Origin: Dongia deserti
GTDB taxonomy: Bacteria; Pseudomonadota; Alphaproteobacteria; Dongiales; Dongiaceae
Reading direction: 5' to 3'
DNA: 64,000 nt
Assembly: GCF_003574735.1 (NCBI RefSeq)
Contig: NZ_QORW01000009.1
Span: 62,001-126,000 of the forward strand
The notes beneath the pieces are model-generated. The model made no database searches. It was not told where the DNA came from and worked only from the letters and a program-made list of their open reading frames with translations. Within the stretch, counting starts at the first letter, position 1; each line of letters begins with the position of its first letter. This document shows, one piece after another, positions 1-64,000 of the stretch. Position numbers and translations under genes: made by a program.

Positions 1-608
1 CGGATGACAGCGTGCTACTGGATTTCGGGTGCGGCTGGGGACGCTTCCTGCGCTTCTTCTGGCGTGACCTGCCCGCAGATCAGATCATCGGCGTGGATGT
101 CGATCCGGTAATTCTATCCGAATGCCGCAAAGCCGGCATCCAAGCGCATCTCCAGCACATCGAGCCGGTTGGCAAGTTGGCTCTGGCCGATCGAAGCGTC
201 TCGCACATCATTGCATACAGCGTCTTCACCCATCTGCCTGAGAATGTCCACCAGCACTGGCTGGACGAACTGGCGCGCGTTGCCAAGCCCGGTTGCGTGT
301 TTGTCTGCACCACCGAACCGCGACGCTTTCTCGACTTCGTTGCGGGTATTCTCCCGGATTCGCCCTCTCGCTGGCACGCCGCGCTGAGACGCGCCGCCGG
401 CAATATCGAAGATAAGAAGAGGCAGTTCGATGCGGGCCAATTTGTCTACATCCCGACCGGGGGCGGGGACTTTAGAGACAAGACCGTGTACGGAGATGCT
501 GTGATTCCGCCGTCCTACATCGAACGGGTTTGGTCCTCGAGATTCGCCGTGCGGTCCTATCACGAGGAAGGCTTCTGGCAAGCCGCCGTCGTGCTCCAGA
601 AAGAATAG
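1..608 (+). CDS. class I SAM-dependent methyltransferase (5' end outside window)
   Basis: The reading frame is open from the first bases of the window, so the true start lies upstream; the visible part is about 201 codons. The SAM-binding motif I (LLDFGCGWGR) lies at the very start, followed by an acidic loop (GVDVDP) and a motif resembling post-I/II (SVFTHLPE). This is the methyltransferase 11/25-type Rossmann fold. The substrate cannot be told from sequence. The C-terminal part (tyrosine- and glycine-rich, VYIPTGGGDF) is not a motif I recognise. No operon partner is visible: the next gene starts more than 100 bp downstream. Confidence 0.8.
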   Translation, partial: DDSVLLDFGCGWGRFLRFFWRDLPADQIIGVDVDPVILSECRKAGIQAHLQHIEPVGKLALADRSVSHIIAYSVFTHLPENVHQHWLDELARVAKPGCVFVCTTEPRRFLDFVAGILPDSPSRWHAALRRAAGNIEDKKRQFDAGQFVYIPTGGGDFRDKTVYGDAVIPPSYIERVWSSRFAVRSYHEEGFWQAAVVLQKE

Positions 609-721
609 CGAGCAATCCGCCGTGCTCTCTGACGAACCCGGCAAGTATCGTTGCTCTTGTCATCGGACATTTTCCCGACTAGATGAGCGGGTTTCGTAGG
701 ACTGTCTCGATATCCACCCCC

Positions 722-1507
722 ATGCGCCTCGTCACCTGGAACATCAACTCCCTCCGCCTCCGCCTCGACCTGCTGCGCCGGCTGGTGCAGGAGGAGCAGC
801 CCGATGTCATCTGCCTGCAGGAGATCAAGGTGCAGGACAGCGAGTTTCCGGAAGAGGAGCTCAAGAGCCTGGGCTATCCCCACATCCTGCGCCACGGGAT
901 GAAGAGCTATAACGGCGTCGCCATCCTGTCGCGCCTGCCGTTCCTGGCCAAGGATCCGCAGAACTGGTGCGACAAGGGCGATTCCAGGCACGGCCGCGTG
1001 GTGCTGGGCGGCGATCTCGATCTGCAGAATTTCTACGTGCCGGCGGGCGGCGACATTCCGGACGCGAAGAAGAACGTGAAGTTCGCCCACAAGCTCCAGT
1101 TCCTGGACGAGATGCACGCTCATTTCCAGAACGCACGCCGCCGGAAGAAGAGCATCATGGTCGGCGACCTCAACATCGCGCCCCTGGAGCATGACGTGTG
1201 GTCGCACAAGCAGCTGCTCGACGTGGTCAGCCACACGCCGATCGAGGTGGAGAAGCTGACCGGCATCAAGGCGGCCGGCACATGGGTCGACGCCGTCCGC
1301 CACTTCGTGCCGGAGAGCGAGAAGCTCTTTTCCTGGTGGAGCTACCGGTCGCCCGACTGGACCAGGAACGACCGCGGCCGGCGCCTCGACCACATCTGGG
1401 TCACGCCCGATTTGCAGAAGGATTTGAAGGCCGCCCGCATTCGCCGCGACATGCGCAGCTGGAAACAGCCCTCGGACCATGTGGCGGTGATTTTGGATTT
1501 CGGATAG
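722..1507 (+). CDS. xthA: exodeoxyribonuclease III
   Basis: A 261-residue endonuclease/exonuclease/phosphatase-fold protein of the exonuclease III family, which acts as an AP endonuclease and 3' exonuclease in base-excision repair. Family motifs appear in order: TWNINSLRLRL near the N-terminus, LQEIK (metal-binding Glu), VGDLNIAP (catalytic Asp/Asn), RRLDHIW and the final SDHVAV (catalytic Asp-His). I start at ATG 722 because the conserved strand MRLVTWNIN begins there; an upstream in-frame ATG at 683 would add 13 unconserved residues. Length is normal. A C/G-rich palindrome follows the stop codon. Confidence 0.95.
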   Translation: MRLVTWNINSLRLRLDLLRRLVQEEQPDVICLQEIKVQDSEFPEEELKSLGYPHILRHGMKSYNGVAILSRLPFLAKDPQNWCDKGDSRHGRVVLGGDLDLQNFYVPAGGDIPDAKKNVKFAHKLQFLDEMHAHFQNARRRKKSIMVGDLNIAPLEHDVWSHKQLLDVVSHTPIEVEKLTGIKAAGTWVDAVRHFVPESEKLFSWWSYRSPDWTRNDRGRRLDHIWVTPDLQKDLKAARIRRDMRSWKQPSDHVAVILDFG

Positions 1508-1508
1508 T

Positions 1509-1533
1509 CCCCTCCCCCATTTTTGGGGAGGGG
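1509..1533. terminator. C/G-rich stem-loop after xthA
   Basis: A 9-bp perfect stem (CCCCTCCCC / GGGGAGGGG) with a T-rich loop sits 1 base after the xthA stop codon and between two convergent genes. The T run is in the loop and not after the stem, so it is not a textbook intrinsic terminator. It belongs to a set of similar palindromes at 33192, 35161, 56879 and 58929. Confidence 0.5.
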
Positions 1534-1555
1534 TCGCCGCGAGTCGTGCCGCCCT

Positions 1556-2512
1556 CTAACTCCGCTCGAAATCCACTGCCATCGTGTTGCCGCCGCACAC
1601 CAGAACGCCGACGCGCTCGTCCGGGGCGGGCTTGTAGGCGCCGCTGAGCAGGGCGGCGAAGGCCGCGGCGCCGCCCGGTTCCGCCACCACGCGCAGTGCC
1701 TGCCACAGCGCACGCTCGGCCGCGCGGATCGCCTCGTCCGGCACCAGCACCGATTCCGCCACATAGCGCTGCGCGATCGGGAACATGAGCGTGCCGACCT
1801 GCTTCGGCGCCAGCGAGTCCGCGGCGATGCCGCCGGCCGGCGCCTCCACCGGGCAGCCCGCCTGGCGCGCCATGTGGAGCGTCGGCGCCGCCTCCGGCTC
1901 CACCGCCACGATCTTGTGCCGGCCGGCGCTCCACGCCGCCATGCCGCCGATGAGGCCGCCGCCGCCCACCGCCACCAGCCAGGTGGTCGCGGCTGGCGCC
2001 TGGGCCGCGAACTCGCGCGCCACCGTTCCCTGGCCCAGCAAGGTCTCCGGCTGATCGAAGGCGTGGATCGGCATCGCGCCGGACTCCGCCACCCATCGCT
2101 CGCTCAAGGCGAGCGCGTCGGCATAGCGTGCGCCCTCCACCACCAGCTCCGCGCCATAGGACTTGATCTGCGCGATCTTGGCGGGCGAGGCGACGCTGGG
2201 CACGAAGATCTTGGCGGGGATGCCGAGCCGCCTGGCCGCGAAGGCGACCGCGGCGCCGTGATTGCCGCCGGACGCCGCCACCACGCCCGCCTTCGGCACG
2301 CCGCGCGTCAGCAGGTTGGTGAAGGCGCCGCGCGGCTTGAAGCTGCCGGCATGCTGCAGCAGCTCCAGCTTGAACGCGATGGCCGCGCCGCTTAAGCCGA
2401 AATCCTCCGCCGCCGCCATCACCACCGGCGTCTCGCGCACATGAGGAGCGATCACCGGATGCACCGCATCGATCGCCGCTGTCGTGATCGCCACTGCTTC
2501 AGCCATGCTCAC
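1556..2512 (-). CDS. PLP-dependent threonine dehydratase / serine racemase-type enzyme
   Basis: A 318-residue fold-type II PLP enzyme. The PLP lysine is in SFKPRGA (K59), the substrate loop is SGGNHG and the phosphate-binding glycine loop is GGGGLIGG. These are the signatures of the threonine dehydratase / serine racemase group, which deaminates Thr or Ser to 2-oxo acids and ammonia. There is no C-terminal ACT regulatory domain, so it resembles the catabolic form. A REP-like palindrome lies immediately upstream of the start. The exact substrate (Thr, Ser, or a 3-hydroxy-aspartate) is not decidable here. Confidence 0.85.
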   Translation of the reverse strand: MSMAEAVAITTAAIDAVHPVIAPHVRETPVVMAAAEDFGLSGAAIAFKLELLQHAGSFKPRGAFTNLLTRGVPKAGVVAASGGNHGAAVAFAARRLGIPAKIFVPSVASPAKIAQIKSYGAELVVEGARYADALALSERWVAESGAMPIHAFDQPETLLGQGTVAREFAAQAPAATTWLVAVGGGGLIGGMAAWSAGRHKIVAVEPEAAPTLHMARQAGCPVEAPAGGIAADSLAPKQVGTLMFPIAQRYVAESVLVPDEAIRAAERALWQALRVVAEPGGAAAFAALLSGAYKPAPDERVGVLVCGGNTMAVDFERS

Positions 2513-2516
2513 CCCT

Positions 2517-2561
2517 CGTCCTCACTGGGCCGCCACGTGGTGGGCGAGCCCCGGTGATCCA
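2517..2561. repeat. REP-B palindrome, single arm
   Basis: The sequence begins CGTCCTCACTGGGC and ends GAGCCCCGGTGATCCA. It matches the left arm of the elements at 11021 and 61129 at both ends (CGTCATCACCGGGC ... GAGACCCGGTGATCCA) with few changes. It lies directly upstream of the threonine dehydratase start codon. Confidence 0.6.
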
Positions 2562-2580
2562 GCTTGACTTTAGATCGGTA

Positions 2581-2597
2581 ATTAGCAAATTGGCAAT
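2581..2597. promoter_or_regulatory. possible operator abutting the ArsR start
   Basis: An AT-rich imperfect dyad, ATTAGC-N5-GGCAAT, ends at the base before the ATG at 2598 in otherwise GC-rich DNA. An autoregulatory site is plausible for an ArsR gene, but this is weak evidence: the arms match at only five of six positions. Confidence 0.25.
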
Positions 2598-2909
2598 ATG
2601 CCTATGGAACAGAACATGAAGGCCGCCTTGCGCGCGCTCGCCAACGAGCGCCGGGTCCGCATTCTCGACTGGCTGAAGGATCCGCGCGCCCACTTCCCCA
2701 GGCAGGTCGACGGCGACCTGGTGGAGGACGGCGTCTGCGGCCTGCTCATCGCGCGCAAGCTGAAGGTGAGCCAGCCGACCGCCAGCGAGCATCTGCGCGT
2801 CCTGGTGCAGGCCGGCCTCCTGCGCCCCAAGCGCATCAAGCAATGGACTTTCTACCGCCGCGACGAACCGCGCCTGAAGGCGGTGAAAAAGGCGCTGGCT
2901 GGGCTTTGA
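2598..2909 (+). CDS. ArsR-family winged-helix regulator
   Basis: A 103-residue protein with the ArsR/SmtB layout: an N-terminal helix (ALRALANERRVRILDWL), then a helix-turn-helix with recognition helix around SQPTASEHLRVLVQAGLL, then a short wing (KRIKQWTFYRRDE). It lacks the ELCVCDL-type metal-binding cysteines; the only Cys is in EDGVCGLLIA. I therefore expect a non-metal or protein-level signal. No Shine-Dalgarno is evident before ATG 2598; ATG 2604 or 2616 are alternatives. It lies between divergent and convergent neighbours, so its target is unclear. Confidence 0.8.
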   Translation: MPMEQNMKAALRALANERRVRILDWLKDPRAHFPRQVDGDLVEDGVCGLLIARKLKVSQPTASEHLRVLVQAGLLRPKRIKQWTFYRRDEPRLKAVKKALAGL

Positions 2910-2910
2910 T

Positions 2911-2992
2911 TCAGAGGCAGGGATCAGGTATCAGGTATCAGAAGTGAAGCGTTGCCGACCTCTGATCCCTGATCCCTGATTAATGATCCCTG
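2911..2992. repeat. heptanucleotide tandem repeat forming an inverted pair
   Basis: The left arm holds repeated ATCAGGK units (GGGATCAGGTATCAGGTATC); the right arm holds their complements (TCTGATCCCTGATCCC). The arms are separated by about 20 bases and can fold into a long imperfect hairpin. The right arm runs into the end of the next gene and encodes its last four residues (LRDH). Similar arrays occur at 7666, 26906 and 29722. Confidence 0.75.
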
Positions 2993-3573
2993 AGTTTCCG
3001 CCCCACCGTCATCGCGGCGCGGAACGCTTCATCGTCGTCGACGAAGGCAGGCTCCGGCACCGCGCCCATGGCGTCGACGAACTTGCTGATGAAGCAGCGG
3101 AACGCGGCGCACAAGGCGATGTCGCAGATCTGCCGGTCGGTGAAGCCGACCGCGCGCAGCCGCGCGATGTCCGCCTGCGCAATCGTGTGGGCGTCGGTCG
3201 CGACCTTCTCCGCATAGGCCAGCATCGCCACATCCTTCTCCGGCAGCCCGGCCGTCCGATAGTCGCGCTGGACCGCCAGCACCAGCTCTTTCGAGCCGAG
3301 CTCCTTGGCCAGGCGCTGGCTGTAGACATGCGAGCAATAGGTCGAGCGAATGTGCTTGGCGGCGATCAGGGTGACCAGGCACCATTCCCGCGCGCCAAGG
3401 GAGAAGCCGCCGCGCACGCCATCGAAGAAGGCGTCAAACAAGGGCAGCAGATCGGGCCGCGTCGTGAAGCAGCGCGCCGATCCCGGCACGAAGCCGGCGT
3501 GCGCCTTCTCTTTCCGATAGACCTCCGCGATCGCGCCGACCGCGTCCTCTTCCGCCACAGTCTCTAGAAACAT
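2980..3573 (-). CDS. AhpD-like / carboxymuconolactone decarboxylase-family protein
   Basis: A 197-residue helical protein of the CMD/AhpD superfamily, matching the peroxidase-related subgroup in length and in the region GAREWCLVTLIAAKHIRSTYCSHVYS. AhpD enzymes use a CxxC-type redox pair with a nearby His. Here the equivalent is STYC followed by His two residues later, so the first cysteine is replaced by serine and the His is shifted. The peroxidase activity is therefore uncertain. A second Cys pair-like segment (CDIALCAAFRCF) lies near the C-terminus. The last residues are encoded by a tandem repeat arm. Confidence 0.7.
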   Translation of the reverse strand: MFLETVAEEDAVGAIAEVYRKEKAHAGFVPGSARCFTTRPDLLPLFDAFFDGVRGGFSLGAREWCLVTLIAAKHIRSTYCSHVYSQRLAKELGSKELVLAVQRDYRTAGLPEKDVAMLAYAEKVATDAHTIAQADIARLRAVGFTDRQICDIALCAAFRCFISKFVDAMGAVPEPAFVDDDEAFRAAMTVGRKLRDH

Positions 3574-3738
3574 GTCGCGTGCCCCTTCTTGGTTCGCAAA
3601 TGCCCGTAGGAGCGCCGTAGCCCGGAGTCAAGTACCCGCAAGACATGGCGCACCGGCATGTGTGGAATTGATAATCCTATGACCGGGCCTTGATCGTGTA
3701 GACTTCTGGCCCTCTGGCCACTGACATCTGGTTGTCGC

Positions 3739-4161
3739 ATGCCCAAGCCAACGCTCCGCCCAGGCCTCACGCACACCGAGACCATCCTCGTCACCGACCG
3801 GCTGATCGTGCCGGAGATGGCGGACTATTTCTCCAACTTCGCCGCGATGCCGCCGGTGCTCGCGACCGCCTATCTGGTCGCCTTCGTGGAATGGACCTGC
3901 GTGCGGGCCCTGGCCGATCACCTGCTGGAGGGCGAGCACAGCGTCGGCACCCATGTGGACCTCAGCCACACGGCGGCAACGCCGACCGGCATGAAGGCGA
4001 CGGCCGCCATCGAGCTGATCGAGATGAGCGGCCGCAAGCTGCGCTTCAAGGTGAGCTGCCGCGACGAGCGCGAGGAGATCGGCGCCGGGTTCCACGAACG
4101 CTTCGTCATCGACCAGGCCCGCTTCCTAGCTAAGCTAGGGGAAAAGCAGGCCGGGCGGTAG
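3739..4161 (+). CDS. thioesterase family (hotdog fold, FlK-like)
   Basis: A 140-residue single hotdog-fold protein resembling the fluoroacetyl-CoA thioesterase-like family. Visible features are TETILVTDRLIVPEMADYF near the start, the helix ATAYLVAFVEWTCVRAL with the acidic FVE segment, GTHVDLSHTAATPTG (the conserved Thr/His strand) and GFHERFVID near the end. It should hydrolyse a small acyl-CoA; the substrate is unknown. It stands alone and converges with the DsrE-type operon, leaving 9 bases between stop codons. Confidence 0.75.
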   Translation: MPKPTLRPGLTHTETILVTDRLIVPEMADYFSNFAAMPPVLATAYLVAFVEWTCVRALADHLLEGEHSVGTHVDLSHTAATPTGMKATAAIELIEMSGRKLRFKVSCRDEREEIGAGFHERFVIDQARFLAKLGEKQAGR

Positions 4162-4170
4162 CAGCCTCCA

Positions 4171-4446
4171 TTACTCTCCGCCCGTTGGCTCGCCTGTGGG
4201 TTCGCCTGTCGGCTCGCCCGTGCCCCCGCCGGTGTTGGCAGGTGGGCTGGGTGGCCCGCCTGACCCGCCCTCGCGTTCCTTGTGGTCGCCGCAATCCTGC
4301 AGAAACCCGCAGAACCCAGCAGCGTCTCCGTAAAGGTCGGCCACATTCTGGTTTGGGTAGCATCCGGTAAGGCCAACCATGGGGATCAGGATGGCCGCAC
4401 GGAACCAGCGGCGGGCTGGTCGCCCGCGATAGTGCATCGAATGCAT
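4171..4446 (-). CDS. small lipoprotein with GEPT repeats
   Basis: A 91-residue protein with a basic start, a hydrophobic stretch and a lipobox (VGLTGC), so it should be lipid-anchored. The middle carries a short Cys-containing segment (GFCGFLQDCGDH). The C-terminus is low-complexity, with glycine/proline and three GEPT repeats encoded by a 12-bp tandem repeat. A GGAG Shine-Dalgarno precedes the ATG. It is the last gene of the DsrE operon, 4 bp after the small membrane protein gene. I do not recognise a family. Confidence 0.6.
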   Translation of the reverse strand: MHSMHYRGRPARRWFRAAILIPMVGLTGCYPNQNVADLYGDAAGFCGFLQDCGDHKEREGGSGGPPSPPANTGGGTGEPTGEPTGEPTGGE

Positions 4447-4450
4447 GGTT

Positions 4451-4612
4451 CTACTCCACGTGTCTAGGATGGTGGTTGGCTTTGTCGTGAGGATGGTGGG
4501 TAACCGCCTGATCGGCCTCGGATCCCAGAGCGAGGTAGCCGATCAGCAGCGCGGCGCCGGCGGCGAGCGCGCCTATCCACAGCATTGCGCGCGTCCGTGT
4601 CACGGCCGTCAC
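4451..4612 (-). CDS. 53-residue membrane protein with histidine-rich tail
   Basis: The start codon GTG overlaps the stop of the upstream DsrE gene (GTGA overlap), which indicates translational coupling. The protein has one hydrophobic segment (LWIGALAAGAALLIGYLAL) and then a His-rich tail (HHPHDKANHHPRH) that could bind a metal. An internal ATG would give a 44-residue form that begins just before the membrane segment. I know no family for it. Its fixed place between the DsrE genes and a lipoprotein suggests a membrane partner of that set. Confidence 0.6.
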   Translation of the reverse strand: MTAVTRTRAMLWIGALAAGAALLIGYLALGSEADQAVTHHPHDKANHHPRHVE

Positions 4613-4989
4613 CAATGCCAAACCTGGTCGAAGCCGCCCATCATCTTGGGCACGGCCGCCTGCTTCACCATGGTCAATCCGCCGATCAGCTCCTCTTCGC
4701 GGATGCCGCGCTCGGTGAGGCATTCGCGCACGACCATCACGTCGACGCCCTTGGCGACCAGGCCGGCCACCTGCTCGGCCAGGCGCGGCGCATGCTTCTG
4801 CGCCCGGTCGCCGAACATCAGCGGCGGAACGCCTTGTGCCGTGACGGCGTAGTTGACGGCGTTGCCGCTCAAGAGGACGCTGTGGTCGGCGCCGGCGCCT
4901 TTCATGGCATGGATGATCCACACGACCGGATCGTCCTGCTCTTCCAACGTGGCGCGGTAGGCGATCTCGATGATGTTGAGCACCTTCAT
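4609..4989 (-). CDS. DsrE-family protein with conserved Cys90
   Basis: A 126-residue DsrE/DsrF-like protein. The family carries sulfur on a cysteine, as in the DsrEFH and TusBCD relays. Here the likely active residue is C90 in VVRECLTERGI, the usual position before an RG turn. The N-terminus (KVLNIIEIAYRA) and the loop SGNAVNYA fit the Rossmann-like DsrE fold. A GGAG Shine-Dalgarno lies upstream. It is the third of three adjacent DsrE-like genes and its stop overlaps the start of the small membrane protein. Confidence 0.8.
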   Translation of the reverse strand: MKVLNIIEIAYRATLEEQDDPVVWIIHAMKGAGADHSVLLSGNAVNYAVTAQGVPPLMFGDRAQKHAPRLAEQVAGLVAKGVDVMVVRECLTERGIREEELIGGLTMVKQAAVPKMMGGFDQVWHW

Positions 4990-5001
4990 CGCTGCAGCTC
5001 C

Positions 5002-5415
5002 TTATCGCGTGGGGATGACCAGCACGTTGTCCGACGTGCTCGCCATCTTCCAGAAATCGGCCGGCGAGCCGCGGCGGACGCCCGCAACGGACTCGGTTGC
5101 GCCGCGTTCGTCGACGCACAGGCCGCAATTCACCCAATCGAGCTTGCCGCCGTTGCGCGCGGCCTCCTGCATCACCGCCTCGACCCATTCGCGCGGCAGC
5201 GGATGGTCCTCCTCCGCGGCGTCGGTCCCGTGCACGGCGTTGGCGTGCTTCGCCTGCGCCGCCAGTGGCAGGTAGACCGCGCCCTCATAGGCGAAGACGT
5301 TGATGTCGTAGCCCCGCCGAGCCGCGATATCGATGAGCCGCAAGGCCGTGGTGGTACGTGCGTTCTCGAACGGCGCGTCCATCAGCAGGAACGTGAGTGT
5401 CTTCTTGTCCGCCAT
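5002..5415 (-). CDS. DsrE-family protein with Cys97/Cys100
   Basis: A 137-residue DsrE-like protein starting at ATG 5415, which follows a strong AAGGAGG site; an upstream in-frame codon would place that site inside the gene. The sequence KTLTFLLMDAPFENARTTTA forms the first strand-helix unit. The predicted sulfur-carrying cysteine is in NCGLCVDERGA (C100, with C97 three residues before), aligned with C90 of the neighbouring DsrE protein. It sits 12 bp upstream of that gene. Partner and substrate are unknown. Confidence 0.8.
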   Translation of the reverse strand: MADKKTLTFLLMDAPFENARTTTALRLIDIAARRGYDINVFAYEGAVYLPLAAQAKHANAVHGTDAAEEDHPLPREWVEAVMQEAARNGGKLDWVNCGLCVDERGATESVAGVRRGSPADFWKMASTSDNVLVIPTR

Positions 5416-5436
5416 GGGATCCTCCTTCATTGCGGG

Positions 5437-5787
5437 TCAGTGCCACAGCGCCTTGCACCCGGCGGCCATCTGGTCGACCACCGCCGACAGCGGCGCCACC
5501 GTGACACCCGCGATCAGGCGGTTGGGAGAGATGCCGCGTTCCTGCAGCGAGAAGGAATCGGCCAGCACCCGGACGCCGTTCGTGGCGAGTGCCGCCAGCG
5601 ACAGCACGCGCCCATTGTGCGGAACGGTCGGACGCGCGCCGTGGCGCGCCGTCATCACGGCGTTCTGCACCAGGAACAGCGTGACGCCGCTGCCTTCCTT
5701 GGCCAGGCCTTCGGCCAGGTCGAGGAAACCGCCGACCTCCGCCGATTCGAACGGGTCGCGGGATTCGATCAAGAGATAGTCGGCCAT
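5437..5787 (-). CDS. DsrE-like protein lacking the conserved cysteine
   Basis: A 116-residue DsrE-fold protein starting at ATG 5787 after an AAGGAAG site. At the position of the sulfur-carrying cysteine of its two neighbours it has serine (S80, in DSFSLQERGI). The rest of the fold is retained, including FLVQNAVMTAR and the C-terminal CKALWH. Loss of the cysteine suggests a structural subunit of a hetero-oligomer or a divergent role. The spacing to the next gene is 21 bp and to the upstream gene 1 bp. Confidence 0.75.
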   Translation of the reverse strand: MADYLLIESRDPFESAEVGGFLDLAEGLAKEGSGVTLFLVQNAVMTARHGARPTVPHNGRVLSLAALATNGVRVLADSFSLQERGISPNRLIAGVTVAPLSAVVDQMAAGCKALWH

Positions 5788-5788
5788 G

Positions 5789-6097
5789 TCAGTCTTCCTT
5801 CTGGGCTTGAGGCTGATTGCGCGGCGCAAGGATGGACGCGCGTCCGCGCTGCGGTGGAACGTTGGCGGCGGAGCGCTCCGGGTCGGGCGACCCTGACCGC
5901 ATGCCGGTCCGCACCTGGAAGCCGACGTCGTGCACCACAGACTTCCCGTACTGGTGCAGGTCTCGGCCGACCTCTATCCATCCGCGGCACGAGCGCATGA
6001 CACCGCGCGCAATCCCGGCCGGCAGCGCGGCAAGGCCCGACTTGGCGCGATTCAGGACTTCCCGGCCAAGGCTCGTTCGATAAGAGATCGATGACAT
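5789..6097 (-). CDS. hypothetical 102-residue basic protein, first gene of DsrE operon
   Basis: This ORF ends one base before the start of the Ser-type DsrE gene and lies on the same strand, so it looks like the first gene of the operon. It has no membrane segment or signal peptide. It is rich in Arg, with two Cys-free halves: a helical N-terminal half (YRTSLGREVLNRAKSGL) and a disordered, proline-rich C-terminal half. I recognise no family. Antisense reading frames across the region are also open, so coding status rests mainly on operon spacing. Confidence 0.5.
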   Translation of the reverse strand: MSSISYRTSLGREVLNRAKSGLAALPAGIARGVMRSCRGWIEVGRDLHQYGKSVVHDVGFQVRTGMRSGSPDPERSAANVPPQRGRASILAPRNQPQAQKED

Positions 6098-6268
6098 CCT
6101 TGCCTCATCCTCCCGTTTCGTGCCGTTGTTCGCGGCCCTCGGTCTGCGCCATCACTGCACCGCCGGCGCGGGTGAGGAGAAGCTAGCCACGCTCGGGCGG
6201 GGCCGCTTGCAGGGGTCTTGCAGAAGTCTTGGAGGGACGCGGGATTTGTGCCGTAATTCGGCCAGCAC

Positions 6269-6284
6269 TGTGATCGCGCTCACA
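6269..6284. promoter_or_regulatory. Crp-like site TGTGA-N6-TCACA
   Basis: TGTGATCGCGCTCACA is a perfect TGTGA-N6-TCACA match to the Crp consensus. It lies in the 271-bp gap between the DsrE operon (start 6097, minus) and the FAD oxidoreductase gene (start 6369, plus), so it could serve either. Four similar sites occur at 17260, 17340, 35189 and 48245. Confidence 0.6.
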
Positions 6285-6368
6285 GGGAACCACCTACTGG
6301 CGCTGATGCGCCGTCTGGGCAAGAATGCGCGCCGCCTCGGGACCTATTGAAGGGCGGTGCGACCATTC

Positions 6369-7691
6369 ATGGCTGATGATTCATTGTTCGCCGAGGATTT
6401 CGCCGAGCGCCCGCATTGGTGGGAACTGGCTGCGCCGGAGGCCTGCGAAGAAGGCGACCTGCCGGCCACCGCAGATGTGGCGATCGTTGGTTCGGGGTAC
6501 ACCGCGCTGGTTGCAGCAGTTCATCTGGCGCGGGCCGGTCGATCGGTCCTGGTGCTGGAGGCAGCGGAGGCGGGGCACGGCGCCTCGCGCCGCAATGCCG
6601 GCTATCTGGGCCGCACGCTGAAGCGTTCTTTCACCTGGCTGGAATCGCACCACGGCGCAGAATTTGCGACCCGCGTCTATCGCGAGCTGGATGCTGCGCG
6701 GCAGTGGGTCTGGTCGCTGACCGCGGAGCTCGGCATCGACTGCCACATCGCGCAATGCGGCCGCTTCATCGCCGCCACGTCCGAAGCGCACTACAATGAT
6801 CTGGCGCGGGAGCTCGAGACCATGCGCCGGCGCCTCGACTTCCCGTACGAGATGGTCGCGCCTGCGGATGTGCGCCGCGAGCTGGCGAGCGATGCCTATG
6901 TGGGCGGCGCGGTCATCCCCGATCTCGGCTCCATCCATCCGGCGCTCTATCATCGCGGCCTGCTGCAGGCGGCGCGCGCAGCGGGCGTCCGCGTTTTCAC
7001 CCACACGCCGGTGACTGATATCACGCGCGACGGCAAATCCGCACAGGTCACGACGCCGCGCTGGTCCATCACAGCGCGCGAGGCCATCATCGCCACCAAC
7101 GGCTATACGCCGCGGCATCTATCATGGCTGGCGCGCCGGGTCGTCCCGTTCGAGGGCTTCATGGCCGCGACGGAGGAACTGTCGCCGGCGCTGATGGCGA
7201 AGATCATCCCCAACGGCCGCACCGTGGTCGACAGCAATGTCAACATCAACTTCTTCCGCCCGGCGCCTGACCAGCGCAAGATCCTGTTCGGCGGCCTGAC
7301 CGGCAGCCGGCCGCAGAACCTGCGCGACATGGCCGCGCGTCTGCACGCGATGGCAAGCCGTCTGCTGCCCGACCTTGCGCAGGTGCGCCTCAGCCGCGTT
7401 TGGAAGGGGCAATGTGCTGGCACCTTCGACTTCATGCCGCACATCGGCCGGCACGAAGGCCTGTGGTATGCGCTGGGCTATAATTTCGCGGGCGTGCCGA
7501 TGGGCTCGTATCTTGGCTTCAAGCTGGCACAGCAGATGCTTGGCAAGAAAGACGGTGAGAGCGTCTTTGCCGCCACGCCGTTCCCGACCTTGCCGTTCTA
7601 TACTGGCAATCCCTGGTTCGTGCCCATCGCCATGCGCTGGTTCGACTGGAAGGATGCGTGGGTCAGAGGTCAGAAGTCAGATGTCAGATGA
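6369..7691 (+). CDS. FAD-dependent amino acid/amine oxidoreductase (DAO family)
   Basis: A DAO-superfamily flavoprotein of about 440 residues. The N-terminal dinucleotide fold is VAIVGSGYTALVAAVHLA with the acidic LVLEA strand end. Then come SRRNAGYLGR (FAD-binding), IIATNGYTPR and the C-terminal FMPHIGRHEGLWYALGYN, as in gamma-glutamylputrescine oxidase-like and glycine oxidase-like proteins. I chose ATG 6369; GTG 6357 is an alternative closer to a GAAGGG. The last nine codons (VRGQKSDVR) are encoded by the start of a heptanucleotide repeat array. It is followed by the cyclodeaminase gene, so it probably acts in amino-acid catabolism. Confidence 0.8.
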   Translation: MADDSLFAEDFAERPHWWELAAPEACEEGDLPATADVAIVGSGYTALVAAVHLARAGRSVLVLEAAEAGHGASRRNAGYLGRTLKRSFTWLESHHGAEFATRVYRELDAARQWVWSLTAELGIDCHIAQCGRFIAATSEAHYNDLARELETMRRRLDFPYEMVAPADVRRELASDAYVGGAVIPDLGSIHPALYHRGLLQAARAAGVRVFTHTPVTDITRDGKSAQVTTPRWSITAREAIIATNGYTPRHLSWLARRVVPFEGFMAATEELSPALMAKIIPNGRTVVDSNVNINFFRPAPDQRKILFGGLTGSRPQNLRDMAARLHAMASRLLPDLAQVRLSRVWKGQCAGTFDFMPHIGRHEGLWYALGYNFAGVPMGSYLGFKLAQQMLGKKDGESVFAATPFPTLPFYTGNPWFVPIAMRWFDWKDAWVRGQKSDVR

Positions 7692-7752
7692 CAGAAGATC
7701 GGTCTATGATACCGCGCCAACTGACATCTGATCTCTGACATCTGATCTCTGA
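7666..7752. repeat. heptanucleotide repeat hairpin between two genes
   Basis: The left arm is a run of GTCAGAN heptamers starting inside the upstream gene. The right arm is the reverse complement (TGACATCTGATCTCTGACAT) ending right at the next start codon. Together they fill the whole intergenic space and could form a stem of about 30 bp with a loop of about 20 bases. Confidence 0.8.
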
Positions 7753-8754
7753 ATGCCTATCTACATCACCTACCTGAATGGCCTCGACGTCGCGGAACTG
7801 AAGCTCACCGACGACGAGATCCTCGCCGCGGTCGAATCCAGCCTGGCGGCGCAAGGGCACGGCGCGACGGTCATCGAGCCGCGCATGCACCTGATCCCCG
7901 ATGCCACCGTGCATGGCCATTTCAACGTGCTGCGCGGCGCGATCGGCGCGCCGATCGCGCTCGCAGGCGTAAAGATCGTCGGCGACTATGTGGACAACTA
8001 CAAGCAGGGCCTGCCGTCGGAGATGGCGATCCTCACCCTGTTCGATCCCACGACCGGCATGCCCAAGGCAATCCTCGACGCCACCAGCATCACGGAGATG
8101 CGCACCGGCGCCGTCACCGCCCTTGGTGCCAAGTATCTCGCGCGCAAAGGCAGTAAGGTGCTGGGCCATGTCGGTGCGCGCGGAACCGCCTATTGGAACG
8201 TGCGCCTGCTCGACAAGCTGTTCGGTTTCGAGGAGATCCGTGTGCATTCGCGCCGCAAGGAAAGCCGCGATGCCTTCGCCACCCAGCTGTCACACGACCT
8301 GGGCAAAGAGGTGCGCGCCCTCGACAATTGGGAAGACACGGTCAAAGGCGCCGATATCGTGGTCGAGGCCTCGCGCCTGATGAAGCCTGAGCCGCTGCTC
8401 AAGACCGCGTGGGTCAAGCCCGGCGCGTTCGTCGTGCCCTATGGCACGATGAGCGCGGTGGAGCTCTCCTTGACCGACATCATGTCCAAGCTGGTGGTGG
8501 ATGATTGGGGTCAGTGCAAGGCGGGCCAGTTCGGATCGCTCCGCGCCCATGTGGAAGCCGGCAAGCTCAGCGAGCAGACCCTGCACGCCGAGCTCGGCCA
8601 GATCGTCGCGGGATTGAAACCCGGCCGAGAGCGTGACGACGAGACCAACCTGTTCTGGCACCGCGGGCTTTCCTTGAGCGACATCGCACTGGGTCACGCG
8701 CTGCTGGAAAAGAGCGCACGGACGGGCATCGGTCAGAAACTCAGGTTTGCGTGA
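7753..8754 (+). CDS. ornithine cyclodeaminase / mu-crystallin family protein
   Basis: A 333-residue protein of the ornithine cyclodeaminase/mu-crystallin family, which are NAD(P)-dependent deaminases or imine reductases. Visible features are the substrate region RMHLIPDATVHGHFN, KIVGDYVDNYKQGLPS, the catalytic segment TSITEMRTGAVTALGAKYLA, and the nucleotide-binding Rossmann start VLGHVGARGTAYWNVRLL (G-x-G-x-x-A variant). ATG follows a repeat arm directly, so its Shine-Dalgarno would lie inside the repeat. It converges with the ammonia-lyase-like gene, overlapping it by 14 bp. Confidence 0.85.
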   Translation: MPIYITYLNGLDVAELKLTDDEILAAVESSLAAQGHGATVIEPRMHLIPDATVHGHFNVLRGAIGAPIALAGVKIVGDYVDNYKQGLPSEMAILTLFDPTTGMPKAILDATSITEMRTGAVTALGAKYLARKGSKVLGHVGARGTAYWNVRLLDKLFGFEEIRVHSRRKESRDAFATQLSHDLGKEVRALDNWEDTVKGADIVVEASRLMKPEPLLKTAWVKPGAFVVPYGTMSAVELSLTDIMSKLVVDDWGQCKAGQFGSLRAHVEAGKLSEQTLHAELGQIVAGLKPGRERDDETNLFWHRGLSLSDIALGHALLEKSARTGIGQKLRFA

Positions 8755-10315
8755 GTCGGCGCGCTGCGCGGCTTGGCCGGGATGACGGATAGAGAGCGGT
8801 TGTCAGTTCGCCCTTGAGGATCGCTGCACCTACCGCTTCGATCTCCGCGCTCAGCGAGCGGTCCTCGTCCACCATCTTCGACAGCCGGCGCACCCACGCA
8901 TACGCGCGCCTCGCACCCACGCCGAGCTTTGCCACCTTGCGCAGATCCACGGCTTGCGCCGCGACGATCAGCTCCATGCCGGTGATCATTGCCAGCTTGT
9001 CTACGATCGTGCGCGTTTTCGCCACCACGCGCGGTGCCATGGTGGCGTAATCCTCGATGCCGTCGGCCGTCGGCAGCACCAGCAGGCAGCAAGGCTGCGC
9101 CAGGTGGCGAATATCGGATTCCAAAGCCGCCGACACCTTCGTGAGCCCGGCGAGGCCTGCATGCATCGCCCCCCGTGGACTGAGGAACCGTGGCAAGTCG
9201 CTCAAAGCGGGCGACTGCATCTTTGCGACGCGCTGGGCGGCGAGGATGGCCGTCTGCGCCAGCGCCTGGCCGAGCCGTTCGAATTCCAGCACCAGCGCCG
9301 TGATGTCGAAATTACCGGTCATGACCATGCCGCCGTGATCCGCCAGCACGGCCGGGTTGTCACTGCCGCTGTTCAATTCCTGCTCCAGCACCGCGCGGGC
9401 GCTCGCCAGCGCCGCGAGTGCTGCGCCATGGACGCTGGGAAAGCAACGGAAGCTCAACGGATCCTGCACCCGGCGCGCCGCGCCGGGCTTCAGCAATGCG
9501 CTGCCCTTGAGCAGCGCCATGATCGCGGCCGCGGCGTCCGCCTGGCCCGGCGCAGGGCGCAGCTGTGCGAGGCGCGGATCGAACGGGTCGAGATGGCCGC
9601 GAAAGCCTTCGAGACTGAGGGCCATCGCCGCGCGCTGCGCCTGCAGAACGATGGCTGCGTCACGCAGCGCCAGCGCCCCCAGCCCCAGCGAGGCCGCGTT
9701 GGCACTGACCAAAGCGATACCATCCTTCGGCCCCAGCGCCACAAGCTCGATCCCGGCGCGCCGCATCGCATCCACACCTTTCATCATCTTGCCGTCGAAT
9801 TCTGCTTCGCCCGAACCGATCAGCGGCAGCATGGCGTGGGAGCATGGCGCGAGGTCGCTTTCGCCGACAGAGGCAATCGACGGCACCGCCGGATGTACGC
9901 CTCTGTTCAGCATGGCCACGATCCGCTCCGCCAGCGCGGGCGAAATGCCGGCGGCACCCTGCGCGAGGCCGATGAGGCGCGCCGCCATGAGCGCGCGCAC
10001 CTCATCAGTCGAGAGACGCGGCCCGATCCCGACGGAACGCGCCACCAGTACCCGTGCCTGAAATGCGCTCATCTCCGCTGGCGATAGCTTTGTGTCGACG
10101 CCGGCACCCAGTCCGGTGTTAAGGCCATAGATCGGCTTGTCACCCGCCGCCAGCCGGTCGACCACCGCGCGCGCCGCCTTCATGCGCCGCTTCGCGGCAG
10201 TTCCAAGTTTCACGGCCGCCCCGTGCCGTGCGATCGCCACGAGCTCATCGATCGTGATTGCACGGTCGCCGATGGCGACTGTATTGCGCGCGCTGCGGTT
10301 TCTAAGAGTTGACAT
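8741..10315 (-). CDS. histidine/aromatic ammonia-lyase homologue without the MIO tripeptide
   Basis: A 524-residue member of the aromatic amino acid lyase family. Shared motifs include IYGLNTGLGA (Y63), the region SFRCFPSVHGA, SGSDNPAVL and the late PTADGIEDYATMA. The family makes its MIO cofactor from Ala-Ser-Gly in GSVGASGDLAP. Here the segment is SVGESDLAPCSH (residues 149-160): the ASG triad is replaced by Glu-Ser and one residue is missing, so the usual MIO cannot form. Full length and other conserved segments argue against a simple pseudogene. The extreme C-terminus overlaps REP-like DNA. Function unknown, perhaps linked to the adjacent deaminase. Confidence 0.85.
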   Translation of the reverse strand: MSTLRNRSARNTVAIGDRAITIDELVAIARHGAAVKLGTAAKRRMKAARAVVDRLAAGDKPIYGLNTGLGAGVDTKLSPAEMSAFQARVLVARSVGIGPRLSTDEVRALMAARLIGLAQGAAGISPALAERIVAMLNRGVHPAVPSIASVGESDLAPCSHAMLPLIGSGEAEFDGKMMKGVDAMRRAGIELVALGPKDGIALVSANAASLGLGALALRDAAIVLQAQRAAMALSLEGFRGHLDPFDPRLAQLRPAPGQADAAAAIMALLKGSALLKPGAARRVQDPLSFRCFPSVHGAALAALASARAVLEQELNSGSDNPAVLADHGGMVMTGNFDITALVLEFERLGQALAQTAILAAQRVAKMQSPALSDLPRFLSPRGAMHAGLAGLTKVSAALESDIRHLAQPCCLLVLPTADGIEDYATMAPRVVAKTRTIVDKLAMITGMELIVAAQAVDLRKVAKLGVGARRAYAWVRRLSKMVDEDRSLSAEIEAVGAAILKGELTTALYPSSRPSRAARRLTQT

Positions 10316-10390
10316 GCAATGGGGTCCCGGCCCTGTGGCGGCGGGATGTTAGGCAGGACTCTGCCGGCCGGTCCAGCCTGGACTATCGGA

Positions 10391-10906
10391 TCACCGATCC
10401 AGTGCCTGCCGCCAGGCGCCGAGATGCCAGCCCTGCGCCCCGATCTGCGGCAGTGCCACGTCCGGATAGTGGTGGAGCGCCAGGATGCAGTCCACCATGC
10501 GATCGTCGGCGGAGAGCGGGTAGAACACCCGCTCCGAATCGATGAAGCCGCGCCCTGGAAACGGCATGCCATAGCGGCCGTAATGGGGCATGCAGGTCGC
10601 GACCACCCGCGTCAGATCCTCCAGCACGCGCGGGCGCGAAGCCGGGTCGACCACGTCATCGACGAAGCGGCGCGCATAGTCGAGCTGCGCTGCTTCGCTC
10701 TGCGCAGTTCCGACCAGGCGAAAACGAAAGCGCACGGCATCGTTCTCCAGCACCACGTCGATTAGATTGACGAAGGGCAGCAGGTCCGGGAAGCGCAGCG
10801 GATCGAGATCGCTACGGCACGCCATGCGCCGGGCGCCTTGCAGGCCGGCGAGATAGTCCCGCATCCTGCCAAAGCGCGCATCCAGAGTGTCGAATGCGAC
10901 ATTCAT
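10391..10906 (-). CDS. PAS-domain protein (PAS_5 type)
   Basis: A 171-residue protein of the alphaproteobacterial PAS_5 type, consisting of one PAS-like domain with no output domain. It contains the usual strand SDLDPLRFPDLLPFVNLIDVV, then RFRFRLVGTAQ, YGMPFPGRGFI and a final catch-all ILALHHYP. The start is ATG 10906 after AAGGGAAC; the frame continues upstream through REP-like DNA but that part is not protein-like. A paralogue lies at 42992. Its ligand and partner are unknown. Confidence 0.75.
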   Translation of the reverse strand: MNVAFDTLDARFGRMRDYLAGLQGARRMACRSDLDPLRFPDLLPFVNLIDVVLENDAVRFRFRLVGTAQSEAAQLDYARRFVDDVVDPASRPRVLEDLTRVVATCMPHYGRYGMPFPGRGFIDSERVFYPLSADDRMVDCILALHHYPDVALPQIGAQGWHLGAWRQALDR

Positions 10907-11020
10907 CGCGAGTTCCCTTGCCCCGTCCTCATGCCACCACTCTGACCGTCGATCACGGCTTTGTGTAATGCCTTTTCGGCATGAAATGGGGGTGACCGAA
11001 CGTCTCCAATGACCACGCTC

Positions 11021-11126
11021 CGTCATCACCGGGCCGATGCGCAGCATCGAGACCCGGTAATCCAAGTCTGCCTGCGCCGCTCTGAGATAAACTTGGATGA
11101 CCGGATCTTCCTCCGGCAATGACGGT
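11021..11126. mobile_element. REP-B pair without nuclease (MITE-like)
   Basis: The left arm (CGTCATCACCGGGC to CCCGGTAATCCAA, 11021-11065) and the right arm (AACTTGGATGACCGGATC to TCCGGCAATGACGG, 11090-11124) match the two arms of the element at 61129-61531. In that element a GIY-YIG gene lies between them; here only about 24 bases do. This looks like an internally deleted, non-autonomous copy. Confidence 0.65.
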
Positions 11127-11152
11127 AGAGTAGAGAGCCTGAAGTGTCGCTC

Positions 11153-14100
11153 TTACTTCCGTGGCACCGTGGCTGGGTCTAGGCGCGACATCGGCACGGC
11201 GGCTTCCATCACGATCTTCACCGCGACATTGGTGGGAACGACCCGCTGGGCGGAGACGATGAGGGAGCGCGCGGCGACCGCGATGTTCATCGGCCAGAGC
11301 GTCGGCTCTGTCTTGGCGAGATGCTGGCGCGCCTTGGCCCACAGGCGGTTCACGGCATCGCGCGGCAGGACATTGGGCGTGCGCCCATCGGGCAGGCGCG
11401 GGATGCCGAACTCCGGCGTGCCGACGCTGGCGGCGCAATGTTCCAGCATCTCTGTCACGTCCGGATGCTCGCTGGTCGTGCTCTTGGATGTGCCGGTGAT
11501 GATCTTCCAGATCGAGAGATAGCGCGGATCGAGCGAGCCGATCAGCTTGTCGGTCTCCGCCGAGAAATAGAACTTCTCGCCGGCGTCATTTGTGCGCACC
11601 TCGAACACGTCGGTGGGGCTCAAGCCGCCGGTCTGCACCACGCCTTCCCAGATCGCGCGTTGCGCGGCATAGCCTGCGAGCGCGCCGACGATGGTCAGCA
11701 CCGTCACGTGGTTCATGTCCGGCTCGACGGCGAGCTCCGCTTTCAGCCATTCGATGAGTTGTGCCGCGACCTTGCTATAGGCCTGCGCCGGCGCGGCGGG
11801 CGCCGTCTCGAACAACGTCGCGACACTCTGCGGCGCAGAGGCCGCCGGCGGCAGCGTCGGCTCCGCGGCTTTCGCGGCAGCGGGTGCCGTATTCGGCCGC
11901 GCCGACGAATTGATCTGGCCGGGCTGCAGCCCTTTGCGCATGATGCCGGCGATGCGGTCGGTCGCATCGCCGCTGGATTGCGCGCGCGGCTCGGTCACGG
12001 TGCGCTTGGTCGAGTCCGACTGCACCTTGCGGAAAATCGCTGCGATCCGATCGCGCGTATCGACCGGTCCGGTCGGCTGCGCCGTCGGCTCCTTGCGCGC
12101 CACCACCTCGGCGAATTTGGCCTTCAGCTGGCTTTCGACGTTCCCGCCTTGAGCACGCGGCTCTGATGGCGCAGCTTGCTCGGACGTTGTTGCAGCGCCC
12201 ATCGCAGGCTTCGCCTCGGCTGTCGCCGGAGAGCCGGCAAGCGGCGCGGCGCTCGCTGCGATCGGCTGGGCCGTCTTCGCGGCCGCGGCGGCCGGCGCGA
12301 CCGGCTGCGTGCCTGGCGCCTGGGGCGCAGTTGGCGGCGCCTCGTCCGAAGTCTTGGCGATGCCGGACAGGAACCCCGCCGCGCGGCGGAGCAGGGGCGA
12401 CTTGCCTTTCGCGTCGGGTGCTGCGCTCGGCTTGGCGGCCTCGCGCTTGGCTGCCTCCAGCTTCTCGGCTTCGAGGCGCGCGGCCTCTGCCTGCTCGGCC
12501 GCCACGCGCGCGGCTTCGAGCCGCTCGGCTTCCAGTCGTTCCGCTTCCAGGCGCTCTGCCTCGAGCCGTTCTGCCTCGAGCCGCTCCGCTTCGCGCTTCG
12601 CGGCTTCGATCCGTTCGGCCTCGCGCTGGGCATTCTCGCGGTTGAGCGCTTCCAGGCGCTCGGCTTCCAGGCGCGCCGCCTCGTTCTGCCGTGCCGCTTC
12701 CCGGCGCGCGACTTCGAGCTTCTCGGCTTCGCGCTTCGCCGCCTCGCGGGTCTCCGCTTCGATGCGCTGCGCCTCGGCGATCGAGGCTTCCAGACGGGCG
12801 GCTTCGCGCTGGGCTTCCTCGCGTTTGGCCGATTCCATCTTGGCGGCTTCGGCCTTCAGCGCCTTCAGCTTCGCCGCTTCCGCCTTGGCCGCCTCGAGGC
12901 GCGCAGCTTCGCGCCCCGCCGCCTCGCGATTGGCATATTCCAGCCGCTCCGCTTCCAGGCGGGCGGCCTCGCTCTTGGCGGCCTGCTCCCTGGCGGCTTC
13001 GATCTTGGCGGCCTCCAGCGCGGCCGCTTCCTGCCGCGCGGCTTCGAGGCGCACTGCTTCCTGCCGGGCTGATTCCAGCTTCTCCGCTTCCTGCCGCGCG
13101 GCCTCGCGCGCGGCGGCCTCCAGCTGCTCGGCCTCGAGACGCGCGGCCTCGCGCTTGGCGGCTTCGGCCTTGGCGGCTTCCAGCTTCGCGGCTTCGACCT
13201 TCGCCGCTTCCTGGCGGACCGCTTCGAGGCGCGCGGCCTCGCGCTTCACCGCTTCCAGCTTCTCCGCTTCCTGCCGCGCGGCCTCGCCCGCGGCGGCCTC
13301 CAGCTTCTCGACCTCGCGGCGCGCCGCCTCGCGCTTGGCGGCCTCCGCCTTCGCGGCTTCCAGCTTGGCGGCCTCGAGCTTCGCGGCTTCCAGGCGCGCG
13401 GCTTCGACCCGCGCCGCTTCCTTTCGCGCGGCCTCGAGCCTTTCGGTTTGGAGACGCGCCGCCTCTCTTGCGGCGGCTTCGACCTTCTCCGCTTCCTGCC
13501 GCGCAGCTTCCAGGCGGGCGGTCTCTTGCCGCGCTGCTTCCAGCTTTTCCGTTTCGATGCGCGCTGCCTCGCGGGCTGCTTCCGCCAGCTGCTCGGCTTC
13601 CAGGCGTGCGGCTTCGATGCGCGACGCCTCGCGCTTGGCGGCCTCGAGCTTTTCTGTCTCGATCCGGGCGGCCTCGCGCGCGGCGGTTTCCAGCCGTTCG
13701 GCTTCCAGGCGCGCCGCCTCCCGCTCGGTCGCCAGCGCACGGGCGGCTTCCAGTCGCTTCTGCTCGATCTCAGCCGCTTCGCGTCGCGCGGCTTCGATTC
13801 GTTCGGCCTCGCGCTTGGCAGATTCCAGGATCTGTGCCTCGCGCGCCGCTGCCTGCCGCGCGGCGATCTCCAGCTTCTCCGCTTCACGCCGCGTCGCTTC
13901 GCGCTTGGCGGCGGTTGCGCGCGCTGCCTCCAACCGCTCCAGCTCGCGCTGCTCGAGCGCGCGATTGGCTGCTTCCAGGCGCTCGGCTTCCAGGCGCAGC
14001 GCTTCGGCCTTCGCGGCCTCCGCTTTGGCGGCTTCCAGCCGCGCCGCTTCGCGCTCCGCTGCCTCGCGGTTGGCCGCCTCCAGCCGTTCGGCTTCGACAC

Positions 14101-14629
14101 GCGCTGCCTCGCGGCGCGTGGCCTCGGCGCGGGCTGCTTCCAGCTTCGCCATGTCGGCGTCGGCGTGCGGCTGATTGCGCGGCAGCGGCGTGACGTTGTC
14201 GGCTTCCAGCAACGCTTCCGTCTGCTGCGCGATCTGCTCGGCGGCCTCGGCCTCAGCCTTGGCCTTGGCGGCCTTCGCCTTCGCCTCTTCGTCGTCGCCG
14301 GCGAAATAGAAGCGCTTCTCGCGCTTGAAGGTCAGCTTGGATTCGTCCGGCGGCACCTCGACCGGGGGCTGCTTCGGCTTGCCCGGCGCGTTGATCTCCG
14401 GCGTCCGGTTGTAGACCTTGACCAGCTTCACCTCTTCGCCAGGCGCGATCGGCGCCGCCTTGCGCCAGTTGGTGGCGGGCGTCTCCTCGACCGGTGTGCT
14501 GGTGAAGTCGTCGTCAGCGCTCTTTTTCTTGCGCGACTTGGGCGGAGCAGGTTCGAAGACCTGGTCCTGGCTGCCGACCGGCGTTGCGCGTCGGCCGAAG
14601 GTTGGGCCATCGCGATCAGACTGCGCCAT
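11153..14629 (-). CDS. large coiled-coil protein, third of three FGRR paralogues
   Basis: An 1158-residue protein with three parts. Residues 1-160: an N-terminal FGRRATP motif (11-17), then low-complexity Pro/Lys-rich sequence. Residues ~162-730: Ala/Glu/Arg-rich repeats (EAARLEAERLEA-type) expected to form a long coiled coil. Residues ~954-1158: a globular domain shared with both upstream neighbours (GALAGYAAQ, YLSIWKI, HCAASVGTPEFGIPRLPD, VMEAAVPMSRLDPATVP). I start at ATG 14629, with an AAGGG upstream; GTG 14647 adds six residues. There is no signal peptide. I know no function; a cytoplasmic scaffold is possible. All antisense frames over the repeat are also open, but operon position and the shared domain support this one. 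Confidence 0.8.
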   Translation of the reverse strand: MAQSDRDGPTFGRRATPVGSQDQVFEPAPPKSRKKKSADDDFTSTPVEETPATNWRKAAPIAPGEEVKLVKVYNRTPEINAPGKPKQPPVEVPPDESKLTFKREKRFYFAGDDEEAKAKAAKAKAEAEAAEQIAQQTEALLEADNVTPLPRNQPHADADMAKLEAARAEATRREAARVEAERLEAANREAAEREAARLEAAKAEAAKAEALRLEAERLEAANRALEQRELERLEAARATAAKREATRREAEKLEIAARQAAAREAQILESAKREAERIEAARREAAEIEQKRLEAARALATEREAARLEAERLETAAREAARIETEKLEAAKREASRIEAARLEAEQLAEAAREAARIETEKLEAARQETARLEAARQEAEKVEAAAREAARLQTERLEAARKEAARVEAARLEAAKLEAAKLEAAKAEAAKREAARREVEKLEAAAGEAARQEAEKLEAVKREAARLEAVRQEAAKVEAAKLEAAKAEAAKREAARLEAEQLEAAAREAARQEAEKLESARQEAVRLEAARQEAAALEAAKIEAAREQAAKSEAARLEAERLEYANREAAGREAARLEAAKAEAAKLKALKAEAAKMESAKREEAQREAARLEASIAEAQRIEAETREAAKREAEKLEVARREAARQNEAARLEAERLEALNRENAQREAERIEAAKREAERLEAERLEAERLEAERLEAERLEAARVAAEQAEAARLEAEKLEAAKREAAKPSAAPDAKGKSPLLRRAAGFLSGIAKTSDEAPPTAPQAPGTQPVAPAAAAAKTAQPIAASAAPLAGSPATAEAKPAMGAATTSEQAAPSEPRAQGGNVESQLKAKFAEVVARKEPTAQPTGPVDTRDRIAAIFRKVQSDSTKRTVTEPRAQSSGDATDRIAGIMRKGLQPGQINSSARPNTAPAAAKAAEPTLPPAASAPQSVATLFETAPAAPAQAYSKVAAQLIEWLKAELAVEPDMNHVTVLTIVGALAGYAAQRAIWEGVVQTGGLSPTDVFEVRTNDAGEKFYFSAETDKLIGSLDPRYLSIWKIITGTSKSTTSEHPDVTEMLEHCAASVGTPEFGIPRLPDGRTPNVLPRDAVNRLWAKARQHLAKTEPTLWPMNIAVAARSLIVSAQRVVPTNVAVKIVMEAAVPMSRLDPATVPRK
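12440..14145. repeat. degenerate tandem repeats encoding the Ala/Glu coiled coil
   Basis: About 1.7 kb of short degenerate units (variants of GCGGCTTCCAGGCGCGCGGC) encode the coiled coil of the large protein. The repetition keeps frames open on both strands. Repeat length is likely to vary between strains through slippage or recombination. Confidence 0.75.
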
Positions 14630-14652
14630 CTGAGGTTGGCCCTTCACGGAAA

Positions 14653-15555
14653 TCAGTTATTCGGCACAGTCGCTGGATCCACCCGGGACATCGGCACCGC
14701 AGCTTCCATGACGATTCGCACGGCCAGATCCGGCGCGATCGAGCCTTTCATCGCCTGCATCAGCTTCTGCGCGGCATTCGCCATGTGCAGCGGCCAGTGC
14801 AGCGGCTCGGCCAGGGCCAGCAACAGGCGGGCGCCGGGCCAGAACCGCTCGAGCGCGGCGCGCGGCAGGATGCTGGGCAGGTGATTGTCAGGCAGGCGCG
14901 GCAGGCCGAAGGCCGAGGTTCCCGCGGTCGCCGCGCAGTGGCGCAGCAGGTTGCCAATGTCCGGCAGGTGGTCGCCGCCGCTGGCGAGCGTGCCGCCGGC
15001 GACGATCTTCCAGATCGAGAGATGCTTCGGCTCCATCGAGGCGAGGAGCGCGTCGAGTGCGTCGCCGAAGAAATAGGTGGCACCCGAACTCGTCTCCACC
15101 ACCTGGAAGGCTTGCGTGATGGCGAGCTTGCCGGGCTTGACCATGCCTTCCCACAGCGCCTGCTGCGCGGCGTAGCCGGCGAGCGCGCCGATCACGGTCA
15201 GGAGGGTCTCGCAATGAATGCCGCGCTCATCCTTAAGCTCGCGCATCAGCCAGTCGGCGATGCGCGTCGGGATGTCGCCGAGTGCCGGTTCGCCACTGAT
15301 GGCAGCGCCGGGCTCCGAGACTTCGACGAAACGCTGCTCCGGCTTGCGGAACTGCGGCTGCCCGCTGGCGGCGGGTGCGGCGTCGATTTCGTTGGGCTGC
15401 ATCGCGGGCGTGGCGCCGACCGGAGTCGTGCGCCGGCCGAAGCCACCGGGCTGCGGCTGGAAGCGCGGCAGGCCGTCACCGAACTTCGCCTCGACCTGCT
15501 TCTGGTCGGAGCTTTCGGTCTCGACGGAACGCGCGCCCTTCGAACGATCAAGCAT
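14653..15555 (-). CDS. hypothetical protein, second of three FGRR paralogues
   Basis: A 300-residue protein. The N-terminal third is polar and probably disordered but carries FGRRTTPVGA (residues 39-48), matching the FGRRxTP motif of both neighbours. The C-terminal domain (about residues 95-300) aligns with theirs: GALAGYAAQQALWEG, the strand TYFFGDAL, LSIWKIVAG, HCAATAGTSAFGLPRLPD, LPRAALERFW and VMEAAVPMSRVDPATVP. It starts 3 bp after the upstream gene's stop and ends 23 bp before ATG of the next gene. I know no function for it. Confidence 0.8.
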   Translation of the reverse strand: MLDRSKGARSVETESSDQKQVEAKFGDGLPRFQPQPGGFGRRTTPVGATPAMQPNEIDAAPAASGQPQFRKPEQRFVEVSEPGAAISGEPALGDIPTRIADWLMRELKDERGIHCETLLTVIGALAGYAAQQALWEGMVKPGKLAITQAFQVVETSSGATYFFGDALDALLASMEPKHLSIWKIVAGGTLASGGDHLPDIGNLLRHCAATAGTSAFGLPRLPDNHLPSILPRAALERFWPGARLLLALAEPLHWPLHMANAAQKLMQAMKGSIAPDLAVRIVMEAAVPMSRVDPATVPNN

Positions 15556-15558
15556 GGA

Positions 15559-16479
15559 TTACTCTTTCGGAAGGGTCACGGGATCGATCTTTGACATCGG
15601 CACTGCGGCCTCCATCACGATCTGCACGGCGATGTCGGGCCTGATCGCGCTCTTCAGCTCCACGATCAGCGCGCTTGCAGCCATCGCCAGATGCAGCGGC
15701 CAGCTCATCGGCTCCGTGCCTGCCAGCTTGCGCCGTGTCGCGGCCCAGAAGCGGCTCACCGCTTCGCGCGGCAGAATGTCGGGCATGTGCACGTCCGGCA
15801 CGCGCGGGATGCCGAACTCCTCATGGCCGACCGTGGCGGCACAATGCTTGATCATGTTGTTGACGTCGGGGAGATTGATGGCGCCCGCCGCGTGGCCGCC
15901 CTCTGACACGACCTTCCAGATCGAGGAATGGCCTTCGCCGCGCAAGCCGTGCTTGTCGACGATGATTTCGTTGAGCAGGTCGCCGAAGAAGAACACTTCG
16001 CCTGAGCGCGTCTCGATCACCACGAAGGCCTGATCGAGCGTCATCTTGCCGGGCTTCACCAAGGTTTCGCGGATCGCCTGCTGTGCGGCGTAACCCGCGA
16101 GCGCGCCGAGCGAGCACAGCACCGCTTCGTGCTGGATCGACCTGCCGCGGCGCAGTTCCTCCTTCAGCCATTCCAGCAGCTCGTTCGAGAGATCGTCCGC
16201 CACGAGCGGCACTGCATGCTCGCCGGCCGTATCATGCGCGGCCTGCAGACCGAAGGACTTACTGGGTGCGAATTCGTCTGCACCGTTGCGCGCACCCCGG
16301 TCATTCGCGACTGCGGGCAGCGGCATGCCATCGGTCGTCGCGGGGATCGGAGTCTGGCGGCGGCCAAAACCACCGGACGACGCGGGCTGCGAAGCGGCCG
16401 CGCCGAACGCGGTCGCGCGCGGCTGCGCAGCAGCGCCGACCTTGTCCTGCTCTTCAACCTGACCGCTCAGAACCTTCAT
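15559..16479 (-). CDS. hypothetical protein, first of three FGRR paralogues
   Basis: A 306-residue protein, promoter-proximal in the operon. It has a Gly/Ser/Ala-rich N-terminus with FGRRQTP (residues 38-44) and the same C-terminal domain as its two neighbours (LGALAGYAAQQAIRE, VFFFGDLLNEI, SSIWKVVSEG, HCAATVGHEEFGIPRVPD, VMEAAVPMSKIDPVTLP). The start is uncertain: I use ATG 16479, where the surrounding sequence has only a weak Shine-Dalgarno; TTG 16494 lies in frame. No known domain, membrane segment or signal peptide is visible. Confidence 0.75.
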   Translation of the reverse strand: MKVLSGQVEEQDKVGAAAQPRATAFGAAASQPASSGGFGRRQTPIPATTDGMPLPAVANDRGARNGADEFAPSKSFGLQAAHDTAGEHAVPLVADDLSNELLEWLKEELRRGRSIQHEAVLCSLGALAGYAAQQAIRETLVKPGKMTLDQAFVVIETRSGEVFFFGDLLNEIIVDKHGLRGEGHSSIWKVVSEGGHAAGAINLPDVNNMIKHCAATVGHEEFGIPRVPDVHMPDILPREAVSRFWAATRRKLAGTEPMSWPLHLAMAASALIVELKSAIRPDIAVQIVMEAAVPMSKIDPVTLPKE

Positions 16480-16783
16480 CCACAAACCGATCAAACACGA
16501 TGAAAATCCAATGAATCTCGCACTTTACGAGCATACCGCTGATGCCATGGCTTGCAAAGCGCGATGCTCTACTTTTAGCGCGAAATGGTGAATCGATAGT
16601 TTACGAAAGGTGAATATGCCTGCTCTGACGCGCTCTTGAGCCGCGTCGTTGCAAGCGCGTACGAGCGCGATGCGAGACCTGTGCAAGCACGTGTGTATGC
16701 AATGCAGAAAATTTGAGTCAACACGTCGGCATCACCTGGTGCGACTCTCTACGCGAGCATGCGTGGCGCGAATCGCGTGAGAG
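16480..16783. other. 304-bp gap, probable promoter region of the FGRR operon
   Basis: No gene is visible. On the minus strand, TTGACT (16716-16721) and CATACA (16694-16699), spaced by 16 bases, are a possible promoter for the FGRR operon, leaving a leader of about 210 bases. The sequence is more AT-rich than its surroundings near 16570-16620 and 16700-16720. No clear operator was seen. Confidence 0.35.
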
Positions 16784-17188
16784 TTAGTCGATGCGCTGCA
16801 TGTCCGGATGATCGGGCACGATCACCCACGGATGGCGGCGACGCTCATAGACGGAGAAGCGCGGTGCTGGAAATGACACGTCGGCGAAGGCGCCGACGGC
16901 GACAGCGATCAGCTCAGGAAAGCCGCTGAGCGTCCAGTAGACGGTCGAGCCGCACGCGGGACAGAATCGAAACGTGACGCGGTTGCCTTCATCGCCGACA
17001 CGCGCGAACTCCGTCGCCTCGCCCTCGATCTTCGTCACCTGCTCGCGACGGAAGCGCGCTTGCACGCCAAACGGGCTGCCGGTCCGCTTCTGGCACTCCA
17101 GACAGTGACACATGGAGAGTCGCACCGGCTCGCCTTCGCAGGTGACGCGCAACTGGCCACAAGAACAAGATGCCTGGCGGGTCGTCAT
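16784..17188 (-). CDS. GFA-family zinc protein (CENP-V/glutathione-dependent formaldehyde-activating type)
   Basis: A 134-residue protein with the GFA-family zinc layout: CSCG near the N-terminus, then CHCLECQKRTGSPFG and a later CPACGST. These cysteines bind structural and catalytic zinc in the family, of which the founding member handles the glutathione-formaldehyde adduct. Most members have unknown substrates, so I make no claim for formaldehyde here. It is divergent from the DUF1127 gene; two Crp-like sites lie in the shared intergenic region. Confidence 0.85.
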   Translation of the reverse strand: MTTRQASCSCGQLRVTCEGEPVRLSMCHCLECQKRTGSPFGVQARFRREQVTKIEGEATEFARVGDEGNRVTFRFCPACGSTVYWTLSGFPELIAVAVGAFADVSFPAPRFSVYERRRHPWVIVPDHPDMQRID

Positions 17189-17259
17189 GAGTGCGCTCCG
17201 CTTGCCCCCCGTCGCACTTTAGGCGTTCCGAGCGTGAGGTTAAATCGTTAAGACCGGCC

Positions 17260-17275
17260 TGTGAGGCAGATCACT
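17260..17275. promoter_or_regulatory. Crp-like site, one mismatch
   Basis: TGTGAGGCAGATCACT matches TGTGA-N6-TCACA at nine of ten positions. It lies 80 bp from a perfect site at 17340, in the region between the divergent GFA and DUF1127 genes. It could control the GFA gene (start 17188) or act with the other site. Confidence 0.5.
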
Positions 17276-17339
17276 GCACTTTTGCCGGCGAAACCCGATA
17301 TCAGGGGCGTGGGCCGCTTCGGGCGGCCGGTGCGCCGTG

Positions 17340-17355
17340 TGTGACGCTGATCACA
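17340..17355. promoter_or_regulatory. Crp-like site upstream of DUF1127 gene
   Basis: TGTGACGCTGATCACA is a perfect TGTGA-N6-TCACA match. Its centre is about 60 bp upstream of the DUF1127 start codon at 17408, a position consistent with activation from just upstream of a promoter. Confidence 0.6.
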
Positions 17356-17407
17356 AGAGGGACGCGGCGCACCTTCATCCCTTTCATGCCCTTCATTGGA
17401 GTACGTG

Positions 17408-17641
17408 ATGACGATGCGTTTTGCATATGACGGCGCTGCGGCCTATGTGGAGCCGCGCTCTTCGTTTCCCACCAAGCTCAGCGCGCTGCTGAGCGCGGTG
17501 ACGACGACGCTACGCCTGTGGGCGCGCCGCCACCACGACCGCCGCGATCTCTTGCGCCTCGACGACCACATGCTGCGCGACATCGGCCTCGACCGCTCGC
17601 GCGCCGGCGAAATGGCGTCACGCCCGTTCTGGCAGGCGTGA
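17408..17641 (+). CDS. DUF1127 domain protein
   Basis: A 77-residue protein whose C-terminal half is the DUF1127 motif: HDRRDLLRLDDHMLRDIGL followed by DRSRA. These small Arg-rich proteins are common in alphaproteobacteria; some act in phosphate or RNA-linked regulation, but this one cannot be assigned. Start ATG 17408 has GGAG seven bases upstream. Two Crp-like sites lie upstream, so expression may respond to cAMP or a related signal. Confidence 0.85.
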   Translation: MTMRFAYDGAAAYVEPRSSFPTKLSALLSAVTTTLRLWARRHHDRRDLLRLDDHMLRDIGLDRSRAGEMASRPFWQA

Positions 17642-17702
17642 CCGCCGTTCGCGATCGCGATAGACTGGCGCGCGAGAGCATTGCATGTGGTGGGAGTGAA
17701 CC

Positions 17703-18155
17703 ATGCCTGAGCCGAGGAAAGCGCGCGCCATCGGATTCAATCACGTCGCCCTGATCGTCGGCGATATCGACGAGGCGCTGGAGTTCTACGGACGCCTTTT
17801 CGACTTCACCCTGCGCGAGCGCGAGCCGGGCGCCGCCTTCATCGATCTCGGCGACCAGTTCCTCGCCTTGCAGAAAGGCGAGAACAAGGCGCCGAACGAC
17901 GGCCATCATTTCGGCCTGGTGGTCGACGATAAGGAGGTCGCGCGCCAGGCGATCCTCGCCGCCGGCATCAAGCCGCTGCCTGGTCCCTTCCTCGATTTCC
18001 TCGACCCCTGGGGCAACCGGATCGAGATCATCGGCTACAGCAACATCCAGTTCACCAAGGCCCCGCACATCCTGCGCGGCATGGGCCTTTCGCACCTCAG
18101 GAAGACCGACGGCGCGCTGAAGGAGCTCGCGGAAAAGGGCATGGCGCCGGACTGA
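17703..18155 (+). CDS. VOC-family protein (glyoxalase-like)
   Basis: A 150-residue single vicinal-oxygen-chelate module: FNHVALIVGDIDEALEFYGRL opens the first beta-alpha-beta unit, with the metal-ligand His in NHVAL. HHFGLVVDD starts the second unit and DPWGNRIEIIGYSN ends it with the acidic ligand. It is a dioxygenase, lyase or resistance-type enzyme of unknown substrate. It stands alone 60 bp after the DUF1127 gene and converges with the macro-domain gene. Confidence 0.8.
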   Translation: MPEPRKARAIGFNHVALIVGDIDEALEFYGRLFDFTLREREPGAAFIDLGDQFLALQKGENKAPNDGHHFGLVVDDKEVARQAILAAGIKPLPGPFLDFLDPWGNRIEIIGYSNIQFTKAPHILRGMGLSHLRKTDGALKELAEKGMAPD

Positions 18156-18172
18156 CCATCCGCAAAGGGCGA

Positions 18173-18700
18173 TCAGTCGATGGCAAGCGCGTTGATGGCA
18201 CGCACATAGGCCTCATGGACCCGGGTCTCGAAGCCGACGAAGCAGACGCGCTCCAGCGATCCGCCGCGTCGCAGAGCCGCGACTGTCTCGTCCAGCGCGA
18301 TCGCGACCGCCGCCTCCAAAGGATAGCGGTAGATCCCGCAGCTGATGGCTGGAAACGCGATCGACCGCAGGCCCTTCGACTGTGCAAGCTCGAACGAATG
18401 TGCATAGCAGCTCCTCAGGAGCGCCGGTTCGTTGTGCTTGCCGCCATTCCATACCGGTCCGACGGTGTGAATGATGTATTTCGCGGGCAGCCGATAGCCG
18501 CCGGTGATCTTTGCGTCGCCGGTCTTGCACCCGCCGAGCAACCGGCATTCATGCACGAGATTCGGCCCCGCCGCGCGATGAATCGCACCGTCGACACCGC
18601 CGCCGCCGAGCAGCGAGGTGTTCGCCGCGTTGACGATCGCATCGACAGCCAACTTGGTGATGTCGCCCTTGACGGCCTCGAGCTTCTTCCGGATTGACAT
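18173..18700 (-). CDS. macro-domain O-acetyl-ADP-ribose deacetylase
   Basis: A 175-residue MacroD/YmdB-type protein. The key loop is [19 protein letters not shown], with the catalytic region HRAAGP; then [17 protein letters not shown] and [13 protein letters not shown] bind the ADP-ribose phosphates. Family members remove ADP-ribose from proteins or deacetylate O-acetyl-ADP-ribose. The length is typical. It is not in an obvious operon; the upstream gene starts 127 bp away on the same strand. Confidence 0.9.
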
Positions 18701-18826
18701 GAGCCAACTACGATTGGCGAAGGCACGGGTTTACAAGATCTTGCCGCCTGCAGCCGCTCGAAGCCATCCCGAAAATAGAGGGGCGCGGGCGTCGATCCGC
18801 TGGAGTGGCGCACGCCGCGGCGCGCC

Positions 18827-19501
18827 TCAGCGGGCCACGATCTCGATGCCGCCCTGCTTCTGCTCGCCGACGTAGAGCAGAACACAGCGTGCCGTGCCGC
18901 CGCATCGCTTGATGGCTTCGCGGTTGGCGAGTTCCTGCGGCGCGCCATCCCTGGGATCGCACGCCTTGCCGCCGGAATAGCCGCTGTTGATTGGGCAGTT
19001 CGCGATCTCCACGTCCGATCCATCGTTGGCGATCGCCAGCGCCCACGCGCGGCCGCTGGATTTGGCGTTCCCGAGATAGGTATCTATCTCGGCCTGCACC
19101 TGCGGAGAGATGCCGATCGTCGCGACGGGGGCCGGTGCAAGGGTCGACAGGCTGGGCACGCTCGGCGCGGCGCTGGCGATCTCATACTGCACCTTGATCT
19201 CGTCGCGTACCGCGAACAGGACACATTCCGTCCCATAGGTCTGTCCGCAATAGTCAAGAACCTCCTTGTTGTAGGTCGTGCGCGTTCGGCATCGCGTGTC
19301 GGGGCACCAGGTGTAGAAGGCGCTCTGCCCATCCTTGCTGATGGCGAAAGCACCCGGCCGGACGCCCTTCCCGATTTTCTTGAGATACTCCTGGTACGCG
19401 CCCCAGACTCCGCTATCGATGACGTATGTCTCCGCTGCCGCGCCGCGACTCAGCAGCGCCGCCGAAAGCGCCAGCGCGAGCCCGATCAGAATCGCCCTCA
19501 T
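18827..19501 (-). CDS. exported protein with two Cys-containing repeats
   Basis: A 224-residue protein with a signal peptide (MRAILIGLALALSAALLSRG, cut near AAAET). Two similar domains follow: one around AFAISKDGQSAFYTWCPD to ECVLFAVRD, the second around WALAIANDGSDVEIANCP to RCVLLYVGE. Each has the order DG, C, C, and C-V-L, so an internal duplication is likely, with disulfide-bonded cysteines in the periplasm. I start at ATG 19501 after GGGGGA. I do not recognise the family. Confidence 0.7.
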   Translation of the reverse strand: MRAILIGLALALSAALLSRGAAAETYVIDSGVWGAYQEYLKKIGKGVRPGAFAISKDGQSAFYTWCPDTRCRTRTTYNKEVLDYCGQTYGTECVLFAVRDEIKVQYEIASAAPSVPSLSTLAPAPVATIGISPQVQAEIDTYLGNAKSSGRAWALAIANDGSDVEIANCPINSGYSGGKACDPRDGAPQELANREAIKRCGGTARCVLLYVGEQKQGGIEIVAR

Positions 19502-19605
19502 CACGTCCCCCAAGCTGCAGGCGAACAACCCCGATCGGTTCGCCAGCCGGGATATACAACCAAAAAATCGCGGCGTTGGAAAGCGCGGAAATGTGCGGGC
19601 GCGCG

Positions 19606-20160
19606 CTACGAGCAGCCCTCGACATATTCCACTTCGGGCACGCGGCCGGCGTAGAACGACGTGACCTCGCCCTGCAGCGTCTCGAAGCGCACGGCCGACT
19701 TGCGGTCCCTTGCCCAGATCGTGAGGTAATTGCCGTCAGGCGCGACATATTTGTGTGGTGTCACTTCGATCGTGGGCCAGGCCTCCTTCAGGTGCGCCTC
19801 GCTATCGCCGACGCCGAGCCCGCTCTTGGTGGTGATGCCCCGCGCGTTCACTTCCACCCGCACCACGCGGTCGTTGGAGATCATGAACCACAGCCCCTCG
19901 ACCTCCGGCTCGGGCCGCAGGTAGTGGCATTCCGGCTCATCGATCGGTCCGTCCGACACCAACTTTACGCCGAGTGCCTGCGCCGCCTCATCCACGCTCA
20001 TGCCAATCTTCACCGGCCCGTAGCCGGCGGTGGTGATGCGCCAGTCGTCGGCGGACGCTACGTTCGCGCCGATCGCGTTCACGAAAGACAGCGCCGCCGC
20101 GATCAAGATCGCTCGCGAGACCAGTAAAGTCATTCCATGGTTGGAGTGGCTCAACCCCAT
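19606..20160 (-). CDS. exported hypothetical protein
   Basis: A 184-residue protein starting at ATG 20160, preceded by GAGGA. A signal peptide (VSRAILIAAALSFVNAIGAN) ends near ASADDW. The mature part holds GYGPVKIGMSVDEAAQALG, a segment seen in several small secreted proteins, then a glycine-free acidic stretch (EPECHYLRPEPEVEG) and a C-terminal Cys. No enzyme motif is visible. It is downstream of the GNAT gene on the same strand. Confidence 0.65.
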   Translation of the reverse strand: MGLSHSNHGMTLLVSRAILIAAALSFVNAIGANVASADDWRITTAGYGPVKIGMSVDEAAQALGVKLVSDGPIDEPECHYLRPEPEVEGLWFMISNDRVVRVEVNARGITTKSGLGVGDSEAHLKEAWPTIEVTPHKYVAPDGNYLTIWARDRKSAVRFETLQGEVTSFYAGRVPEVEYVEGCS

Positions 20161-20228
20161 CAAATCCTCGCTTCTACCAGCGCGCCTCACGAGAATACTG
20201 CCAGTCACGGGGCAGGCGAGGCAACTCA

Positions 20229-20792
20229 TCACGCAGCCTTCAAATCATGCCGCATGATCGGGCGGGCCGATGCGCGGCGCGCGACCTCCTTGAAGCCCGC
20301 CCGTGCGAAGGCCGAAGCGGTGCCGGTGAAGACGTTCCGTGTCGCGTTCGGCACGGCGGTGTCGACGGGGTAGGCTTCGAGTACGGGCACCTTCGCTCGC
20401 TTTGCGGCCTTGACGGCGGCCGCGATGAGCTCGGACATGACCTGCTGTCGGCGATAGCCGCGCCGCACGTAGAAGCAGGAGATCGACCAGACTGGCCTCT
20501 CATCCACGCGCTCGAACCACCGGGTCTGGTAAAGCCACGGCAGGGCATCGCGCGGTGTGAGCTGGCACCAGCCCACCGCGAGGTCGCCATCGAAGGCGAG
20601 CAAACCCGGCGGCGGCCCGCGCCTCACGATCTTTCGCAGCGCCTGCCTGTTCTCCTCGCGCGGCCGCTCATGATAAGCGCGGCCGATCCGCCAATACATG
20701 CACCAGCAGCCATTGCTGGCGCCCGACTTGCCGAACAGATCCTCGAGCGCCGGCCAGAGATCGGGGGCCAGCGGACGGATCGCGAGCGTCAT
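20229..20792 (-). CDS. GNAT-family N-acetyltransferase
   Basis: A 187-residue GNAT-like protein starting at ATG 20792 (MTLAIRPLAPDLWPAL). The acetyl-CoA region is weakly conserved: YVRRGYRRQQVMSELIAAA, a variant of the R/Q-x-x-G-x-G/A loop. A Cys/Trp-rich stretch (NGCWCMYWRIG) and the C-terminal RNVFTGTASAFARAGF also fit. An upstream TTG overlaps the stop of the ACT gene and could be the start if the two genes are coupled. Substrate unknown. Confidence 0.7.
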   Translation of the reverse strand: MTLAIRPLAPDLWPALEDLFGKSGASNGCWCMYWRIGRAYHERPREENRQALRKIVRRGPPPGLLAFDGDLAVGWCQLTPRDALPWLYQTRWFERVDERPVWSISCFYVRRGYRRQQVMSELIAAAVKAAKRAKVPVLEAYPVDTAVPNATRNVFTGTASAFARAGFKEVARRASARPIMRHDLKAA

Positions 20793-20830
20793 GTCGCGAC
20801 GGTGCGAAGCACGTCGATCCGGCCCCTGCC

Positions 20831-21187
20831 TCAACGCTCGGCCGTCCAGACCACCACGGCCTTGGGCGCGCCCTTGCTGGTGGTCGCCGAGAGCGAATGC
20901 AAGTTGACGCCCTTCTTGGCGAGCTTCTCGAGATAGGCCACGAGCGTGCCGGGCTTGTTGGGCAGCTCCACCACCTCCGCTGTCTCTTCCGTGAAGGCGA
21001 CGTTCGCATCTTTCAGCGCCTTCACTGCCTTGCGCGGGTTATCGGTGACGATCTGCATTAGGTTCTGCGGGTTCCAACCCAGGATCGAGACGATGTTGAC
21101 GCCCGCTTCCGCGAACGACCTGATGCCCTCCGCCACGCTGCCCCGCCTGTCCTCGGTCCGAATGGTGATGAGCTTTGACTTTGCCAT
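20831..21187 (-). CDS. ACT-domain protein
   Basis: A 118-residue protein from ATG 21187 after a strong GGGAGGAGG. It resembles two ACT domains: ITIRTEDRRGSVAEGIRSFA opens the first and ELPNKPGTLVAYLEKLAKKG the second, the latter having the PGTL turn and G at the helix end that define amino acid-binding ACT domains. It should act as a small ligand-binding regulator. The neighbouring GNAT gene follows with no gap. Confidence 0.75.
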   Translation of the reverse strand: MAKSKLITIRTEDRRGSVAEGIRSFAEAGVNIVSILGWNPQNLMQIVTDNPRKAVKALKDANVAFTEETAEVVELPNKPGTLVAYLEKLAKKGVNLHSLSATTSKGAPKAVVVWTAER

Positions 21188-21326
21188 GCGATCCTCCTCC
21201 CGGTTCGGCGCATTACAATTGCGCTCGATTCGGCCGCTATTCGGCTGCTGCTGCATGAGGATACGAAGCCGGTATCTATAGTCCGAAATGGACAGGGAGT
21301 CGAATGGGGGCGAGCGAGATTTCTCC

Positions 21327-22142
21327 CTAGCTGACCTCGACCACGAGGATGGGGTCAAAGTCCGGATTGAGCGCGTCAGGCGTATAGCCGCGTGGATTGC
21401 AGACCACGCGCGTCTGGCCGATGTGGTAATCGGCCGACTGATGGATGTGCCCGTGGACCCATAGGGCCGGCTGGTAGTGCTCGATCAGCGCGTCGAGGTC
21501 GCTGGCGTAGGCCGCCGCCAGCGGTCCGCGGCGATATCCGCCGGCCAGGCTCTTGGCGCTCGGCGCGTGATGCGTCATGACGATGGTGATGCCCTCGAAC
21601 GGCGCGCTCAGCTCATCGGTGAGGAATTGTCGGCTGAGGCTGTGAAGGCGCAGCACATCCATCGGCTCGAGGCAGCGCGTTCCTTGATGCACTTCGTCCC
21701 GGACCTCGATCCGATAGAAGTCGTTCATCTGCAGGTGCGCCTGCGCCATGGCACCGCTGCGCGTCTCGGGCCCGAACAGCGCGAAATCGGTCCAGAGGGT
21801 CGCCGCGATGATGCGCACCGGTGTGCCGTCCGCGCTCGTCAGCGCCCACGTCTCGCGCTCGAGAAATCGGATCTCCTGCTGCCGCGTGCGCGACGCCTGC
21901 CCGGCGGCGTCGCGGCTGGCCGCGATCATGGCGAACAGGCTGTCGCCATAGCCTTCATGATTGCCGCCGATCATCGCGACGTGCTGCGCGAAGGTCTCCG
22001 CCGCCCAGCTCGTGGCCCGCCGCCGCACGTCGATGTCGCCGGCAAGCAACACCAGCTCCGCCAGCGCGCCCGACCGCACCTCCGGTGCCAACTCGATCGC
22101 GCCGAACTCCAGATGCAGGTCCGAGAAGACGTGGACGCGCAC
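21327..22142 (-). CDS. calcineurin-like metallophosphoesterase
   Basis: A 271-residue metallophosphoesterase with all five family blocks: FSDLHLEF, LAGDID, IGGNHEGYGD, VMTHHAPS and HGHIHQSADY. The dinuclear metal site is therefore intact. It should cleave a phosphodiester or phosphomonoester, substrate unknown. The start is GTG 22142 with GGGAG upstream. It stands alone and is divergent from the antitoxin pseudogene. Confidence 0.88.
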   Translation of the reverse strand: MRVHVFSDLHLEFGAIELAPEVRSGALAELVLLAGDIDVRRRATSWAAETFAQHVAMIGGNHEGYGDSLFAMIAASRDAAGQASRTRQQEIRFLERETWALTSADGTPVRIIAATLWTDFALFGPETRSGAMAQAHLQMNDFYRIEVRDEVHQGTRCLEPMDVLRLHSLSRQFLTDELSAPFEGITIVMTHHAPSAKSLAGGYRRGPLAAAYASDLDALIEHYQPALWVHGHIHQSADYHIGQTRVVCNPRGYTPDALNPDFDPILVVEVS

Positions 22143-22214
22143 CGTCCGCTCCCGCCTGTTAACAGGTCATCCAAACGCTATCTCCGTCGGCGGGCGGCCT
22201 GCAAGCTGACCAAG

Positions 22215-22500
22215 GTGCGCGGTGAAACCAGCAAGTTCGGAGCCTCCGATTATCTTAACAGCGAGGAGGCCATCCGGGAGTTCCTTGCAGCTGCGATGGA
22301 AGGTCGGAATTCCGACGTATTCCTGGCGGCGCTCAGCGAAGTGGCGAAGGCCCCGGGGCATCGCTGCACTCGCCGAACGCAGCGGCCTTGGCCGCGACAG
22401 CCTCTACAAGACGCTCGCGCCCGGCTCCAAGCCGCGCTACGAGATGATCTGCAAGCTGGTGGACGCGCTGGGGGTGAAGCTGACGGTGAGGGCCGCGTAA
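22215..22500 (+). pseudogene. frameshifted antitoxin of the HigA/addiction-module antidote family
   Basis: Two frames together encode one antidote-type protein. The first, from GTG 22215, has SKFGASDYLNSEEAIREFL up to SEVAKAP; the second continues GIAALAERSGLGRDSLYKTL to CKLVDALGVKLTV. The junction is CCCCGGGG near 22351-22358; removing one base restores a continuous AKARGIAALAERS. Antidotes of this class pair with RelE-like toxins, but no toxin gene is seen upstream, where a divergent phosphoesterase lies. A sequencing error in the homopolymer is possible. Confidence 0.7.
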
Positions 22501-22529
22501 GTCGACTCTGACCCTCATTCCGCTCCCCA

Positions 22530-22609
22530 GCTCCAAGCCGCGCTACAAGACGATCTACACGTTCGTGGACGTGCCTGGGGGTCAAGTTAACGATAAAGAC
22601 AGGGTCTAG
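22530..22609 (+). pseudogene. degenerate copy of the antitoxin 3' end
   Basis: GCTCCAAGCCGCGCTAC and the following bases repeat the last ~78 bases of the antitoxin gene (22423-22500) at roughly 70% identity, ending in TAG in place of TAA. There is no start codon. It looks like the remnant of a tandem duplication. Confidence 0.55.
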
Positions 22610-22662
22610 AGATCGACTCCGTCCTTCTTGGAGAATCGATCGAAGACCACAGGTCGGGCAAT

Positions 22663-22806
22663 CTAGTCCCTGAATGTCGCGACGATCGTCCAGCGGCCGT
22701 TTTGCTGTTTGGTGCACGCGATAGCGACGGCCCCATCGGCCGCAAAGCCGGCCACGTTCGACGCGAGTCGATCCCCGGTCACATTCTTCTTTTCTTCCTG
22801 CCTCAT
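22663..22806 (-). CDS. possible 47-residue protein
   Basis: A short ORF with a clear GGAGAG eight bases before ATG 22806 and GC-rich third codon positions. The protein has a charged N-terminus (RQEEKKNVTGDRL) and a C-terminal segment QQNGRWTIVATFRD. It lies 18 bp downstream of the lipoprotein gene on the same strand, so co-transcription is plausible. No family recognised; short length limits confidence. Confidence 0.4.
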   Translation of the reverse strand: MRQEEKKNVTGDRLASNVAGFAADGAVAIACTKQQNGRWTIVATFRD

Positions 22807-22824
22807 GCTCTCTCCAAGCTATTC

Positions 22825-23718
22825 CTACAATAGCTCCTGAACGGCTTGCGCCCGCTCCTGCGCATATGTGTCGCAATCAACAAACGACTGCACCGAAATG
22901 CCGTGACCGGCCGCATCGATCCAGGCCTTTAGTCGATCGCGAAACCCAGGTTCTTGCTCGATCGCAGTTTCCAATTTCATGGTCGCGTCGTCTGGCTCTG
23001 CCTCACAGCTAGTGCGCTTGATCGCCTCCTCTGCTTCCAGCAGGAAACGATTTTGGATTTCCGCTCGCCGCGCCAGATTCTCGGCGGCGTCGCCAGTTGC
23101 AAAAAACTGCGACACGCCCAGACCTGTGCTTTGGAACGTTGGAACCTTTACGCCCATGTCGATGGCGGCAAGGACCGAAGCGTATTTGTCAACAGCACGG
23201 CCGCCGCCCGCGGGCTCTTCACTGCCAAGGGGAATGAAGGAATACTCCTTACGCTTGTACCCGAAGGAGATGCTGTCGGGGACCTCGCCGGTGAACGTCA
23301 CCTTGAGGCCGATGTGCGATCCGGTGCCAAACACCGCCAGCTTGCGAGAGTCCGTGTACATCGGCTTTTCATCTAGCTTCACGTCGCCAACCTTCTCCGC
23401 GGTAACCAGCTTGGAGGCATCGCCCGTGGCATAGAGCTGCCGGACTTCGGGACTAAAGATGGAAAGGTTGGATTCGATCTTGGCGACGACCGGTGGGATT
23501 GCGCCGGTACTGTATGCAGGCCCGATATAGCCCTCATAGCGATCGTAGCCGATATTGGCGTTCGGCGGCTTGCTGTCTGCATCGATGCCGATCGTCGTGG
23601 TTGTCACGAACAGGACGTGGTCAGTTCCTGCGCAACCCGCCGATACGAGGGTCAGTGCAACGATGGCAGTTTCCCTAATAGGGCGGGTTCTGCGCGGCAG
23701 ACGAGTTCTTAGCGCCAT
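22825..23718 (-). CDS. lipoprotein of unknown function
   Basis: A 297-residue protein with an Arg-rich N-region, hydrophobic stretch and lipobox VSAGC at the signal cleavage site, so an outer- or inner-membrane lipoprotein is expected. The mature part begins with a beta-rich region (TTTTIGIDADSKPPNANIGYDRYEGYIGP) and ends in a helical segment with two cysteines (TSCEAE, VDCDTYAQ). The start overlaps the end of the upstream lipoprotein gene by 44 bp. Function unknown. Confidence 0.7.
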   Translation of the reverse strand: MALRTRLPRRTRPIRETAIVALTLVSAGCAGTDHVLFVTTTTIGIDADSKPPNANIGYDRYEGYIGPAYSTGAIPPVVAKIESNLSIFSPEVRQLYATGDASKLVTAEKVGDVKLDEKPMYTDSRKLAVFGTGSHIGLKVTFTGEVPDSISFGYKRKEYSFIPLGSEEPAGGGRAVDKYASVLAAIDMGVKVPTFQSTGLGVSQFFATGDAAENLARRAEIQNRFLLEAEEAIKRTSCEAEPDDATMKLETAIEQEPGFRDRLKAWIDAAGHGISVQSFVDCDTYAQERAQAVQELL

Positions 23719-24058
23719 CTGTGTATCCCCCGATCGTTAACGGATTACCCAGAACGAGTGCGTTGTCTTTGAGGACGGCTGTCACTGAACGATTGTAGCC
23801 AAGCGTCACGCTGGCGCTGTCGGGCATATCGCTAATGGAAAGCCCAACTGTCGTTACGTCGATTACGTGGCCGGCCGTCGGCGCCGCGGAGTCCGGCGGC
23901 GGGATAACAAGGCTTGCAAACCCGATGACGTGACGCACACCATCCTTATCGACGTAGTCGACCGCGCAGCCGCCGAGCAGCAACGCGCCCGCGGCACATG
24001 CACGCAGGATCCACCGCAGGGCGGCAGGGATCCCCGCCTTGCAAGATCGATGAACCAT
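23675..24058 (-). CDS. small lipoprotein
   Basis: A 127-residue protein starting at ATG 24058, with a signal peptide ending in lipobox LLGGC. The mature part holds GFASLVIPPPDSAAPTAGHV and a beta-rich region SASVTLGYNRSVTAV, similar in flavour to the beginning of the next protein (both speak of a G-Y repeated strand, and both have an IG- or VG-start strand). The gene overlaps the downstream lipoprotein gene, so the two are probably co-translated. Function unknown. Confidence 0.65.
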   Translation of the reverse strand: MVHRSCKAGIPAALRWILRACAAGALLLGGCAVDYVDKDGVRHVIGFASLVIPPPDSAAPTAGHVIDVTTVGLSISDMPDSASVTLGYNRSVTAVLKDNALVLGNPLTIGGYTDGAKNSSAAQNPPY

Positions 24059-24217
24059 CACCCGCCCCCGCCCGGTGTATTCCAGTTGGTGGCACAGGCT
24101 ATGCGTGTTTCAACCTAAAGTCCAGCCCCATCCAAGCGCTGTTGGCCGGCCTAACTTGGTGCCACCGGGAACATGGGCACAGGGCGGCAACGAACCTGAT
24201 CTGCGGGAAGTACGTCC

Positions 24218-25579
24218 TTAGAGGATAAACTTGCTCAGGTCCGCGTTCTTCGCGAGCGGGGCGACACGCTCCGTCACGTACTTGGCGTCCACCGTGAACT
24301 CCGTCCCCGACTTCTCGCTCGCGGTGAAGCTCACTTCCTCGAGCAGCTTTTCCATCACGGTCTGCAGGCGGCGGGCGCCGATGTTCTCGACGCTGGTGTT
24401 GATCTCGCTCGCCAGGTCCGCGATCGCGTCGATCGCATCGTCGGTGAAAATGAGGGTCAGCTCCTCGGTGCCGAGCAGGGCCTCGTACTGGGTGATAAGG
24501 CTGGCTTCGGGCTCGGTCAGGATGCGCTTCAAGTCATCGCGCGTCAGCGCGGCGAGCTCCACGCGGATCGGCAGGCGGCCCTGCAGTTCGGGCAGCAGGT
24601 CCGCGGGCTTCGCGATGTGGAAGGCGCCGGACGCGATGAAGAGGATGTGGTCGGTCTTCACCGGTCCATGCTTGGTCGAGACCGTGGTGCCTTCGATCAG
24701 CGGCAACAGGTCGCGCTGCACGCCTTCGCGCGACACGTCCGCGCCCACGCGCTCCGAGCGCGCGCAGATCTTGTCGATCTCGTCCAGAAAGACAATGCCG
24801 TGCTGCTCGGTCATCTGGATGGCCTCGCCCAGCACTTTTTCCTGGTCCAGCAGCTTCTCGCTTTCCTCCGCGATCAGCGGCGCGTAGGCCTCGCGCACCG
24901 TCGTGCGGCGCGCCTTCGTGCGGCCGCCCAGCGCGTTGCCCAGCATCTCGTTGAGGTTGATCATGCCCATGGAAGCGCCGGGCATGCCGGGAATCTCGAA
25001 GGTCGGCAGCGAACCCGCGCCGGTATCCTTCAGCTTCAGCTCGATCTCCTTGTCGTCCAGTTCGCCGGCGCGCAGCATCTTGCGGAACTTGAGCCGTGTG
25101 TCGGCGCTGGCGCCCTCGCCCACCAGCGCGTCGAGCACGCGCGATTCCGCCGCCTCCTCGGCCTTGGCCTGGACCTGCCGCTTCATCTTGTCCTTGGTCA
25201 TCAGGATCGCGAGCTCCAGCAGGTCGCGCACGATCTGCTCGACGTCACGGCCGACATAGCCCACTTCAGTGAATTTGGTCGCCTCGACCTTGATGAAGGG
25301 CGCCTGCGCCAGCTTGGCGAGGCGGCGCGCGATCTCGGTCTTGCCGACGCCGGTCGGGCCGATCATCAGGATGTTCTTCGGCATCACCTCTTCGCGCAGC
25401 TCCGGCGAGAGCTGCTGCCGGCGCCAGCGATTCCTGAGCGCGATCGCCACGGCCCGCTTGGCCTCATCTTGGCCGACGATATGCCGGTCGAGCTCGTGCA
25501 CGATTTCGCGCGGCGTCAGCGAACCGGCGTGACTGGTGCTGACCTCGCTCTCCTTGGGCGTGCGGTTGATGTCGTTCAT
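24218..25579 (-). CDS. hslU: HslU, ATPase subunit of the HslVU protease
   Basis: A 453-residue AAA+ unfoldase that feeds substrates to HslV in the cytoplasm. Visible are the opening [18 protein letters not shown], Walker [16 protein letters not shown], the pore-loop region [16 protein letters not shown], Walker [11 protein letters not shown] and the arginine-rich [18 protein letters not shown], ending in the conserved LSKFIL tail needed to activate HslV. The start ATG 25579 is 6 bp downstream of hslV. The order hslV-hslU is standard. Confidence 0.97.
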
Positions 25580-25584
25580 GATCG

Positions 25585-26160
25585 TCACAGCTTCTCGAAA
25601 ATCACGTTCTGATTGGTATAGATGCAGATGTCGGCGGCGATCTTCATCGCCTTCTTGGCGATCGCCTCGGCCGACATGCCGTCCACGTCGATGAGTGCGC
25701 GCGCCGCGGCCAGCGCGAAGGAGCCGCCGGAGCCGATGCCGATCAAGCCATCCTCCGGCTCCAGCACGTCGCCCGATCCGGTGAGCACGAAGCTCGATTG
25801 CTTGTCCGCCACCGCCATCATGGCCTCGAGCCGGCGCAGATACTTGTCCTGCCGCCAATCCTTGGCCAGCTCCACGCAGGCGCGCGCCAGCTGCCCGGGA
25901 TGCTTCTCCAGCTTGCCTTCCAGCCGCTCGAACAGCGTCAGCGCATCGGCGGTCGAGCCGGCGAAGCCGGCGATCACGTCACGCCCCTCGCCCTTGGAGA
26001 GGCGCCGCAGCTTCTTCGCGTTGGATTTCATGATGGTGTTGCCGACGCTGACCTGGCCGTCGCCGGCCAGCACCACGTCGGAACCCTTGCGCACCAGCAG
26101 AATGGTCGTGCCGTGCCAGGGGGCGAGCCCGTGCCGGGCCCTGTCATCCGTATCGCTCAT
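25585..26160 (-). CDS. hslV: HslV, peptidase subunit of the HslVU protease
   Basis: A 191-residue T1-family threonine peptidase. The mature N-terminal threonine is T18 in [12 protein letters not shown], so a 17-residue propeptide is removed. Other family motifs are [31 protein letters not shown] and the end [14 protein letters not shown]. Start ATG 26160 is only 5 bp from a sigma32-type promoter, so the mRNA may be leaderless or nearly so; no start downstream fits. Confidence 0.96.
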
Positions 26161-26164
26161 TGGC

Positions 26165-26196
26165 CTCAAATAGGCGCCCGGGATTAACGAATCAAG
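26165..26196 (-). promoter_or_regulatory. sigma32 (RpoH)-type promoter for hslVU
   Basis: On the minus strand CTTG (26193-26196), 18 bases, and CCTATTTGAG (26165-26174) match the alphaproteobacterial heat-shock consensus CTTG-N17/18-CYTATnTnnG at every defined position. hslVU is a classic heat-shock operon, so this is the expected control. The transcript would begin at or within a few bases of the hslV ATG. Confidence 0.65.
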
Positions 26197-26306
26197 CAAA
26201 AGCCCTGTGACCAGCCGCCGCCCCCTCCCCTGCGCCTCATGCGGGGCATTAACCCTGGCATTCCAAGCCCTTCGCTGCTACAAGGCCCGGCCAGAGAGAG
26301 GTGGCA

Positions 26307-26903
26307 ATGGCCCGGACACGGCAAGGCAAGGTCGAGCGCAAGACCAAGGAGACCGAGATCTCGGTCACCGTGGATCTGGACGGCACAGGCACGTCCGAGA
26401 TCGCGACCGGCATCGGCTTCCTGGACCACATGCTGGACCAGCTCTCGCGCCATTCCTTGATGGATCTCACGGTCAAGGCCAAAGGCGACCTCCACATCGA
26501 CTTCCACCACACCACGGAGGACACCGGCATTTGCATCGGCGAGGCGGTGGCGAAGGCGCTGGGCGACCGCACGGGCATCCGCCGCTGGGGCGAGGCGACC
26601 GTGCCGATGGATGAGACGCTGACGCGCGTGGCGCTCGATGCCTCCAACAGGCCTTACCTGATCTGGAAAGTGAACTTCTCCAAGCCGAAGCTGGGCGAGA
26701 TGGACACCGAGCTGTTCAAGGAATGGTTTCAGGCCTTCGCCCAGAATGCCGGCCTGACTCTCCACGTGGAGAATCTCTACGGCGAGAACAACCACCACAT
26801 CGTGGAAAGCTGCTTCAAGGGCTTGGCGCGCGCGCTCCGCCAGGCGATCGAGATCGACCCCCGCAAGTCGGACGCCGTGCCGTCGACCAAGGGCGTGCTA
26901 TGA
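26307..26903 (+). CDS. hisB: imidazoleglycerol-phosphate dehydratase
   Basis: A 198-residue HisB, catalysing dehydration of imidazole glycerol phosphate in histidine synthesis. It has the two Mn-binding His motifs: [15 protein letters not shown] and, later, [20 protein letters not shown], plus [16 protein letters not shown]. It is the monofunctional form, without a phosphatase domain. Start ATG 26307 follows GAGAGAGG. It is divergent from hslV and begins the his operon here. Confidence 0.96.
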
Positions 26904-26905
26904 TT

Positions 26906-27000
26906 CAGATGTCAGAAGTCAGATGTCAGAGGTCAGGTGTGATCCGACATTCGGGCGTAACGCGCCATACTGACATCTGACATCTGCCCTCTGACATCTG
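26906..27000. repeat. heptanucleotide repeat hairpin between hisB and hisH
   Basis: The left arm is TTCAGATGTCAGAAGTCAGA and further units; the right arm holds CTGACATCTGACATCTGCCC and more. Together they fill the hisB-hisH gap. The units are 7 bases (GTCAGAN), the arms complementary, so a long stem inside the his transcript is possible. Confidence 0.75.
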
Positions 27001-27007
27001 GATTGCC

Positions 27008-27643
27008 ATGCAGGTTGCGATCGTCGATTACGGGGCCGGAAACCTCCGCTCCGCCGAGAAGGCATTGGCCGCAGCCGCCAAGGACTCGGCGCGCGTCATC
27101 GTGACCGCTGATCCGGACGCGGTGCGCAAGGCGGACCGCATCGTGCTGCCCGGCGTCGGCGCCTTTGCCGCTTGCAAGCACGGGCTGGATTCGCTCCCCG
27201 GCATGGTCGAAGCACTGGAAGAAGCGGTGCTGAAGCAGGGCAAGCCGTTCCTCGGCATCTGCGTCGGCATGCAATTGATGGCGAGTGTCGGTGTCGAGTT
27301 CGGCACACATAAAGGACTCGACTGGATCAAGGGCAAGGTGGTGGTGCTTGATCCCGCCGACAAATCACTGCGCATCCCGCAGATGGGCTGGAACGATCTC
27401 AAGCTCGCGCATGTTGGACACCGAGCGCTCGCAGCGACCAGGAACGGTGATCATGCTTATTTCGTCCACTCCTTTCATTTCGTCGCCGACCGATCCCAAG
27501 ATGTGCTGGCGACAGTCGAATATGGCGGGCCTGTGACGGCGATCATCGGGCGCGACAACCTGCTGGGCGTACAATTCCATCCTGAAAAGAGCCAGCAGGT
27601 GGGGTTGACTCTCCTGGCGAGCTTCCTGAAGTGGAATCCCTGA
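27008..27643 (+). CDS. hisH: HisH, glutaminase subunit of imidazole glycerol phosphate synthase
   Basis: A 211-residue class I glutamine amidotransferase. The catalytic Cys is in GICVGMQLMAS, and the His/Glu pair in VQFHPEKSQ. It opens with VAIVDYGAGNLRSAEKAL, typical of HisH. It supplies ammonia to HisF. Start ATG 27008; the stop overlaps the start of the GNAT gene (TGATG). Confidence 0.95.
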   Translation: MQVAIVDYGAGNLRSAEKALAAAAKDSARVIVTADPDAVRKADRIVLPGVGAFAACKHGLDSLPGMVEALEEAVLKQGKPFLGICVGMQLMASVGVEFGTHKGLDWIKGKVVVLDPADKSLRIPQMGWNDLKLAHVGHRALAATRNGDHAYFVHSFHFVADRSQDVLATVEYGGPVTAIIGRDNLLGVQFHPEKSQQVGLTLLASFLKWNP

Positions 27644-28215
27644 TGACGCAGATGCCCAAACCAGACACCAAGGTCGAAGTCGTTACCAAGCTCACGCGCG
27701 GCGACCTCGCCGACCTGTGCCACGCGGCGGAGGATGCGATCGAGGCCGGCGGCGGGTTCGGCTGGCTGAAGCCGCCGCGGCGCGACGTGATGGAAAGCTA
27801 CTGGAAAGGCGTGCTGATGGTGCCGGAGCGCACCCTCATCGTCGGGCGCCTGGACAACGTCATCGTCGGCTCGGCGCAGCTGGTGCGCCCGCCCAAGAAC
27901 AACGAGGCGCAGGCGCACAGCGGCCAGCTCACCACCAGCTTCATGGCGCCCTGGGCGCGCGGCCACGGCCTGGCGCGCATGATCGCGGAAGGCGTCGAGA
28001 ATCACGCGCGCTCCCTCGGCCTGCGCGTGCTCAATCTCGACGTGCGGGAGACCCAGGAAGCCGCCATCACGCTCTATCGCTCGCTCGGTTATCATGAGCT
28101 CGGCCGGCATCCGCACTACGCGCGGGTCAACGGCGTCTATGTCGCCGGCCTGTATTTCTGGAAGGACCTGAACGGCAACGGGAACGGCGCCACTCAAGGA
28201 AGCAAAGCGTCGTGA
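27643..28215 (+). CDS. GNAT acetyltransferase within the his operon
   Basis: A 190-residue GNAT whose start codon overlaps the hisH stop and whose end overlaps the hisA start, so it is embedded in the operon. The acetyl-CoA loop is [18 protein letters not shown] and the next motif is [21 protein letters not shown], both clear GNAT signatures; the end is [19 protein letters not shown]. Histidine biosynthesis needs no such enzyme, so it may be a stowaway or modify an amine product. Substrate unknown. Confidence 0.85.
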
Positions 28216-28967
28216 TCCTGTTCCCCGCCATCGACCTGAAGGACGGCCAATGCGTGCGCCTCGTCAAAGGCGACATGAGCCAGGCGACCGTCTTCAACGC
28301 CGATCCCGCGGACCAGGCGCGCCGGTTCGCGCATGCCGGAGCTGAGTGGCTGCATCTGGTGGACTTGAACGGCGCCTTCGCCGGCAAGCCGGTGAACGCG
28401 GCGGCGGTCGAGGCGATCCTGAAGTCCGTGAAGATTCCCGTGCAGCTCGGTGGCGGCATCCGTGACCTCGCACGCATCGAAGACTGGTTCCGCCGCGGCA
28501 TCGCGCGCGTCATCCTCGGCACGGCCGCGCTCAAGAATCCGGCGCTGGTCAAGGAGGCGTGCCGCAAGTTCCCCGGCAAGATCGCCGTCGGCATCGACGC
28601 CAAAGGCGGCAAAGTCGCGGTGGAAGGCTGGGCAGAAACGAGCGACGTCACCACGCTCGACCTCGCGCGCAAGTTCGAGGATGCCGGCGTCGCCACCATC
28701 ATCTTCACCGACATCGACCGCGACGGCTTGTTGCAAGGCGTCAACGTCGTGAGCACGGCAGAACTGGCGCGCAGCGTCTCCATCCCGGTCATCGCCTCCG
28801 GCGGCGTGTCGTCCGTCACCGACCTCGATGCTTTGCTGAAAGTCGCGCCGTCGACGCGCACCTACGGCGGCGGCATCATCGGCGTGATCTCCGGCCGCGC
28901 CCTCTATGACGGCCGGCTGGACTTGGCCCAGGCACTTAAGCGCCTGAAGGAAGCGGCGCGATGCTGA
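28212..28967 (+). CDS. hisA: HisA, phosphoribosylformimino-5-aminoimidazole carboxamide ribotide isomerase
   Basis: A 251-residue (beta/alpha)8 isomerase. Opening [18 protein letters not shown] carries the catalytic Asp; [17 protein letters not shown] and [16 protein letters not shown] carry the second Asp and phosphate-binding loops. GTG 28212 overlaps the stop of the GNAT gene (GTGA). The last codons overlap the hisF start by seven bases. Confidence 0.96.
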
Positions 28968-29719
28968 AAATGCGCGTCATTCCCTGCCTCGACGTGAAGG
29001 ACGGCCGCACCGTCAAGGGCGTGAACTTCGTCAACCTCGTCGACGCCGGCGATCCCGTTGAGCAGGCGACGCTCTATGACGAAGCAGGCGCGGACGAGCT
29101 CTGCTTCCTTGATATCACAGCCAGCCACGAGAACCGCGACACGCTCTATGACGTGGTGGCGAAGACCGCCTCGGTCTGCTTCATGCCGCTCACCGTCGGC
29201 GGCGGCGTGCGCAGGATCGAGGACATCCGCAAGCTGCTGCTGGCCGGCGCCGACAAGGTGTCGATCAACACCGCCGCGGTGAAGGAGCCGGCGTTCGTGC
29301 GTCAGGCCGCCGAGAAGTTCGGCGCGCAATGCATCACCGTCTCGATCGACGCCAAGCAGGTGGCGCCGGAGCGCTACGAGATCTTCACCCATGGCGGCCG
29401 CAATCCGACCGGCATCGACGCCGTGGCGTTCGCGCGTCAGGTCGCAGAATTGGGCGCCGGCGAGCTGCTGGTCACCTCAATGGATCGCGACGGCACCAAG
29501 CAGGGCTACAATATCCCGCTGACCCGCGCGATCGCCGATGCGGTGCGCGTGCCGGTGATCGCCTCCGGCGGGGTCGGCACTCTTGATCATCTGGTGGAGG
29601 GAATCCGCGACGGCCACGCCACCGCCGTCCTCGCCGCCTCGATCTTTCACTTCGGCGAGTTCACGATCGGGCAAGCGAAGGCTCATATGGCAAAGGCGGG
29701 CCTGCCGATGCGCCAGTAA
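28961..29719 (+). CDS. hisF: HisF, cyclase subunit of imidazole glycerol phosphate synthase
   Basis: A 252-residue (beta/alpha)8 cyclase with the expected [17 protein letters not shown] (catalytic Asp near residue 12), [25 protein letters not shown] (second Asp) and [17 protein letters not shown]. It works as a heterodimer with HisH, encoded two genes upstream. It is followed by a tandem-repeat spacer and hisE. Confidence 0.96.
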
Positions 29720-29721
29720 TC

Positions 29722-29790
29722 TGGGATCAGGTATCGGGGATCAGAAAAGCGTATATTCTGATTACTGATTCCTGATACCTGACTTCTTGC
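29722..29790. repeat. heptanucleotide repeat hairpin between hisF and hisE
   Basis: The left arm GGGATCAGGTATCGGGGATC and the right arm CTGATTACTGATTCCTGATA are complementary in units of seven bases. It is the ATCAGGN subtype, as at 2911. A sequence of about 16 bases separates the arms. It could pause or process the his transcript. Confidence 0.7.
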
Positions 29791-29807
29791 GGCAAGGAGG
29801 AGAACGT

Positions 29808-30137
29808 ATGTCCGAATTGGAGGGCGTGCTGGAACGCCTATACACGACCATTGCCGCCAGGCGCACGGCCGACCCGGGCAGTTCCTATACCGCGAAGCTG
29901 CTGCACGAAGGCCGCGCCAAGATCGCGAAGAAAATGGGCGAGGAAGCGGTCGAGACGGCCATCGCGGCGGTCGCCAATGACAGCGACGCCGTGGTCTCGG
30001 AGAGCGCGGACCTGCTCTATCATCTGCTCGTGCTATGGGTCGATTGCGGCGTGGAGCCGGACGAGGTCTGGAACAAGCTGGCCGCGCGCGAGGGCACCTC
30101 GGGCCTCGCCGAGAAGGCGTCACGGCCGCAGATCTAA
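29808..30137 (+). CDS. hisE: phosphoribosyl-ATP pyrophosphatase
   Basis: A 109-residue all-alpha NTP pyrophosphatase, the stand-alone HisE. It has the MazG-type metal motif intact: EE at 45-46, E49, then E65 and D68 (KMGEEAVETAIA, SESADLLYH). Start ATG 29808 follows AAGGAGG. A paralogue that has lost two of these ligands lies at 34775. The final step in this operon, cleavage of phosphoribosyl-ATP, is done here. Confidence 0.95.
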   Translation: MSELEGVLERLYTTIAARRTADPGSSYTAKLLHEGRAKIAKKMGEEAVETAIAAVANDSDAVVSESADLLYHLLVLWVDCGVEPDEVWNKLAAREGTSGLAEKASRPQI

Positions 30138-30151
30138 GCCAGGAGGCAACG

Positions 30152-30514
30152 ATGACCTATGATTCCAACAACGTGTTTGCCAAGATCCTGCGCGGCGAGA
30201 TCCCGTGCAACAAGATCTATGAGGACGAGCATGTGCTGGCCTTCAAGGACATCCGCCCACAGGCCAAGGTGCATGCGCTGGTGATTCCGAAAGGCGCCTA
30301 TCTCTCCGCCCAGGATTTCGGCGAGAACGCCAGCGTCGAGGAGATCGCCGCGATGCAGCGCACCATCTCGAAGCTCGCGCGCGAACTGGGCGTCGCCGAG
30401 ACCGGCTACCGCCTGATTGCCAACAGCGGAGCCCACGGCCACCAGGAAGTGGCGCACTACCATGTCCACATCCTCGGCGGCCAGCCGATGGGCAAGATGG
30501 TGAACTTGCCGTAA
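30152..30514 (+). CDS. HIT-family protein
   Basis: A 120-residue histidine-triad nucleotide-binding protein. The triad is HYHVHILGG near the C-terminus; the N-terminal FAKILRGEIPCNKIYEDEHVLAF is the conserved opening of the HinT branch. These are purine nucleoside phosphoramidases. Start ATG 30152 with AGGAGG upstream. Co-location with hisE is common in alphaproteobacteria. Confidence 0.92.
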   Translation: MTYDSNNVFAKILRGEIPCNKIYEDEHVLAFKDIRPQAKVHALVIPKGAYLSAQDFGENASVEEIAAMQRTISKLARELGVAETGYRLIANSGAHGHQEVAHYHVHILGGQPMGKMVNLP

Positions 30515-30516
30515 GG

Positions 30517-31026
30517 CTACATGAGCAGCCGCCAGGCCTGGATCCAGACCGCGTTGTTGATCGCCAGGATGAACAGCACTAGCGCCGCTGCGCACGCGAC
30601 AGTGCGCACGTGATTCCATCGCGTCCAGTCGCGCACATAGTCGGACCAGCGTCGGGCGCTGTCGGGCGCCTCGGCATCGAGCGCGGCCAGCGCGTTGTTG
30701 AGGGGCACGTTGCCGCGCATCGTCACCAGGATCGATCCAAGCAGATAGATGCCTCCGCCCAGCAGTGTATACATGCTGCCGTCTTCCCAGCGCAGGAACG
30801 CCATGACGATCGCCACGATGGAGATCGCGCCCGTTCCCATGAAGATCGACAGGAACAGCCGGTTGAGCACCGTGACGTTGATCGTCTGCATGGCGCGCAT
30901 GCCCTCGGTCGGCGCCAGCCGCGCCAGGGCCGTCATCACGAAACTGGAAAAGGCGAAGAACACGCCGGCCATCAAGCCGCTGCCGAGCGCGCACAAGAAG
31001 ATGAGAATGACGAATAGTGTGTCCAT
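30517..31026 (-). CDS. DUF1772 membrane protein
   Basis: A 169-residue integral membrane protein with about four hydrophobic segments, including the opening LFVILIFLCALGSGLMAGVFFAFSS and the late VACAAALVLFILAINNAVW. It matches DUF1772 (anthrone oxygenase-like) in length and in the FAFSSFVMTALARL motif. It converges with the HIT gene, leaving only two bases between stop codons. Function unproven. Confidence 0.75.
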   Translation of the reverse strand: MDTLFVILIFLCALGSGLMAGVFFAFSSFVMTALARLAPTEGMRAMQTINVTVLNRLFLSIFMGTGAISIVAIVMAFLRWEDGSMYTLLGGGIYLLGSILVTMRGNVPLNNALAALDAEAPDSARRWSDYVRDWTRWNHVRTVACAAALVLFILAINNAVWIQAWRLLM

Positions 31027-31072
31027 GGTGCCGACCCCCGATCAGGGATCCGACGGTAGCACAGACTTCGCC

Positions 31073-31516
31073 TTAAGAGAGCGCCATCAGATCCGCGCGC
31101 AGCGCATCGGCCGAGCGCTTCAGCCGCCGCTCCAGCGCGGCATGCGTCCGCTTCCAGATCGGCACCGCCGCCGCCAGCAGTGCCCGCCCCTCGGCGGTCA
31201 GCGCCAGGCGGCGGCTGCGGCGATCGCTCTCATCCACCTTGATCGAGAGGAGGCCGCGCCGTTCCAGCGGCTTCAGATTGGCGGTCAGCGTGGTGCGGTC
31301 CATGGCGAGCAGCTCCGCCACGCTGCCCATGGTGGGCGGGTCCGGCCGGTTCAGCGACATCAACAACGAGAACTGCCCCTGCGTGATGTCCAGCGGTCGG
31401 AACACGTCGTCGAACCGGCGCGCCACCACCCGCGCGGCGCGCTGCAAGTGCAGGCACAGGCAGGTATCGCGCACATGCAGCGTGGTTTCGAGCGGCACCA
31501 GCTTGCGGTTTGACAT
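31073..31516 (-). CDS. MarR-family regulator
   Basis: A 147-residue winged-helix MarR protein with the wHTH core ITQGQFSLLMSLNRPDPPT, the recognition helix SVAELLAMDRTTLTANLKPL and the wing RRGLLSIKVDESDRRSRRLALT. Cysteines C16 and C18 near the N-terminus (DTCLCLH) could sense oxidants, as in OhrR-type proteins; this is inference. It is divergent from the DUF1428/VOC/DUF899 genes and a palindromic operator candidate lies directly upstream. Confidence 0.88.
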   Translation of the reverse strand: MSNRKLVPLETTLHVRDTCLCLHLQRAARVVARRFDDVFRPLDITQGQFSLLMSLNRPDPPTMGSVAELLAMDRTTLTANLKPLERRGLLSIKVDESDRRSRRLALTAEGRALLAAAVPIWKRTHAALERRLKRSADALRADLMALS

Positions 31517-31527
31517 CAGCTGATTAT

Positions 31528-31539
31528 GTTGATATCAAC
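31528..31539. promoter_or_regulatory. MarR operator candidate
   Basis: GTTGATATCAAC is a perfect 12-base palindrome, fitting the common MarR pattern TTG-N4-CAA. It lies 12 bp upstream of the regulator start and about 110 bp upstream of the divergent operon. Confidence 0.6.
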
Positions 31540-31648
31540 GTATTCAGTCAAGCCACATAACCGCACCTGTTCCGCGGTCTTTTGACGCATAAGCTTCAAC
31601 GTCCGGACAACCGCGGTGCAATCAAAGAGACACGTGGAGGAAACGACG

Positions 31649-32002
31649 ATGGCCTATGTTGATGGATTTCTGTTGACGGTCCCAGCCAAGAAGCTGGCTG
31701 CCTATCGCCGGATGTCCGCCAAGGCCGGCAAGGTCTGGAAGCATTACGGCGCGCTCGAATACCGCGAATGCGTGGGCGACGATGTGAACGTGAAGTGGGG
31801 CCTGCCGTTTCCGAAGCGCGTGAAGCCGAAGAAGGGCGAAGTCATCGTGTTCTCGTGGATCGTCTACAAGTCGCGCGCCCATCGTGACAAGATCTTGCCC
31901 AAGATCATGCAAGATAAGCGCCTGGCGATGGACCCCAAGTCCATGCCGTTCGACATGAAGCGCATGTCCTATGGCGGGTTCAAAGTGATCGTCGATATGT
32001 AA
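31649..32002 (+). CDS. DUF1428 family protein
   Basis: A 117-residue protein starting with YVDGFLLTVPAKKLAAYR, the typical opening of DUF1428, a ferredoxin-like alpha/beta barrel family (EthD/ABM-like). Start ATG 31649 follows GTGGAGG. It is the first gene of a three-gene run, with the VOC gene 31 bp downstream. Biochemical role unknown. Confidence 0.8.
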   Translation: MAYVDGFLLTVPAKKLAAYRRMSAKAGKVWKHYGALEYRECVGDDVNVKWGLPFPKRVKPKKGEVIVFSWIVYKSRAHRDKILPKIMQDKRLAMDPKSMPFDMKRMSYGGFKVIVDM

Positions 32003-32033
32003 CGAGACAATTCAGCCGGAGGAGATTTCAGCC

Positions 32034-32438
32034 ATGCAAGCGATTGTCCCCTATCTCACAGTCAGCAACGCGTCCGAAGCGATCGATTTCTACAAGAAGG
32101 CGTTCGACGCCAAGGAGAATTCCCGCATGCCGGAGGAGAACGGCAAGCGCATCATGCATGCCGATCTCACCATCCATGGCGGCACCATCTTCGTGATGGA
32201 CGAGTTTCCGGAATATGGCAGCGCCAAGCATCCGAATGCCGAGCGCAAGAGCCCCGTCGGGATTGTCATCCAGCTCTCCACGCCGAAGGACGTGGATGCC
32301 GTCTATGCCCAGGCCGTCGCCGCCGGCGCCAAGAGCACGCAGGAGCCGGCCGACATGTTCTGGGGCGCCCGCTACGCCGCGATGCTCGACCCGTTTGGCC
32401 ATGAATGGATGCTGAACTCGGCGCTGGAGAAGAAATAG
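32034..32438 (+). CDS. VOC-family (PhnB-like) protein
   Basis: A 134-residue protein of the PhnB/glyoxalase-like type: VPYLTVSNASEAIDFYKKAF, then MHADLTIHGGTIFVMDEFP, and the end WGARYAAMLDPFGHEWMLN. Start ATG 32034 follows GGAGG. It sits between the DUF1428 and DUF899 genes; such sets commonly answer to one local regulator. Substrate unknown. Confidence 0.85.
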   Translation: MQAIVPYLTVSNASEAIDFYKKAFDAKENSRMPEENGKRIMHADLTIHGGTIFVMDEFPEYGSAKHPNAERKSPVGIVIQLSTPKDVDAVYAQAVAAGAKSTQEPADMFWGARYAAMLDPFGHEWMLNSALEKK

Positions 32439-32447
32439 GAGACCACC

Positions 32448-33170
32448 ATGCAAGACCAAAAGATCGCCTCTGAAGCGGAGTGGATCGAAGCCCGCAAGAC
32501 CATGCTCGCCGAGGAGAAGAAGCTAGCTACGGCGCGCGAACGAGTCGCCGCCGCGCGCCGCGACCTGCCCTGGCTCAAGATCGAGAAGGACTACGCGTTC
32601 GACACGGTCGACGGCAGGAAGACTTTGTCCGACCTGTTCGACGGACGCAGCCGGCTGTTCGTCCAGCACTTCATGTTCGCGCCGGAGTGGGAGGCAGGTT
32701 GCCCGGGCTGCTCCTTCGCGACCGATCACATCGATGCAGCGTACAGGCACCTGCGGCACCATGACGTCACCTTCGTGATCGTGTCGCGCGCGCCGCTCGC
32801 AAAGCTGCAGGCCTACAGGAAGCGGATGGGCTGGGATGTCAACTGGGTGTCGTCGCTGGGAAGCGATTTCAACTACGACTTCCACGTCTCCTTCACCAAG
32901 GAACAGCTGGCAAAGGGCAAGGTCTTCCACAATTTCGAGCTGATCGACAATTCCACGATGGAGGATCTGCCCGGCGGCAGCATCTTCTACAAGGACGCCG
33001 ACGGCGCGATCTACCTGACCTATGCCGATTACGGCGACGGCAGCGGCGAAGTGCTCGGCACCTACATGATCCTCGACCTCATGCCCAAAGGCCGCAACGA
33101 ATCAAGCCCGATGAACTGGATCAAGCGGCATGACGAGTACGAGGAAGACAAGAAGAGGAAGGCCAGCTAG
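32448..33170 (+). CDS. DUF899 family thioredoxin-like protein
   Basis: A 240-residue protein with the DUF899 features: an N-terminal coiled helix (ARKTMLAEEKKLATARERV), the conserved LPWLKIEKDYAFDT, LFVQHFMFAPEWEAGCPGCSF (a Cys pair) and the end YADYGDGSGEVLGTYMILD. The Cys-x-x-Cys here is CPGC. The family is often next to transporters and detoxifying enzymes. It is the last gene before a stem-loop. Confidence 0.82.
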   Translation: MQDQKIASEAEWIEARKTMLAEEKKLATARERVAAARRDLPWLKIEKDYAFDTVDGRKTLSDLFDGRSRLFVQHFMFAPEWEAGCPGCSFATDHIDAAYRHLRHHDVTFVIVSRAPLAKLQAYRKRMGWDVNWVSSLGSDFNYDFHVSFTKEQLAKGKVFHNFELIDNSTMEDLPGGSIFYKDADGAIYLTYADYGDGSGEVLGTYMILDLMPKGRNESSPMNWIKRHDEYEEDKKRKAS

Positions 33171-33191
33171 TACTGTCCGCCTAATTAAGCT

Positions 33192-33219
33192 CCCCTTCCC
33201 CCCTCGCGGGGGGAAGGGG
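33192..33219. terminator. 12-bp C/G-rich stem-loop after DUF899
   Basis: A perfect CCCCTTCCCCCC / GGGGGGAAGGGG stem with a TCGC loop is followed by ATTTGTTT. It lies 21 bases after the DUF899 stop, so it plausibly ends the MarR-linked transcript before the transporter gene. Confidence 0.65.
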
Positions 33220-33258
33220 ATTTGTTTGAGTGGGTAAAGAGATCTAGGAGCAGTCATA

Positions 33259-34707
33259 GTGACCGCGCATATTCAAGGCAAGAGCCGCTGGCTCGCGCTC
33301 ATCATTCTCTGTCTGGGCGATCTGATGATCGTGCTCGATTCGACGGTCGTGAACGTCGCGCTGCCGTCGATCCGCACCGATCTCGGCTTCTTGGAAACCA
33401 CCTTGGTCTGGGTGGTGAATGCGTATCTGCTGACCTACGGCGGCTTCCTGCTGCTGGGCGGGCGGCTGGGCGATCTCTATGGGCATCGCAAGCTGTTCCT
33501 GATCGGCATCGTATTCTTCACCCTTGCCTCGCTCGCCTGCGGCCTCGCCAACTCGCAAGGACTGCTGATCGCGGCGCGCGCCATCCAGGGCCTCGGCGGC
33601 GCCATCGTCTCCGCCGTGGCGCTCTCGCTCATCATGATCATCTTCACCGAGGCGGAGGAGCGCGCAAAGGCGATGGGCGTGTTCGGCTTCGTGATCGCCG
33701 GCGGCGGCTCGGTCGGCGTGCTGCTCGGCGGATTGCTGACCGATCTGCTCAATTGGCACTGGGTGTTCCTGGTCAATATCCCGCTCGGCGCCATCGTCTA
33801 TGCGCTAACACTCGCGCTGGTGCCGGACGATCATGCGGGCGAGAAGAACGAGCGCCTGGATTTCGGCGGCGCCATCACGGTCACCCTGTCGCTGCTGCTC
33901 GCGGTCTATGCCATCGTCGACGGCAACGAGGCTGGCTGGGGCTCGCTGCAGACCATCGGATTGCTCGCGCTCGCTGCCATCCTCATGGCGGCATTCCTCG
34001 TCATCGAGCTCAAGGTGTCGGCGCCGTTGATGCCGCTCGGCCTGTTTCGCCTGCGCAACCTCTCCGTCGCGAATGTCGCGAGCGTGCTGTGGGCGGCGGC
34101 GATGTTCGCCTGGTTCTTCCTGTCCGCGCTCTACATGCAGATCGTGCTGGGCTACAGCCCGATGGAGGTCGGCCTCGCCTTCCTGCCGGGCAATCTCATC
34201 ATGGGCGCGTTCTCGCTCGGCCTGTCGGCGAAGCTGGTGAACCGCTTCGGCATCCGTGCGCCGCTGGCGGTCGGGTTGCTGCTGGCTGCAGCCGGCCTTG
34301 CCTTGTTCGCGCGCGCGCCGGTCGATGGCACGTTCTGGATCGACGTGATGCCGGGCATGACCTTGCTCGGACTCGGCGCCGGCATAGCGTTCAATCCCAT
34401 CCTGCTCGCCGCCATGAACGATGTCGGCCCGCATGAATCGGGACTGGCATCCGGCATCGTCAACACCTCCTTCATGATGGGCGGCGCGCTCGGTCTCGCG
34501 ATCCTGGCCAGCCTGGCGGCGGCGCGCACCGCCAACCTGACGGCGCTTGGCGCCAGCATGCCCGTCGCGCTCAATGCCGGATACCAGATCGCCTTCCTGG
34601 TCGGCGCGGTGTGTGCCGCGATCGCCGGCGCGCTGGCGCTACTGCTGCGTCCGGCGCGGCCACAGCCCGAAGCGGCTGGAGCGCCCGCGCCCGCCGAAGC
34701 GGAGTAG
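33259..34707 (+). CDS. MFS drug transporter, DHA2 family
   Basis: A 482-residue multi-spanning permease of the EmrB/QacA type, about 14 membrane segments. It opens LALIILCLGDLMIVLDSTVVNVALP with the DHA2 motif D1 (LDxTVVNVALP), and GGRLGDLYGHRK is motif A. The start is GTG 33259. A terminator candidate and MarR-linked operon precede it; the regulator might also control it. Proton-driven export of organic compounds is expected. Confidence 0.9.
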   Translation: MTAHIQGKSRWLALIILCLGDLMIVLDSTVVNVALPSIRTDLGFLETTLVWVVNAYLLTYGGFLLLGGRLGDLYGHRKLFLIGIVFFTLASLACGLANSQGLLIAARAIQGLGGAIVSAVALSLIMIIFTEAEERAKAMGVFGFVIAGGGSVGVLLGGLLTDLLNWHWVFLVNIPLGAIVYALTLALVPDDHAGEKNERLDFGGAITVTLSLLLAVYAIVDGNEAGWGSLQTIGLLALAAILMAAFLVIELKVSAPLMPLGLFRLRNLSVANVASVLWAAAMFAWFFLSALYMQIVLGYSPMEVGLAFLPGNLIMGAFSLGLSAKLVNRFGIRAPLAVGLLLAAAGLALFARAPVDGTFWIDVMPGMTLLGLGAGIAFNPILLAAMNDVGPHESGLASGIVNTSFMMGGALGLAILASLAAARTANLTALGASMPVALNAGYQIAFLVGAVCAAIAGALALLLRPARPQPEAAGAPAPAEAE

Positions 34708-34774
34708 CCCGTTACGAGGCTTGCGCTCTCCCTTCCCGCGATTCATAAGGACTCCGGGACGGGAAGGGGGCTCC

Positions 34775-35113
34775 ATGCTGGACGAGGAAAGCGGCCGGAT
34801 TCTGGACCGGATGTACGCCGCCATGATGGCGCGGCGCACCGAGGATCCGAAACACAACAAGGCGGCGAGCCTGCTGCAGCGCGGCCGGCCGAAGATCGCG
34901 CGCAAGCTGGGCGAGAACGTGTTCGAGACCGCCATCGCCGCGATGGCCAAGGACGCCGACAGCGTGGTGGATGAAAGCGCGAAGCTGCTCTACCTGCTGC
35001 TGGCGCTGTGGGCCGATTGCGGCGTCAAGCCTGAGGAAGTCTGGCGCAAGCTGCAAGCCCGCGAGAAATTCGCCGGCCTCGCCGGTCCGGAGCAGGACGA
35101 GGCGCGGGAGTAG
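34775..35113 (+). CDS. HisE paralogue with altered metal ligands
   Basis: A 112-residue protein clearly related to HisE (LARKLGENVFETAIAAMAKD; LLYLLLALWADCG). The MazG-type ligands are changed: E47-N48-x-x-E51 where HisE has EE-x-x-E, and E67-x-x-K70 where HisE has E-x-x-D. Two of four positions are lost, so hydrolysis of phosphoribosyl-ATP is doubtful. It may be a regulatory or structural relic. It lies downstream of the transporter gene, 68 bp away, far from the his operon. Start ATG 34775 has AAGGGGG upstream. Confidence 0.75.
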   Translation: MLDEESGRILDRMYAAMMARRTEDPKHNKAASLLQRGRPKIARKLGENVFETAIAAMAKDADSVVDESAKLLYLLLALWADCGVKPEEVWRKLQAREKFAGLAGPEQDEARE

Positions 35114-35188
35114 ACTCGTCCTTCACTGTGCATTCCATCAGACGACGTTGCTCATCCCCTCCCCCAACTGGGGGGATCTCAGATCGCC

Positions 35189-35204
35189 TGTGATGCCCTT
35201 CACA
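35189..35204. promoter_or_regulatory. Crp-like site upstream of GNAT gene
   Basis: TGTGATGCCCTTCACA is a perfect TGTGA-N6-TCACA match, about 90 bp upstream of the GNAT start at 35290. The same gap holds a C/G-rich palindrome at 35161. Confidence 0.55.
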
Positions 35205-35289
35205 CGTGTCTCTCCTCGCCCTCTGCAACAATCGCGATGCGGCGCGATGTGCGTCGTGATCGGCGTTTCATGTAGAAGGATTAAGTCCC

Positions 35290-35874
35290 ATGCCGCACTT
35301 TGCCATCGTGAGCCGGCACCCGCTGTCCCAGCCGGCGGCGGTCGTGCGCCTGGCCGGGTTCCATGAGATGGCCACCATCACGGACCTGCTGTTCCGTGCC
35401 AACCATGAGTATCGCAAGGTCCTGCCGCTGCGGGTCTATGACGCCCATATGCGCGACCTCGGCGCGCTCACCGCAAGCTGGGCGGACAAGGATTTCCTGA
35501 TCGCGGAATCGGACGGCCGGATGCTCGGCGCCGTCGCCTTCTATCGCGATGCATCGCGCCAGAATTGGAACCTGGGGTGGACGCTGCCGTCGGAATGGGC
35601 GAGCCTGCGCGCGCTCGCCGTCAATCCCGAGGTGCGCGGCCGCGGCATTGGGCGGCAGCTGGCGGAGGCTTGCATGCTGCGCGCCTGGCGCATCGGCCGC
35701 CAGGTCCTCTCCGTGCACAATGCCGAATTCCAGAGCGTGGCACGCAAGCTCTATCTGCAGATGGGATTCCGGCGCTGCCCGCAATACGACCTCAATGTCG
35801 GCGACCTGCCCGATCATGATCCCAACGGCGAGCGCCTCGCCATCGAAGCATTCTGCCTCGGTCTCAAACGGTGA
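35290..35874 (+). CDS. GNAT-family N-acetyltransferase
   Basis: A 194-residue GNAT protein. The acetyl-CoA loop is EVRGRGIGRQLAEACMLRA, a clear R-x-x-G-x-G, followed by LSVHNAEFQSVARKLYLQMGF. The N-terminal third (FAIVSRHPLSQPAAVVRLAGF) is unassigned. A Crp-like site lies upstream. It stands alone; no target is inferable. Confidence 0.82.
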   Translation: MPHFAIVSRHPLSQPAAVVRLAGFHEMATITDLLFRANHEYRKVLPLRVYDAHMRDLGALTASWADKDFLIAESDGRMLGAVAFYRDASRQNWNLGWTLPSEWASLRALAVNPEVRGRGIGRQLAEACMLRAWRIGRQVLSVHNAEFQSVARKLYLQMGFRRCPQYDLNVGDLPDHDPNGERLAIEAFCLGLKR

Positions 35875-36206
35875 AAGGGCCCATGAACCACGTCCGTGCC
35901 TCACAACCGCACACCGGCCAGCATGCGCGCGAGCTTCTGCGCGATCCGGCTTGAAGCTGCAGCGCGTTGCGTCGACGCGCTCGTCCATGAGTATCGTCGT
36001 GGCAACGGCGACCTAGTCCTTTCGATATAGATTATGGTTAATCGTTCGTTACACATACTGACGTGTAGCGGCCTATGCCGCTTGCGCGCTGGACAGGATT
36101 TTTCGCGCCGTTATCCTGCATTTTAGGTATTCGGCCGACTATGGGCTGGTGGCGCACGCAGACGGCCGGGTGCCGGTGACCTTCAAGTTTTGGGGGGACG
36201 CGGCGG
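35875..36206. other. 332-bp gap before the protease gene
   Basis: No convincing gene. A 23-codon frame at 35883 follows the GNAT stop but is too short to support. A stretch at 36017-36058 (TTCGATATAGATTATGGTTA and onward) is clearly AT-rich for this DNA and is probably the promoter of the protease-TPR gene. The end is a G-run before the start codon. Confidence 0.4.
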
Positions 36207-38387
36207 ATGCGGCGGACTATCCGGTGGTTTCTAGCGGCCCTGATGGCGCTGGGAACGCTCTCAATCCTGGCGACTCAATTGCACGTCAAGCCCGCCGCGG
36301 CCGTGGCGTTCGGCAAGGATGACCGGCATCCCGTCCAGCGCACCAAGGGCACCGAGGGCGCTGCGATCGGCCTGGTCTTCTACCAGGCGGCCAATGGCCA
36401 GTTCGCGGCCGGCACCGGCTTCCTGGTCTCGCCCTGCCACGTCCTCACCGCCTATCACGTGGCAGCCGGCGGCTACAAAGTGGACGAGACTACCACCAGC
36501 ACCTTCTATGTCGGCGACGGCAAGATCGGCCCGGATTTCCCCGATCTCAACCGCTTCGCCGAATCGTCGATCGCCCGTCCGGTGGTGTGGGGCCGCTATG
36601 TGCGCTTGGGTGAGAACAACAACCTCCTGGTGCGCGCCCAGTCGGTCGAGCGCAACGGCTGGGAGGACTGGGCGCTGCTGGAGCTCGACAAGTGCTTCGG
36701 CGCTAAGCCTTATTCCTACGGCTATCTGAAGCTGTCTCCAGTCACCACGCGCGAGATCATGCGGGGCGGTGCTTCGATCGCCGCGCGCTCGGTCGGGCTG
36801 CCGGGCGACAAGAGCGTGAAGAGCCTGTGGGAAGATCCGACCTGCCGGCTGATCGGCCAGATCTACGCGTCCGGCTGGCAGCATGATTGCATCACCATCC
36901 CGGGCAATTCGGGCGGGCCGCTCCTCATCAAGGACCCGGTCACGGGCGAGCAGCGCGTCGCGGCGATCACAGTCTCACACATCGCGGTCGAGGGGCTTTC
37001 TGTTGCCGCTTCGGACGCGCTGGTGCTGGGGCGCGATGATCCGAACTACTACGATTACCTCGCGATCGCCGTGCCGATCGCCGGCCTGATCGAGCGCATC
37101 CAGCCCTATCTGACCGATGACGCGCGGGTCGAGCGCTTCCTCGCCAAGCACAGGATCGACGATCACTATAGCTCCGAGCGGTCGAGCGATGCGATCGAGG
37201 ATCTCGGCGCAGCCATCACGGCGAACGCGAAGAATCCGGAGCTCCACCTGCTGCGCGCGATCTGGAACCGCTATGCCGGACGCGATGAGGATGCGCGGCG
37301 CGACCTGGACGCGGTTCTGGCGCTCGATGAGAATTTCGCGCCGGCGCGCTACCTGCGCGCCCGGATGGAGCTGGAAGACGGCGACGCCGACAGCCTGAAG
37401 CTCGCCAGCGGCGATTTCACCGTGCTCGCCAACAAGCATGCAGACTCACCCGATGTGCTGCTCTATCGCGCCATCGCACAGAATCGCGCCTCGTCTTACG
37501 ATGCCGCGATCGCGGACCTCGACCGGGTCCTGAAGCGCCAGCCGAAGAGCGCTGTCGCCGTCAACGAACGCGGCGATGCCTGGCGCGGCCTGCGCAACTA
37601 TGAGCGCGCGCTGGCCGACTACAGCAAGGCCATCACCTTCGCTTCGGACTGGCCGGAAGCCTACCGCGACCGCGGCTATCTCTATCACCTGCTGGCGCGT
37701 TCCGAGGAGGCGCGCGGTGACTTCAACCGCGCCATCAAGCTGAATGCGCGCGATGCCGAGGCTTGGAACGGCCGCGCCCTGGTCTCTCTGTCCGAAGGGC
37801 GCATCTCCGAGGCGGTCAGCGACTTCAACCGCGCGCTCGAGCTGATGCCGCAATCCGCCGCCTATTATGCCAACCGCGCAACGGCGCGCATGATCGACGG
37901 CGAGGAGAAGCGCGCGATCGAGGATTTCCGCCGCGCCGTTCAGCTCGATCCGGACGAGCCGTTCGTGAACCTGCTCTATTACATCGCCCAGGCGCGCGCC
38001 GGCGAGATGGAGAGAGCCAAGACCAGCCTCGAGAAATTCGCGGCCCAGCATCCGGATCAGGATTGGCCGCGCCCGATTGTCGATCTCTTTCTTGGCCGCG
38101 GCTCGACGGAAGCGGTGGAGCGGGCTGCGAAGGTTGCCGCGCACAGCAAGGATGTGGCGGGCCAGCGCTTCGATGCCGACTTCTATATCGGGCAATGGGC
38201 GCTGCTCGCCGGTGACCAGGCCGCAGCGATGCAGCGCCTCAAGTCGGTCTATGACAGCCGCATGCGGGAGTATCTCGAGTTCGACATCGCGCGCGCCGAT
38301 CTGAACTCCCTCGGCTCCATCGCCGAAACCCCCACTCGCACCCCCATCGACCCGAAGAAGAACGTGCCCACGGGAAGCAAGAGGTAG
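36207..38387 (+). CDS. secreted trypsin-like serine protease with TPR repeats
   Basis: A 726-residue protein with a signal peptide (RWFLAALMALGTLSILAT). Residues ~45-300 form a chymotrypsin-like peptidase: H84 in TAYHV, D154 in WEDWALLELD and S235 in IPGNSGGPLL, so the triad is complete. Residues ~330-600 hold several TPR repeats (e.g. AIADLDRVLKRQPKSAVAVN, ADYSKAITFASDWPEAY, SDFNRALELMPQSAAYYANRA). Export to the periplasm is expected. The protease-plus-TPR pairing suggests regulated digestion or an assembly role; the substrate is unknown. Confidence 0.85.
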   Translation: MRRTIRWFLAALMALGTLSILATQLHVKPAAAVAFGKDDRHPVQRTKGTEGAAIGLVFYQAANGQFAAGTGFLVSPCHVLTAYHVAAGGYKVDETTTSTFYVGDGKIGPDFPDLNRFAESSIARPVVWGRYVRLGENNNLLVRAQSVERNGWEDWALLELDKCFGAKPYSYGYLKLSPVTTREIMRGGASIAARSVGLPGDKSVKSLWEDPTCRLIGQIYASGWQHDCITIPGNSGGPLLIKDPVTGEQRVAAITVSHIAVEGLSVAASDALVLGRDDPNYYDYLAIAVPIAGLIERIQPYLTDDARVERFLAKHRIDDHYSSERSSDAIEDLGAAITANAKNPELHLLRAIWNRYAGRDEDARRDLDAVLALDENFAPARYLRARMELEDGDADSLKLASGDFTVLANKHADSPDVLLYRAIAQNRASSYDAAIADLDRVLKRQPKSAVAVNERGDAWRGLRNYERALADYSKAITFASDWPEAYRDRGYLYHLLARSEEARGDFNRAIKLNARDAEAWNGRALVSLSEGRISEAVSDFNRALELMPQSAAYYANRATARMIDGEEKRAIEDFRRAVQLDPDEPFVNLLYYIAQARAGEMERAKTSLEKFAAQHPDQDWPRPIVDLFLGRGSTEAVERAAKVAAHSKDVAGQRFDADFYIGQWALLAGDQAAAMQRLKSVYDSRMREYLEFDIARADLNSLGSIAETPTRTPIDPKKNVPTGSKR

Positions 38388-38426
38388 AACGTCGGGCAGA
38401 AGGCACAATGTCGCCACTGCTCAAAC

Positions 38427-38823
38427 TGTCACCCCGGCCTTGAGCCGGGGTCCATCCATCCGCCGCTCGGGCCGTCGTGAGCTATTGGAGGTACATCCTC
38501 TGCAACAAGCCTCATGGCACGCTATACGTCGGGATGACCAATCACATCATTGCGCGTGTGCATCAGCATCGCGAAGGACTCATTGAAGGCTTCACCAAGC
38601 GCTATGGCATCACGCGGCTGGTATACTTCGAGGAGTATGCGACGCCCGGGGAAGCGATCGCGCGCGAGAAGACGCTCAAGCGCTGGCCGCGCGCGTGGAA
38701 CATTGCTTTGATCGAGCGCGCAAATCCGAACTGGGACGACCTGTATGAAGGACTCGCGCGCTGGGCGTAATGCCAACGATCGTGCGGCGGATGAAACGAC
38801 CCCGGCTCAAGGCCGGGGTGACA
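38427..38823. mobile_element. GIY-YIG element bounded by exact 26-bp inverted repeats
   Basis: Left end 38427-38452 begins TGTCACCCCGGCC; right end 38798-38823 is its exact reverse complement over all 26 bases. Each end is itself a palindrome (CCCCGGC ... GCCGGGG). A single gene, a GIY-YIG nuclease, lies between. Related arms occur at 46678 and 61571. No clear target-site duplication was seen. Confidence 0.65.
38477..38770 (+). CDS. small GIY-YIG nuclease-family protein
   Basis: A 97-residue single-domain GIY-YIG protein of the kind often annotated as a UvrC-like or YhbQ-like nuclease. Features are YILCNKPHGTLYVGMTN, HQHREG (catalytic Arg/His region), EGFTKRYGITRLVYFEEY, and EAIAREKTLKRWPRAWN with the metal-binding Glu. 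GTG start at 38477. It lies inside a pair of inverted palindromes. A close homologue is at 61191. Confidence 0.88.
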   Translation: MSYWRYILCNKPHGTLYVGMTNHIIARVHQHREGLIEGFTKRYGITRLVYFEEYATPGEAIAREKTLKRWPRAWNIALIERANPNWDDLYEGLARWA

Positions 38824-38877
38824 GCGGGGGGTAGGCGTCAGCGTGCGTCCGTTCTGACATCTGTCATCTGAAATCTA

Positions 38878-39921
38878 TCACCCCGCCTCGAACCCCTTCA
38901 GCACATTCACCGTGTTAACCCCCAGCGCGTCCACGGCGTAGCCGCCTTCCATCACGAACAGAGTCGGGAGGTCGCAGCTTGCGATCTTTTCGCCCATGCG
39001 CAGGTAGTCCTCGTGCTGCAGCTTGAAGCGCGAGATCGGGTCCTGCTCGAACGTGTCGAGGCCGAGCGAGACCACCAGCACTTCCGCGCCGTGGGCGATG
39101 ATGCCCTTCACGGCTTCATCCATCGCGACCTCGTATTCCGGCCATTCGGTGCCCCAGGGCAGCGGCAGGTTGAGATGGTAGCCTTCGCCGGCGCCAAACC
39201 CACGCTCACCCGCGTGGCCGAGGAAATACGGAAACTCCTGCTTCGGATCGGCGTGCAGCGAGATGGTCAGCACGTCGCTGCGCTCATAGAAGATCTGTTG
39301 CGTGCCGTTGCCGTGGTGATAATCGACATCGAGGATGGCGACGCGCTTGGCGCCGGCATCGCGAAAAGCCTGGGCCGCGATCGCCGCATTGTTGAGGAAG
39401 CAATAGCCGCCATAGAAATCGCTGCCCGCATGGTGGCCCGGCGGCCGGCACAGGGCGAACGCCGCGCGCTCGCCCGTCGCCACCAGACGCTGCCCGGTCA
39501 CCGCGACTTGCGCCGAGGCATAGACCGCGCGCCAAGTGCCCGCGACGATTGGCGTGCCGGCATCGATGGCGTAGTAGCCGAGCTTGCCGTCGATGGAATG
39601 CGGCGCCTGCCGCTGCTTGCCCGGCGGCAGCAGGCCGGGCACCGGCCACACATGGGGCAGCGCGTCGAAGGTGCGGCCTGACTTCACCCACTCGTCCCAG
39701 CCATCGCGCAGGAATTCCACCAGCCCGCGGTCGTGCACGGCGAGAATCGGATCGAGGCCGAAATCCCGCAGCCCGATCACCTCGCCCAGCTTCTCGGCCT
39801 TCACGCGATCGAGCACGATCTCCGCGCGTCGCGGACATTCATGCGGCTTCACCACCTTGCCTTCGAACAGCTCGACATTGCCGTCCTGGTGGCGGTGTTC
39901 CTCGCTGTACACCGTATGCAT
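38878..39921 (-). CDS. histone deacetylase-family hydrolase (acetylpolyamine aminohydrolase-like)
   Basis: A 347-residue zinc-dependent deacetylase. It has the His pair in RPPGHHAGSDFYGGYCFLNN, the zinc ligands in DVDYHHGNGTQ and the third in LGLDTFEQDPI. Length and the YSEEHRHQD opening resemble acetylpolyamine aminohydrolase and other bacterial class II-like forms. Start ATG 39921 has AAGGG upstream; an upstream frame extension looks non-coding. A repeat arm lies at its 3' end. Confidence 0.88.
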   Translation of the reverse strand: MHTVYSEEHRHQDGNVELFEGKVVKPHECPRRAEIVLDRVKAEKLGEVIGLRDFGLDPILAVHDRGLVEFLRDGWDEWVKSGRTFDALPHVWPVPGLLPPGKQRQAPHSIDGKLGYYAIDAGTPIVAGTWRAVYASAQVAVTGQRLVATGERAAFALCRPPGHHAGSDFYGGYCFLNNAAIAAQAFRDAGAKRVAILDVDYHHGNGTQQIFYERSDVLTISLHADPKQEFPYFLGHAGERGFGAGEGYHLNLPLPWGTEWPEYEVAMDEAVKGIIAHGAEVLVVSLGLDTFEQDPISRFKLQHEDYLRMGEKIASCDLPTLFVMEGGYAVDALGVNTVNVLKGFEAG

Positions 39922-40006
39922 GTGCTGCGCCCTTCTTGCCCCGACAGACACCACCTTGCCCAACCCGATGCCATCGGTCAAAGGTCCACGCGAAGAGGCC
40001 GGAGGG

Positions 40007-40300
40007 TCAGTACGGATTCTGGCTTGGCTGAACCGGGATCGGCTCGTCTGGTGTGGTATCGTCGCGCGGGATCACCGCCGGAGGCTGGTTGCCGTCCTGC
40101 GGCTGGCTCTGCTGCTGCTGATTCTGCGGGACGATTTCAGGGGACTCGCCGCGCGGAATGCCCGAAACCCACCATACGATCACGCCCACGATAAAGAGAA
40201 CGGCAATGCCGACCGCCCAGCGCATGGCGCTGGCCTTGTTGGCCCTGACCGTCGGCATCTCGTTGTTGCGGTCGGCGCTCCGGCGTGCATCATCAGGCAT
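40007..40300 (-). CDS. single-span membrane protein with Gln/Pro-rich tail
   Basis: A 97-residue protein starting at ATG 40300 after GGAGG. It has a charged N-terminus, one hydrophobic segment (WAVGIAVLFIVGVIVWWVSG) and a disordered tail rich in Gln and Pro (PQNQQQQSQPQDGNQPP). It resembles the 61-residue protein at 40513 in layout. No family is recognised. Confidence 0.6.
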   Translation of the reverse strand: MPDDARRSADRNNEMPTVRANKASAMRWAVGIAVLFIVGVIVWWVSGIPRGESPEIVPQNQQQQSQPQDGNQPPAVIPRDDTTPDEPIPVQPSQNPY

Positions 40301-40512
40301 CGGCAGGACCTCCATCGGCGTGGCCCACCATCGTCAACCGGGCGCGTGTCCCGCCGTTGCATGAGGATGACGCTCACCGATCCCGGCAACCGCCAGGGTG
40401 CAATCCACTGTCGACGGCCGGCGCATGCCGGCTGCCCTGCTCCCGCGAGTGCCGAAAGGAAGCCCAGTCGGCGCAGTGACAGCGCCGACCCGCGCTTGGG
40501 ACTCCGCGCGGC

Positions 40513-40698
40513 TTACTGGGTTGTGGTGGTGCCGCCCCCGGTCGTTCCACCCTCTGCCGGCGGTGCCGTTTCCGTGCCGGTGCCGCCCGTAGCCGGCACT
40601 TCCGGCGTCATCGCCTGCTGGCCGAAGGCGAACCAGAGCACCACGACCACGACAACTACCACGACGATGCCGACAACCCACTTGGCCGTATTGGACAT
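40513..40698 (-). CDS. small single-span membrane protein
   Basis: A 61-residue protein with an AGAGAGGGAAG Shine-Dalgarno region, a single Val-rich hydrophobic segment (KWVVGIVVVVVVVVVLWFAF) and a Gly/Thr/Pro tail ending TTTTQ. Same architecture as its neighbour at 40007, so the two may be a divergent duplicate pair. Function unknown. Confidence 0.6.
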   Translation of the reverse strand: MSNTAKWVVGIVVVVVVVVVLWFAFGQQAMTPEVPATGGTGTETAPPAEGGTTGGGTTTTQ

Positions 40699-40840
40699 TC
40701 TTCCCTCTCTCCATGGTTGGAGCGCATTGGTTGCGCCTCGATAACGCAGCCGGCGTAAAATGGTTGCAAGGCCCGGGCGCCAACCTGCATGGCTGGCATG
40801 CAGGTTCGCGGGGTGGCCCCGCGCCGAGGGCCCGACTAGG

Positions 40841-41875
40841 ATGCCGACCCGGCCGGTATTGAGGCCGGTCTTTGGTGCGCGCTATCGTCTTTCCAGAAAT
40901 TTTCCCTTGAACGCCCCCGCTTTCATAAAGTCCGCCACCGCGCCCGTTCTGCGCCAGGACCGGCCGATCTTCGGCATCGCGCTGATCAATCTCGCGGTCA
41001 TCGTCTTCACGAGCATGGACGCGGTGATCAAGGGCGTGTCGGAAACCTTCCCGACCGGCGAGCTTGTGTTTTTCCGCAACCTGTTCGCGTTTGGTCCGAT
41101 CCTTGCTTTCATGATGTGGCAAGGCGACGTGACCCTGCGCACGCGCCATGCTGCCGGGCACTTGCTGCGCGGCCTGTTCGGCGTGGGGGCGATGTATTGC
41201 TACTTCCTGTCTTACAAGCTGCTGCCGCTGTCGGACGCGATCGCACTTGGCCTGTCGGGACCGATCTTCCTCACCATCCTGTCGATTCCCTTCCTCGGCG
41301 AACGCGTCGGCATCCGGCGCTGGTCGGCCTGCATCGTCGGCTTCATCGGCGTGCTGATCATGACCCGCCCTGGCGCCGGCGTGTGGCAGCCCGAAGCTTT
41401 GGTGCCGCTGCTCGCCGCTGTGTTCTACGCGCTGGCCATGATCTCGATCCGCAGGCTGACCGCGACCGAGCGCAGCGGCACCATCGTGTTCTATTTCACG
41501 CTATTCGCGACGCTCGCCGGGCTCGCGACCGCCCCGCTCGGCGCGATGGACCCCGAGCTCGCCTGGGTCTGGCCATCGCCCAAGGAGTGGCTGATCGTGC
41601 TGGCGATCGGGCTGATGGGCGGCTGCGGCCAGATCCTGATCACCATCGCCTTCCGCTGCGCGCCGGTCTCGGTGATCGCGCCGTTCGACTACATGGCGCT
41701 GGTCTATGGCTTCATCCTCGGCTTCATGTTCTTCGCCGAGGTGCCCGACGCCTACCTCATCATCGGCGGCGCGACCGTGGTCGCGAGCGGCATCTACATC
41801 GTGCACCGCGAAACCGTGATCGCCCGCGAACGCCGCCGTCAGCAGGCCCAATCGCCGTTGCCGGTGGACGCATAA
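40841..41875 (+). CDS. EamA-family (DMT) permease
   Basis: A 344-residue drug/metabolite transporter with ten hydrophobic segments in two EamA repeats: the first from FGIALINLAVIVFTSMDAVI, the second from EALVPLLAAVFYALAMISI. The start is uncertain. I use ATG 40841, but the membrane region begins near residue 45, and TTG 40907 or a later codon may be the true start. Substrate not predictable. It converges with the dehydrogenase gene; a stem-loop spans the gap. Confidence 0.78.
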   Translation: MPTRPVLRPVFGARYRLSRNFPLNAPAFIKSATAPVLRQDRPIFGIALINLAVIVFTSMDAVIKGVSETFPTGELVFFRNLFAFGPILAFMMWQGDVTLRTRHAAGHLLRGLFGVGAMYCYFLSYKLLPLSDAIALGLSGPIFLTILSIPFLGERVGIRRWSACIVGFIGVLIMTRPGAGVWQPEALVPLLAAVFYALAMISIRRLTATERSGTIVFYFTLFATLAGLATAPLGAMDPELAWVWPSPKEWLIVLAIGLMGGCGQILITIAFRCAPVSVIAPFDYMALVYGFILGFMFFAEVPDAYLIIGGATVVASGIYIVHRETVIARERRRQQAQSPLPVDA

Positions 41876-41879
41876 GGCA

Positions 41880-41903
41880 CGCACGGCCTCTCAGCGCCGT
41901 GCG
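41880..41903. terminator. stem-loop between convergent genes
   Basis: CGCACGGC / GCCGTGCG arms of 8 bp separated by 8 bases lie 4 bases after the permease stop and overlap the end of the convergent dehydrogenase gene. It lacks a T run, so its role as a terminator is uncertain. Confidence 0.4.
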
Positions 41904-42793
41904 CTCGCCAAGTCGATCCCCGCGATCTGCGCGTAGAGGCGCGCGACGGAAGAATCGTCGTCGCGGCCCATTCCGGCGGCGGCGCTCATCAGGAACATCT
42001 GCAAGGCGGCGGAGGCGATGGGCACCGGGAACTTCGCGGCACGCGCCATGTCCTGCACGATGCCGAGGTCCTTGACGAAAATGTCGATGGCGCTGCGCGG
42101 CGCGTAGTCGTTGTCGAGCACGTGCTGCATGCGGTTCTCGAAGCACCAGGAGTTGCCTGCCGATTTGGTGATCACCTCGTATACCTTGTGAAGGTCGAGG
42201 CCCTGTTTGGCGGCGAACGCCATGGCTTCGCTCGCCACCGCGATATGCACGCCCGCCAGCAGCTGGTTGATCATCTTGAAGGCGGCGCCGGTCCCCGGCT
42301 TGTCGCCGAGCGCGTAGATGTTGGCCGCCATGGCCTCGAGCGCGCCGCGCGCCTTTGTGAACGCCGCTGCGCTGCCCGAAGCGAGAATGGTGAGCGCGCC
42401 TTCCGCCGCGCGCACGGCGCCGCCGCTGATCGGCGCGTCGAGATAGTGCCGCCCGGTCGCTTCCAGCCGCGCTGCAAGCGCGCGGGCTGCCTCCGGATCC
42501 ATGGTGGCGGAGGAGATGAAGGCGCCGCCCTTCGCAAGCGTCTCCGCGGCGCCACTCTCGCCGAACAGAATGGACTCCGTTTGCGCCGCATTGACCACCA
42601 CCGAGACGACGATCTCCGCATCGCGCGCCGCGTCCGCCGGCGTTGCGGCGCCCTGCCCGCCCGCGGCCACGAAGCGCGAGACGGCGGCCTGGCTGACGTC
42701 GCAGCCCGTCACCGCGAAGCCGGCGCGCTGCAGCGACTGCGCCATGCCCAGTCCCATCGATCCAAGCCCGATCACCGCGATGCGTTGCGTCAT
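41891..42793 (-). CDS. beta-hydroxyacid dehydrogenase (3-hydroxyisobutyrate dehydrogenase family)
   Basis: A 300-residue NAD(P)-dependent oxidoreductase. The N-terminal nucleotide site is IAVIGLGSMGLGMAQSLQRAG; the middle contains DAPISGGAVRAAEGALTILASG, and the catalytic lysine region is MINQLLAGVHIAVASEAMAFA. It matches L-threonate or 3-hydroxyisobutyrate dehydrogenases. The exact hydroxyacid cannot be named. Confidence 0.88.
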   Translation of the reverse strand: MTQRIAVIGLGSMGLGMAQSLQRAGFAVTGCDVSQAAVSRFVAAGGQGAATPADAARDAEIVVSVVVNAAQTESILFGESGAAETLAKGGAFISSATMDPEAARALAARLEATGRHYLDAPISGGAVRAAEGALTILASGSAAAFTKARGALEAMAANIYALGDKPGTGAAFKMINQLLAGVHIAVASEAMAFAAKQGLDLHKVYEVITKSAGNSWCFENRMQHVLDNDYAPRSAIDIFVKDLGIVQDMARAAKFPVPIASAALQMFLMSAAAGMGRDDDSSVARLYAQIAGIDLASARR

Positions 42794-42991
42794 GAAAGAT
42801 CCTCCAACTGCGGCAAGCGATCAGGCATACAGCGCCCGGATCATCGCGCCGGTCAAGCCGGCGCGACGTCGCGTGCCCGACGCCCATGCATCTTGAAAAA
42901 CCCAGACCGCTCCGTCCTGTGCGATCAGCCGTGACTTGCGGTAGCAAATGGCGCTATTGTTACACCAGTGGGGCCGCCGGGGTGGCGCTGC

Positions 42992-43558
42992 ATGGAGTCA
43001 TCGGACTTTCGGATCGAGACGCCGCCGATCGTGGCGGATGAACGCCTGCGGTCGCTCTATGAATATTGGCACGCGCTCGCGGTAGAAGCCCGCGGATTGC
43101 CCTCTCTCCAGGCCTTCGATCCGCTGCATCTGCCCAAGCTGATCCCGAATCTCTGGATCATGGAGGTCGAGCCCGACACGCGCCGCTTCCGCATGCGCCT
43201 CGCCGGCGAGAGCATCAACCTCATCTATCGGCGCAATATCGGCGGGCAATATTTCAACGATGTGTTCGAGCGCACGGAAGTCGACCTGATGGTTGCCCGC
43301 TACACCCGCGCTCTTGGCGAACCTTGCATCGTGTGCGCCGTCGGCGCCGTCTATGCCGCGGCGGGCCGCTTCTCCCAGGGCGAGCGGCTGGCCCTGCCGA
43401 TGCTGGGGCGCAGCGGCCTCACCGACACCATGCTTGGCGCCACCATCTATGACGACCACATCGTCGCGGGCGGCGCCATCCACGTCTTGCACAACGAACC
43501 GGTTTTCTATGCCGTGCGCGCGGCCAATCACCGGCCGCCGCAGATCGTCGGTGGATAA
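42992..43558 (+). CDS. PAS-domain protein (PAS_5 type)
   Basis: A 188-residue relative of the protein at 10391, again a single PAS_5-type domain with no output module: SLQAFDPLHLPKLIPNLWIMEV, RRFRMRLAGESINLIY, LALPMLGRSGLTDTM. I use ATG 42992; the frame opens 8 codons upstream. It is divergent from the dehydrogenase gene. Role unknown. Confidence 0.75.
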   Translation: MESSDFRIETPPIVADERLRSLYEYWHALAVEARGLPSLQAFDPLHLPKLIPNLWIMEVEPDTRRFRMRLAGESINLIYRRNIGGQYFNDVFERTEVDLMVARYTRALGEPCIVCAVGAVYAAAGRFSQGERLALPMLGRSGLTDTMLGATIYDDHIVAGGAIHVLHNEPVFYAVRAANHRPPQIVGG

Positions 43559-43560
43559 AG

Positions 43561-43836
43561 CTATCGGCTCAGCCTCGGCGCCTGGAACGCCACGAACCCG
43601 TTGATGCCGGCGGCCAGCATCAGGAAGACACCGAACGGCACCGCCATCGGCCCGAGAACGGGCTCCTCCATCGCGCCGGCGCCTGCGAGCGCGGCCCCGG
43701 TTGCGAGGGCGACCACCGCCACACCCAGCGCGGTGGAGCGCCGGACGCGGCCGGTGAGGTGCGCGAACAGGAAGAGAGCGGAAGAGACCAAAACCGCAAT
43801 CAAGACGGCAGAGCCGATCAATATCGATACGAACAT
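43561..43836 (-). CDS. small membrane protein
   Basis: A 91-residue protein from ATG 43836 with about three hydrophobic segments (FVSILIGSAVLIAVLVSSALFLF; TALGVAVVALATGAALA; PFGVFLMLAAGINGFVAF). A short charged linker separates the first two. It converges with the PAS gene two bases after its stop. No family recognised. Confidence 0.6.
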   Translation of the reverse strand: MFVSILIGSAVLIAVLVSSALFLFAHLTGRVRRSTALGVAVVALATGAALAGAGAMEEPVLGPMAVPFGVFLMLAAGINGFVAFQAPRLSR

Positions 43837-43970
43837 GTCAATGGCAATACGAAGCTCGATGATGAGCGAGACTACCGCACGATCATGGCGAAATGGTGAA
43901 TGGATGGTGCCATCATTTTGCCGCTTTCGGGCGCCCGTCCATATCGGCCAAAAGGCATAGACAAGGGCTT

Positions 43971-44214
43971 TCACGGCTCGCCAAGCACCGCCGGCAATTC
44001 CGCGAGCGAGCGGATGCGGCGCAACCCTTGCGCTTCCGGCCGGCGTACCTGCACCACGCCCCACGGGCCGCGCGCGATGTGGATGGCTTGCATGCCGGCT
44101 TTCAAAGCCGGCAGCACATCATTGTCGATGCGGTCGCCGATATAGGTGATCTGCGCGGGCAGACAGCCGGCTTCAGCGACGATGCGTCTCCCCGACGTCG
44201 AACACCAGCATCAT
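43971..44214 (-). pseudogene. HAD-superfamily hydrolase remnant with internal deletion
   Basis: The start (MMLVFDVGET, motif I region of HAD enzymes) at 44214 overlaps the stop of the cyclase gene and is followed within 14 codons by a stop. Downstream in another frame is AEAGCLPAQITYIGDRIDN, the HAD motif IV region, continuing to a stop at 43971. The two ends of a typical ~230-residue HAD enzyme are joined, with ~150 residues missing. The gene is therefore decayed. Confidence 0.6.
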
Positions 44215-45992
44215 CAGATCGGCAGACCTGCTTTGCGCAAGCCGGTGTACAGGCGTTCCAGGCTTGCAGGCTCCTTCGCAGGGAAGCACTTCGACCAATA
44301 GAGTCGCCAGCCTTCTGCATCGTCGGCTGGCGGGCCGGCCTCCTCGGCCTGCAGGCGCGCGCGAAATGCCGCGAGTGCCGCGTGCGCGTCGATAGCGCGA
44401 TCGAGGTTGGCATAGGAAGCGGCCACCCAGGCGAACATCGGCGCAGGTGGATGCAGCATCCGCCCGAATGTCGCGATCGCTTGATCGTATCGCCCCAGCA
44501 GATATTCGGCTATGACGCGGGTTGTGAGGCAATGGTCGGGCAGGTTGGGAGCGCGGCGGACGGCTTCACTCGAGCACCAGATGCCCTGTTCGAGCTTGCC
44601 GGCGCAAGTCGAAAGCCAGCCCTTGAAGCAGTAGTTGTCCAGCGCATTCGGATTGAGGGCGATCGCCTCGTCGATCTGTGCCTCCGCTATCTCGTAGTTG
44701 CCGTTGATCCACCAGTGCGCCCAGGCAAGGCCCAGGTGAACCCGGCTGTCCTGGTCATCGAGCCGCGCCGCCTCCTGCGTGAGCTCGAACAATTGCGCCG
44801 CTGCCGCTGCCGAATCTGCCGTCCAATTGGATATGGCTTCGTAGAAGTATGTCTCGGCAAGGCAGATATAGGCCTCCGCGCAATCCGGCTCCATCTCCCG
44901 GCAGCGCCGGAACAGAGCGCGCGCCTCGAGCACGTCCTCCTGCGCCCCCTGCTCGAGTCGATCCTTGCCCCTCAGGACAAGATCATAGGCCGTCAGGCTT
45001 GCGACACTCTTGCGCAAGGCGCGGCGCCGGTCGGAGTCTTCGATCCTGCCCGCGATGCTGGCGACGACGGCCCGCGTGATCTCATCCTGTACGGCGAACA
45101 CATCCTCCAGCTCGCGGTCGTACCGCTCGACCCAGATGTGATTGCCGGTGGCTGCCTCGATTAGCTGCACCGCGACCCGCAGGCGCGTGCCGGCCGTTCG
45201 AACGCTGCCGACGACGACGTATCGCACGCCGAGATCGTGTCCCACGCGGCGCAGGTCCACCTCCTTGTCACGAAACTGGAAGGAGGAGTGATGGGCGATG
45301 ACGAGCAGCTGCCGGAAGCGCGACAAACCCGCAACGATATCCACGGCTATGCCATCGCTGAAGTAGCGCTGCTCGGAATCGCCGCTCAGATTGACGAAGG
45401 GGAGCACGGCGATCGATGGCTTGGCGTGGAATTCGTCGCTGCCCGCCATCGCCATGACTGGGTTGCCTTCGTGCGCCCCTATGCCCGATACGCGACAAAT
45501 CCGAATCGGCTGCGCAATGTTCTTCACGCTTTGCCGGCCGAGATCCTCGAATTCGACCTCGATCTTGTTGCGCACGTGATCGACCACCGTTTCGGAGAGC
45601 CAGATACCCCCCGCGCTGGCGATCGATTCCAGTCGTGCCGCGATATTGACGCACTCGCCGTAGAGATCGTCGCCTTCGACGATCACATCGCCCAGATTGA
45701 TGCCGACCCGCAGCAGGATTTTGCGGTCTTCGGCCAACCCCGCATTGGCCTCCTCCATCCGCTTCTGCAGATCGACGGCGCAGCGCACGGCATTCACGGC
45801 ACTCGCGAATTCCACGAGCACCCCGTCGCCCATGAGCTTGACGATGCGCCCGTGATGCTCGGCCAGAAGCGGCGACAGGATATTTCGCCACCGGGCGGTC
45901 AGCACATCCAGCGTGCCGGCTTCGTCGATCTCCATGAGCCGGGTGTAGCCGACAACGTCGGCGGCGAGGATGGCGGCAAGGCGACGCTCCAT
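44214..45992 (-). CDS. class III adenylate cyclase with TolB-like and TPR regions
   Basis: A 592-residue protein with no membrane segment. Residues 1-~185: class III cyclase domain, with metal-binding Asp in AILAADVVGYTRLME (D12) and in KLMGDGVLVEF, and substrate region NIAARLESIASAGGIW. Residues ~205-330: a TolB/FlgO-like segment (PSIAVLPFVNLSGD, DGIAVDIVAGLSRF, YVVVGSVRTAGTRLRV). The rest: TPR-like repeats. Start ATG 45992 with GGAGGGAG upstream. It should make cAMP in response to an unknown cue; Crp-like sites occur in this window. Confidence 0.87.
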   Translation of the reverse strand: MERRLAAILAADVVGYTRLMEIDEAGTLDVLTARWRNILSPLLAEHHGRIVKLMGDGVLVEFASAVNAVRCAVDLQKRMEEANAGLAEDRKILLRVGINLGDVIVEGDDLYGECVNIAARLESIASAGGIWLSETVVDHVRNKIEVEFEDLGRQSVKNIAQPIRICRVSGIGAHEGNPVMAMAGSDEFHAKPSIAVLPFVNLSGDSEQRYFSDGIAVDIVAGLSRFRQLLVIAHHSSFQFRDKEVDLRRVGHDLGVRYVVVGSVRTAGTRLRVAVQLIEAATGNHIWVERYDRELEDVFAVQDEITRAVVASIAGRIEDSDRRRALRKSVASLTAYDLVLRGKDRLEQGAQEDVLEARALFRRCREMEPDCAEAYICLAETYFYEAISNWTADSAAAAAQLFELTQEAARLDDQDSRVHLGLAWAHWWINGNYEIAEAQIDEAIALNPNALDNYCFKGWLSTCAGKLEQGIWCSSEAVRRAPNLPDHCLTTRVIAEYLLGRYDQAIATFGRMLHPPAPMFAWVAASYANLDRAIDAHAALAAFRARLQAEEAGPPADDAEGWRLYWSKCFPAKEPASLERLYTGLRKAGLPI

Positions 45993-46111
45993 GCCAAATC
46001 TCCCTCCGCTGCAAGAGTAGCGCATCGCCGCCTCCGGTTCTACGCCTTGGAAAAGGCGGAATTCCGGCGCCGGCGCCAACGAAATCGCGGCCCCGCAGTC
46101 GAGCGCGCTGG

Positions 46112-46582
46112 CTATCCCGTGGATTGGTTCGGCAGCGGCAGGGCGCGCGGCGGCACCGGCGAGGATTGCAGGATCGAGGTCGTGGTCTGTCCATAGACCA
46201 GAAACTTGTCGAGCAGGCCGTCGAGCTCGTCGAGCGAGCGCAGGTGCAGGCGCATCAGGAAGCAATCCTCGCCGGTGATGCGGTGGCACTCCGTCACCTG
46301 CGGGATCGACTGCGCCAGCTTGATGATCTTCGGCAATTGCCCGGGCATCGGCCGCACGCGCACCAGGATGGAGATCGGGTAGCCCAGCGCCTTGGGATCC
46401 AGTTCCACCCGCCAGCCTTTGATCACGCCCGCTTCCTCCAGCCGCACCAGCCGCTCCCGTGTCGCTGGCGCTGACAGCCCCACCCGCCGCGCGAGGTCGG
46501 TGACGGACGCGCGCGGAGTCTTCAGCAACGCCGCCAGGAGCTTTTGATTGCGGGAATCGAGTAATAGCTTCGAAATGGTCAT
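46112..46582 (-). CDS. Lrp/AsnC-family regulator
   Basis: A 156-residue protein with the AsnC helix-turn-helix (SRNQKLLAALLKTPRASVTD; LARRVGLSAPATRERLVRLEEAGVI) and the C-terminal RAM ligand domain (PISILVRVRPMPGQLPKI; TGEDCFLMRLHLRSLDEL). It should sense an amino acid. No clear Shine-Dalgarno before ATG 46582, and an ATG six codons earlier is possible. The next gene, an amino-acid-exporter-like EamA permease, is divergent and may be its target. Confidence 0.85.
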   Translation of the reverse strand: MTISKLLLDSRNQKLLAALLKTPRASVTDLARRVGLSAPATRERLVRLEEAGVIKGWRVELDPKALGYPISILVRVRPMPGQLPKIIKLAQSIPQVTECHRITGEDCFLMRLHLRSLDELDGLLDKFLVYGQTTTSILQSSPVPPRALPLPNQSTG

Positions 46583-46677
46583 GTGATGCGTCACTGACAT
46601 TGAATTTGAAGGTGTCGAGCCCAAGAAGCTTTCCATCCATCATAGAGGCGATGCGCCCCCTTTGCCACACTCTCATC

Positions 46678-46774
46678 TGTCATCCCGGTCTTGAGCCGGG
46701 ATCCATTCCGCCGTCACACGCGCGGCTGAACCATGGAACCCGGCTCAAGACTGGCTCAAGGCCGGGGGTGACGG
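46678..46774. repeat. REP-A pair without nuclease (MITE-like)
   Basis: TGTCATCCCGGTCTTGAGCC and the following GGGATCC form the left arm; the right arm (GGAACCCGGCTCAAGACTGG, then CTCAAGGCCGGGGGTGACGG) is its inverse relative with an extra partial copy. The arms match those of the element at 38427, but only about 30 bases lie between them. It lies directly upstream of the EamA gene. Confidence 0.6.
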
Positions 46775-46792
46775 AAGGAGAGCAGGTTGGGC

Positions 46793-47668
46793 ATGACAGC
46801 GACACCAGCAACGCCTGCAGCGATCACCCACCGCATCCCGCCGCACGCCTATTTCGTGGTGAGCGCGGTGTTCCATTATCTCGGGCCCTCCTTCGCCGTG
46901 CTGCTGTTCGCGGCGATTGAGCCGCTCGGCGTGGCATGGCTGCGCATTGCGAGTGCGGCGATCGTGTTCGCGTTCTGGCGTCGGCCCGTTCGCTACCTGC
47001 GCAAGGCGACCGCGCGAGAGCGCTGGCTGATCGTCGCCATGGCGGCGACGCTGGCGGCGATGAATGGCTGTTTCTATCTCGCGATCGCGCGGCTGCCGCT
47101 AGCGACCGTCGGCGCGATCGAGTTCTTCGGTCCGATCCTGCTCGCCGCGCTGGGCCTGCGCAGTCAGCGCAACATTGTCGCGCTCTCGCTGGCCGTGGCG
47201 GGCGTGTGGTTCCTGACCGATGCGCGCTGGCTGGCGGAGCCGGTGGGCTATCTCTACGCGTTCGCGAACTGCGCCTTGTTCGTGCTCTACATTGTGCTCG
47301 GCCATCGCCTGGCGGCGCAAGGCGGTGCCGGCGGCATCGAACGTTTGAGCGCGTCGATGCTGGTGGCTTCCATCTTCGCGCTGCCCGTCGGCATCGAGCA
47401 GGCGATGCCGGCCTTCACCAACCCGCTGCTGCTGGCCGCGGGAATCGGCGTCGGCATCTCGTCGTCGGTCATTCCCTATGTGTGCGACCAGCTCGCGATG
47501 GCGCGCCTGCCGCGCGCGACATTCGCCTTGATGCTCGCGCTCCTGCCCGCCACCGCGGCCGTCATTGGCGCGATCGTGCTGCAGCAGATTCCGACCAGTG
47601 TGGAATGCGCCGGCCTCGCGCTGGTGATCCTAGGCGTCGCGCTCCACCGCGCGGAAACGCGACGCTAG
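46793..47668 (+). CDS. EamA-family permease (RhtA-like)
   Basis: A 291-residue ten-segment DMT transporter resembling the RhtA threonine/homoserine exporters in length and in FFGPILLAALGLRSQRN and CALFVLYIVLGHRLAAQGG. Start ATG 46793; a TTG two codons earlier also lies in frame. It is divergent from the Lrp gene, so amino-acid export under Lrp control is a reasonable inference. Confidence 0.82.
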   Translation: MTATPATPAAITHRIPPHAYFVVSAVFHYLGPSFAVLLFAAIEPLGVAWLRIASAAIVFAFWRRPVRYLRKATARERWLIVAMAATLAAMNGCFYLAIARLPLATVGAIEFFGPILLAALGLRSQRNIVALSLAVAGVWFLTDARWLAEPVGYLYAFANCALFVLYIVLGHRLAAQGGAGGIERLSASMLVASIFALPVGIEQAMPAFTNPLLLAAGIGVGISSSVIPYVCDQLAMARLPRATFALMLALLPATAAVIGAIVLQQIPTSVECAGLALVILGVALHRAETRR

Positions 47669-47677
47669 CCCAGTTCG

Positions 47678-48169
47678 CTACTTCGGCGCGACGACCGTGA
47701 AGTAAGGCGCCGTCGGCTTGTCGGTTGCCGCGAACGGCCCCGGCACCCTGTGCTTCACCGGCTTCAGCGAGCGCAGATAGGCGACCAGTGCCTCGGCATC
47801 ATCAGCGCTGATGTGGCTATAGGACATCCACGGCATGATTGGCGCGAGCTGGCGGCCGTCCGGGCGGACGCCGGTCGTGAAGGCGGTGATGATCTCCGCA
47901 TCCGTCCATTTGCCGAGACCCGTCTCCTCGTCCGGCGTCAGGTTCGGTGGATACAAGACGCCCATGCCCGGCATCTCGAACCCGATGTCGGAGCCGGAAA
48001 GCGGTGTCTCCAGATTCGGCTGCGGCGTGAAGGCGCCGGTATTGTGACAGCCGCCGCAATCCATGATGTGCGCGAGATACTGGCCGCGTTCGACCGGCGT
48101 CTCGGCAGCGGCGCCATAAGAGAGGAAGGATATGGCGGCAACGCCGGCCACCAGGATACACACGTGCAT
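47678..48169 (-). CDS. exported c-type cytochrome
   Basis: A 163-residue monoheme cytochrome c. The signal peptide (HVCILVAGVAAISFLSYGAAA) is followed by the heme site C38-G-G-C41-H42. The likely axial Met is in APIMPWMSYSHI. The end YLRSLKPVKHRVPGP matches alcohol dehydrogenase/gluconate dehydrogenase-like cytochrome modules. Start ATG 48169 has GGGGAGAAG upstream. A Crp-like site lies 76 bp upstream. The partner dehydrogenase is not in the window. Confidence 0.85.
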   Translation of the reverse strand: MHVCILVAGVAAISFLSYGAAAETPVERGQYLAHIMDCGGCHNTGAFTPQPNLETPLSGSDIGFEMPGMGVLYPPNLTPDEETGLGKWTDAEIITAFTTGVRPDGRQLAPIMPWMSYSHISADDAEALVAYLRSLKPVKHRVPGPFAATDKPTAPYFTVVAPK

Positions 48170-48244
48170 GATGGGCTTCTCCCCTAGTCAGTAGCGCTTC
48201 ACACCACACTCAAACAGCGCGGCGCAAGCCGCGCTCACTCGGGT

Positions 48245-48260
48245 TGTGACCTGGATCACA
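48245..48260. promoter_or_regulatory. Crp-like site upstream of cytochrome c gene
   Basis: TGTGACCTGGATCACA is a perfect TGTGA-N6-TCACA match. It is upstream of the cytochrome start (48169, minus) with its centre about 84 bp away. Confidence 0.55.
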
Positions 48261-48339
48261 GCGACCACCGCCGAGCGAGCGCGGCGGCCCGCGACGATCC
48301 GCTTCTCCTCGTGCCGGGCATGAACCTTTGAATGCCGGG

Positions 48340-48960
48340 TCATTGCGCCTGGGATTCGTCGAGCGCGGCGCGAACCAGGGCACGCACCGCCCAGCTCTTC
48401 ACGGCGCGTGCGGTCTTCTCGTCGAGGCGCAGGACGTCGCGGAACACCACCATCGATTCCGAACCGAAGATCATGGCCAGCGCGGCGCGCAGCCTATTGT
48501 AGTTGGCCTTCTTGAACCGGGTGCGGGCGGGGGCGAGCGCCGCTTCGATCAGGGGCGTCCGGCGGTTCTGCCGATATGGCACCGCTTCGCCGTCCGTCTC
48601 ACGCGCGGCACGCGCGACAGAGGCCGACAGCATGAGCCGGATCGCGGCCTCGTTATCGAATACCATCCGATGCATGGCAGCTTCGGCCCGGTCGACCCGC
48701 TCTTCCGGGTCGATCGACGCGTCGCCGGCGAATAGCGCGTCCCAATCCGGCGCTGCGGTGTCCAGCGGTGCTTCCACCAGGAGCGCCTCGACATTCGGGA
48801 AGTAGCGGTATGCCGTTGCGCGCGACACCCGCGCGGCCTCGGCCACCTCTTCGAGGCTCGGCTTGTGCCCGTTCTTCATCAGGCGCCCGGCCGCATCGAT
48901 CAGGTCTTTGCGGGTCCGGTAGCGCTGGTTGCTCCGCTCGGGTGGCTTTCTCTTTGACAT
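48340..48960 (-). CDS. TetR-family regulator
   Basis: A 206-residue TetR protein: helix-turn-helix near the N-terminus (TRKDLIDAAGRLMKNGHKPS; LEEVAEAARVSRATAYRYF), with a variable helical ligand domain after. It is coupled to the upstream SnoaL-like gene, one base apart, and an operator candidate lies upstream of that pair. Autoregulation is likely. Ligand unknown. Confidence 0.87.
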   Translation of the reverse strand: MSKRKPPERSNQRYRTRKDLIDAAGRLMKNGHKPSLEEVAEAARVSRATAYRYFPNVEALLVEAPLDTAAPDWDALFAGDASIDPEERVDRAEAAMHRMVFDNEAAIRLMLSASVARAARETDGEAVPYRQNRRTPLIEAALAPARTRFKKANYNRLRAALAMIFGSESMVVFRDVLRLDEKTARAVKSWAVRALVRAALDESQAQ

Positions 48961-48961
48961 C

Positions 48962-49381
48962 TCAGCCCTGCAGCTGCTGGATCACCGCCGCCAGATCTGG
49001 CCACACCGCCTCGCGCCGGATCTGACCGTCCTCATCGAACTCCATGACGTGGAGGAGGCGGAACTCCAGCGGGCGGCCCTTGCCCTCGAGGCCGAACGGC
49101 CGGCCGACCGCCCTGCCCTTCCAGAGCGATTCGTCCACCAGGAAGCCATCGCCGTACAGCCGCCTGATGCAGGTGACCTGGCCGTCCGCCAGGTCGGCGA
49201 ACAGCGTCTCGTAGAACGGCCGCACGTGATCGCGGCCGTGCGATGGGCCGTTCGGCCAGCCGACCACGTCATGCTCCACGTCGGTGGCGAGGGTGGAAAG
49301 GACGCCCGCCACGTCGTCGCGCGCCTCGAAGCCGAAATGCTCGTCGATCTTCCGGTCCATGTCCGCAGGCGTCAGGCCCAT
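48962..49381 (-). CDS. SnoaL/NTF2-like protein
   Basis: A 139-residue cone-shaped alpha+beta barrel protein: helix start DRKIDEHFGFEARDDVAGVL, HDVVGWPNGPSHGRDHVRPFYETLFAD, and a strand EFRLLHVMEFDEDGQI. The SnoaL-like fold is used by ketosteroid isomerase-like enzymes and others; the substrate is unknown. It starts with ATG 49381 and the TetR gene follows. Confidence 0.78.
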   Translation of the reverse strand: MGLTPADMDRKIDEHFGFEARDDVAGVLSTLATDVEHDVVGWPNGPSHGRDHVRPFYETLFADLADGQVTCIRRLYGDGFLVDESLWKGRAVGRPFGLEGKGRPLEFRLLHVMEFDEDGQIRREAVWPDLAAVIQQLQG

Positions 49382-49428
49382 GTCGCGGCTCCATGCAGGT
49401 CGTCAACTCAATACGGCCGTCATATAAT

Positions 49429-49442
49429 GAGACGATCGTCTC
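49429..49442. promoter_or_regulatory. TetR operator candidate
   Basis: GAGACGATCGTCTC is a perfect 14-base palindrome, 48 bp upstream of the SnoaL-TetR pair. The size and symmetry are typical of TetR sites, and the nearest TetR gene is the one regulated here. Confidence 0.6.
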
Positions 49443-49543
49443 GTGTCAAGACGTTTCGCTCATAAGGCGACCGGCGCAGACAGGGTCGCCGCTGACTGAT
49501 GGGCCCGTTTTTGTTCCAGTTTTGAGAGCGGACAGGGTGCCTG

Positions 49544-49605
49544 GCGCTACTTCCGCCCCAGCCTTTTCTCGATCGCGTCCCAGATGCGGTCTTCGAGCAC
49601 GACCT
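49544..49605. repeat. duplicate of the gshB 3' end
   Basis: These 62 bases match 50107-50168 at 61 of 62 positions, and that second copy is the true end of gshB. The duplicated part includes codons for the last ~19 residues of GshB on the minus strand and its stop codon. It flanks a segment of about 500 bp carrying one gene. Confidence 0.85.
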
Positions 49606-49683
49606 GGTGACACGGTCACGGCTGACGGCACTGTCATGCTGACGCTGCTATGTCTACAAGGGGATGCGCAGCTGGATAGCGTC

Positions 49684-50094
49684 ATGGGCTACACGGTCAA
49701 GATTCGCGGCAGATATTGGCGACCACTGGGCACGGTGGAGCATGTCCAGCAGGAGATCGCAAAGGTATTTCCCTCTGCAACGTTCGCTGTCCAGCACGAT
49801 CCCATCCTCGCGTTATCGCGGATGGATCGTTTTCGCGCCGTGTCGCAGATCAAGGTCGGCGGTCCCTTGCGCTTTGTTCTTAGGCCGCGCCTGCTTCTGA
49901 GCGCACTTAGACGGCCAAGATACCCGTACTTTGTGGGTCGTGAGCAAGGCGACGGCTACGTGGTGGAGTTCTTCCTGGGATCTGACCCGATTGTCAGCAA
50001 GGTGTTCGTGACGCTCTATGGGAGCGATTGGGATACGCCCGGTCGGCGGTGCAACCAGTTGATCGCGAACACCGGATGGGTGCTGAAACCGTAG
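49684..50094 (+). CDS. hypothetical protein in the gshB islet
   Basis: A 136-residue protein (start chosen at ATG 49684; an upstream ATG at 49636 is also in frame). It begins MGYTVKIRGRYWRPLGTVEH and has a basic, hydrophobic middle (RFVLRPRLLLSALRR), then DGYVVEFFLGSDPIVSKVFVTLYG. No family is recognised. It is the only gene in the segment flanked by the duplicated gshB end. Confidence 0.6.
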   Translation: MGYTVKIRGRYWRPLGTVEHVQQEIAKVFPSATFAVQHDPILALSRMDRFRAVSQIKVGGPLRFVLRPRLLLSALRRPRYPYFVGREQGDGYVVEFFLGSDPIVSKVFVTLYGSDWDTPGRRCNQLIANTGWVLKP

Positions 50095-50106
50095 CGGCAA
50101 GGCGTT

Positions 50107-50168
50107 GCGCTACTTCCGCACCAGCCTTTTCTCGATCGCGTCCCAGATGCGGTCTTCGAGCACGACCT
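50107..50168. repeat. second copy of the 62-bp duplication (gshB end)
   Basis: The copy that forms the real gshB C-terminus and stop codon. It carries a single mismatch with 49544-49605. Confidence 0.85.
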
Positions 50169-51057
50169 TGTCGAAGCGGTTGACTTCCTGCAGGCCTGTG
50201 GGCGAAGTCACGTTGATCTCGGTCAGGTAATTGCCGATCACGTCAATGCCGACGAAGATCATGCCGCGCTCGCGCAGCGTCGGACCGATCGCATCGCAGA
50301 TTTCCCGGTCGCGCGGCGTGAGCACCGATTTCTCCGGCCTTCCTCCGACATGCATGTTGGAGCGTGATTCGCCCTTGGCCGGCACGCGGTTGATGGCGCC
50401 AACTGCTTCGCCATCGATCAGGATGATGCGCTTGTCGCCCTGGCGCACTTCCGGCACGTAGCGCTGCACCTGGATCGGCTCGCGATAGAGCTGCGTGAAC
50501 AGCTCCAGTAGCGCGTTGAGATTCTCGTCCCCGGGCGTGATGTGGAACACGCCTGCGCCGCCATTGCCGAACAGCGGCTTCACGATGATGTCCTTGTGAT
50601 AGTCGCGGAAGGCCAGGATCTCCTGCCGGTCGGAGGTGATCACGGTGGGCGGCATCAGGTCCGCGAACTGCGTGACGAACAATTTCTCCGGCGCGTTGCG
50701 CACATGCACGGGATCGTTCACCACCAGGGTCTTAGGGTGCACCGTTTCCAGGATGTGCGTCGCGGTGATGTAGGCCATGTCGAATGGCGGATCCTGCCGC
50801 ATCAGGATCACGTCCATGGTCGAGAGCTCGAGCAGCTCCTCTTCGCCCAGCGTGAAATGATCGCCCGCCTTGCGCCTGAGGCTCATCGGCCGCGCCCGGG
50901 CATAGGCCTTGCCGTCGCGCAGCGTGAGCTGCCACGGCAAGTAGTGCCAGAGCTTATGCCCGCGCGCCTCGGCGGAGAGCCCCATCACGAAGGAGGAATC
51001 CCCCTCGATATTGACGTTCTCGATCGGGTCCATCTGGATGGCAACACGCAGGGGCAT
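50110..51057 (-). CDS. gshB: glutathione synthase
   Basis: A 315-residue ATP-grasp ligase that joins glycine to gamma-glutamylcysteine. It has the GshB opening [20 protein letters not shown], the ATP-grasp loop [12 protein letters not shown] and the ending [21 protein letters not shown]. Start ATG 51057. The upstream frame continues 21 codons but is not conserved in character. In alphaproteobacteria this gene often sits near rsmI/yraN; here it is ~8 kb from them. Confidence 0.94.
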
Positions 51058-51165
51058 GGGTGGTCTTTCCGGCAAAGGCTCTCGTGCGAGTATGTGGGCG
51101 CGCGGAAAGGCCCACGTCAAGCTGCCCGATGGACCTGGATTCGATGGGCGCGATCCGGCGGGAGC

Positions 51166-52392
51166 CTACCGGTCGCCGCCACCAGGCTTGCGGCTGATCG
51201 CAACCAGCCGCAACGCCAGCGCCAGGCAGATGCCGCAATAGAGGATGCACAGGCCCGCGACCGCCGAAATCGTGATTCCGTGATCCAGCGCCCAGCCGAT
51301 CAGGACCGGCGACAGCGCCGTCGAGAACACCATCAGGGACGCGGCGACGGCGCGGATCGAGCCGAGCCTCTGCGCGCCGAACAGCTCCGCCCAGGCGCTG
51401 GTCCCGACCGTGGCATCGAGTCCCGCCGTCAACCCGAGGCCGATCATGTAGAGCAGCGCCGCCACGGGATGATCGAACACGGCCAGCACAAGCAGTCCGC
51501 CCGCCATCGGCGCCAGATAGAAGGGGAGCAACCGGACGGCGCCGATGCGGTCCACCAGCACGCCGGACTGGAAGCTCGAATAGGCCTGCACGATCGCGAA
51601 GGCGATGAAGCAGCTGGCGAGCCAAGTGAGGCTCCATCCATTCTCGGCGGCCACCGAGGTCTGGTGGAAGAAGAGCCCGGTGATGACGAAGGGCGGCGCC
51701 AGCACCGTCGGCAGACAGAGATAGAACCGCACGTCGCGCAAGATCGAAAGGCGCCGCGACGCAAGCGCCGCCGGCTGCCCGGGATTCGCCTCGGCGAAGG
51801 CCCGGTGCCGCGCAGCCTGGCCCTTGAGCAGCCACAACAGGATCGGTATGACGCCGATTGCGACGAAGGTGCCGATCCCGCCCCAGGCTTGGCGCCACCC
51901 GATCCACGCAGTCAGCGCAACTGCGCACAAGGGCAGGACCGCCTCGCCCAGCGCGAAGCCGAGGGAAGCGAAACCGATCGCCCTTCCCCTGGTCTCGCTG
52001 AAATAGCGGCCCATGCTGGTCAGCGCGGCGTGGGATAGCAGGCCCTGCCCGCCGATGCGCAGAAAGTAGAACCCGACTCCAACCAGGATCGCCGTCGGCG
52101 CCGCCGCCAACGTCCAGGCACCTAGCAGCACCAGCGTACAGGCAAGGACGGTGTAGACCCTGAGGTCCCACTCGTCGATCTTGCGCCCCAGCCACATCAG
52201 GCTCAGGGCGCTCAGCAGCGTGGCGGCGGAATAGAGCAAGCCGATCTCGCCGCTGCCGAGGCTGAGCTCCGCCTGCAGCGGCGCGTTGAACAGGGACACG
52301 AAAAAGGTCTGGCCGAAGCTCGAGAAGAAGAAGGCGGCGGAACCGAACGACAGCAGGCGCAGATTGGGACGGATGAACTGCAGATATCGCAA
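51166..52392 (-). CDS. MFS transporter
   Basis: A 408-residue permease with 12 predicted membrane segments. Motif A-like sequence is LSLMWLGRKIDEWDLR; motif at the middle is GRAIGFASLGFALGEAVLP. The start is TTG 52392, with GGTGAG upstream. It is the last gene of a run with a DksA-type protein and an amino-acid dehydrogenase, so it may move a related compound. Substrate unknown. Confidence 0.82.
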   Translation of the reverse strand: MRYLQFIRPNLRLLSFGSAAFFFSSFGQTFFVSLFNAPLQAELSLGSGEIGLLYSAATLLSALSLMWLGRKIDEWDLRVYTVLACTLVLLGAWTLAAAPTAILVGVGFYFLRIGGQGLLSHAALTSMGRYFSETRGRAIGFASLGFALGEAVLPLCAVALTAWIGWRQAWGGIGTFVAIGVIPILLWLLKGQAARHRAFAEANPGQPAALASRRLSILRDVRFYLCLPTVLAPPFVITGLFFHQTSVAAENGWSLTWLASCFIAFAIVQAYSSFQSGVLVDRIGAVRLLPFYLAPMAGGLLVLAVFDHPVAALLYMIGLGLTAGLDATVGTSAWAELFGAQRLGSIRAVAASLMVFSTALSPVLIGWALDHGITISAVAGLCILYCGICLALALRLVAISRKPGGGDR

Positions 52393-52415
52393 GGCTCACC
52401 CGAACCTTTGAGCGC

Positions 52416-52757
52416 TCAGCCCTGTCGCGCGCACGCGATGCATCTCTGGATTGTCGGATCGATCTCGAGGCGCCTGGTCTCGATCTCCTCCCCGCATGCG
52501 ATGCAGTCGCCGAACGTGCCACGCTCGATCCGATCCAGGGCGGCCGCGATGCGCTGCAGCTCCGCCTGGCGCCGTTGCTCGTTCGCCAGGGCCATGGCCT
52601 GCACCTGCATCGCATCCATGCGCGATAGTCGACCAACGGAGGCCTGGTCCAGCTCCACCACGCTGCGGCCTTCCGCCGAGATGGCGCTTTCGGCGCGGAG
52701 CGCCTCAGCCCGGCGTTGCAGCTGGTCGCGGAATCGTGCAATCGTCGTCTGATCCAT
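52416..52757 (-). CDS. DksA/TraR-type C4 zinc-finger protein
   Basis: A 113-residue protein with an N-terminal coiled coil (RFRDQLQRRAEALRAES; LANEQRRQAELQRIAAALD) and a C-terminal zinc finger C-I-A-C ... C-I-A-C (GDCIACGEEI, QRCIACARQ). It resembles the short DksA/TraR group that binds RNA polymerase. It is shorter than DksA itself, so a regulator with its own targets is likely. It lies 21 bp after the dehydrogenase gene's stop. Confidence 0.85.
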   Translation of the reverse strand: MDQTTIARFRDQLQRRAEALRAESAISAEGRSVVELDQASVGRLSRMDAMQVQAMALANEQRRQAELQRIAAALDRIERGTFGDCIACGEEIETRRLEIDPTIQRCIACARQG

Positions 52758-52778
52758 CGCATGCTCCTGCCTGACAGC

Positions 52779-53981
52779 TCAGGCGATGATCCCCGCCAGC
52801 CGCTTGCCGGCACCGCACGCCAGCGTCCAGCCCAGCCCGCCATGGCCGGCATTGAGATACAACCCGGGCACCCTGCTCGCGCCGATCAGCGGCATACCGC
52901 TCGGCGTCATCGGGCGCTGGCCGGCCCAGATGGGCTCGGCGCGGTCCCAATCCGCCGCGGCGGGGAACAGGTGCAGCGCCAGCGCCAGCAATTGCTGCGC
53001 ACGCTTCGGATTGACGGAAGGCGACCAGCCGTCGAGATCGGCGAAGGCCGCGGCGCGCAGGCGGTGGCCCAGGTGCGCGAACACGATCTTCTCCGCCCGG
53101 TCGGTGAGGCTGACGATCGGCGCATCGGGGCGCGCCGGCGCGGTGATGCTGTAGCCCTTCACCGGCTCGATCGGCAGCTTCAATCCAACGGTCGCGGCGA
53201 GGCGCGGCGCATCGATGCCGTTCGCCAGCACCACGGCATCGGCGCGCATGTCATCGGTGTCGAGCTCCACACCGACCACGCGCCCATCGCGCATGGTCAA
53301 GTGCGTGACCCGCATGCTGCCGTGCGTCTCCACCCCCATCGCGCGGCCGAGATGATCGTAGAGTCCGCGGGTGAAGAGCCCGCAATCGCCGGCCGCATCC
53401 TCCGGCGCATAGATGCCGCCAGCGAAGCCATTGCGGTAGCGATCGAGCGCGGGCTCGAGCGCGAGGCAGCGCGCGCGGCCCAACGTCTCGATGCGGAACC
53501 CATGTTGCCGCTTGATCTCCGCCAGCCGGCCCGCCTCGTCCAGCGCCTTGGCGTCGCGATAGAGAATGAGCTTGCCAGCGGCGGCGTAGTCGAACTGCAG
53601 CGGCACGTCGTTCAAGAGCTCCGCCAGCGCGCGATGGCTTTCCGCCGCCAGCACCAGCAGCGATTTCAGCGAGTCCGTCTGGCGCTTGCCGATGCAGTGA
53701 CGCAGGAAGGAAAGGCCCCAGCGGATCGAGTCCAGCGAGAGGTCGGGCCGCATGCGCACCGCGCTGTCGAGCCCGAGCAGGATCGCCGGGAACTTGGTCC
53801 AGAGATCGGGCCCGGCCAGTGGCTCGACATAAGCATAGGAGAGCTGCCCGCCATTGCCGGCGGAGACGCCGCGCCCGGCCTCCACATCCTGCTCGATCAG
53901 CGCAACCTCATGCCCCGCCAGCCTCAGCCAATACGCCGAGGTGACGCCGATGACTCCGCCGCCAACCACAATGATTCGCAT
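52779..53981 (-). CDS. dadA: D-amino-acid dehydrogenase-like FAD protein
   Basis: A 400-residue DAO-superfamily flavoprotein: IIVVGGGVIGVTSAYWLRLAG, then SAGNGGQLSYAYVEPLAGP, and the end MPLIGASRVPGLYLNAGHG, typical of DadA small subunits. It should oxidise D-amino acids to 2-oxo acids, passing electrons to the membrane. The first gene of a run with a DksA-type protein and an MFS transporter. Substrate range unproven. Confidence 0.85.
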   Translation of the reverse strand: MRIIVVGGGVIGVTSAYWLRLAGHEVALIEQDVEAGRGVSAGNGGQLSYAYVEPLAGPDLWTKFPAILLGLDSAVRMRPDLSLDSIRWGLSFLRHCIGKRQTDSLKSLLVLAAESHRALAELLNDVPLQFDYAAAGKLILYRDAKALDEAGRLAEIKRQHGFRIETLGRARCLALEPALDRYRNGFAGGIYAPEDAAGDCGLFTRGLYDHLGRAMGVETHGSMRVTHLTMRDGRVVGVELDTDDMRADAVVLANGIDAPRLAATVGLKLPIEPVKGYSITAPARPDAPIVSLTDRAEKIVFAHLGHRLRAAAFADLDGWSPSVNPKRAQQLLALALHLFPAAADWDRAEPIWAGQRPMTPSGMPLIGASRVPGLYLNAGHGGLGWTLACGAGKRLAGIIA

Positions 53982-54060
53982 GGAGACTTCTTAGACGAGC
54001 TTTGTCGCCAGATGAAGTCCTGGTTAAGATCGACCCGGTCTTTGCGACGAGGTGTCCCCC

Positions 54061-54450
54061 GTGGTTCCGATCCTGCGCGTGGCCAGGCCGACCGATGATC
54101 TCGATGCGCTGATGTCGTTCTACATCGAGGGGCTGGGCTTCGAGATCCTGTATCGCTTCGGCGGCCACGATGAATTCGACGGATTCATGGCCGGTCATCC
54201 CGGCTATCCGTATCACCTGGAGTTCACGCACCACCGCGGCCACACGGTCGGCCGCGCACCGAGCCAGGACCATCTGCTGGTGTTTTATCTGCCCGATCCA
54301 TCGCATTATCAGGCCGCGCTTGCACGCATGGCGAAAGCTGGATTCGCGCCAGTGAAATCCTACAATCCGTTTTGGGACGAAGGCGGGGCGACCTTCGAGG
54401 ACCCCGACGGACATCGCGTGGTGCTCACCAGCCGCACATGGGTGCGCTGA
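54061..54450 (+). CDS. VOC-family protein
   Basis: A 129-residue VOC module from GTG 54061 (GAGG eight bases upstream; a GTG three codons earlier is in frame). First unit: ILRVARPTDDLDALMSFYIEG; second: HLLVFYLPDPSHYQAALARMA; end: GATFEDPDGHRVVLTSR with the acidic ligand. Substrate unknown. It is divergent from dadA. Confidence 0.8.
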   Translation: MVPILRVARPTDDLDALMSFYIEGLGFEILYRFGGHDEFDGFMAGHPGYPYHLEFTHHRGHTVGRAPSQDHLLVFYLPDPSHYQAALARMAKAGFAPVKSYNPFWDEGGATFEDPDGHRVVLTSRTWVR

Positions 54451-54456
54451 GCATCG

Positions 54457-54867
54457 TTATTGAATGCCCGCGATATAATCTGGAGGAAAGCGTAGCCGCG
54501 TCAACACGGCTTTCAACTTCTCGACGTACTCCGGATTCCGCTCATCCGGCGGCGGCGGAAGCGGCAGGTTGTAGACGCGCGCCGGGATGATGGCGCGGTT
54601 CTCCAGCGCGACCTCGATGTCTTCGGGTTGGTAGGCCTCGAGCCCGGCCCCGCCATAGAGTCTGGCGAGCTCCTCCGGCGCAAGCGCGTAGACCACGCCC
54701 CAGACCGTGCCGCCCCGCTTACGCACGAGTGTTGCGCGCGTGCCGATCCTGAGAGCGAAGCCGGCCGCGCTGGCCTTGCGGGGGGAGCGCGGCGTGACAC
54801 CCATGCCTGCCAGCACTTCGTCATCCATGTAGAGGCCATAGAAGAACGTATCGATGGGATTGATCAT
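54457..54867 (-). CDS. gamma-glutamylcyclotransferase-like protein
   Basis: A 136-residue AIG2/GGCT-type protein: the substrate loop is FFYGLYMDDEVL, in place of YGSL-type loops, and the later segment TVWGVVYALAPEELARL is typical. The fold should bind a gamma-glutamyl group; the acidic catalytic Glu equivalent lies in LEAYQPEDIEV. Start ATG 54867. The gene upstream encodes an exported Cys-rich protein 11 bases away. Confidence 0.72.
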   Translation of the reverse strand: MINPIDTFFYGLYMDDEVLAGMGVTPRSPRKASAAGFALRIGTRATLVRKRGGTVWGVVYALAPEELARLYGGAGLEAYQPEDIEVALENRAIIPARVYNLPLPPPPDERNPEYVEKLKAVLTRLRFPPDYIAGIQ

Positions 54868-54878
54868 CGGACCGCCCG

Positions 54879-55259
54879 TCAGTTTGCGGGCGCCAGCGTT
54901 CCGCTGCCGGGAAGCGTCGGCAGGGCCGCGCTGTTCGGCCCGCCCTGCAGCGGCCATGCCGGACTGCGGCGCGCCGGATTCTGCTTCAGACAGGCATTCG
55001 ACTGGCACGCGATGCCGCACACATTCACCTGATTGCCGCCGACCTTGCATTCGGTACGGCCGTGCTCCGGCCATTGGCATTGCACGATGCCAACGCCGCC
55101 GGTGAGATGCTGTGCAAAGCTGCCCCCGCTCTGCTGGCAAAGCTCGACGTAGCGCATGACCGGCATGGGCAGTGCGTCGGCTGCGGCCATCGGCGTCGAC
55201 AGCAAAGTCAGCCCGACACTGCCCACGATTGCGCTCGCGGTGTGCAACAGACGTTTCAT
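54879..55259 (-). CDS. exported Cys-rich hypothetical protein
   Basis: A 126-residue protein with a signal peptide (ASAIVGSVGLTLLSTPMAAA). The mature part has six cysteines (ELCQQ, VQCQW, TECKV, NVCGIACQ, NACLK), suggesting disulfides in the periplasm. The C-terminus is Pro/Leu-rich. It may be co-transcribed with the gamma-glutamylcyclotransferase gene. No family recognised. Confidence 0.65.
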   Translation of the reverse strand: MKRLLHTASAIVGSVGLTLLSTPMAAADALPMPVMRYVELCQQSGGSFAQHLTGGVGIVQCQWPEHGRTECKVGGNQVNVCGIACQSNACLKQNPARRSPAWPLQGGPNSAALPTLPGSGTLAPAN

Positions 55260-55412
55260 TTTCGCAACTCTCCCCCGACACGAAGACTAGCCGCCCCGCC
55301 GCGGCTGTCATATCAGAGCTTTTATACCACAACCGTGCGCCGATTGCTGCGCTGCGGCAATGTGCGTTGTGGAACCCTCCCGCCGTGCCGACATTATCAT
55401 TTCGGAGGAATG

Positions 55413-56771
55413 ATGCCCGTGACCCAAACAACGATCGATCCCCGTTGGCAGGACTCGCACGGATGGCCGCACTGGCTGGGATTCAGCGCTTTCCTGCTTG
55501 CCTCCGGCTTTCTCATTTTCATGGCCGGTGCGCTGGTCGTGCTGGAACGGCTGCCGCCTTATCCGCTGTTCAAATCCGCGCATCAGGCCGGCCATGCTCT
55601 GTTGAATCAGATTAGCGGCTATCGCGATCCGGTGGATACCGACCTGTGGGCCGATGCGCGCCGAGCCGACCGCGGCGTCACCATTCACAATGCCGCGAAG
55701 GCCTATCAGGGCTACACGCTCTACACCTCCGGCCACGATTCCGCCGCCTTCCTCGTCGACATGGACGGCACCGTCATGCACACGTGGCGCGTGCCGTTCA
55801 GCGCGGTATGGGACGAGAGCTCCGCGGTCGCCAAGCCACGGCCGGATCCGCTGATCTATTTCCGCAATGCCTATCTCTTTCCCAACGGCGATTTGCTCGC
55901 GCTCTATGAAGGCGCGGGCGATACGCCCTATGGCTTCGGCCTCGTGAAGCTGGATAAGGATTCGAACGTCATCTGGAAATATCTCGAGCGCGCGCATCAT
56001 GACGTGGAGGTCGGAAGCGACGGCCGCATTTACGTGCTCACCCACCGCATCAAGACGGAGCCGATCAAGGGCGCTCATCATCTGGAAATGCCGCTGATCG
56101 AGGATTTCCTGGTCATCCTCTCGCCCAACGGCAAGGTGGAGAAAGAGATCTCGCTGCTGGAAGCGCAGGTCCGCTCCCCCGCATTCAGCCGGTTCCTGGA
56201 GTGGCTGCCGGCCTTCGCCCAGCAGGATCCGCAGCACGCCAACGCGGTGGAGCCGATGGAGGCCGACGCCGCGGTGAACTTCCCGTTCGCCGAGCCTGGC
56301 ACGGTGCTGCTCTCGTTCCGCTCCACCAGTCTGATCGTCGCGCTTGATCCTGAGACGGAGAACTTCGTCTGGGGCACCAAGGGACCATGGGCTCTGCAAC
56401 ATGATCCGGACCTGCTGCCCAACGGCCACATCCTGTTGTTCGACAACCTCGGCGATCTGGGGCCGAGCGGCACGTCGCGGGTGCTGGAGTTCGATCCGGA
56501 GACCCACAAGATCACCTGGAGCTACGGCGGCACGCGTGAGCAGCCGTTCGAAAGCAACGTCCGTTCGGAGCAGCAGCGCCTGCCCAACGGCAACACCTTC
56601 GTCACCGAATCCGATGGCGGACGCCTGTTCGAAGTCACGAAGGATGGTGAGATCGTGTGGGAATACATCAACCCCGTCCGCGCCGGCGATCACGACGGCC
56701 GCATCCCAATCGTGTGCGGCGGTCAACGCTTCGCCCCGGGAGAGCTGGAGAATTTCTTCGCGGCGAAGTGA
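55413..56771 (+). CDS. arylsulfotransferase (ASST)-like membrane-anchored beta-propeller protein
   Basis: A 452-residue protein, start ATG 55413 with GGAGG. The N-terminus has a membrane anchor (LGFSAFLLASGFLIFMAGAL); the rest is a beta-propeller with repeated segments such as HDPDLLPNGHILLFDN and QQRLPNGNTFVTESDGG. Those match arylsulfotransferase-like proteins. Catalytic His residues of ASST are not confidently placed here, so transfer of sulfate is unproven. It stands alone. Confidence 0.78.
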   Translation: MPVTQTTIDPRWQDSHGWPHWLGFSAFLLASGFLIFMAGALVVLERLPPYPLFKSAHQAGHALLNQISGYRDPVDTDLWADARRADRGVTIHNAAKAYQGYTLYTSGHDSAAFLVDMDGTVMHTWRVPFSAVWDESSAVAKPRPDPLIYFRNAYLFPNGDLLALYEGAGDTPYGFGLVKLDKDSNVIWKYLERAHHDVEVGSDGRIYVLTHRIKTEPIKGAHHLEMPLIEDFLVILSPNGKVEKEISLLEAQVRSPAFSRFLEWLPAFAQQDPQHANAVEPMEADAAVNFPFAEPGTVLLSFRSTSLIVALDPETENFVWGTKGPWALQHDPDLLPNGHILLFDNLGDLGPSGTSRVLEFDPETHKITWSYGGTREQPFESNVRSEQQRLPNGNTFVTESDGGRLFEVTKDGEIVWEYINPVRAGDHDGRIPIVCGGQRFAPGELENFFAAK

Positions 56772-56878
56772 GGGCGGCACAAGCCCATCAGACGTAGCCA
56801 CAACAGATGCGCCCTCCTCCCTCGCGGGCAAGGCTATCGCTTATGAGATATCCTTGGGCCTCGCTAAGCCTGCGCATC

Positions 56879-56897
56879 CTTCCCCCGCAAGGGGAAG
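56879..56897. terminator. stem-loop between convergent genes
   Basis: CTTCCCC / GGGGAAG (7 bp) with a CGCAA loop lies in the 150-bp region between the ASST-like gene and the convergent transglutaminase-like gene. It fits the recurring C/G palindrome set and is followed by a T-containing tail (TGCTTCTTTGTG). Confidence 0.45.
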
Positions 56898-56922
56898 AGG
56901 TGCTTCTTTGTGTTGGGCTCGG

Positions 56923-57768
56923 TCAATGTAACTGCTGCCCCAGCTCCTGCAGCAGGCGGGCGGCGCGTTGCCGTTGCTGGTCGCTTTCCGCGAGCTCGAG
57001 ATAGCGCGTCAAGGCGCGGCGCGCGGCGAGCAGGTTCTCCAACCGCGCATTGAGGATGCCGCTTTCCCGCCAGAGCTCCGCATAACCCGGCGCGATCAGC
57101 AGCATGCGCTGCAAGGCGCGCTCGGCACCCTTGAGGTCGCCTTCCTGGATGCGCCGCACCTTGATGTTGTTCTGCAGGCGCATCAGGACCTGCCGGTTGT
57201 CGAGCGCCGCGAAATGCTCCGGCTTGACCTCGGTCTTGTCGGTCGATTGCGCCTTCAGCAGCTGCCGCAAATCCTGGATCGAGCGCGTCGTGCCGCCCGC
57301 AAACGGATCGAGGATGGCGGCCTGCCGGTCACCATAGAGCCGGATGACGAAATGGCCGGGGAAGTTGAGTCCCTCGATGCGCCAGCCGAGCGTGCGCGCC
57401 GCGTGCATGTATAGAATCGAGAGCGCCACCGGCAAGCCGCGCCGGCGCTGGATCACGGCGACCATGTCGGCGTTGCGCAGATCATCGTAGTTCTCATCAT
57501 CGCCGCGATAGCTGAACTTCTCCGCCATCACGTAGCGCAACGCATCGCAGCAGGCATCGAGCTTTTCGTCGCTCGGCTGCAGCGCATCCAGTGCCGCGGC
57601 ACGCTTCATCTCGCCCGCGATCATCTGCAGGTGATAGCGGCTGGGTGCGAGGTCGAGGTCACGCTGCTCGTGGGCCGCGCACAGCAACGCGGCCTCCGCC
57701 AGGTCGATCGCCTCGTCCGCGCTTTCGCCGATCGCGCGCAGGGCCTCGTCGATTGCGGCCTTGGTCAC
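56923..57768 (-). CDS. SirB1-like transglutaminase-core protein with TPR
   Basis: A 281-residue SirB1-family protein: transglutaminase-like core in RRGLPVALSILYMHAARTLG and NFPGHFVIRLYGD, where the usual catalytic Cys appears absent, as in many SirB1 proteins. The C-terminal part is TPR-like (QEGDLKGAERALQRMLLIAP; LENLLAARRALTRYLELA). Start GTG 57768 overlaps the upstream stop (GTGA). Function unknown. Confidence 0.8.
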   Translation of the reverse strand: MTKAAIDEALRAIGESADEAIDLAEAALLCAAHEQRDLDLAPSRYHLQMIAGEMKRAAALDALQPSDEKLDACCDALRYVMAEKFSYRGDDENYDDLRNADMVAVIQRRRGLPVALSILYMHAARTLGWRIEGLNFPGHFVIRLYGDRQAAILDPFAGGTTRSIQDLRQLLKAQSTDKTEVKPEHFAALDNRQVLMRLQNNIKVRRIQEGDLKGAERALQRMLLIAPGYAELWRESGILNARLENLLAARRALTRYLELAESDQQRQRAARLLQELGQQLH

Positions 57769-58454
57769 GATTCGCTCGCTTGGGCGAAGCCGTCCAGACC
57801 GGGCTGCTGCTCCGCCGGCATGATATCGGGGACGTTGGCGGGCGGCGGCGGCTCGGGCGGCAGCGGATCCGTCTTCACACGCACGTAGTTCTTCACATCG
57901 CGCACATAGGCGACGTCGCGCGTGTGATCCACCACGCGCTGGATCTCGGCTTCATCCTGTCCGACACCGATCAGATAGACCACGTCGTCGATGCATTCGA
58001 CCGAGTAGTTGTTGGCGCGGATCTGCCGGTCCACGAACAGCTTGAGCCAGACCCTGCGTGCGAGGAATTCGTCCTGCGCCACTTGGCCGAGATCGCGGCT
58101 GTTCGCGATCTGGATATGATTGATGACTTCGCGCACGCCCGGCTCTTCCCACGCGGCCTTGACTGCAGCCAAGCGCTGCTCCTGCTTCTGTACGACGCCG
58201 CTCAGGAGCACCCGCCCTTCCTGCACCTGCAAATGAACATTCTGCGCCACCTCGAGATCTGCGGCGACGAAGCGGCCATTGATCGCGATCCACATGCGAT
58301 GGTCGTCCAGGCCCTGGTACAGCCCGCGCTCCTGGGTTGCAAGGTCCGCCGTAAATGCTGCGGCACCGATCGCGGTTCCGACGGGCGAGCAGCCGCTGAG
58401 CGCCCCGTATGCGACGAGGACAATGGGTGCTGCCAGGCAAGGCGCGACTCGCAT
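57765..58454 (-). CDS. BON-domain lipoprotein
   Basis: A 229-residue protein with lipobox LSGC and two BON-like repeats: one around NVHLQVQEGRVLLSGVVQKQ, one around NYSVECIDDVVYLIGVGQDE. BON domains are associated with the outer membrane and phospholipid binding. The C-terminus is Pro-rich. The stop overlaps the start of the SirB1-like gene. Confidence 0.82.
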   Translation of the reverse strand: MRVAPCLAAPIVLVAYGALSGCSPVGTAIGAAAFTADLATQERGLYQGLDDHRMWIAINGRFVAADLEVAQNVHLQVQEGRVLLSGVVQKQEQRLAAVKAAWEEPGVREVINHIQIANSRDLGQVAQDEFLARRVWLKLFVDRQIRANNYSVECIDDVVYLIGVGQDEAEIQRVVDHTRDVAYVRDVKNYVRVKTDPLPPEPPPPANVPDIMPAEQQPGLDGFAQASES

Positions 58455-58467
58455 GCCCCACTATGCC

Positions 58468-58902
58468 CTAACGAATCTCGGCTTGCCATGCCGCCGGGAA
58501 GTGCCGCGGCCAACCCCACTGCAGAACGCGTGCCAAGTGCGCCAAGAGCCGGGATGTCGGTTCGGTGACGGTGATGGCGTCAAGCCGAAGTTCCAGGCCC
58601 TGGCAATCGCTGCGACGCGACGCGAAGACTTCCGCCGCCCGCGCCACCCGGGCCTGCTGATGGGGCGAGATCGCGAAGAGGGCTGCGTCGCCCGCGCTTT
58701 CGCTCTCGATCAGGCCGGCGCTGCGCCGCTTCACCTCGATCGCCGCCAGCACAGTGCCGCGCCGCGCCAGGATGTCAACCTCCCCCACCGGGCAGCGCCA
58801 ATTCACCGCCAGGATGCGATAGCCCTTGAGCCTGAGCAACCAACACGCAATCCGCTCCGCCCGCCGGCCGGAGAGATACGCGCGCTGCCGATTGCGTTTC
58901 AC
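58468..58902 (-). CDS. YraN/UPF0102-family protein
   Basis: A 144-residue restriction-endonuclease-like fold protein: GRRAERIACWLLRLKGYRIL, then GEVDILARRGTVLAAIEVKRR, the two parts of a PD-(D/E)xK-like site. Start GTG 58902, GGAGGGG upstream. In many proteobacteria the gene lies beside rsmI and lpoA/LppC, as here. Confidence 0.88.
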   Translation of the reverse strand: MKRNRQRAYLSGRRAERIACWLLRLKGYRILAVNWRCPVGEVDILARRGTVLAAIEVKRRSAGLIESESAGDAALFAISPHQQARVARAAEVFASRRSDCQGLELRLDAITVTEPTSRLLAHLARVLQWGWPRHFPAAWQAEIR

Positions 58903-58928
58903 TCCCCCTCCTCCCAAAAATAGACGTC

Positions 58929-58951
58929 CCTTCCCCCCTTGCGGGGGAAGG
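58929..58951. terminator. stem-loop between yraN and rsmI
   Basis: CCTTCCCCC / GGGGGAAGG (9 bp) with a five-base loop, followed on the plus strand by AATTTTT. Both neighbouring genes are on the minus strand, so it would not end their transcripts in the usual way. It belongs to the palindrome set seen elsewhere. Confidence 0.4.
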
Positions 58952-58978
58952 AATTTTTCTTGGGGGTTCGATCGGATC

Positions 58979-59875
58979 TCATTTTCCTTTCTCCCCCGCG
59001 ATCTCCAGCGCGCGGGCATACACCGTGCGCTTCGGCGTGCCGGTTGCGGCGGCCACGGTTGCGGCGGCGTCTTTCACGCTCATGCTCTGCAGGGCGCGGC
59101 GCAGCAGCGTGTCGACGTCATCGGCCGAGACCCCCTCTTCTTCCGGCGGCCCGACCACGATCACGATCTCGCCCTTCGGCGGTCCCGCCTCCTCATAGTG
59201 CGCGATGAGGGCCGACAGCCGGTGGCGCCGCACCTCCTCGAACAGCTTGGTCAATTCCCGCGCCACTGCCGCGCGCCGATCGCCCAGCACGGCCTGCAGG
59301 TCCTGCAGGGAGTCGATGAGCCGCGGCGCGGTCTCGAAGAAGATCAAGGTGACGGGCGCGCGCGCAGCCTCGGCGATCGCATCGCGCCGCGCCTTGCTCT
59401 TGGACGGCAGGAAGCCGGCGAACAGGAACCGGTCGCTCGGCAGTCCCGACAAGGCCAGCGCCATGATCGGTGCGCTCGGCCCCGGCAGCATGGTGACAGG
59501 AAGCCCCGCCTCCACCGCCGCCTGCACCAGCTTGTAGCCGGGGTCGGAGATCAAGGGCGTGCCGGCATCGCTGACCAGGGCGACGCGCTCGCCCGCCGCG
59601 ATGCGCGCCAGGATCTTCGGCCGCATCATCTCGGCATTGTGATCGTGATACGGCAGGAGCGGCTTCTCGATCCCGGCGTGCTGCAACAGCTTGCTCGTCA
59701 CGCGGCTGTCCTCGCAGGCGATGAGATCGGCCGATTTCAGCCCCTCCAGCGCGCGCGCCGTGATGTCGCCCAGATTGCCGATGGGCGTTGCGACCAGGAC
59801 CAGGCAGCCGGTTTGCGTCCCGCCGCCCTGCTCCGCGCCACGTTTACTTCGCTCTTGGCTCTGGCTAGGCTTCAT
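58979..59875 (-). CDS. rsmI: 16S rRNA (cytidine-1402-2'-O)-methyltransferase
   Basis: A 298-residue SAM-dependent tetrapyrrole-methylase-type enzyme that methylates C1402 of 16S rRNA. Visible are VATPIGNLGDITARAL, ALVSDAGTPLISDPGY and MLPGPSAPIMALALSGLP. Start ATG 59875; an extra Met precedes it. It is divergent from the LppC gene, the usual layout in this group. Confidence 0.94.
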   Translation of the reverse strand: MKPSQSQERSKRGAEQGGGTQTGCLVLVATPIGNLGDITARALEGLKSADLIACEDSRVTSKLLQHAGIEKPLLPYHDHNAEMMRPKILARIAAGERVALVSDAGTPLISDPGYKLVQAAVEAGLPVTMLPGPSAPIMALALSGLPSDRFLFAGFLPSKSKARRDAIAEAARAPVTLIFFETAPRLIDSLQDLQAVLGDRRAAVARELTKLFEEVRRHRLSALIAHYEEAGPPKGEIVIVVGPPEEEGVSADDVDTLLRRALQSMSVKDAAATVAAATGTPKRTVYARALEIAGEKGK

Positions 59876-59905
59876 CACGCATCATTTCCGGGCGGGACTA
59901 ACAGA

Positions 59906-61108
59906 ATGTATCAGGCGGTCTTTGGCGACGTGGCGCAACAGGCGAAACGCTGGGTGGGCGCGCTGATTTTGGGCTTTGCCGCCGGCTGCGCACCGAGTGT
60001 ACCGCCGCCCCAGGCGCCGGACCAGCCCACCCCGACCCAGCCGCAATATGAGACGCTCCCTTACGAGCAGACCGAGACCGGCACCAAGATCGGCCTGCTC
60101 CTGCCCTTGTCCGGTCAACAGGCGGCGTTGGGCCGCACGCTGCTCCAGGCGGCGGAAATGGGATTGTTCGAGGTAGGCGACGACCGCTTCACCTTGATGG
60201 TCGAGGATACCGCGACCGCGGCCGGGCCGGATTCCGCCGCGCGCAAGCTGCTGGCCCAGGGCGCTAATATCCTGCTCGGCCCGGTCTTCGCCGCCGATGC
60301 GCGCAAGGTCGCGCCGGTCACGCAGGGCGCGCAGATTCCGGTGTTGGCCTTCACCAACGATCAGTCGGCTGCGCAGCCCGGTCTCTACGTCATGGGCGTG
60401 ACGCCGCAGGACCAGGTGGAGCGCGTGGTGCAATATGCCGCGAGCCAGGGCAGCCGGCGCTTCGCGATCCTCGCCCCCACCTCGCCTTACGGCAGCATCG
60501 TGAACCAGGCGTTCCGCAATGCCGTGCAACGGTCGAACGCCGTGATCGCCGGAATGGAACTCTACGATCCCAATTCGCCGGACTATACCGGCATCATCGA
60601 GCAACTCTCGACGACGTACCAGCGCCAGCCGTTTGATGCGCTGATGCTGCCGGAAGGCGGCGCGAAATTGCGCCAGCTCGCCCCGCTCCTGCCCGCGTTC
60701 CAGATCGGTCCGCAGAACTTGCGGATCCTCGGCACGGCTCTCTGGGCCAACGACCCCGCCTTGGCGCAGGAGACCGGCTTGACCGGCGGTTGGTACGCCA
60801 CCACCGACCCCGGCAAGTGGCAGCAGTTCGCCGATCGCTATCGCGGCATCTACGGCGCCGTGCCGGATCAGCGCGCGGGCCTGGTCTATGACGCGATCAC
60901 CTTGATCGTCGCGCTCGGCAAGTCGTCGACGCCCGATTACTCCGAGGCCGCCTTGACCAACCCCAGCGGCTTTTCCGGCGTCACCGGCGTGTTCCGCCTG
61001 AACCAGGACGGCACCGTCGACCGCCAGCTCGCCGTTATCGAAATCGTCCCCGGCGGTGGCGTCGTGCGCGAAGCCGCACCACCGACCTTTGCGGCGGCGA
61101 TCAATTGA
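59906..61108 (+). CDS. LppC-like penicillin-binding-protein activator
   Basis: A 400-residue lipoprotein with lipobox AAGC (C28), then a Pro-rich linker (PSVPPPQAPDQPTPTQPQ). The rest is a periplasmic-binding-protein-fold domain: KIGLLLPLSGQQAALGRTLL, ILLGPVFAADARKVAPV, FAILAPTSPYGS. This is the LppC/LpoA-type protein thought to activate peptidoglycan synthases. The start ATG 59906 is the likely one. Confidence 0.85.
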   Translation: MYQAVFGDVAQQAKRWVGALILGFAAGCAPSVPPPQAPDQPTPTQPQYETLPYEQTETGTKIGLLLPLSGQQAALGRTLLQAAEMGLFEVGDDRFTLMVEDTATAAGPDSAARKLLAQGANILLGPVFAADARKVAPVTQGAQIPVLAFTNDQSAAQPGLYVMGVTPQDQVERVVQYAASQGSRRFAILAPTSPYGSIVNQAFRNAVQRSNAVIAGMELYDPNSPDYTGIIEQLSTTYQRQPFDALMLPEGGAKLRQLAPLLPAFQIGPQNLRILGTALWANDPALAQETGLTGGWYATTDPGKWQQFADRYRGIYGAVPDQRAGLVYDAITLIVALGKSSTPDYSEAALTNPSGFSGVTGVFRLNQDGTVDRQLAVIEIVPGGGVVREAAPPTFAAAIN

Positions 61109-61128
61109 GCCAGCAGTGCTCCCCTCCC

Positions 61129-61531
61129 CGTCATCACCGGGCGAGGAGCGTAGCGACGAGACCCGGTGATCCAAATTACTCTGACCCGCGATGGGCTTCT
61201 GGGTCTACATCATGACCAACAAGCCGTTCGGTACGCTCTATGTCGGCATGACGAATGACCTTGTGTTCCGGGCATACCAGCACCGCCAAGGCTTGTTCGA
61301 AGGTTTCACCAAGCGCTACGGCCTCAAGATGCTGGTCTACTACGAGGAACACGCGAGCGCCCCAGAAGCGATCCGGCGCGAGAAGAATATCAAGCACTGG
61401 CCGCGGGCGTGGAAGATCGAGTTGGTGCGCAAAATGAATCCGGGATGGCGCGACTTGTTCGACGAGATCGCGCTGCAATAGAACTTGGATTGCCAGATCA
61501 GCCGCTTCGCGTCCGTCCGGCAATGACGGTA
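61129..61531. mobile_element. GIY-YIG element bounded by REP-B arms
   Basis: Left arm 61129-61174 (CGTCATCACCGGGCGAGGAG to CCCGGTGATCCAA) and right arm 61482-61530 (AACTTGGATTGCCAGATC to TCCGGCAATGACGG). The inner ends are inverted relatives of each other (CGGTGATCCAA versus TTGGATTGCC). A single GIY-YIG gene lies between. The nuclease-less copy at 11021 has the same two arms. Confidence 0.65.
61191..61481 (+). CDS. small GIY-YIG nuclease-family protein
   Basis: A 96-residue protein closely similar to that at 38477: YIMTNKPFGTLYVGMTND, EGFTKRYGLKMLVYYEE and EAIRREKNIKHWPRAWK. The catalytic Arg and metal-binding Glu positions are intact. It starts with ATG 61191. Its place between two REP-B arms differs from the other copy, which lies between REP-A arms. 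Confidence 0.88.
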   Translation: MGFWVYIMTNKPFGTLYVGMTNDLVFRAYQHRQGLFEGFTKRYGLKMLVYYEEHASAPEAIRREKNIKHWPRAWKIELVRKMNPGWRDLFDEIALQ

Positions 61532-61570
61532 AGAGAGACGGAAATGCCTTTACTGTCGAGAACGAGCCGC

Positions 61571-61594
61571 GCCGGCTCAAGGCCGGGGTGACGG
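61571..61594. repeat. REP-A fragment
   Basis: GCCGGCTCAAGGCCGGGGTG and the next bases match the right arm of the element at 38427. No left arm is found nearby. Confidence 0.55.
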
Positions 61595-61635
61595 GAGAGA
61601 ATTGCATCAACTGCGTACGAAACAGGAATCGTTGA

Positions 61636-62373
61636 ATGCCCTGCACTGCCTACACCGATCCGCGCCTTGCGGCGTGCTACGATGCGATGAATCTGCCGGA
61701 TGCGGGGGATGCGTTCTATATCGCGCTCGCCGGCGAACAGCCGAAGACGATTCTCGACATGGGAAGCGGGACAGGGCGGCTCGCCGTTGCGCTGGCGGAG
61801 TGCGGGCATCGCGTCACCGGTGCCGATCCATCCGCCGGCATGATGAAAGTGGCGCGCAGCCGGCCGGGCACTGCGCGCGTCAACTGGGTCGACAGTGATG
61901 CGGCCCACCTTTCGCTCGAACAGCGCTTCGACCTCATCATCATGACCGGCCACGTGTTCCAGGTGTTCCTGGAGGATGACGCGGTCAGCGCGACCTTACG
62001 CACCCTGCGCCGGCACTTGGCGCCCGGCGGGGCGCTTGCGTTCGAGACGCGCAACCCATTGGTGGAGGAATGGCGCGAGTGGATTCCATCGCGCTCGCGC
62101 GAGACTGTGCAGGTGCCGGGCATCGGCAAGATTGAGGTCCACAACGACATCGCCGCGGCGGAGGGCGCCCTCGTCACCTACGAGACGCACTTCCGCTTCG
62201 CACCCGACGATATCGTGGTAACGCGCGATACGCTGCGCTTCATGAGCCAGGCTGAGCTCGCGGCCTTCCTCGCCAACGCCGGCTTCACCGAGCTCACCTG
62301 GTTCGGCGATTGGGACCGTTCTCCGATCACGCCGCAAAGCCCGGAGATCATCGTCCTCGCCGGCAGCCGGTAG
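61636..62373 (+). CDS. class I SAM-dependent methyltransferase
   Basis: A 245-residue methyltransferase. Motif I is ILDMGSGTGRLAVALAECG, then VTGADPSAGMMKVA and the later DLIIMTGHVFQVF. The C-terminal part (TRDTLRFMSQAELAAFLANAG) is typical of a methyltransferase 25-like fold. Substrate unknown. It stands alone downstream of the REP elements. Confidence 0.85.
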   Translation: MPCTAYTDPRLAACYDAMNLPDAGDAFYIALAGEQPKTILDMGSGTGRLAVALAECGHRVTGADPSAGMMKVARSRPGTARVNWVDSDAAHLSLEQRFDLIIMTGHVFQVFLEDDAVSATLRTLRRHLAPGGALAFETRNPLVEEWREWIPSRSRETVQVPGIGKIEVHNDIAAAEGALVTYETHFRFAPDDIVVTRDTLRFMSQAELAAFLANAGFTELTWFGDWDRSPITPQSPEIIVLAGSR

Positions 62374-62451
62374 CCGCGCCCGCAACGCGGTTTTCGCGCG
62401 CTTGTTGGCGCGTTAAGCTGTGCGCAACCACAAACAAGAAGGAGCTCTGCC

Positions 62452-63432
62452 ATGCCCAAGACCCACGCCATTCGTGTCGAGAAGGCCGGCGGGCCGGAGC
62501 AGATGAAATGGGTGGAGCTGGACCTGCCCGCGCCGGGCAAGGGTGAGGTGCAGCTGAAGAACCTGGCCTGCGGGCTCAACTTCATCGACACCTATCATCG
62601 CACCGGGCTTTATCCGGTGCCGCTGCCGACCGGCCTGGGCCTCGAGGCGTGCGCGATCGTCGAAGCGGTGGGTGAGGGCGTCACCGGCCTCAAGGCCGGC
62701 GACCGCGTGGCGCACGCCAGCGGGCCGGTCGGCGCCTATGCAGAGCGGCGCAACTATCCCGCCGAGAAGCTGATCAAGATCCCCGATGCGATCGACGACA
62801 AGACTGCCGCCGCCATGATGCTGCAGGGCATGACGGTCGAATACCTGATCCACCGCACCTATCCGGTGAAGCAGGGCGAGTGGGTGCTGCTGCACGCGGC
62901 GGCTGGCGGCGTGGGTTCCATCGCGTCGCAGTGGCTGAACAAGTTGGGTGCACAGGTGATCGGCACCGCGGGCTCGCCCGAGAAGCTCGCGCTGGCGAAA
63001 GAGCAGGGGTGCCATCACGTCATCAACTACCGCACCGAGGATTGGGTGAAGCGCGTCAAGGAGATCACAAGCGGGCAGGGGGTCGCCGTGGTCTATGACG
63101 GCGTCGGCAAGGATGTGTTCATGCAATCGCTCGATTGCCTGAAGCCCCGCGGCTACATGGTCCAGTTCGGCAATGCGTCGGGCCCGGTGCCGGAGATCTC
63201 GCCGCTTTTGCTGAGCCAGAAGGGGTCGCTGTTCCTGACTCGTCCGACTCTCATGTCCTATACGGCCACCCGCGCCGACCTCGAGCTTTCCGCCGGCCGC
63301 GTGATCGAGGCCGTCACCAAAGGCTGGATCAAGATCAAGGTGCCGCACACCTATCCGCTGAAGGATGCCGCGCAGGCCCACCGCGACCTCGAAGCGCGCA
63401 AGACAACAGGCTCGGTAGTGCTGGTTCCGTAG
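62452..63432 (+). CDS. NADPH:quinone oxidoreductase (zinc-independent MDR family)
   Basis: A 326-residue medium-chain dehydrogenase/reductase of the QOR type. It has the substrate-binding YHRTGLYPVPLPTGLGLEAC, the nucleotide site LLHAAAGGVGSIASQWL and the C-terminal LPHTYPLKDAAQAH-like segment (KVPHTYPLKDAAQAHRDLEA). No zinc ligands are seen. It reduces quinones using NADPH. Start ATG 62452 with AAGGAG upstream. Confidence 0.92.
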   Translation: MPKTHAIRVEKAGGPEQMKWVELDLPAPGKGEVQLKNLACGLNFIDTYHRTGLYPVPLPTGLGLEACAIVEAVGEGVTGLKAGDRVAHASGPVGAYAERRNYPAEKLIKIPDAIDDKTAAAMMLQGMTVEYLIHRTYPVKQGEWVLLHAAAGGVGSIASQWLNKLGAQVIGTAGSPEKLALAKEQGCHHVINYRTEDWVKRVKEITSGQGVAVVYDGVGKDVFMQSLDCLKPRGYMVQFGNASGPVPEISPLLLSQKGSLFLTRPTLMSYTATRADLELSAGRVIEAVTKGWIKIKVPHTYPLKDAAQAHRDLEARKTTGSVVLVP

Positions 63433-63845
63433 AGTCGAACCGCGCTGCTCCCACACACGGGATGGCCTCTTCCCCATTGTGAGGGAAGGATGTAGCGCAA
63501 AGCAAAACCGGCCGCCGGAGATGCCGGCGGCCGGTCGCTTGTCATTCCTGCGGAGGGCGGTTTAGCTGCGGATCACCGCCCCCCAAGGTCTGACAATCCC
63601 CAAAATTCCAGTCCTCTGGGCCTTTTTGCGGCCCGGTTACTCAAGAGCTACGCGCCAGAATGAAGCTTGGATGCGCCGATAACGCGCTGAATTCGTTGCA
63701 TCTATCGTGGAGACAGATCAGTTTCCCGTCAAGTCACGGTGCCGTGAGAAAGGAACGAAATCGTATCATTACATTTGGTCATCTTGCGCGGCGCGCGACC
63801 GCGACGCATGCTCTTTATCTTTGTTCATTACTGCGATTCCGAGTC
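63433..63845. other. 413-bp gap before the TetR gene
   Basis: No gene is visible. It holds a strong stem-loop at 63507-63535. The stretch from 63680 to 63845 is AT-rich for this DNA and contains the probable promoter of the TetR gene. A 60-codon frame at 63707 is not protein-like. Confidence 0.45.
63507..63535. terminator. 12-bp perfect stem-loop after qor
   Basis: ACCGGCCGCCGG / CCGGCGGCCGGT with a five-base AGATG loop lies 75 bases after the quinone oxidoreductase stop. On the plus strand only CGCTTGTC follows; on the minus strand it is followed by TTTTGCTTTGC. It may terminate transcripts from either side. Confidence 0.55.
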
Positions 63846-64000
63846 ATGGATGCTCCGCTCGTAAACCCCCCTACCGCGACCGCGCGTGACCGCCTCATCG
63901 ACACTGCCATCACTCTGTTCAACCGCCATGGGTTCCACGCCACCGGTGTCGACCGGATCGTGGCGGTGGCGAAGGTGGCGAAGAAGACGCTCTATGCGCA
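63846..64000 (+). CDS. TetR-family regulator (3' end outside window)
   Basis: The frame from ATG 63846 runs off the window: RDRLIDTAITLFNRHGFHAT, GVDRIVAVAKVAKKTLYA. This is the N-terminal DNA-binding helix-turn-helix of a TetR regulator; the ligand domain is not visible. The AT-rich upstream region is its probable promoter. Confidence 0.85.
   Translation, partial: MDAPLVNPPTATARDRLIDTAITLFNRHGFHATGVDRIVAVAKVAKKTLYA

Follow-up and report, generated by a model that had tools for sequence, protein, structure and literature searches.

Small GIY-YIG nuclease genes between CGTC-type REPs in Dongia deserti: putative recognition sites and possible homing-like exchange

A small GIY-YIG gene of Dongia deserti lies between the arms of an exact inverted repeat, raising the question of how gene and repeats are related. 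The locus was studied in a window of 64,000 nt, corresponding to G000:C51:62001-126000 in the source genome (G000; 6.13 Mb, 51 contigs), and its features are listed in Table 1. The arms are REPs of the CGTC type, and the arrangement is probably explained by these being the nuclease's own putative recognition sites, with homing-like exchange of the gene together with its repeats. Within this reading, the predicted recognition of REP hairpins by the nuclease is strongly supported by comparative sequence data, and mobility of the unit is moderately supported.

Table 1. Units A and B and gene-less REP pairs in the window (window coordinates).
Feature	Positions	Strand	Evidence
Left REP arm, unit A: YGTC tag, stem, CCA tail, sub-terminal CATCCGCCGC	38426..38466	+	Sequence, hairpin scan, fold
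GIY-YIG nuclease gene (A-type), 97 aa, GTG start, intact	38477..38770	+	PF01541, conserved residues
Right REP arm, unit A, inverted, exact over 27 bp	38784..38824	-	Sequence, hairpin scan
Left REP, unit B, ATCACCGGG stem	61129..61173	+	Hairpin scan, REP pattern, fold
GIY-YIG nuclease gene (B-type), 96 aa	61191..61481	+	Profile, conserved residues
Right REP, unit B, ATTGCCGG stem, interrupted	61486..61528	-	Hairpin scan, fold
Leftover A-type REP outside unit B	61570..61594	-	Aligns with right REP of G002 A-type unit
REP, left half of gene-less tail-inward pair	11021..11064	+	REP pattern
REP, right half of the same pair	11094..11124	-	REP pattern
REP, left half of second gene-less pair	46678..46705	+	Hairpin scan
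Degenerate REP, right half of second pair	46734..46774	-	Read by eye; absent from hairpin scan list

An earlier note on this DNA had described an exact 26-bp inverted repeat with palindromic ends around the gene. The exact match is in fact 27 bp (CTGTCACCCCGGCCTTGAGCCGGGGTC, 38426-38452 on the plus and 38798-38824 on the minus strand), and is followed by a mismatched block of 4 nt and 10 more matching base pairs (CATCCGCCGC), so that each full arm spans 41 bp with a single break. As single-stranded DNA, the core of each arm comprises an unpaired CTGTC tag, an 8-bp stem, a 5-nt loop and an unpaired tail, which begins with CCA in the left arm and CGT in the right. The palindromic nature of the ends is borne out by the predicted fold (-10.5 kcal/mol, z -4.4), which was equalled by none of 200 shuffles. 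On both sides the tags point outward and the tails face the gene.

The gene itself is intact, and its product belongs to the GIY-YIG superfamily (PF01541, E 1.6e-12; 48.0 bits, cut-off 22.6). An alignment of 35 sequences showed Y17, E64 and N83 to be invariant and Y6, R27 and H31 nearly so; all six residues, among which we presume the catalytic ones to be, are kept in the protein of unit A. Comparison of its gene with the copy in genome G002 gave a dN/dS of 0.08. The closest solved structures by profile are the UPF0213 proteins 1zg2 (E 3.6e-10) and 1ywl (E 1.1e-6). Searches of PHROGs and PADLOC with the two GIY-YIG proteins of the window returned no match, and NCBIfam gave no family for them, while two of seven relatives showed weak, sub-cut-off NCBIfam matches to group I intron endonucleases. 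A homologue in N. gonorrhoeae is 51.8% identical to the window protein (E 2e-22) and lies among dRS3-like repeats on both sides, with an arm score (defined below) of 106; we take it to be the published Ssn. One N. gonorrhoeae record, NZ_CP119142.1 (2.17 Mb), is labelled a plasmid in PLSDB and, judging by its size, is probably the chromosome.

The second protein of the window, at 61191, had been placed by the earlier note between different but analogous arms, and these proved to be two REP-type hairpins oriented as in unit A, with tags outward and tails inward. Their stems are unlike each other (flank-to-flank score only 22) and their folds are weaker, with z -1.5 for the left REP (14 of 200 shuffles as good) and z -2.2 for the right (5 of 200). 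The REPs are 341 nt apart in unit A and 312 nt in unit B. A third gene of this type is found elsewhere on the contig (C51:35493-35759) between arms with the core CGTCATGCCAAGGCTTGGCCTTGGCATCCACGA. Fold calculations on A-type and third-copy REPs as single-stranded DNA gave stable hairpins with fixed ends. Thus, all three genes of the window type in this genome are framed by CGTC-form REPs with differing stems; matched arms were absent from its two other GIY-YIG genes, a 139-aa ORF (score 21) and a 681-aa uvrC-like gene (score 20).

REP pairs also occur without a gene. The nuclease-less copies pointed out previously near 11021 and 46678 are genuine gene-less pairs, the latter with a degenerate right half. 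Across the source genome a degenerate REP pattern gave 29 matches against none for the reversed pattern, and 14 of the 29 form seven tail-inward pairs with gaps of 28-31 nt, leaving no room for a gene. A pattern for REPs with a CTTG loop gave 73 matches against two reversed. The A-type 39-mer has only four copies within three mismatches, two of them the arms of unit A, which suggests that recent spread of the A subtype has been small. Repeats of other kinds were also seen in the window: dense 15-bp repeats at 12417-13309 and beyond (58 overlapping copies; probably coding sequence of low complexity), TCAGATGTCAGA-like direct repeats at 7663-7694 and 26905-26950 with a similar short stretch near 38858, and a 70-nt direct duplication (49539-49608 and 50102-50171; 94% identical, 563 nt apart).

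The arms correspond to a described class of repeat. In the available sections of a survey of CGTC-REPs (Di Nocera 2013, PMC3733652), these have a CGTC tag (TGTC or CCTC in many), stems of 8 or 9 bp, loops of 4 or 5 and mostly CCA tails, and their pairs are mostly head to head. They are divided into families 1-4, which include dRS3 (in CGTC-1), RPE-4 and RPE-6, and occur in five phyla and all alphaproteobacterial orders, most of them in alphaproteobacteria. The window arms share the CGTC or TGTC tag, the 8-9-bp stem, the CCA tail, the high copy number and the pairing with tails inward. The same sections of the survey describe CGTC-REPs as lacking a dedicated transposase and name no partner gene, and the available parts of PMC5082802 and PMC12306157 name no partner enzyme. 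In meningococcus, dRS3 is present in nearly 700 copies that serve as phage integration sites, according to a portion of PMC10745880.

If the nuclease and the REPs are functionally linked, as the earlier note supposed, then small GIY-YIG genes should be associated with palindromes in other genomes as well, and should not be found equally often without them. A first sample of 61 genomes provided 60 loci in addition to the three of the source genome, the 63 being what remained of 75 matches after 10 weak ones were left out and two fragment pairs merged. The arm score was the local inverted similarity between the 250-bp flanks, with thresholds of 30 and 40. Scores of at least 30 were found at 49 of the 63 small GIY-YIG genes and at 7 of 624 other ORFs of the same regions, and scores of at least 40 at 41/63 and 0/624; among small ORFs of these regions (70-160 aa), just 1 of 207 had arms at the lower threshold. 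CGTC-form hairpins stood on both sides at 23/63 loci and 1/624 ORFs, in a test that requires the first 6 bp of the stem to pair perfectly and overlooks many arms visible in alignments. The 14 genes below threshold include L004, through a wrong coordinate, and the gene at 61191, whose stems are unlike; since arm identity fails at this last locus, where the two REPs differ in stem, it was dropped as the sole criterion and the hairpin test added. At some loci (L081, L083, L087, L090) it is the tags of the nearest repeats, not the tails, that face the gene. Owing to the general likeness of REPs, 70 of 745 combinations reached 30 when upstream flanks were scored against the downstream flanks of other loci; for flanks of the same locus the figure was 41 of 63 (41 rather than 49 because gene ends were wrong for broken genes in this control run).

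A second sample of 80 named loci, picked from the GTDB collection by a conserved peptide pattern, gave a similar picture. L206 was skipped for its short flank, and 74 of the 79 testable loci scored at least 30 against 2 of 395 shuffled pairs; at 40 and above the figures were 63/79 and 0/395. The shuffles kept dinucleotides save where dinucleotide shuffling failed, and the sample is not fully independent of the first, as L141 and L212 repeat loci of it. Loci at 30 or above carry the labels alpha-, beta- (L199), gamma- and deltaproteobacteria, Flavobacteriaceae, Omnitrophus (L177) and Dehalococcoidia (L205), labels that are not proof of origin since many loci are MAGs. The five below 30 are L182 (beta), L187, L189, L190 and L203 (Scalindua-labelled). 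In both samples, then, genes of this type were framed by palindromes far more often than the controls, as expected under the link drawn in the earlier note. It is very improbable that the arms simply terminate transcription or stabilise RNA around a short gene: REPs are predominantly downstream of coding regions in the available sections of PMC3733652, but here an inverted hairpin pair with conserved unpaired tag and tail encloses the gene on both sides, an arrangement rare at neighbouring genes.

Tag and tail are kept from unit to unit, but stems differ greatly, even among units of a single genome. When loci of different genomes were compared in pairs (12 hand-listed syntenic pairs excluded, the L069/L089 pair among those left out), similarity of the proteins correlated with similarity of the arms (rho 0.38); shuffling arms within genomes gave a mean rho of 0.23, and the observed value was reached in 2 of 1000 shuffles. 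These comparisons give good support to a match between arm type and protein over and above genome identity. Eight of 12 weak matches (L116-L123) belong to another clade near the UPF0213 structures (L119 against 1ywl, E 1.2e-9), and all eight have arms of a TGAG...TCGAA type, such as CTTCGACAAGCTCAGG, with longer forms in L116, L122 and L123; these palindromes are unrelated to CGTC-REPs. A class sample of 115 genomes, from which 22 of 30 loci were taken and 15 tested (seven being untestable at contig edges), contained such arms at six of eight testable second-clade loci (L222-L226 and L230, of which L223 barely, and L224 and L230 repeat L118 and L117). Of all 15 loci, the narrower test placed six at a score of at least 30 and the wider test 11, including L223 and L245 by a small margin. 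Both clades occur in genome G028, where L094 and L105 have CGTC-form arms, L107 has arms that match more weakly, and L117 and L122 have arms of the TGAG...TCGAA type, so that species identity does not explain arm type.

The GIY-YIG gene might instead be a passenger, surviving between REP pairs that are hot spots of recombination or insertion. REPs do attract other elements, for example a 445-aa transposase-like ORF (as read from its sequence) between REPs beside the GIY-YIG unit of L072 (6999-8336, genome G010), which is absent from the syntenic site of G006. This explanation is nevertheless improbable, given the single framed gene among 207 small ORFs of the same regions, the tracking of the protein by arm type and the similar framing of loci labelled with several phyla. 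The link proposed in the earlier note is well supported by the framing far above controls and by this tracking, and gene-less pairs of the same repeats are common in the genome.

The number of REPs in a genome was compared with the presence of the gene (counted at E below 1e-11 and without the second clade). The median number of CTTG-loop REP matches was 29.5 in the 28 genomes with the gene and 1 in the 33 without (P 1e-5), with totals of 1061 and 231 (reversed pattern, 28 and 18), and the gene was present in 16 of 19 genomes with at least 20 matches and in 12 of the 42 others. This relationship is confounded by family, since 16 of the 19 REP-rich genomes belong to the family of D. deserti and genomes of other families show little contrast (13 and 31 genomes, medians 4 and 1, P 0.02). 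REP-rich genomes without a detected gene are G001 (106 matches, 68% complete), G004 (43) and G018 (22, 81% complete). A tandem array of CGTC-REPs in alternating orientation, with about 196 nt per pair, occupies G004:C67:15486-16456.

REPs of other kinds are associated with RAYTs (Y1 transposases), and a RAYT might move the REPs here, the GIY-YIG gene being incidental. The layout is REPtron-like, and 16 of the 61 genomes have Y1 genes. However, a search with PF01797 gave no match in the source genome or three congeners (one of them 68% complete) despite their 46-198 REP matches, so that none of the four genomes of the genus is among the 16. Presence of Y1 made no clear difference to REP counts (medians 9 and 3, P 0.24), and in the available sections of PMC3733652 none of the Y1 genes of CGTC-bearing species is flanked by CGTC units. 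With no Y1 in the genus and REP number not tracking Y1, a RAYT was rejected as the mover, and we consider it a most unlikely one.

Comparison of syntenic sites, whose neighbouring genes are named from their sequences, revealed turnover. Site A lies between a TPR/protease gene and a deacetylase-like gene. The congener G003 has an A-type unit there in the opposite orientation, its gene shortened by 11 residues including R27 and H31, and G001 has a single REP beside the same neighbour, about 200 bases from the contig start, with the rest of the site out of view. Site B, between a lipoprotein-like and a methyltransferase-like gene, shows three states in three species: an A-type gene with CCCCGGCC arms in G002, a gene-less REP pair in G003 that retains, in its right half, the sub-terminal stretch of the A type (GTGCGGCGGATGAATGGA), and in G000 the B-type unit with the leftover A-type right REP just outside it. 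On the simplest history, whose direction is presumed, site B began with an A-type unit; one lineage lost it, and in another it was displaced. Site C, that of the third gene, is occupied in both G000 and G003, like site A; it is claimed for these two only because L069 of G002 is not collinear with L089 around the gene. The earlier note proposed a search for empty sites in related strains. A clean insertion beside an untouched empty site was not present among the alignments of sites A and B, and no target-site duplication, as would mark an IS or MITE, was seen by eye in their flanks.

Close gene copies are under strong purifying selection, indicating constraint at the protein level: of eight pairs compared, seven had a dN/dS of 0.04-0.13, several of them with nearly saturated synonymous changes, and the remaining pair, formed by copies A and B of the window, had 0.30.

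These data bear on a rival reading to which we would give slightly worse than even chances, namely that the enzyme recognises REPs solely for the host, in the control of DNA uptake or in replication or repair of hairpins, the unit being immobile and REPs spreading otherwise. Neisseria Ssn is said to modulate natural transformation, strong purifying selection suits a host function, and the occupation of sites A and C in both G000 and G003 indicates that some units predate the species. Harder to reconcile with it are the several units per genome with different stems, the exchange of occupants and leftover repeat at site B, the flip at site A, and the shortened G003 copy without R27 and H31. The flip and the exchange fit homing, although ordinary repeat recombination would look alike, and recombination between inverted repeats could produce the flip without an enzyme.

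The preferred reading, homing-like exchange by a nuclease that recognises its own REPs, can be put as a sequence of steps. GIY-YIG domains cut DNA, and they hydrolyse it without a covalent intermediate, so RAYT-like strand transfer is not expected. The enzyme would bind the REP hairpin in DNA that becomes single-stranded during replication, repair or DNA uptake, and would cut the REP at a fixed place, as is reported for the Ssn family. Cut gene-less REPs could then be repaired from a REP-gene-REP copy with the REPs as homology arms, and gene and repeats might by this route spread, swap and invert at REP sites. Cutting of single-stranded DNA at the cognate REP is the most likely predicted function, in view of the GIY-YIG domain, the conserved REP partner, the stable single-stranded hairpins, the homologue set among dRS3 repeats and the activity reported for Ssn. 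The earlier interpretation of the loci as small nuclease-linked REP elements is partly supported by these comparisons.

More tentatively, and with rather less confidence than for the window units, small GIY-YIG nucleases may be the general propagating enzymes of CGTC-REPs, forming homing-like REP-gene-REP units parallel to RAYT/REPIN, with the UPF0213-like clade doing the same for CTTCGACAAGCTCAGG-type palindromes. CGTC-REPs are one of two large REP superfamilies, and should these nucleases create or maintain them, an enzyme would be assigned to a superfamily of orphan repeats. REPs would then have become joined to a nuclease on at least two occasions, the enzymes being unrelated, and matched enzyme-target pairs would be available in each genome. 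Small GIY-YIG genes would offer many natural candidates for hairpin-specific cutters of single-stranded DNA with differing targets.

A 2025 paper in Nature Communications reportedly describes Ssn as a family of site-specific GIY-YIG nucleases for single-stranded DNA, with thousands of homologues, the Neisseria member acting on its repeat (NTS). Given this family and the Neisseria repeats, the idea of a nuclease paired with a repeat is not new in kind; the open-licence literature, a scope that does not take in the Ssn paper, yielded no paper on a GIY-YIG/REP link. New aspects may be that the repeats belong to the CGTC-REP superfamily, that syntenic sites show turnover, and that a second clade has palindromes of its own.

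Like Ssn, the window proteins are small and stand-alone, with a homologue set among repeats; unlike it, their units are alphaproteobacterial, occur in several copies per genome and have other stems, and their cleavage activity is a prediction. They differ from the CGTC-REPs of the survey in having a GIY-YIG gene inside the pairs and in several loops far beyond 4-5 nt. UPF0213 proteins are nearer to the second clade, whose palindrome family differs from the REPs of the window units. With free-standing GIY-YIG homing endonucleases the units share the catalytic domain and the suggested spread by cutting and repair, but there is no intron and no separate DNA-binding module, and the proposed target is the hairpin repeat that frames the gene. 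The comparison with REP/RAYT units made in the earlier note, with a GIY-YIG enzyme in place of the Y1 transposase, fits the layout: like RAYT, REPIN and REPtron systems, these loci have a nuclease gene between REPs, gene-less pairs and a conserved tetranucleotide tag, whereas the enzyme is GIY-YIG rather than HUH Y1 and the tag is YGTC, not GTAG, so that neither of the two RAYT hallmarks is seen here.
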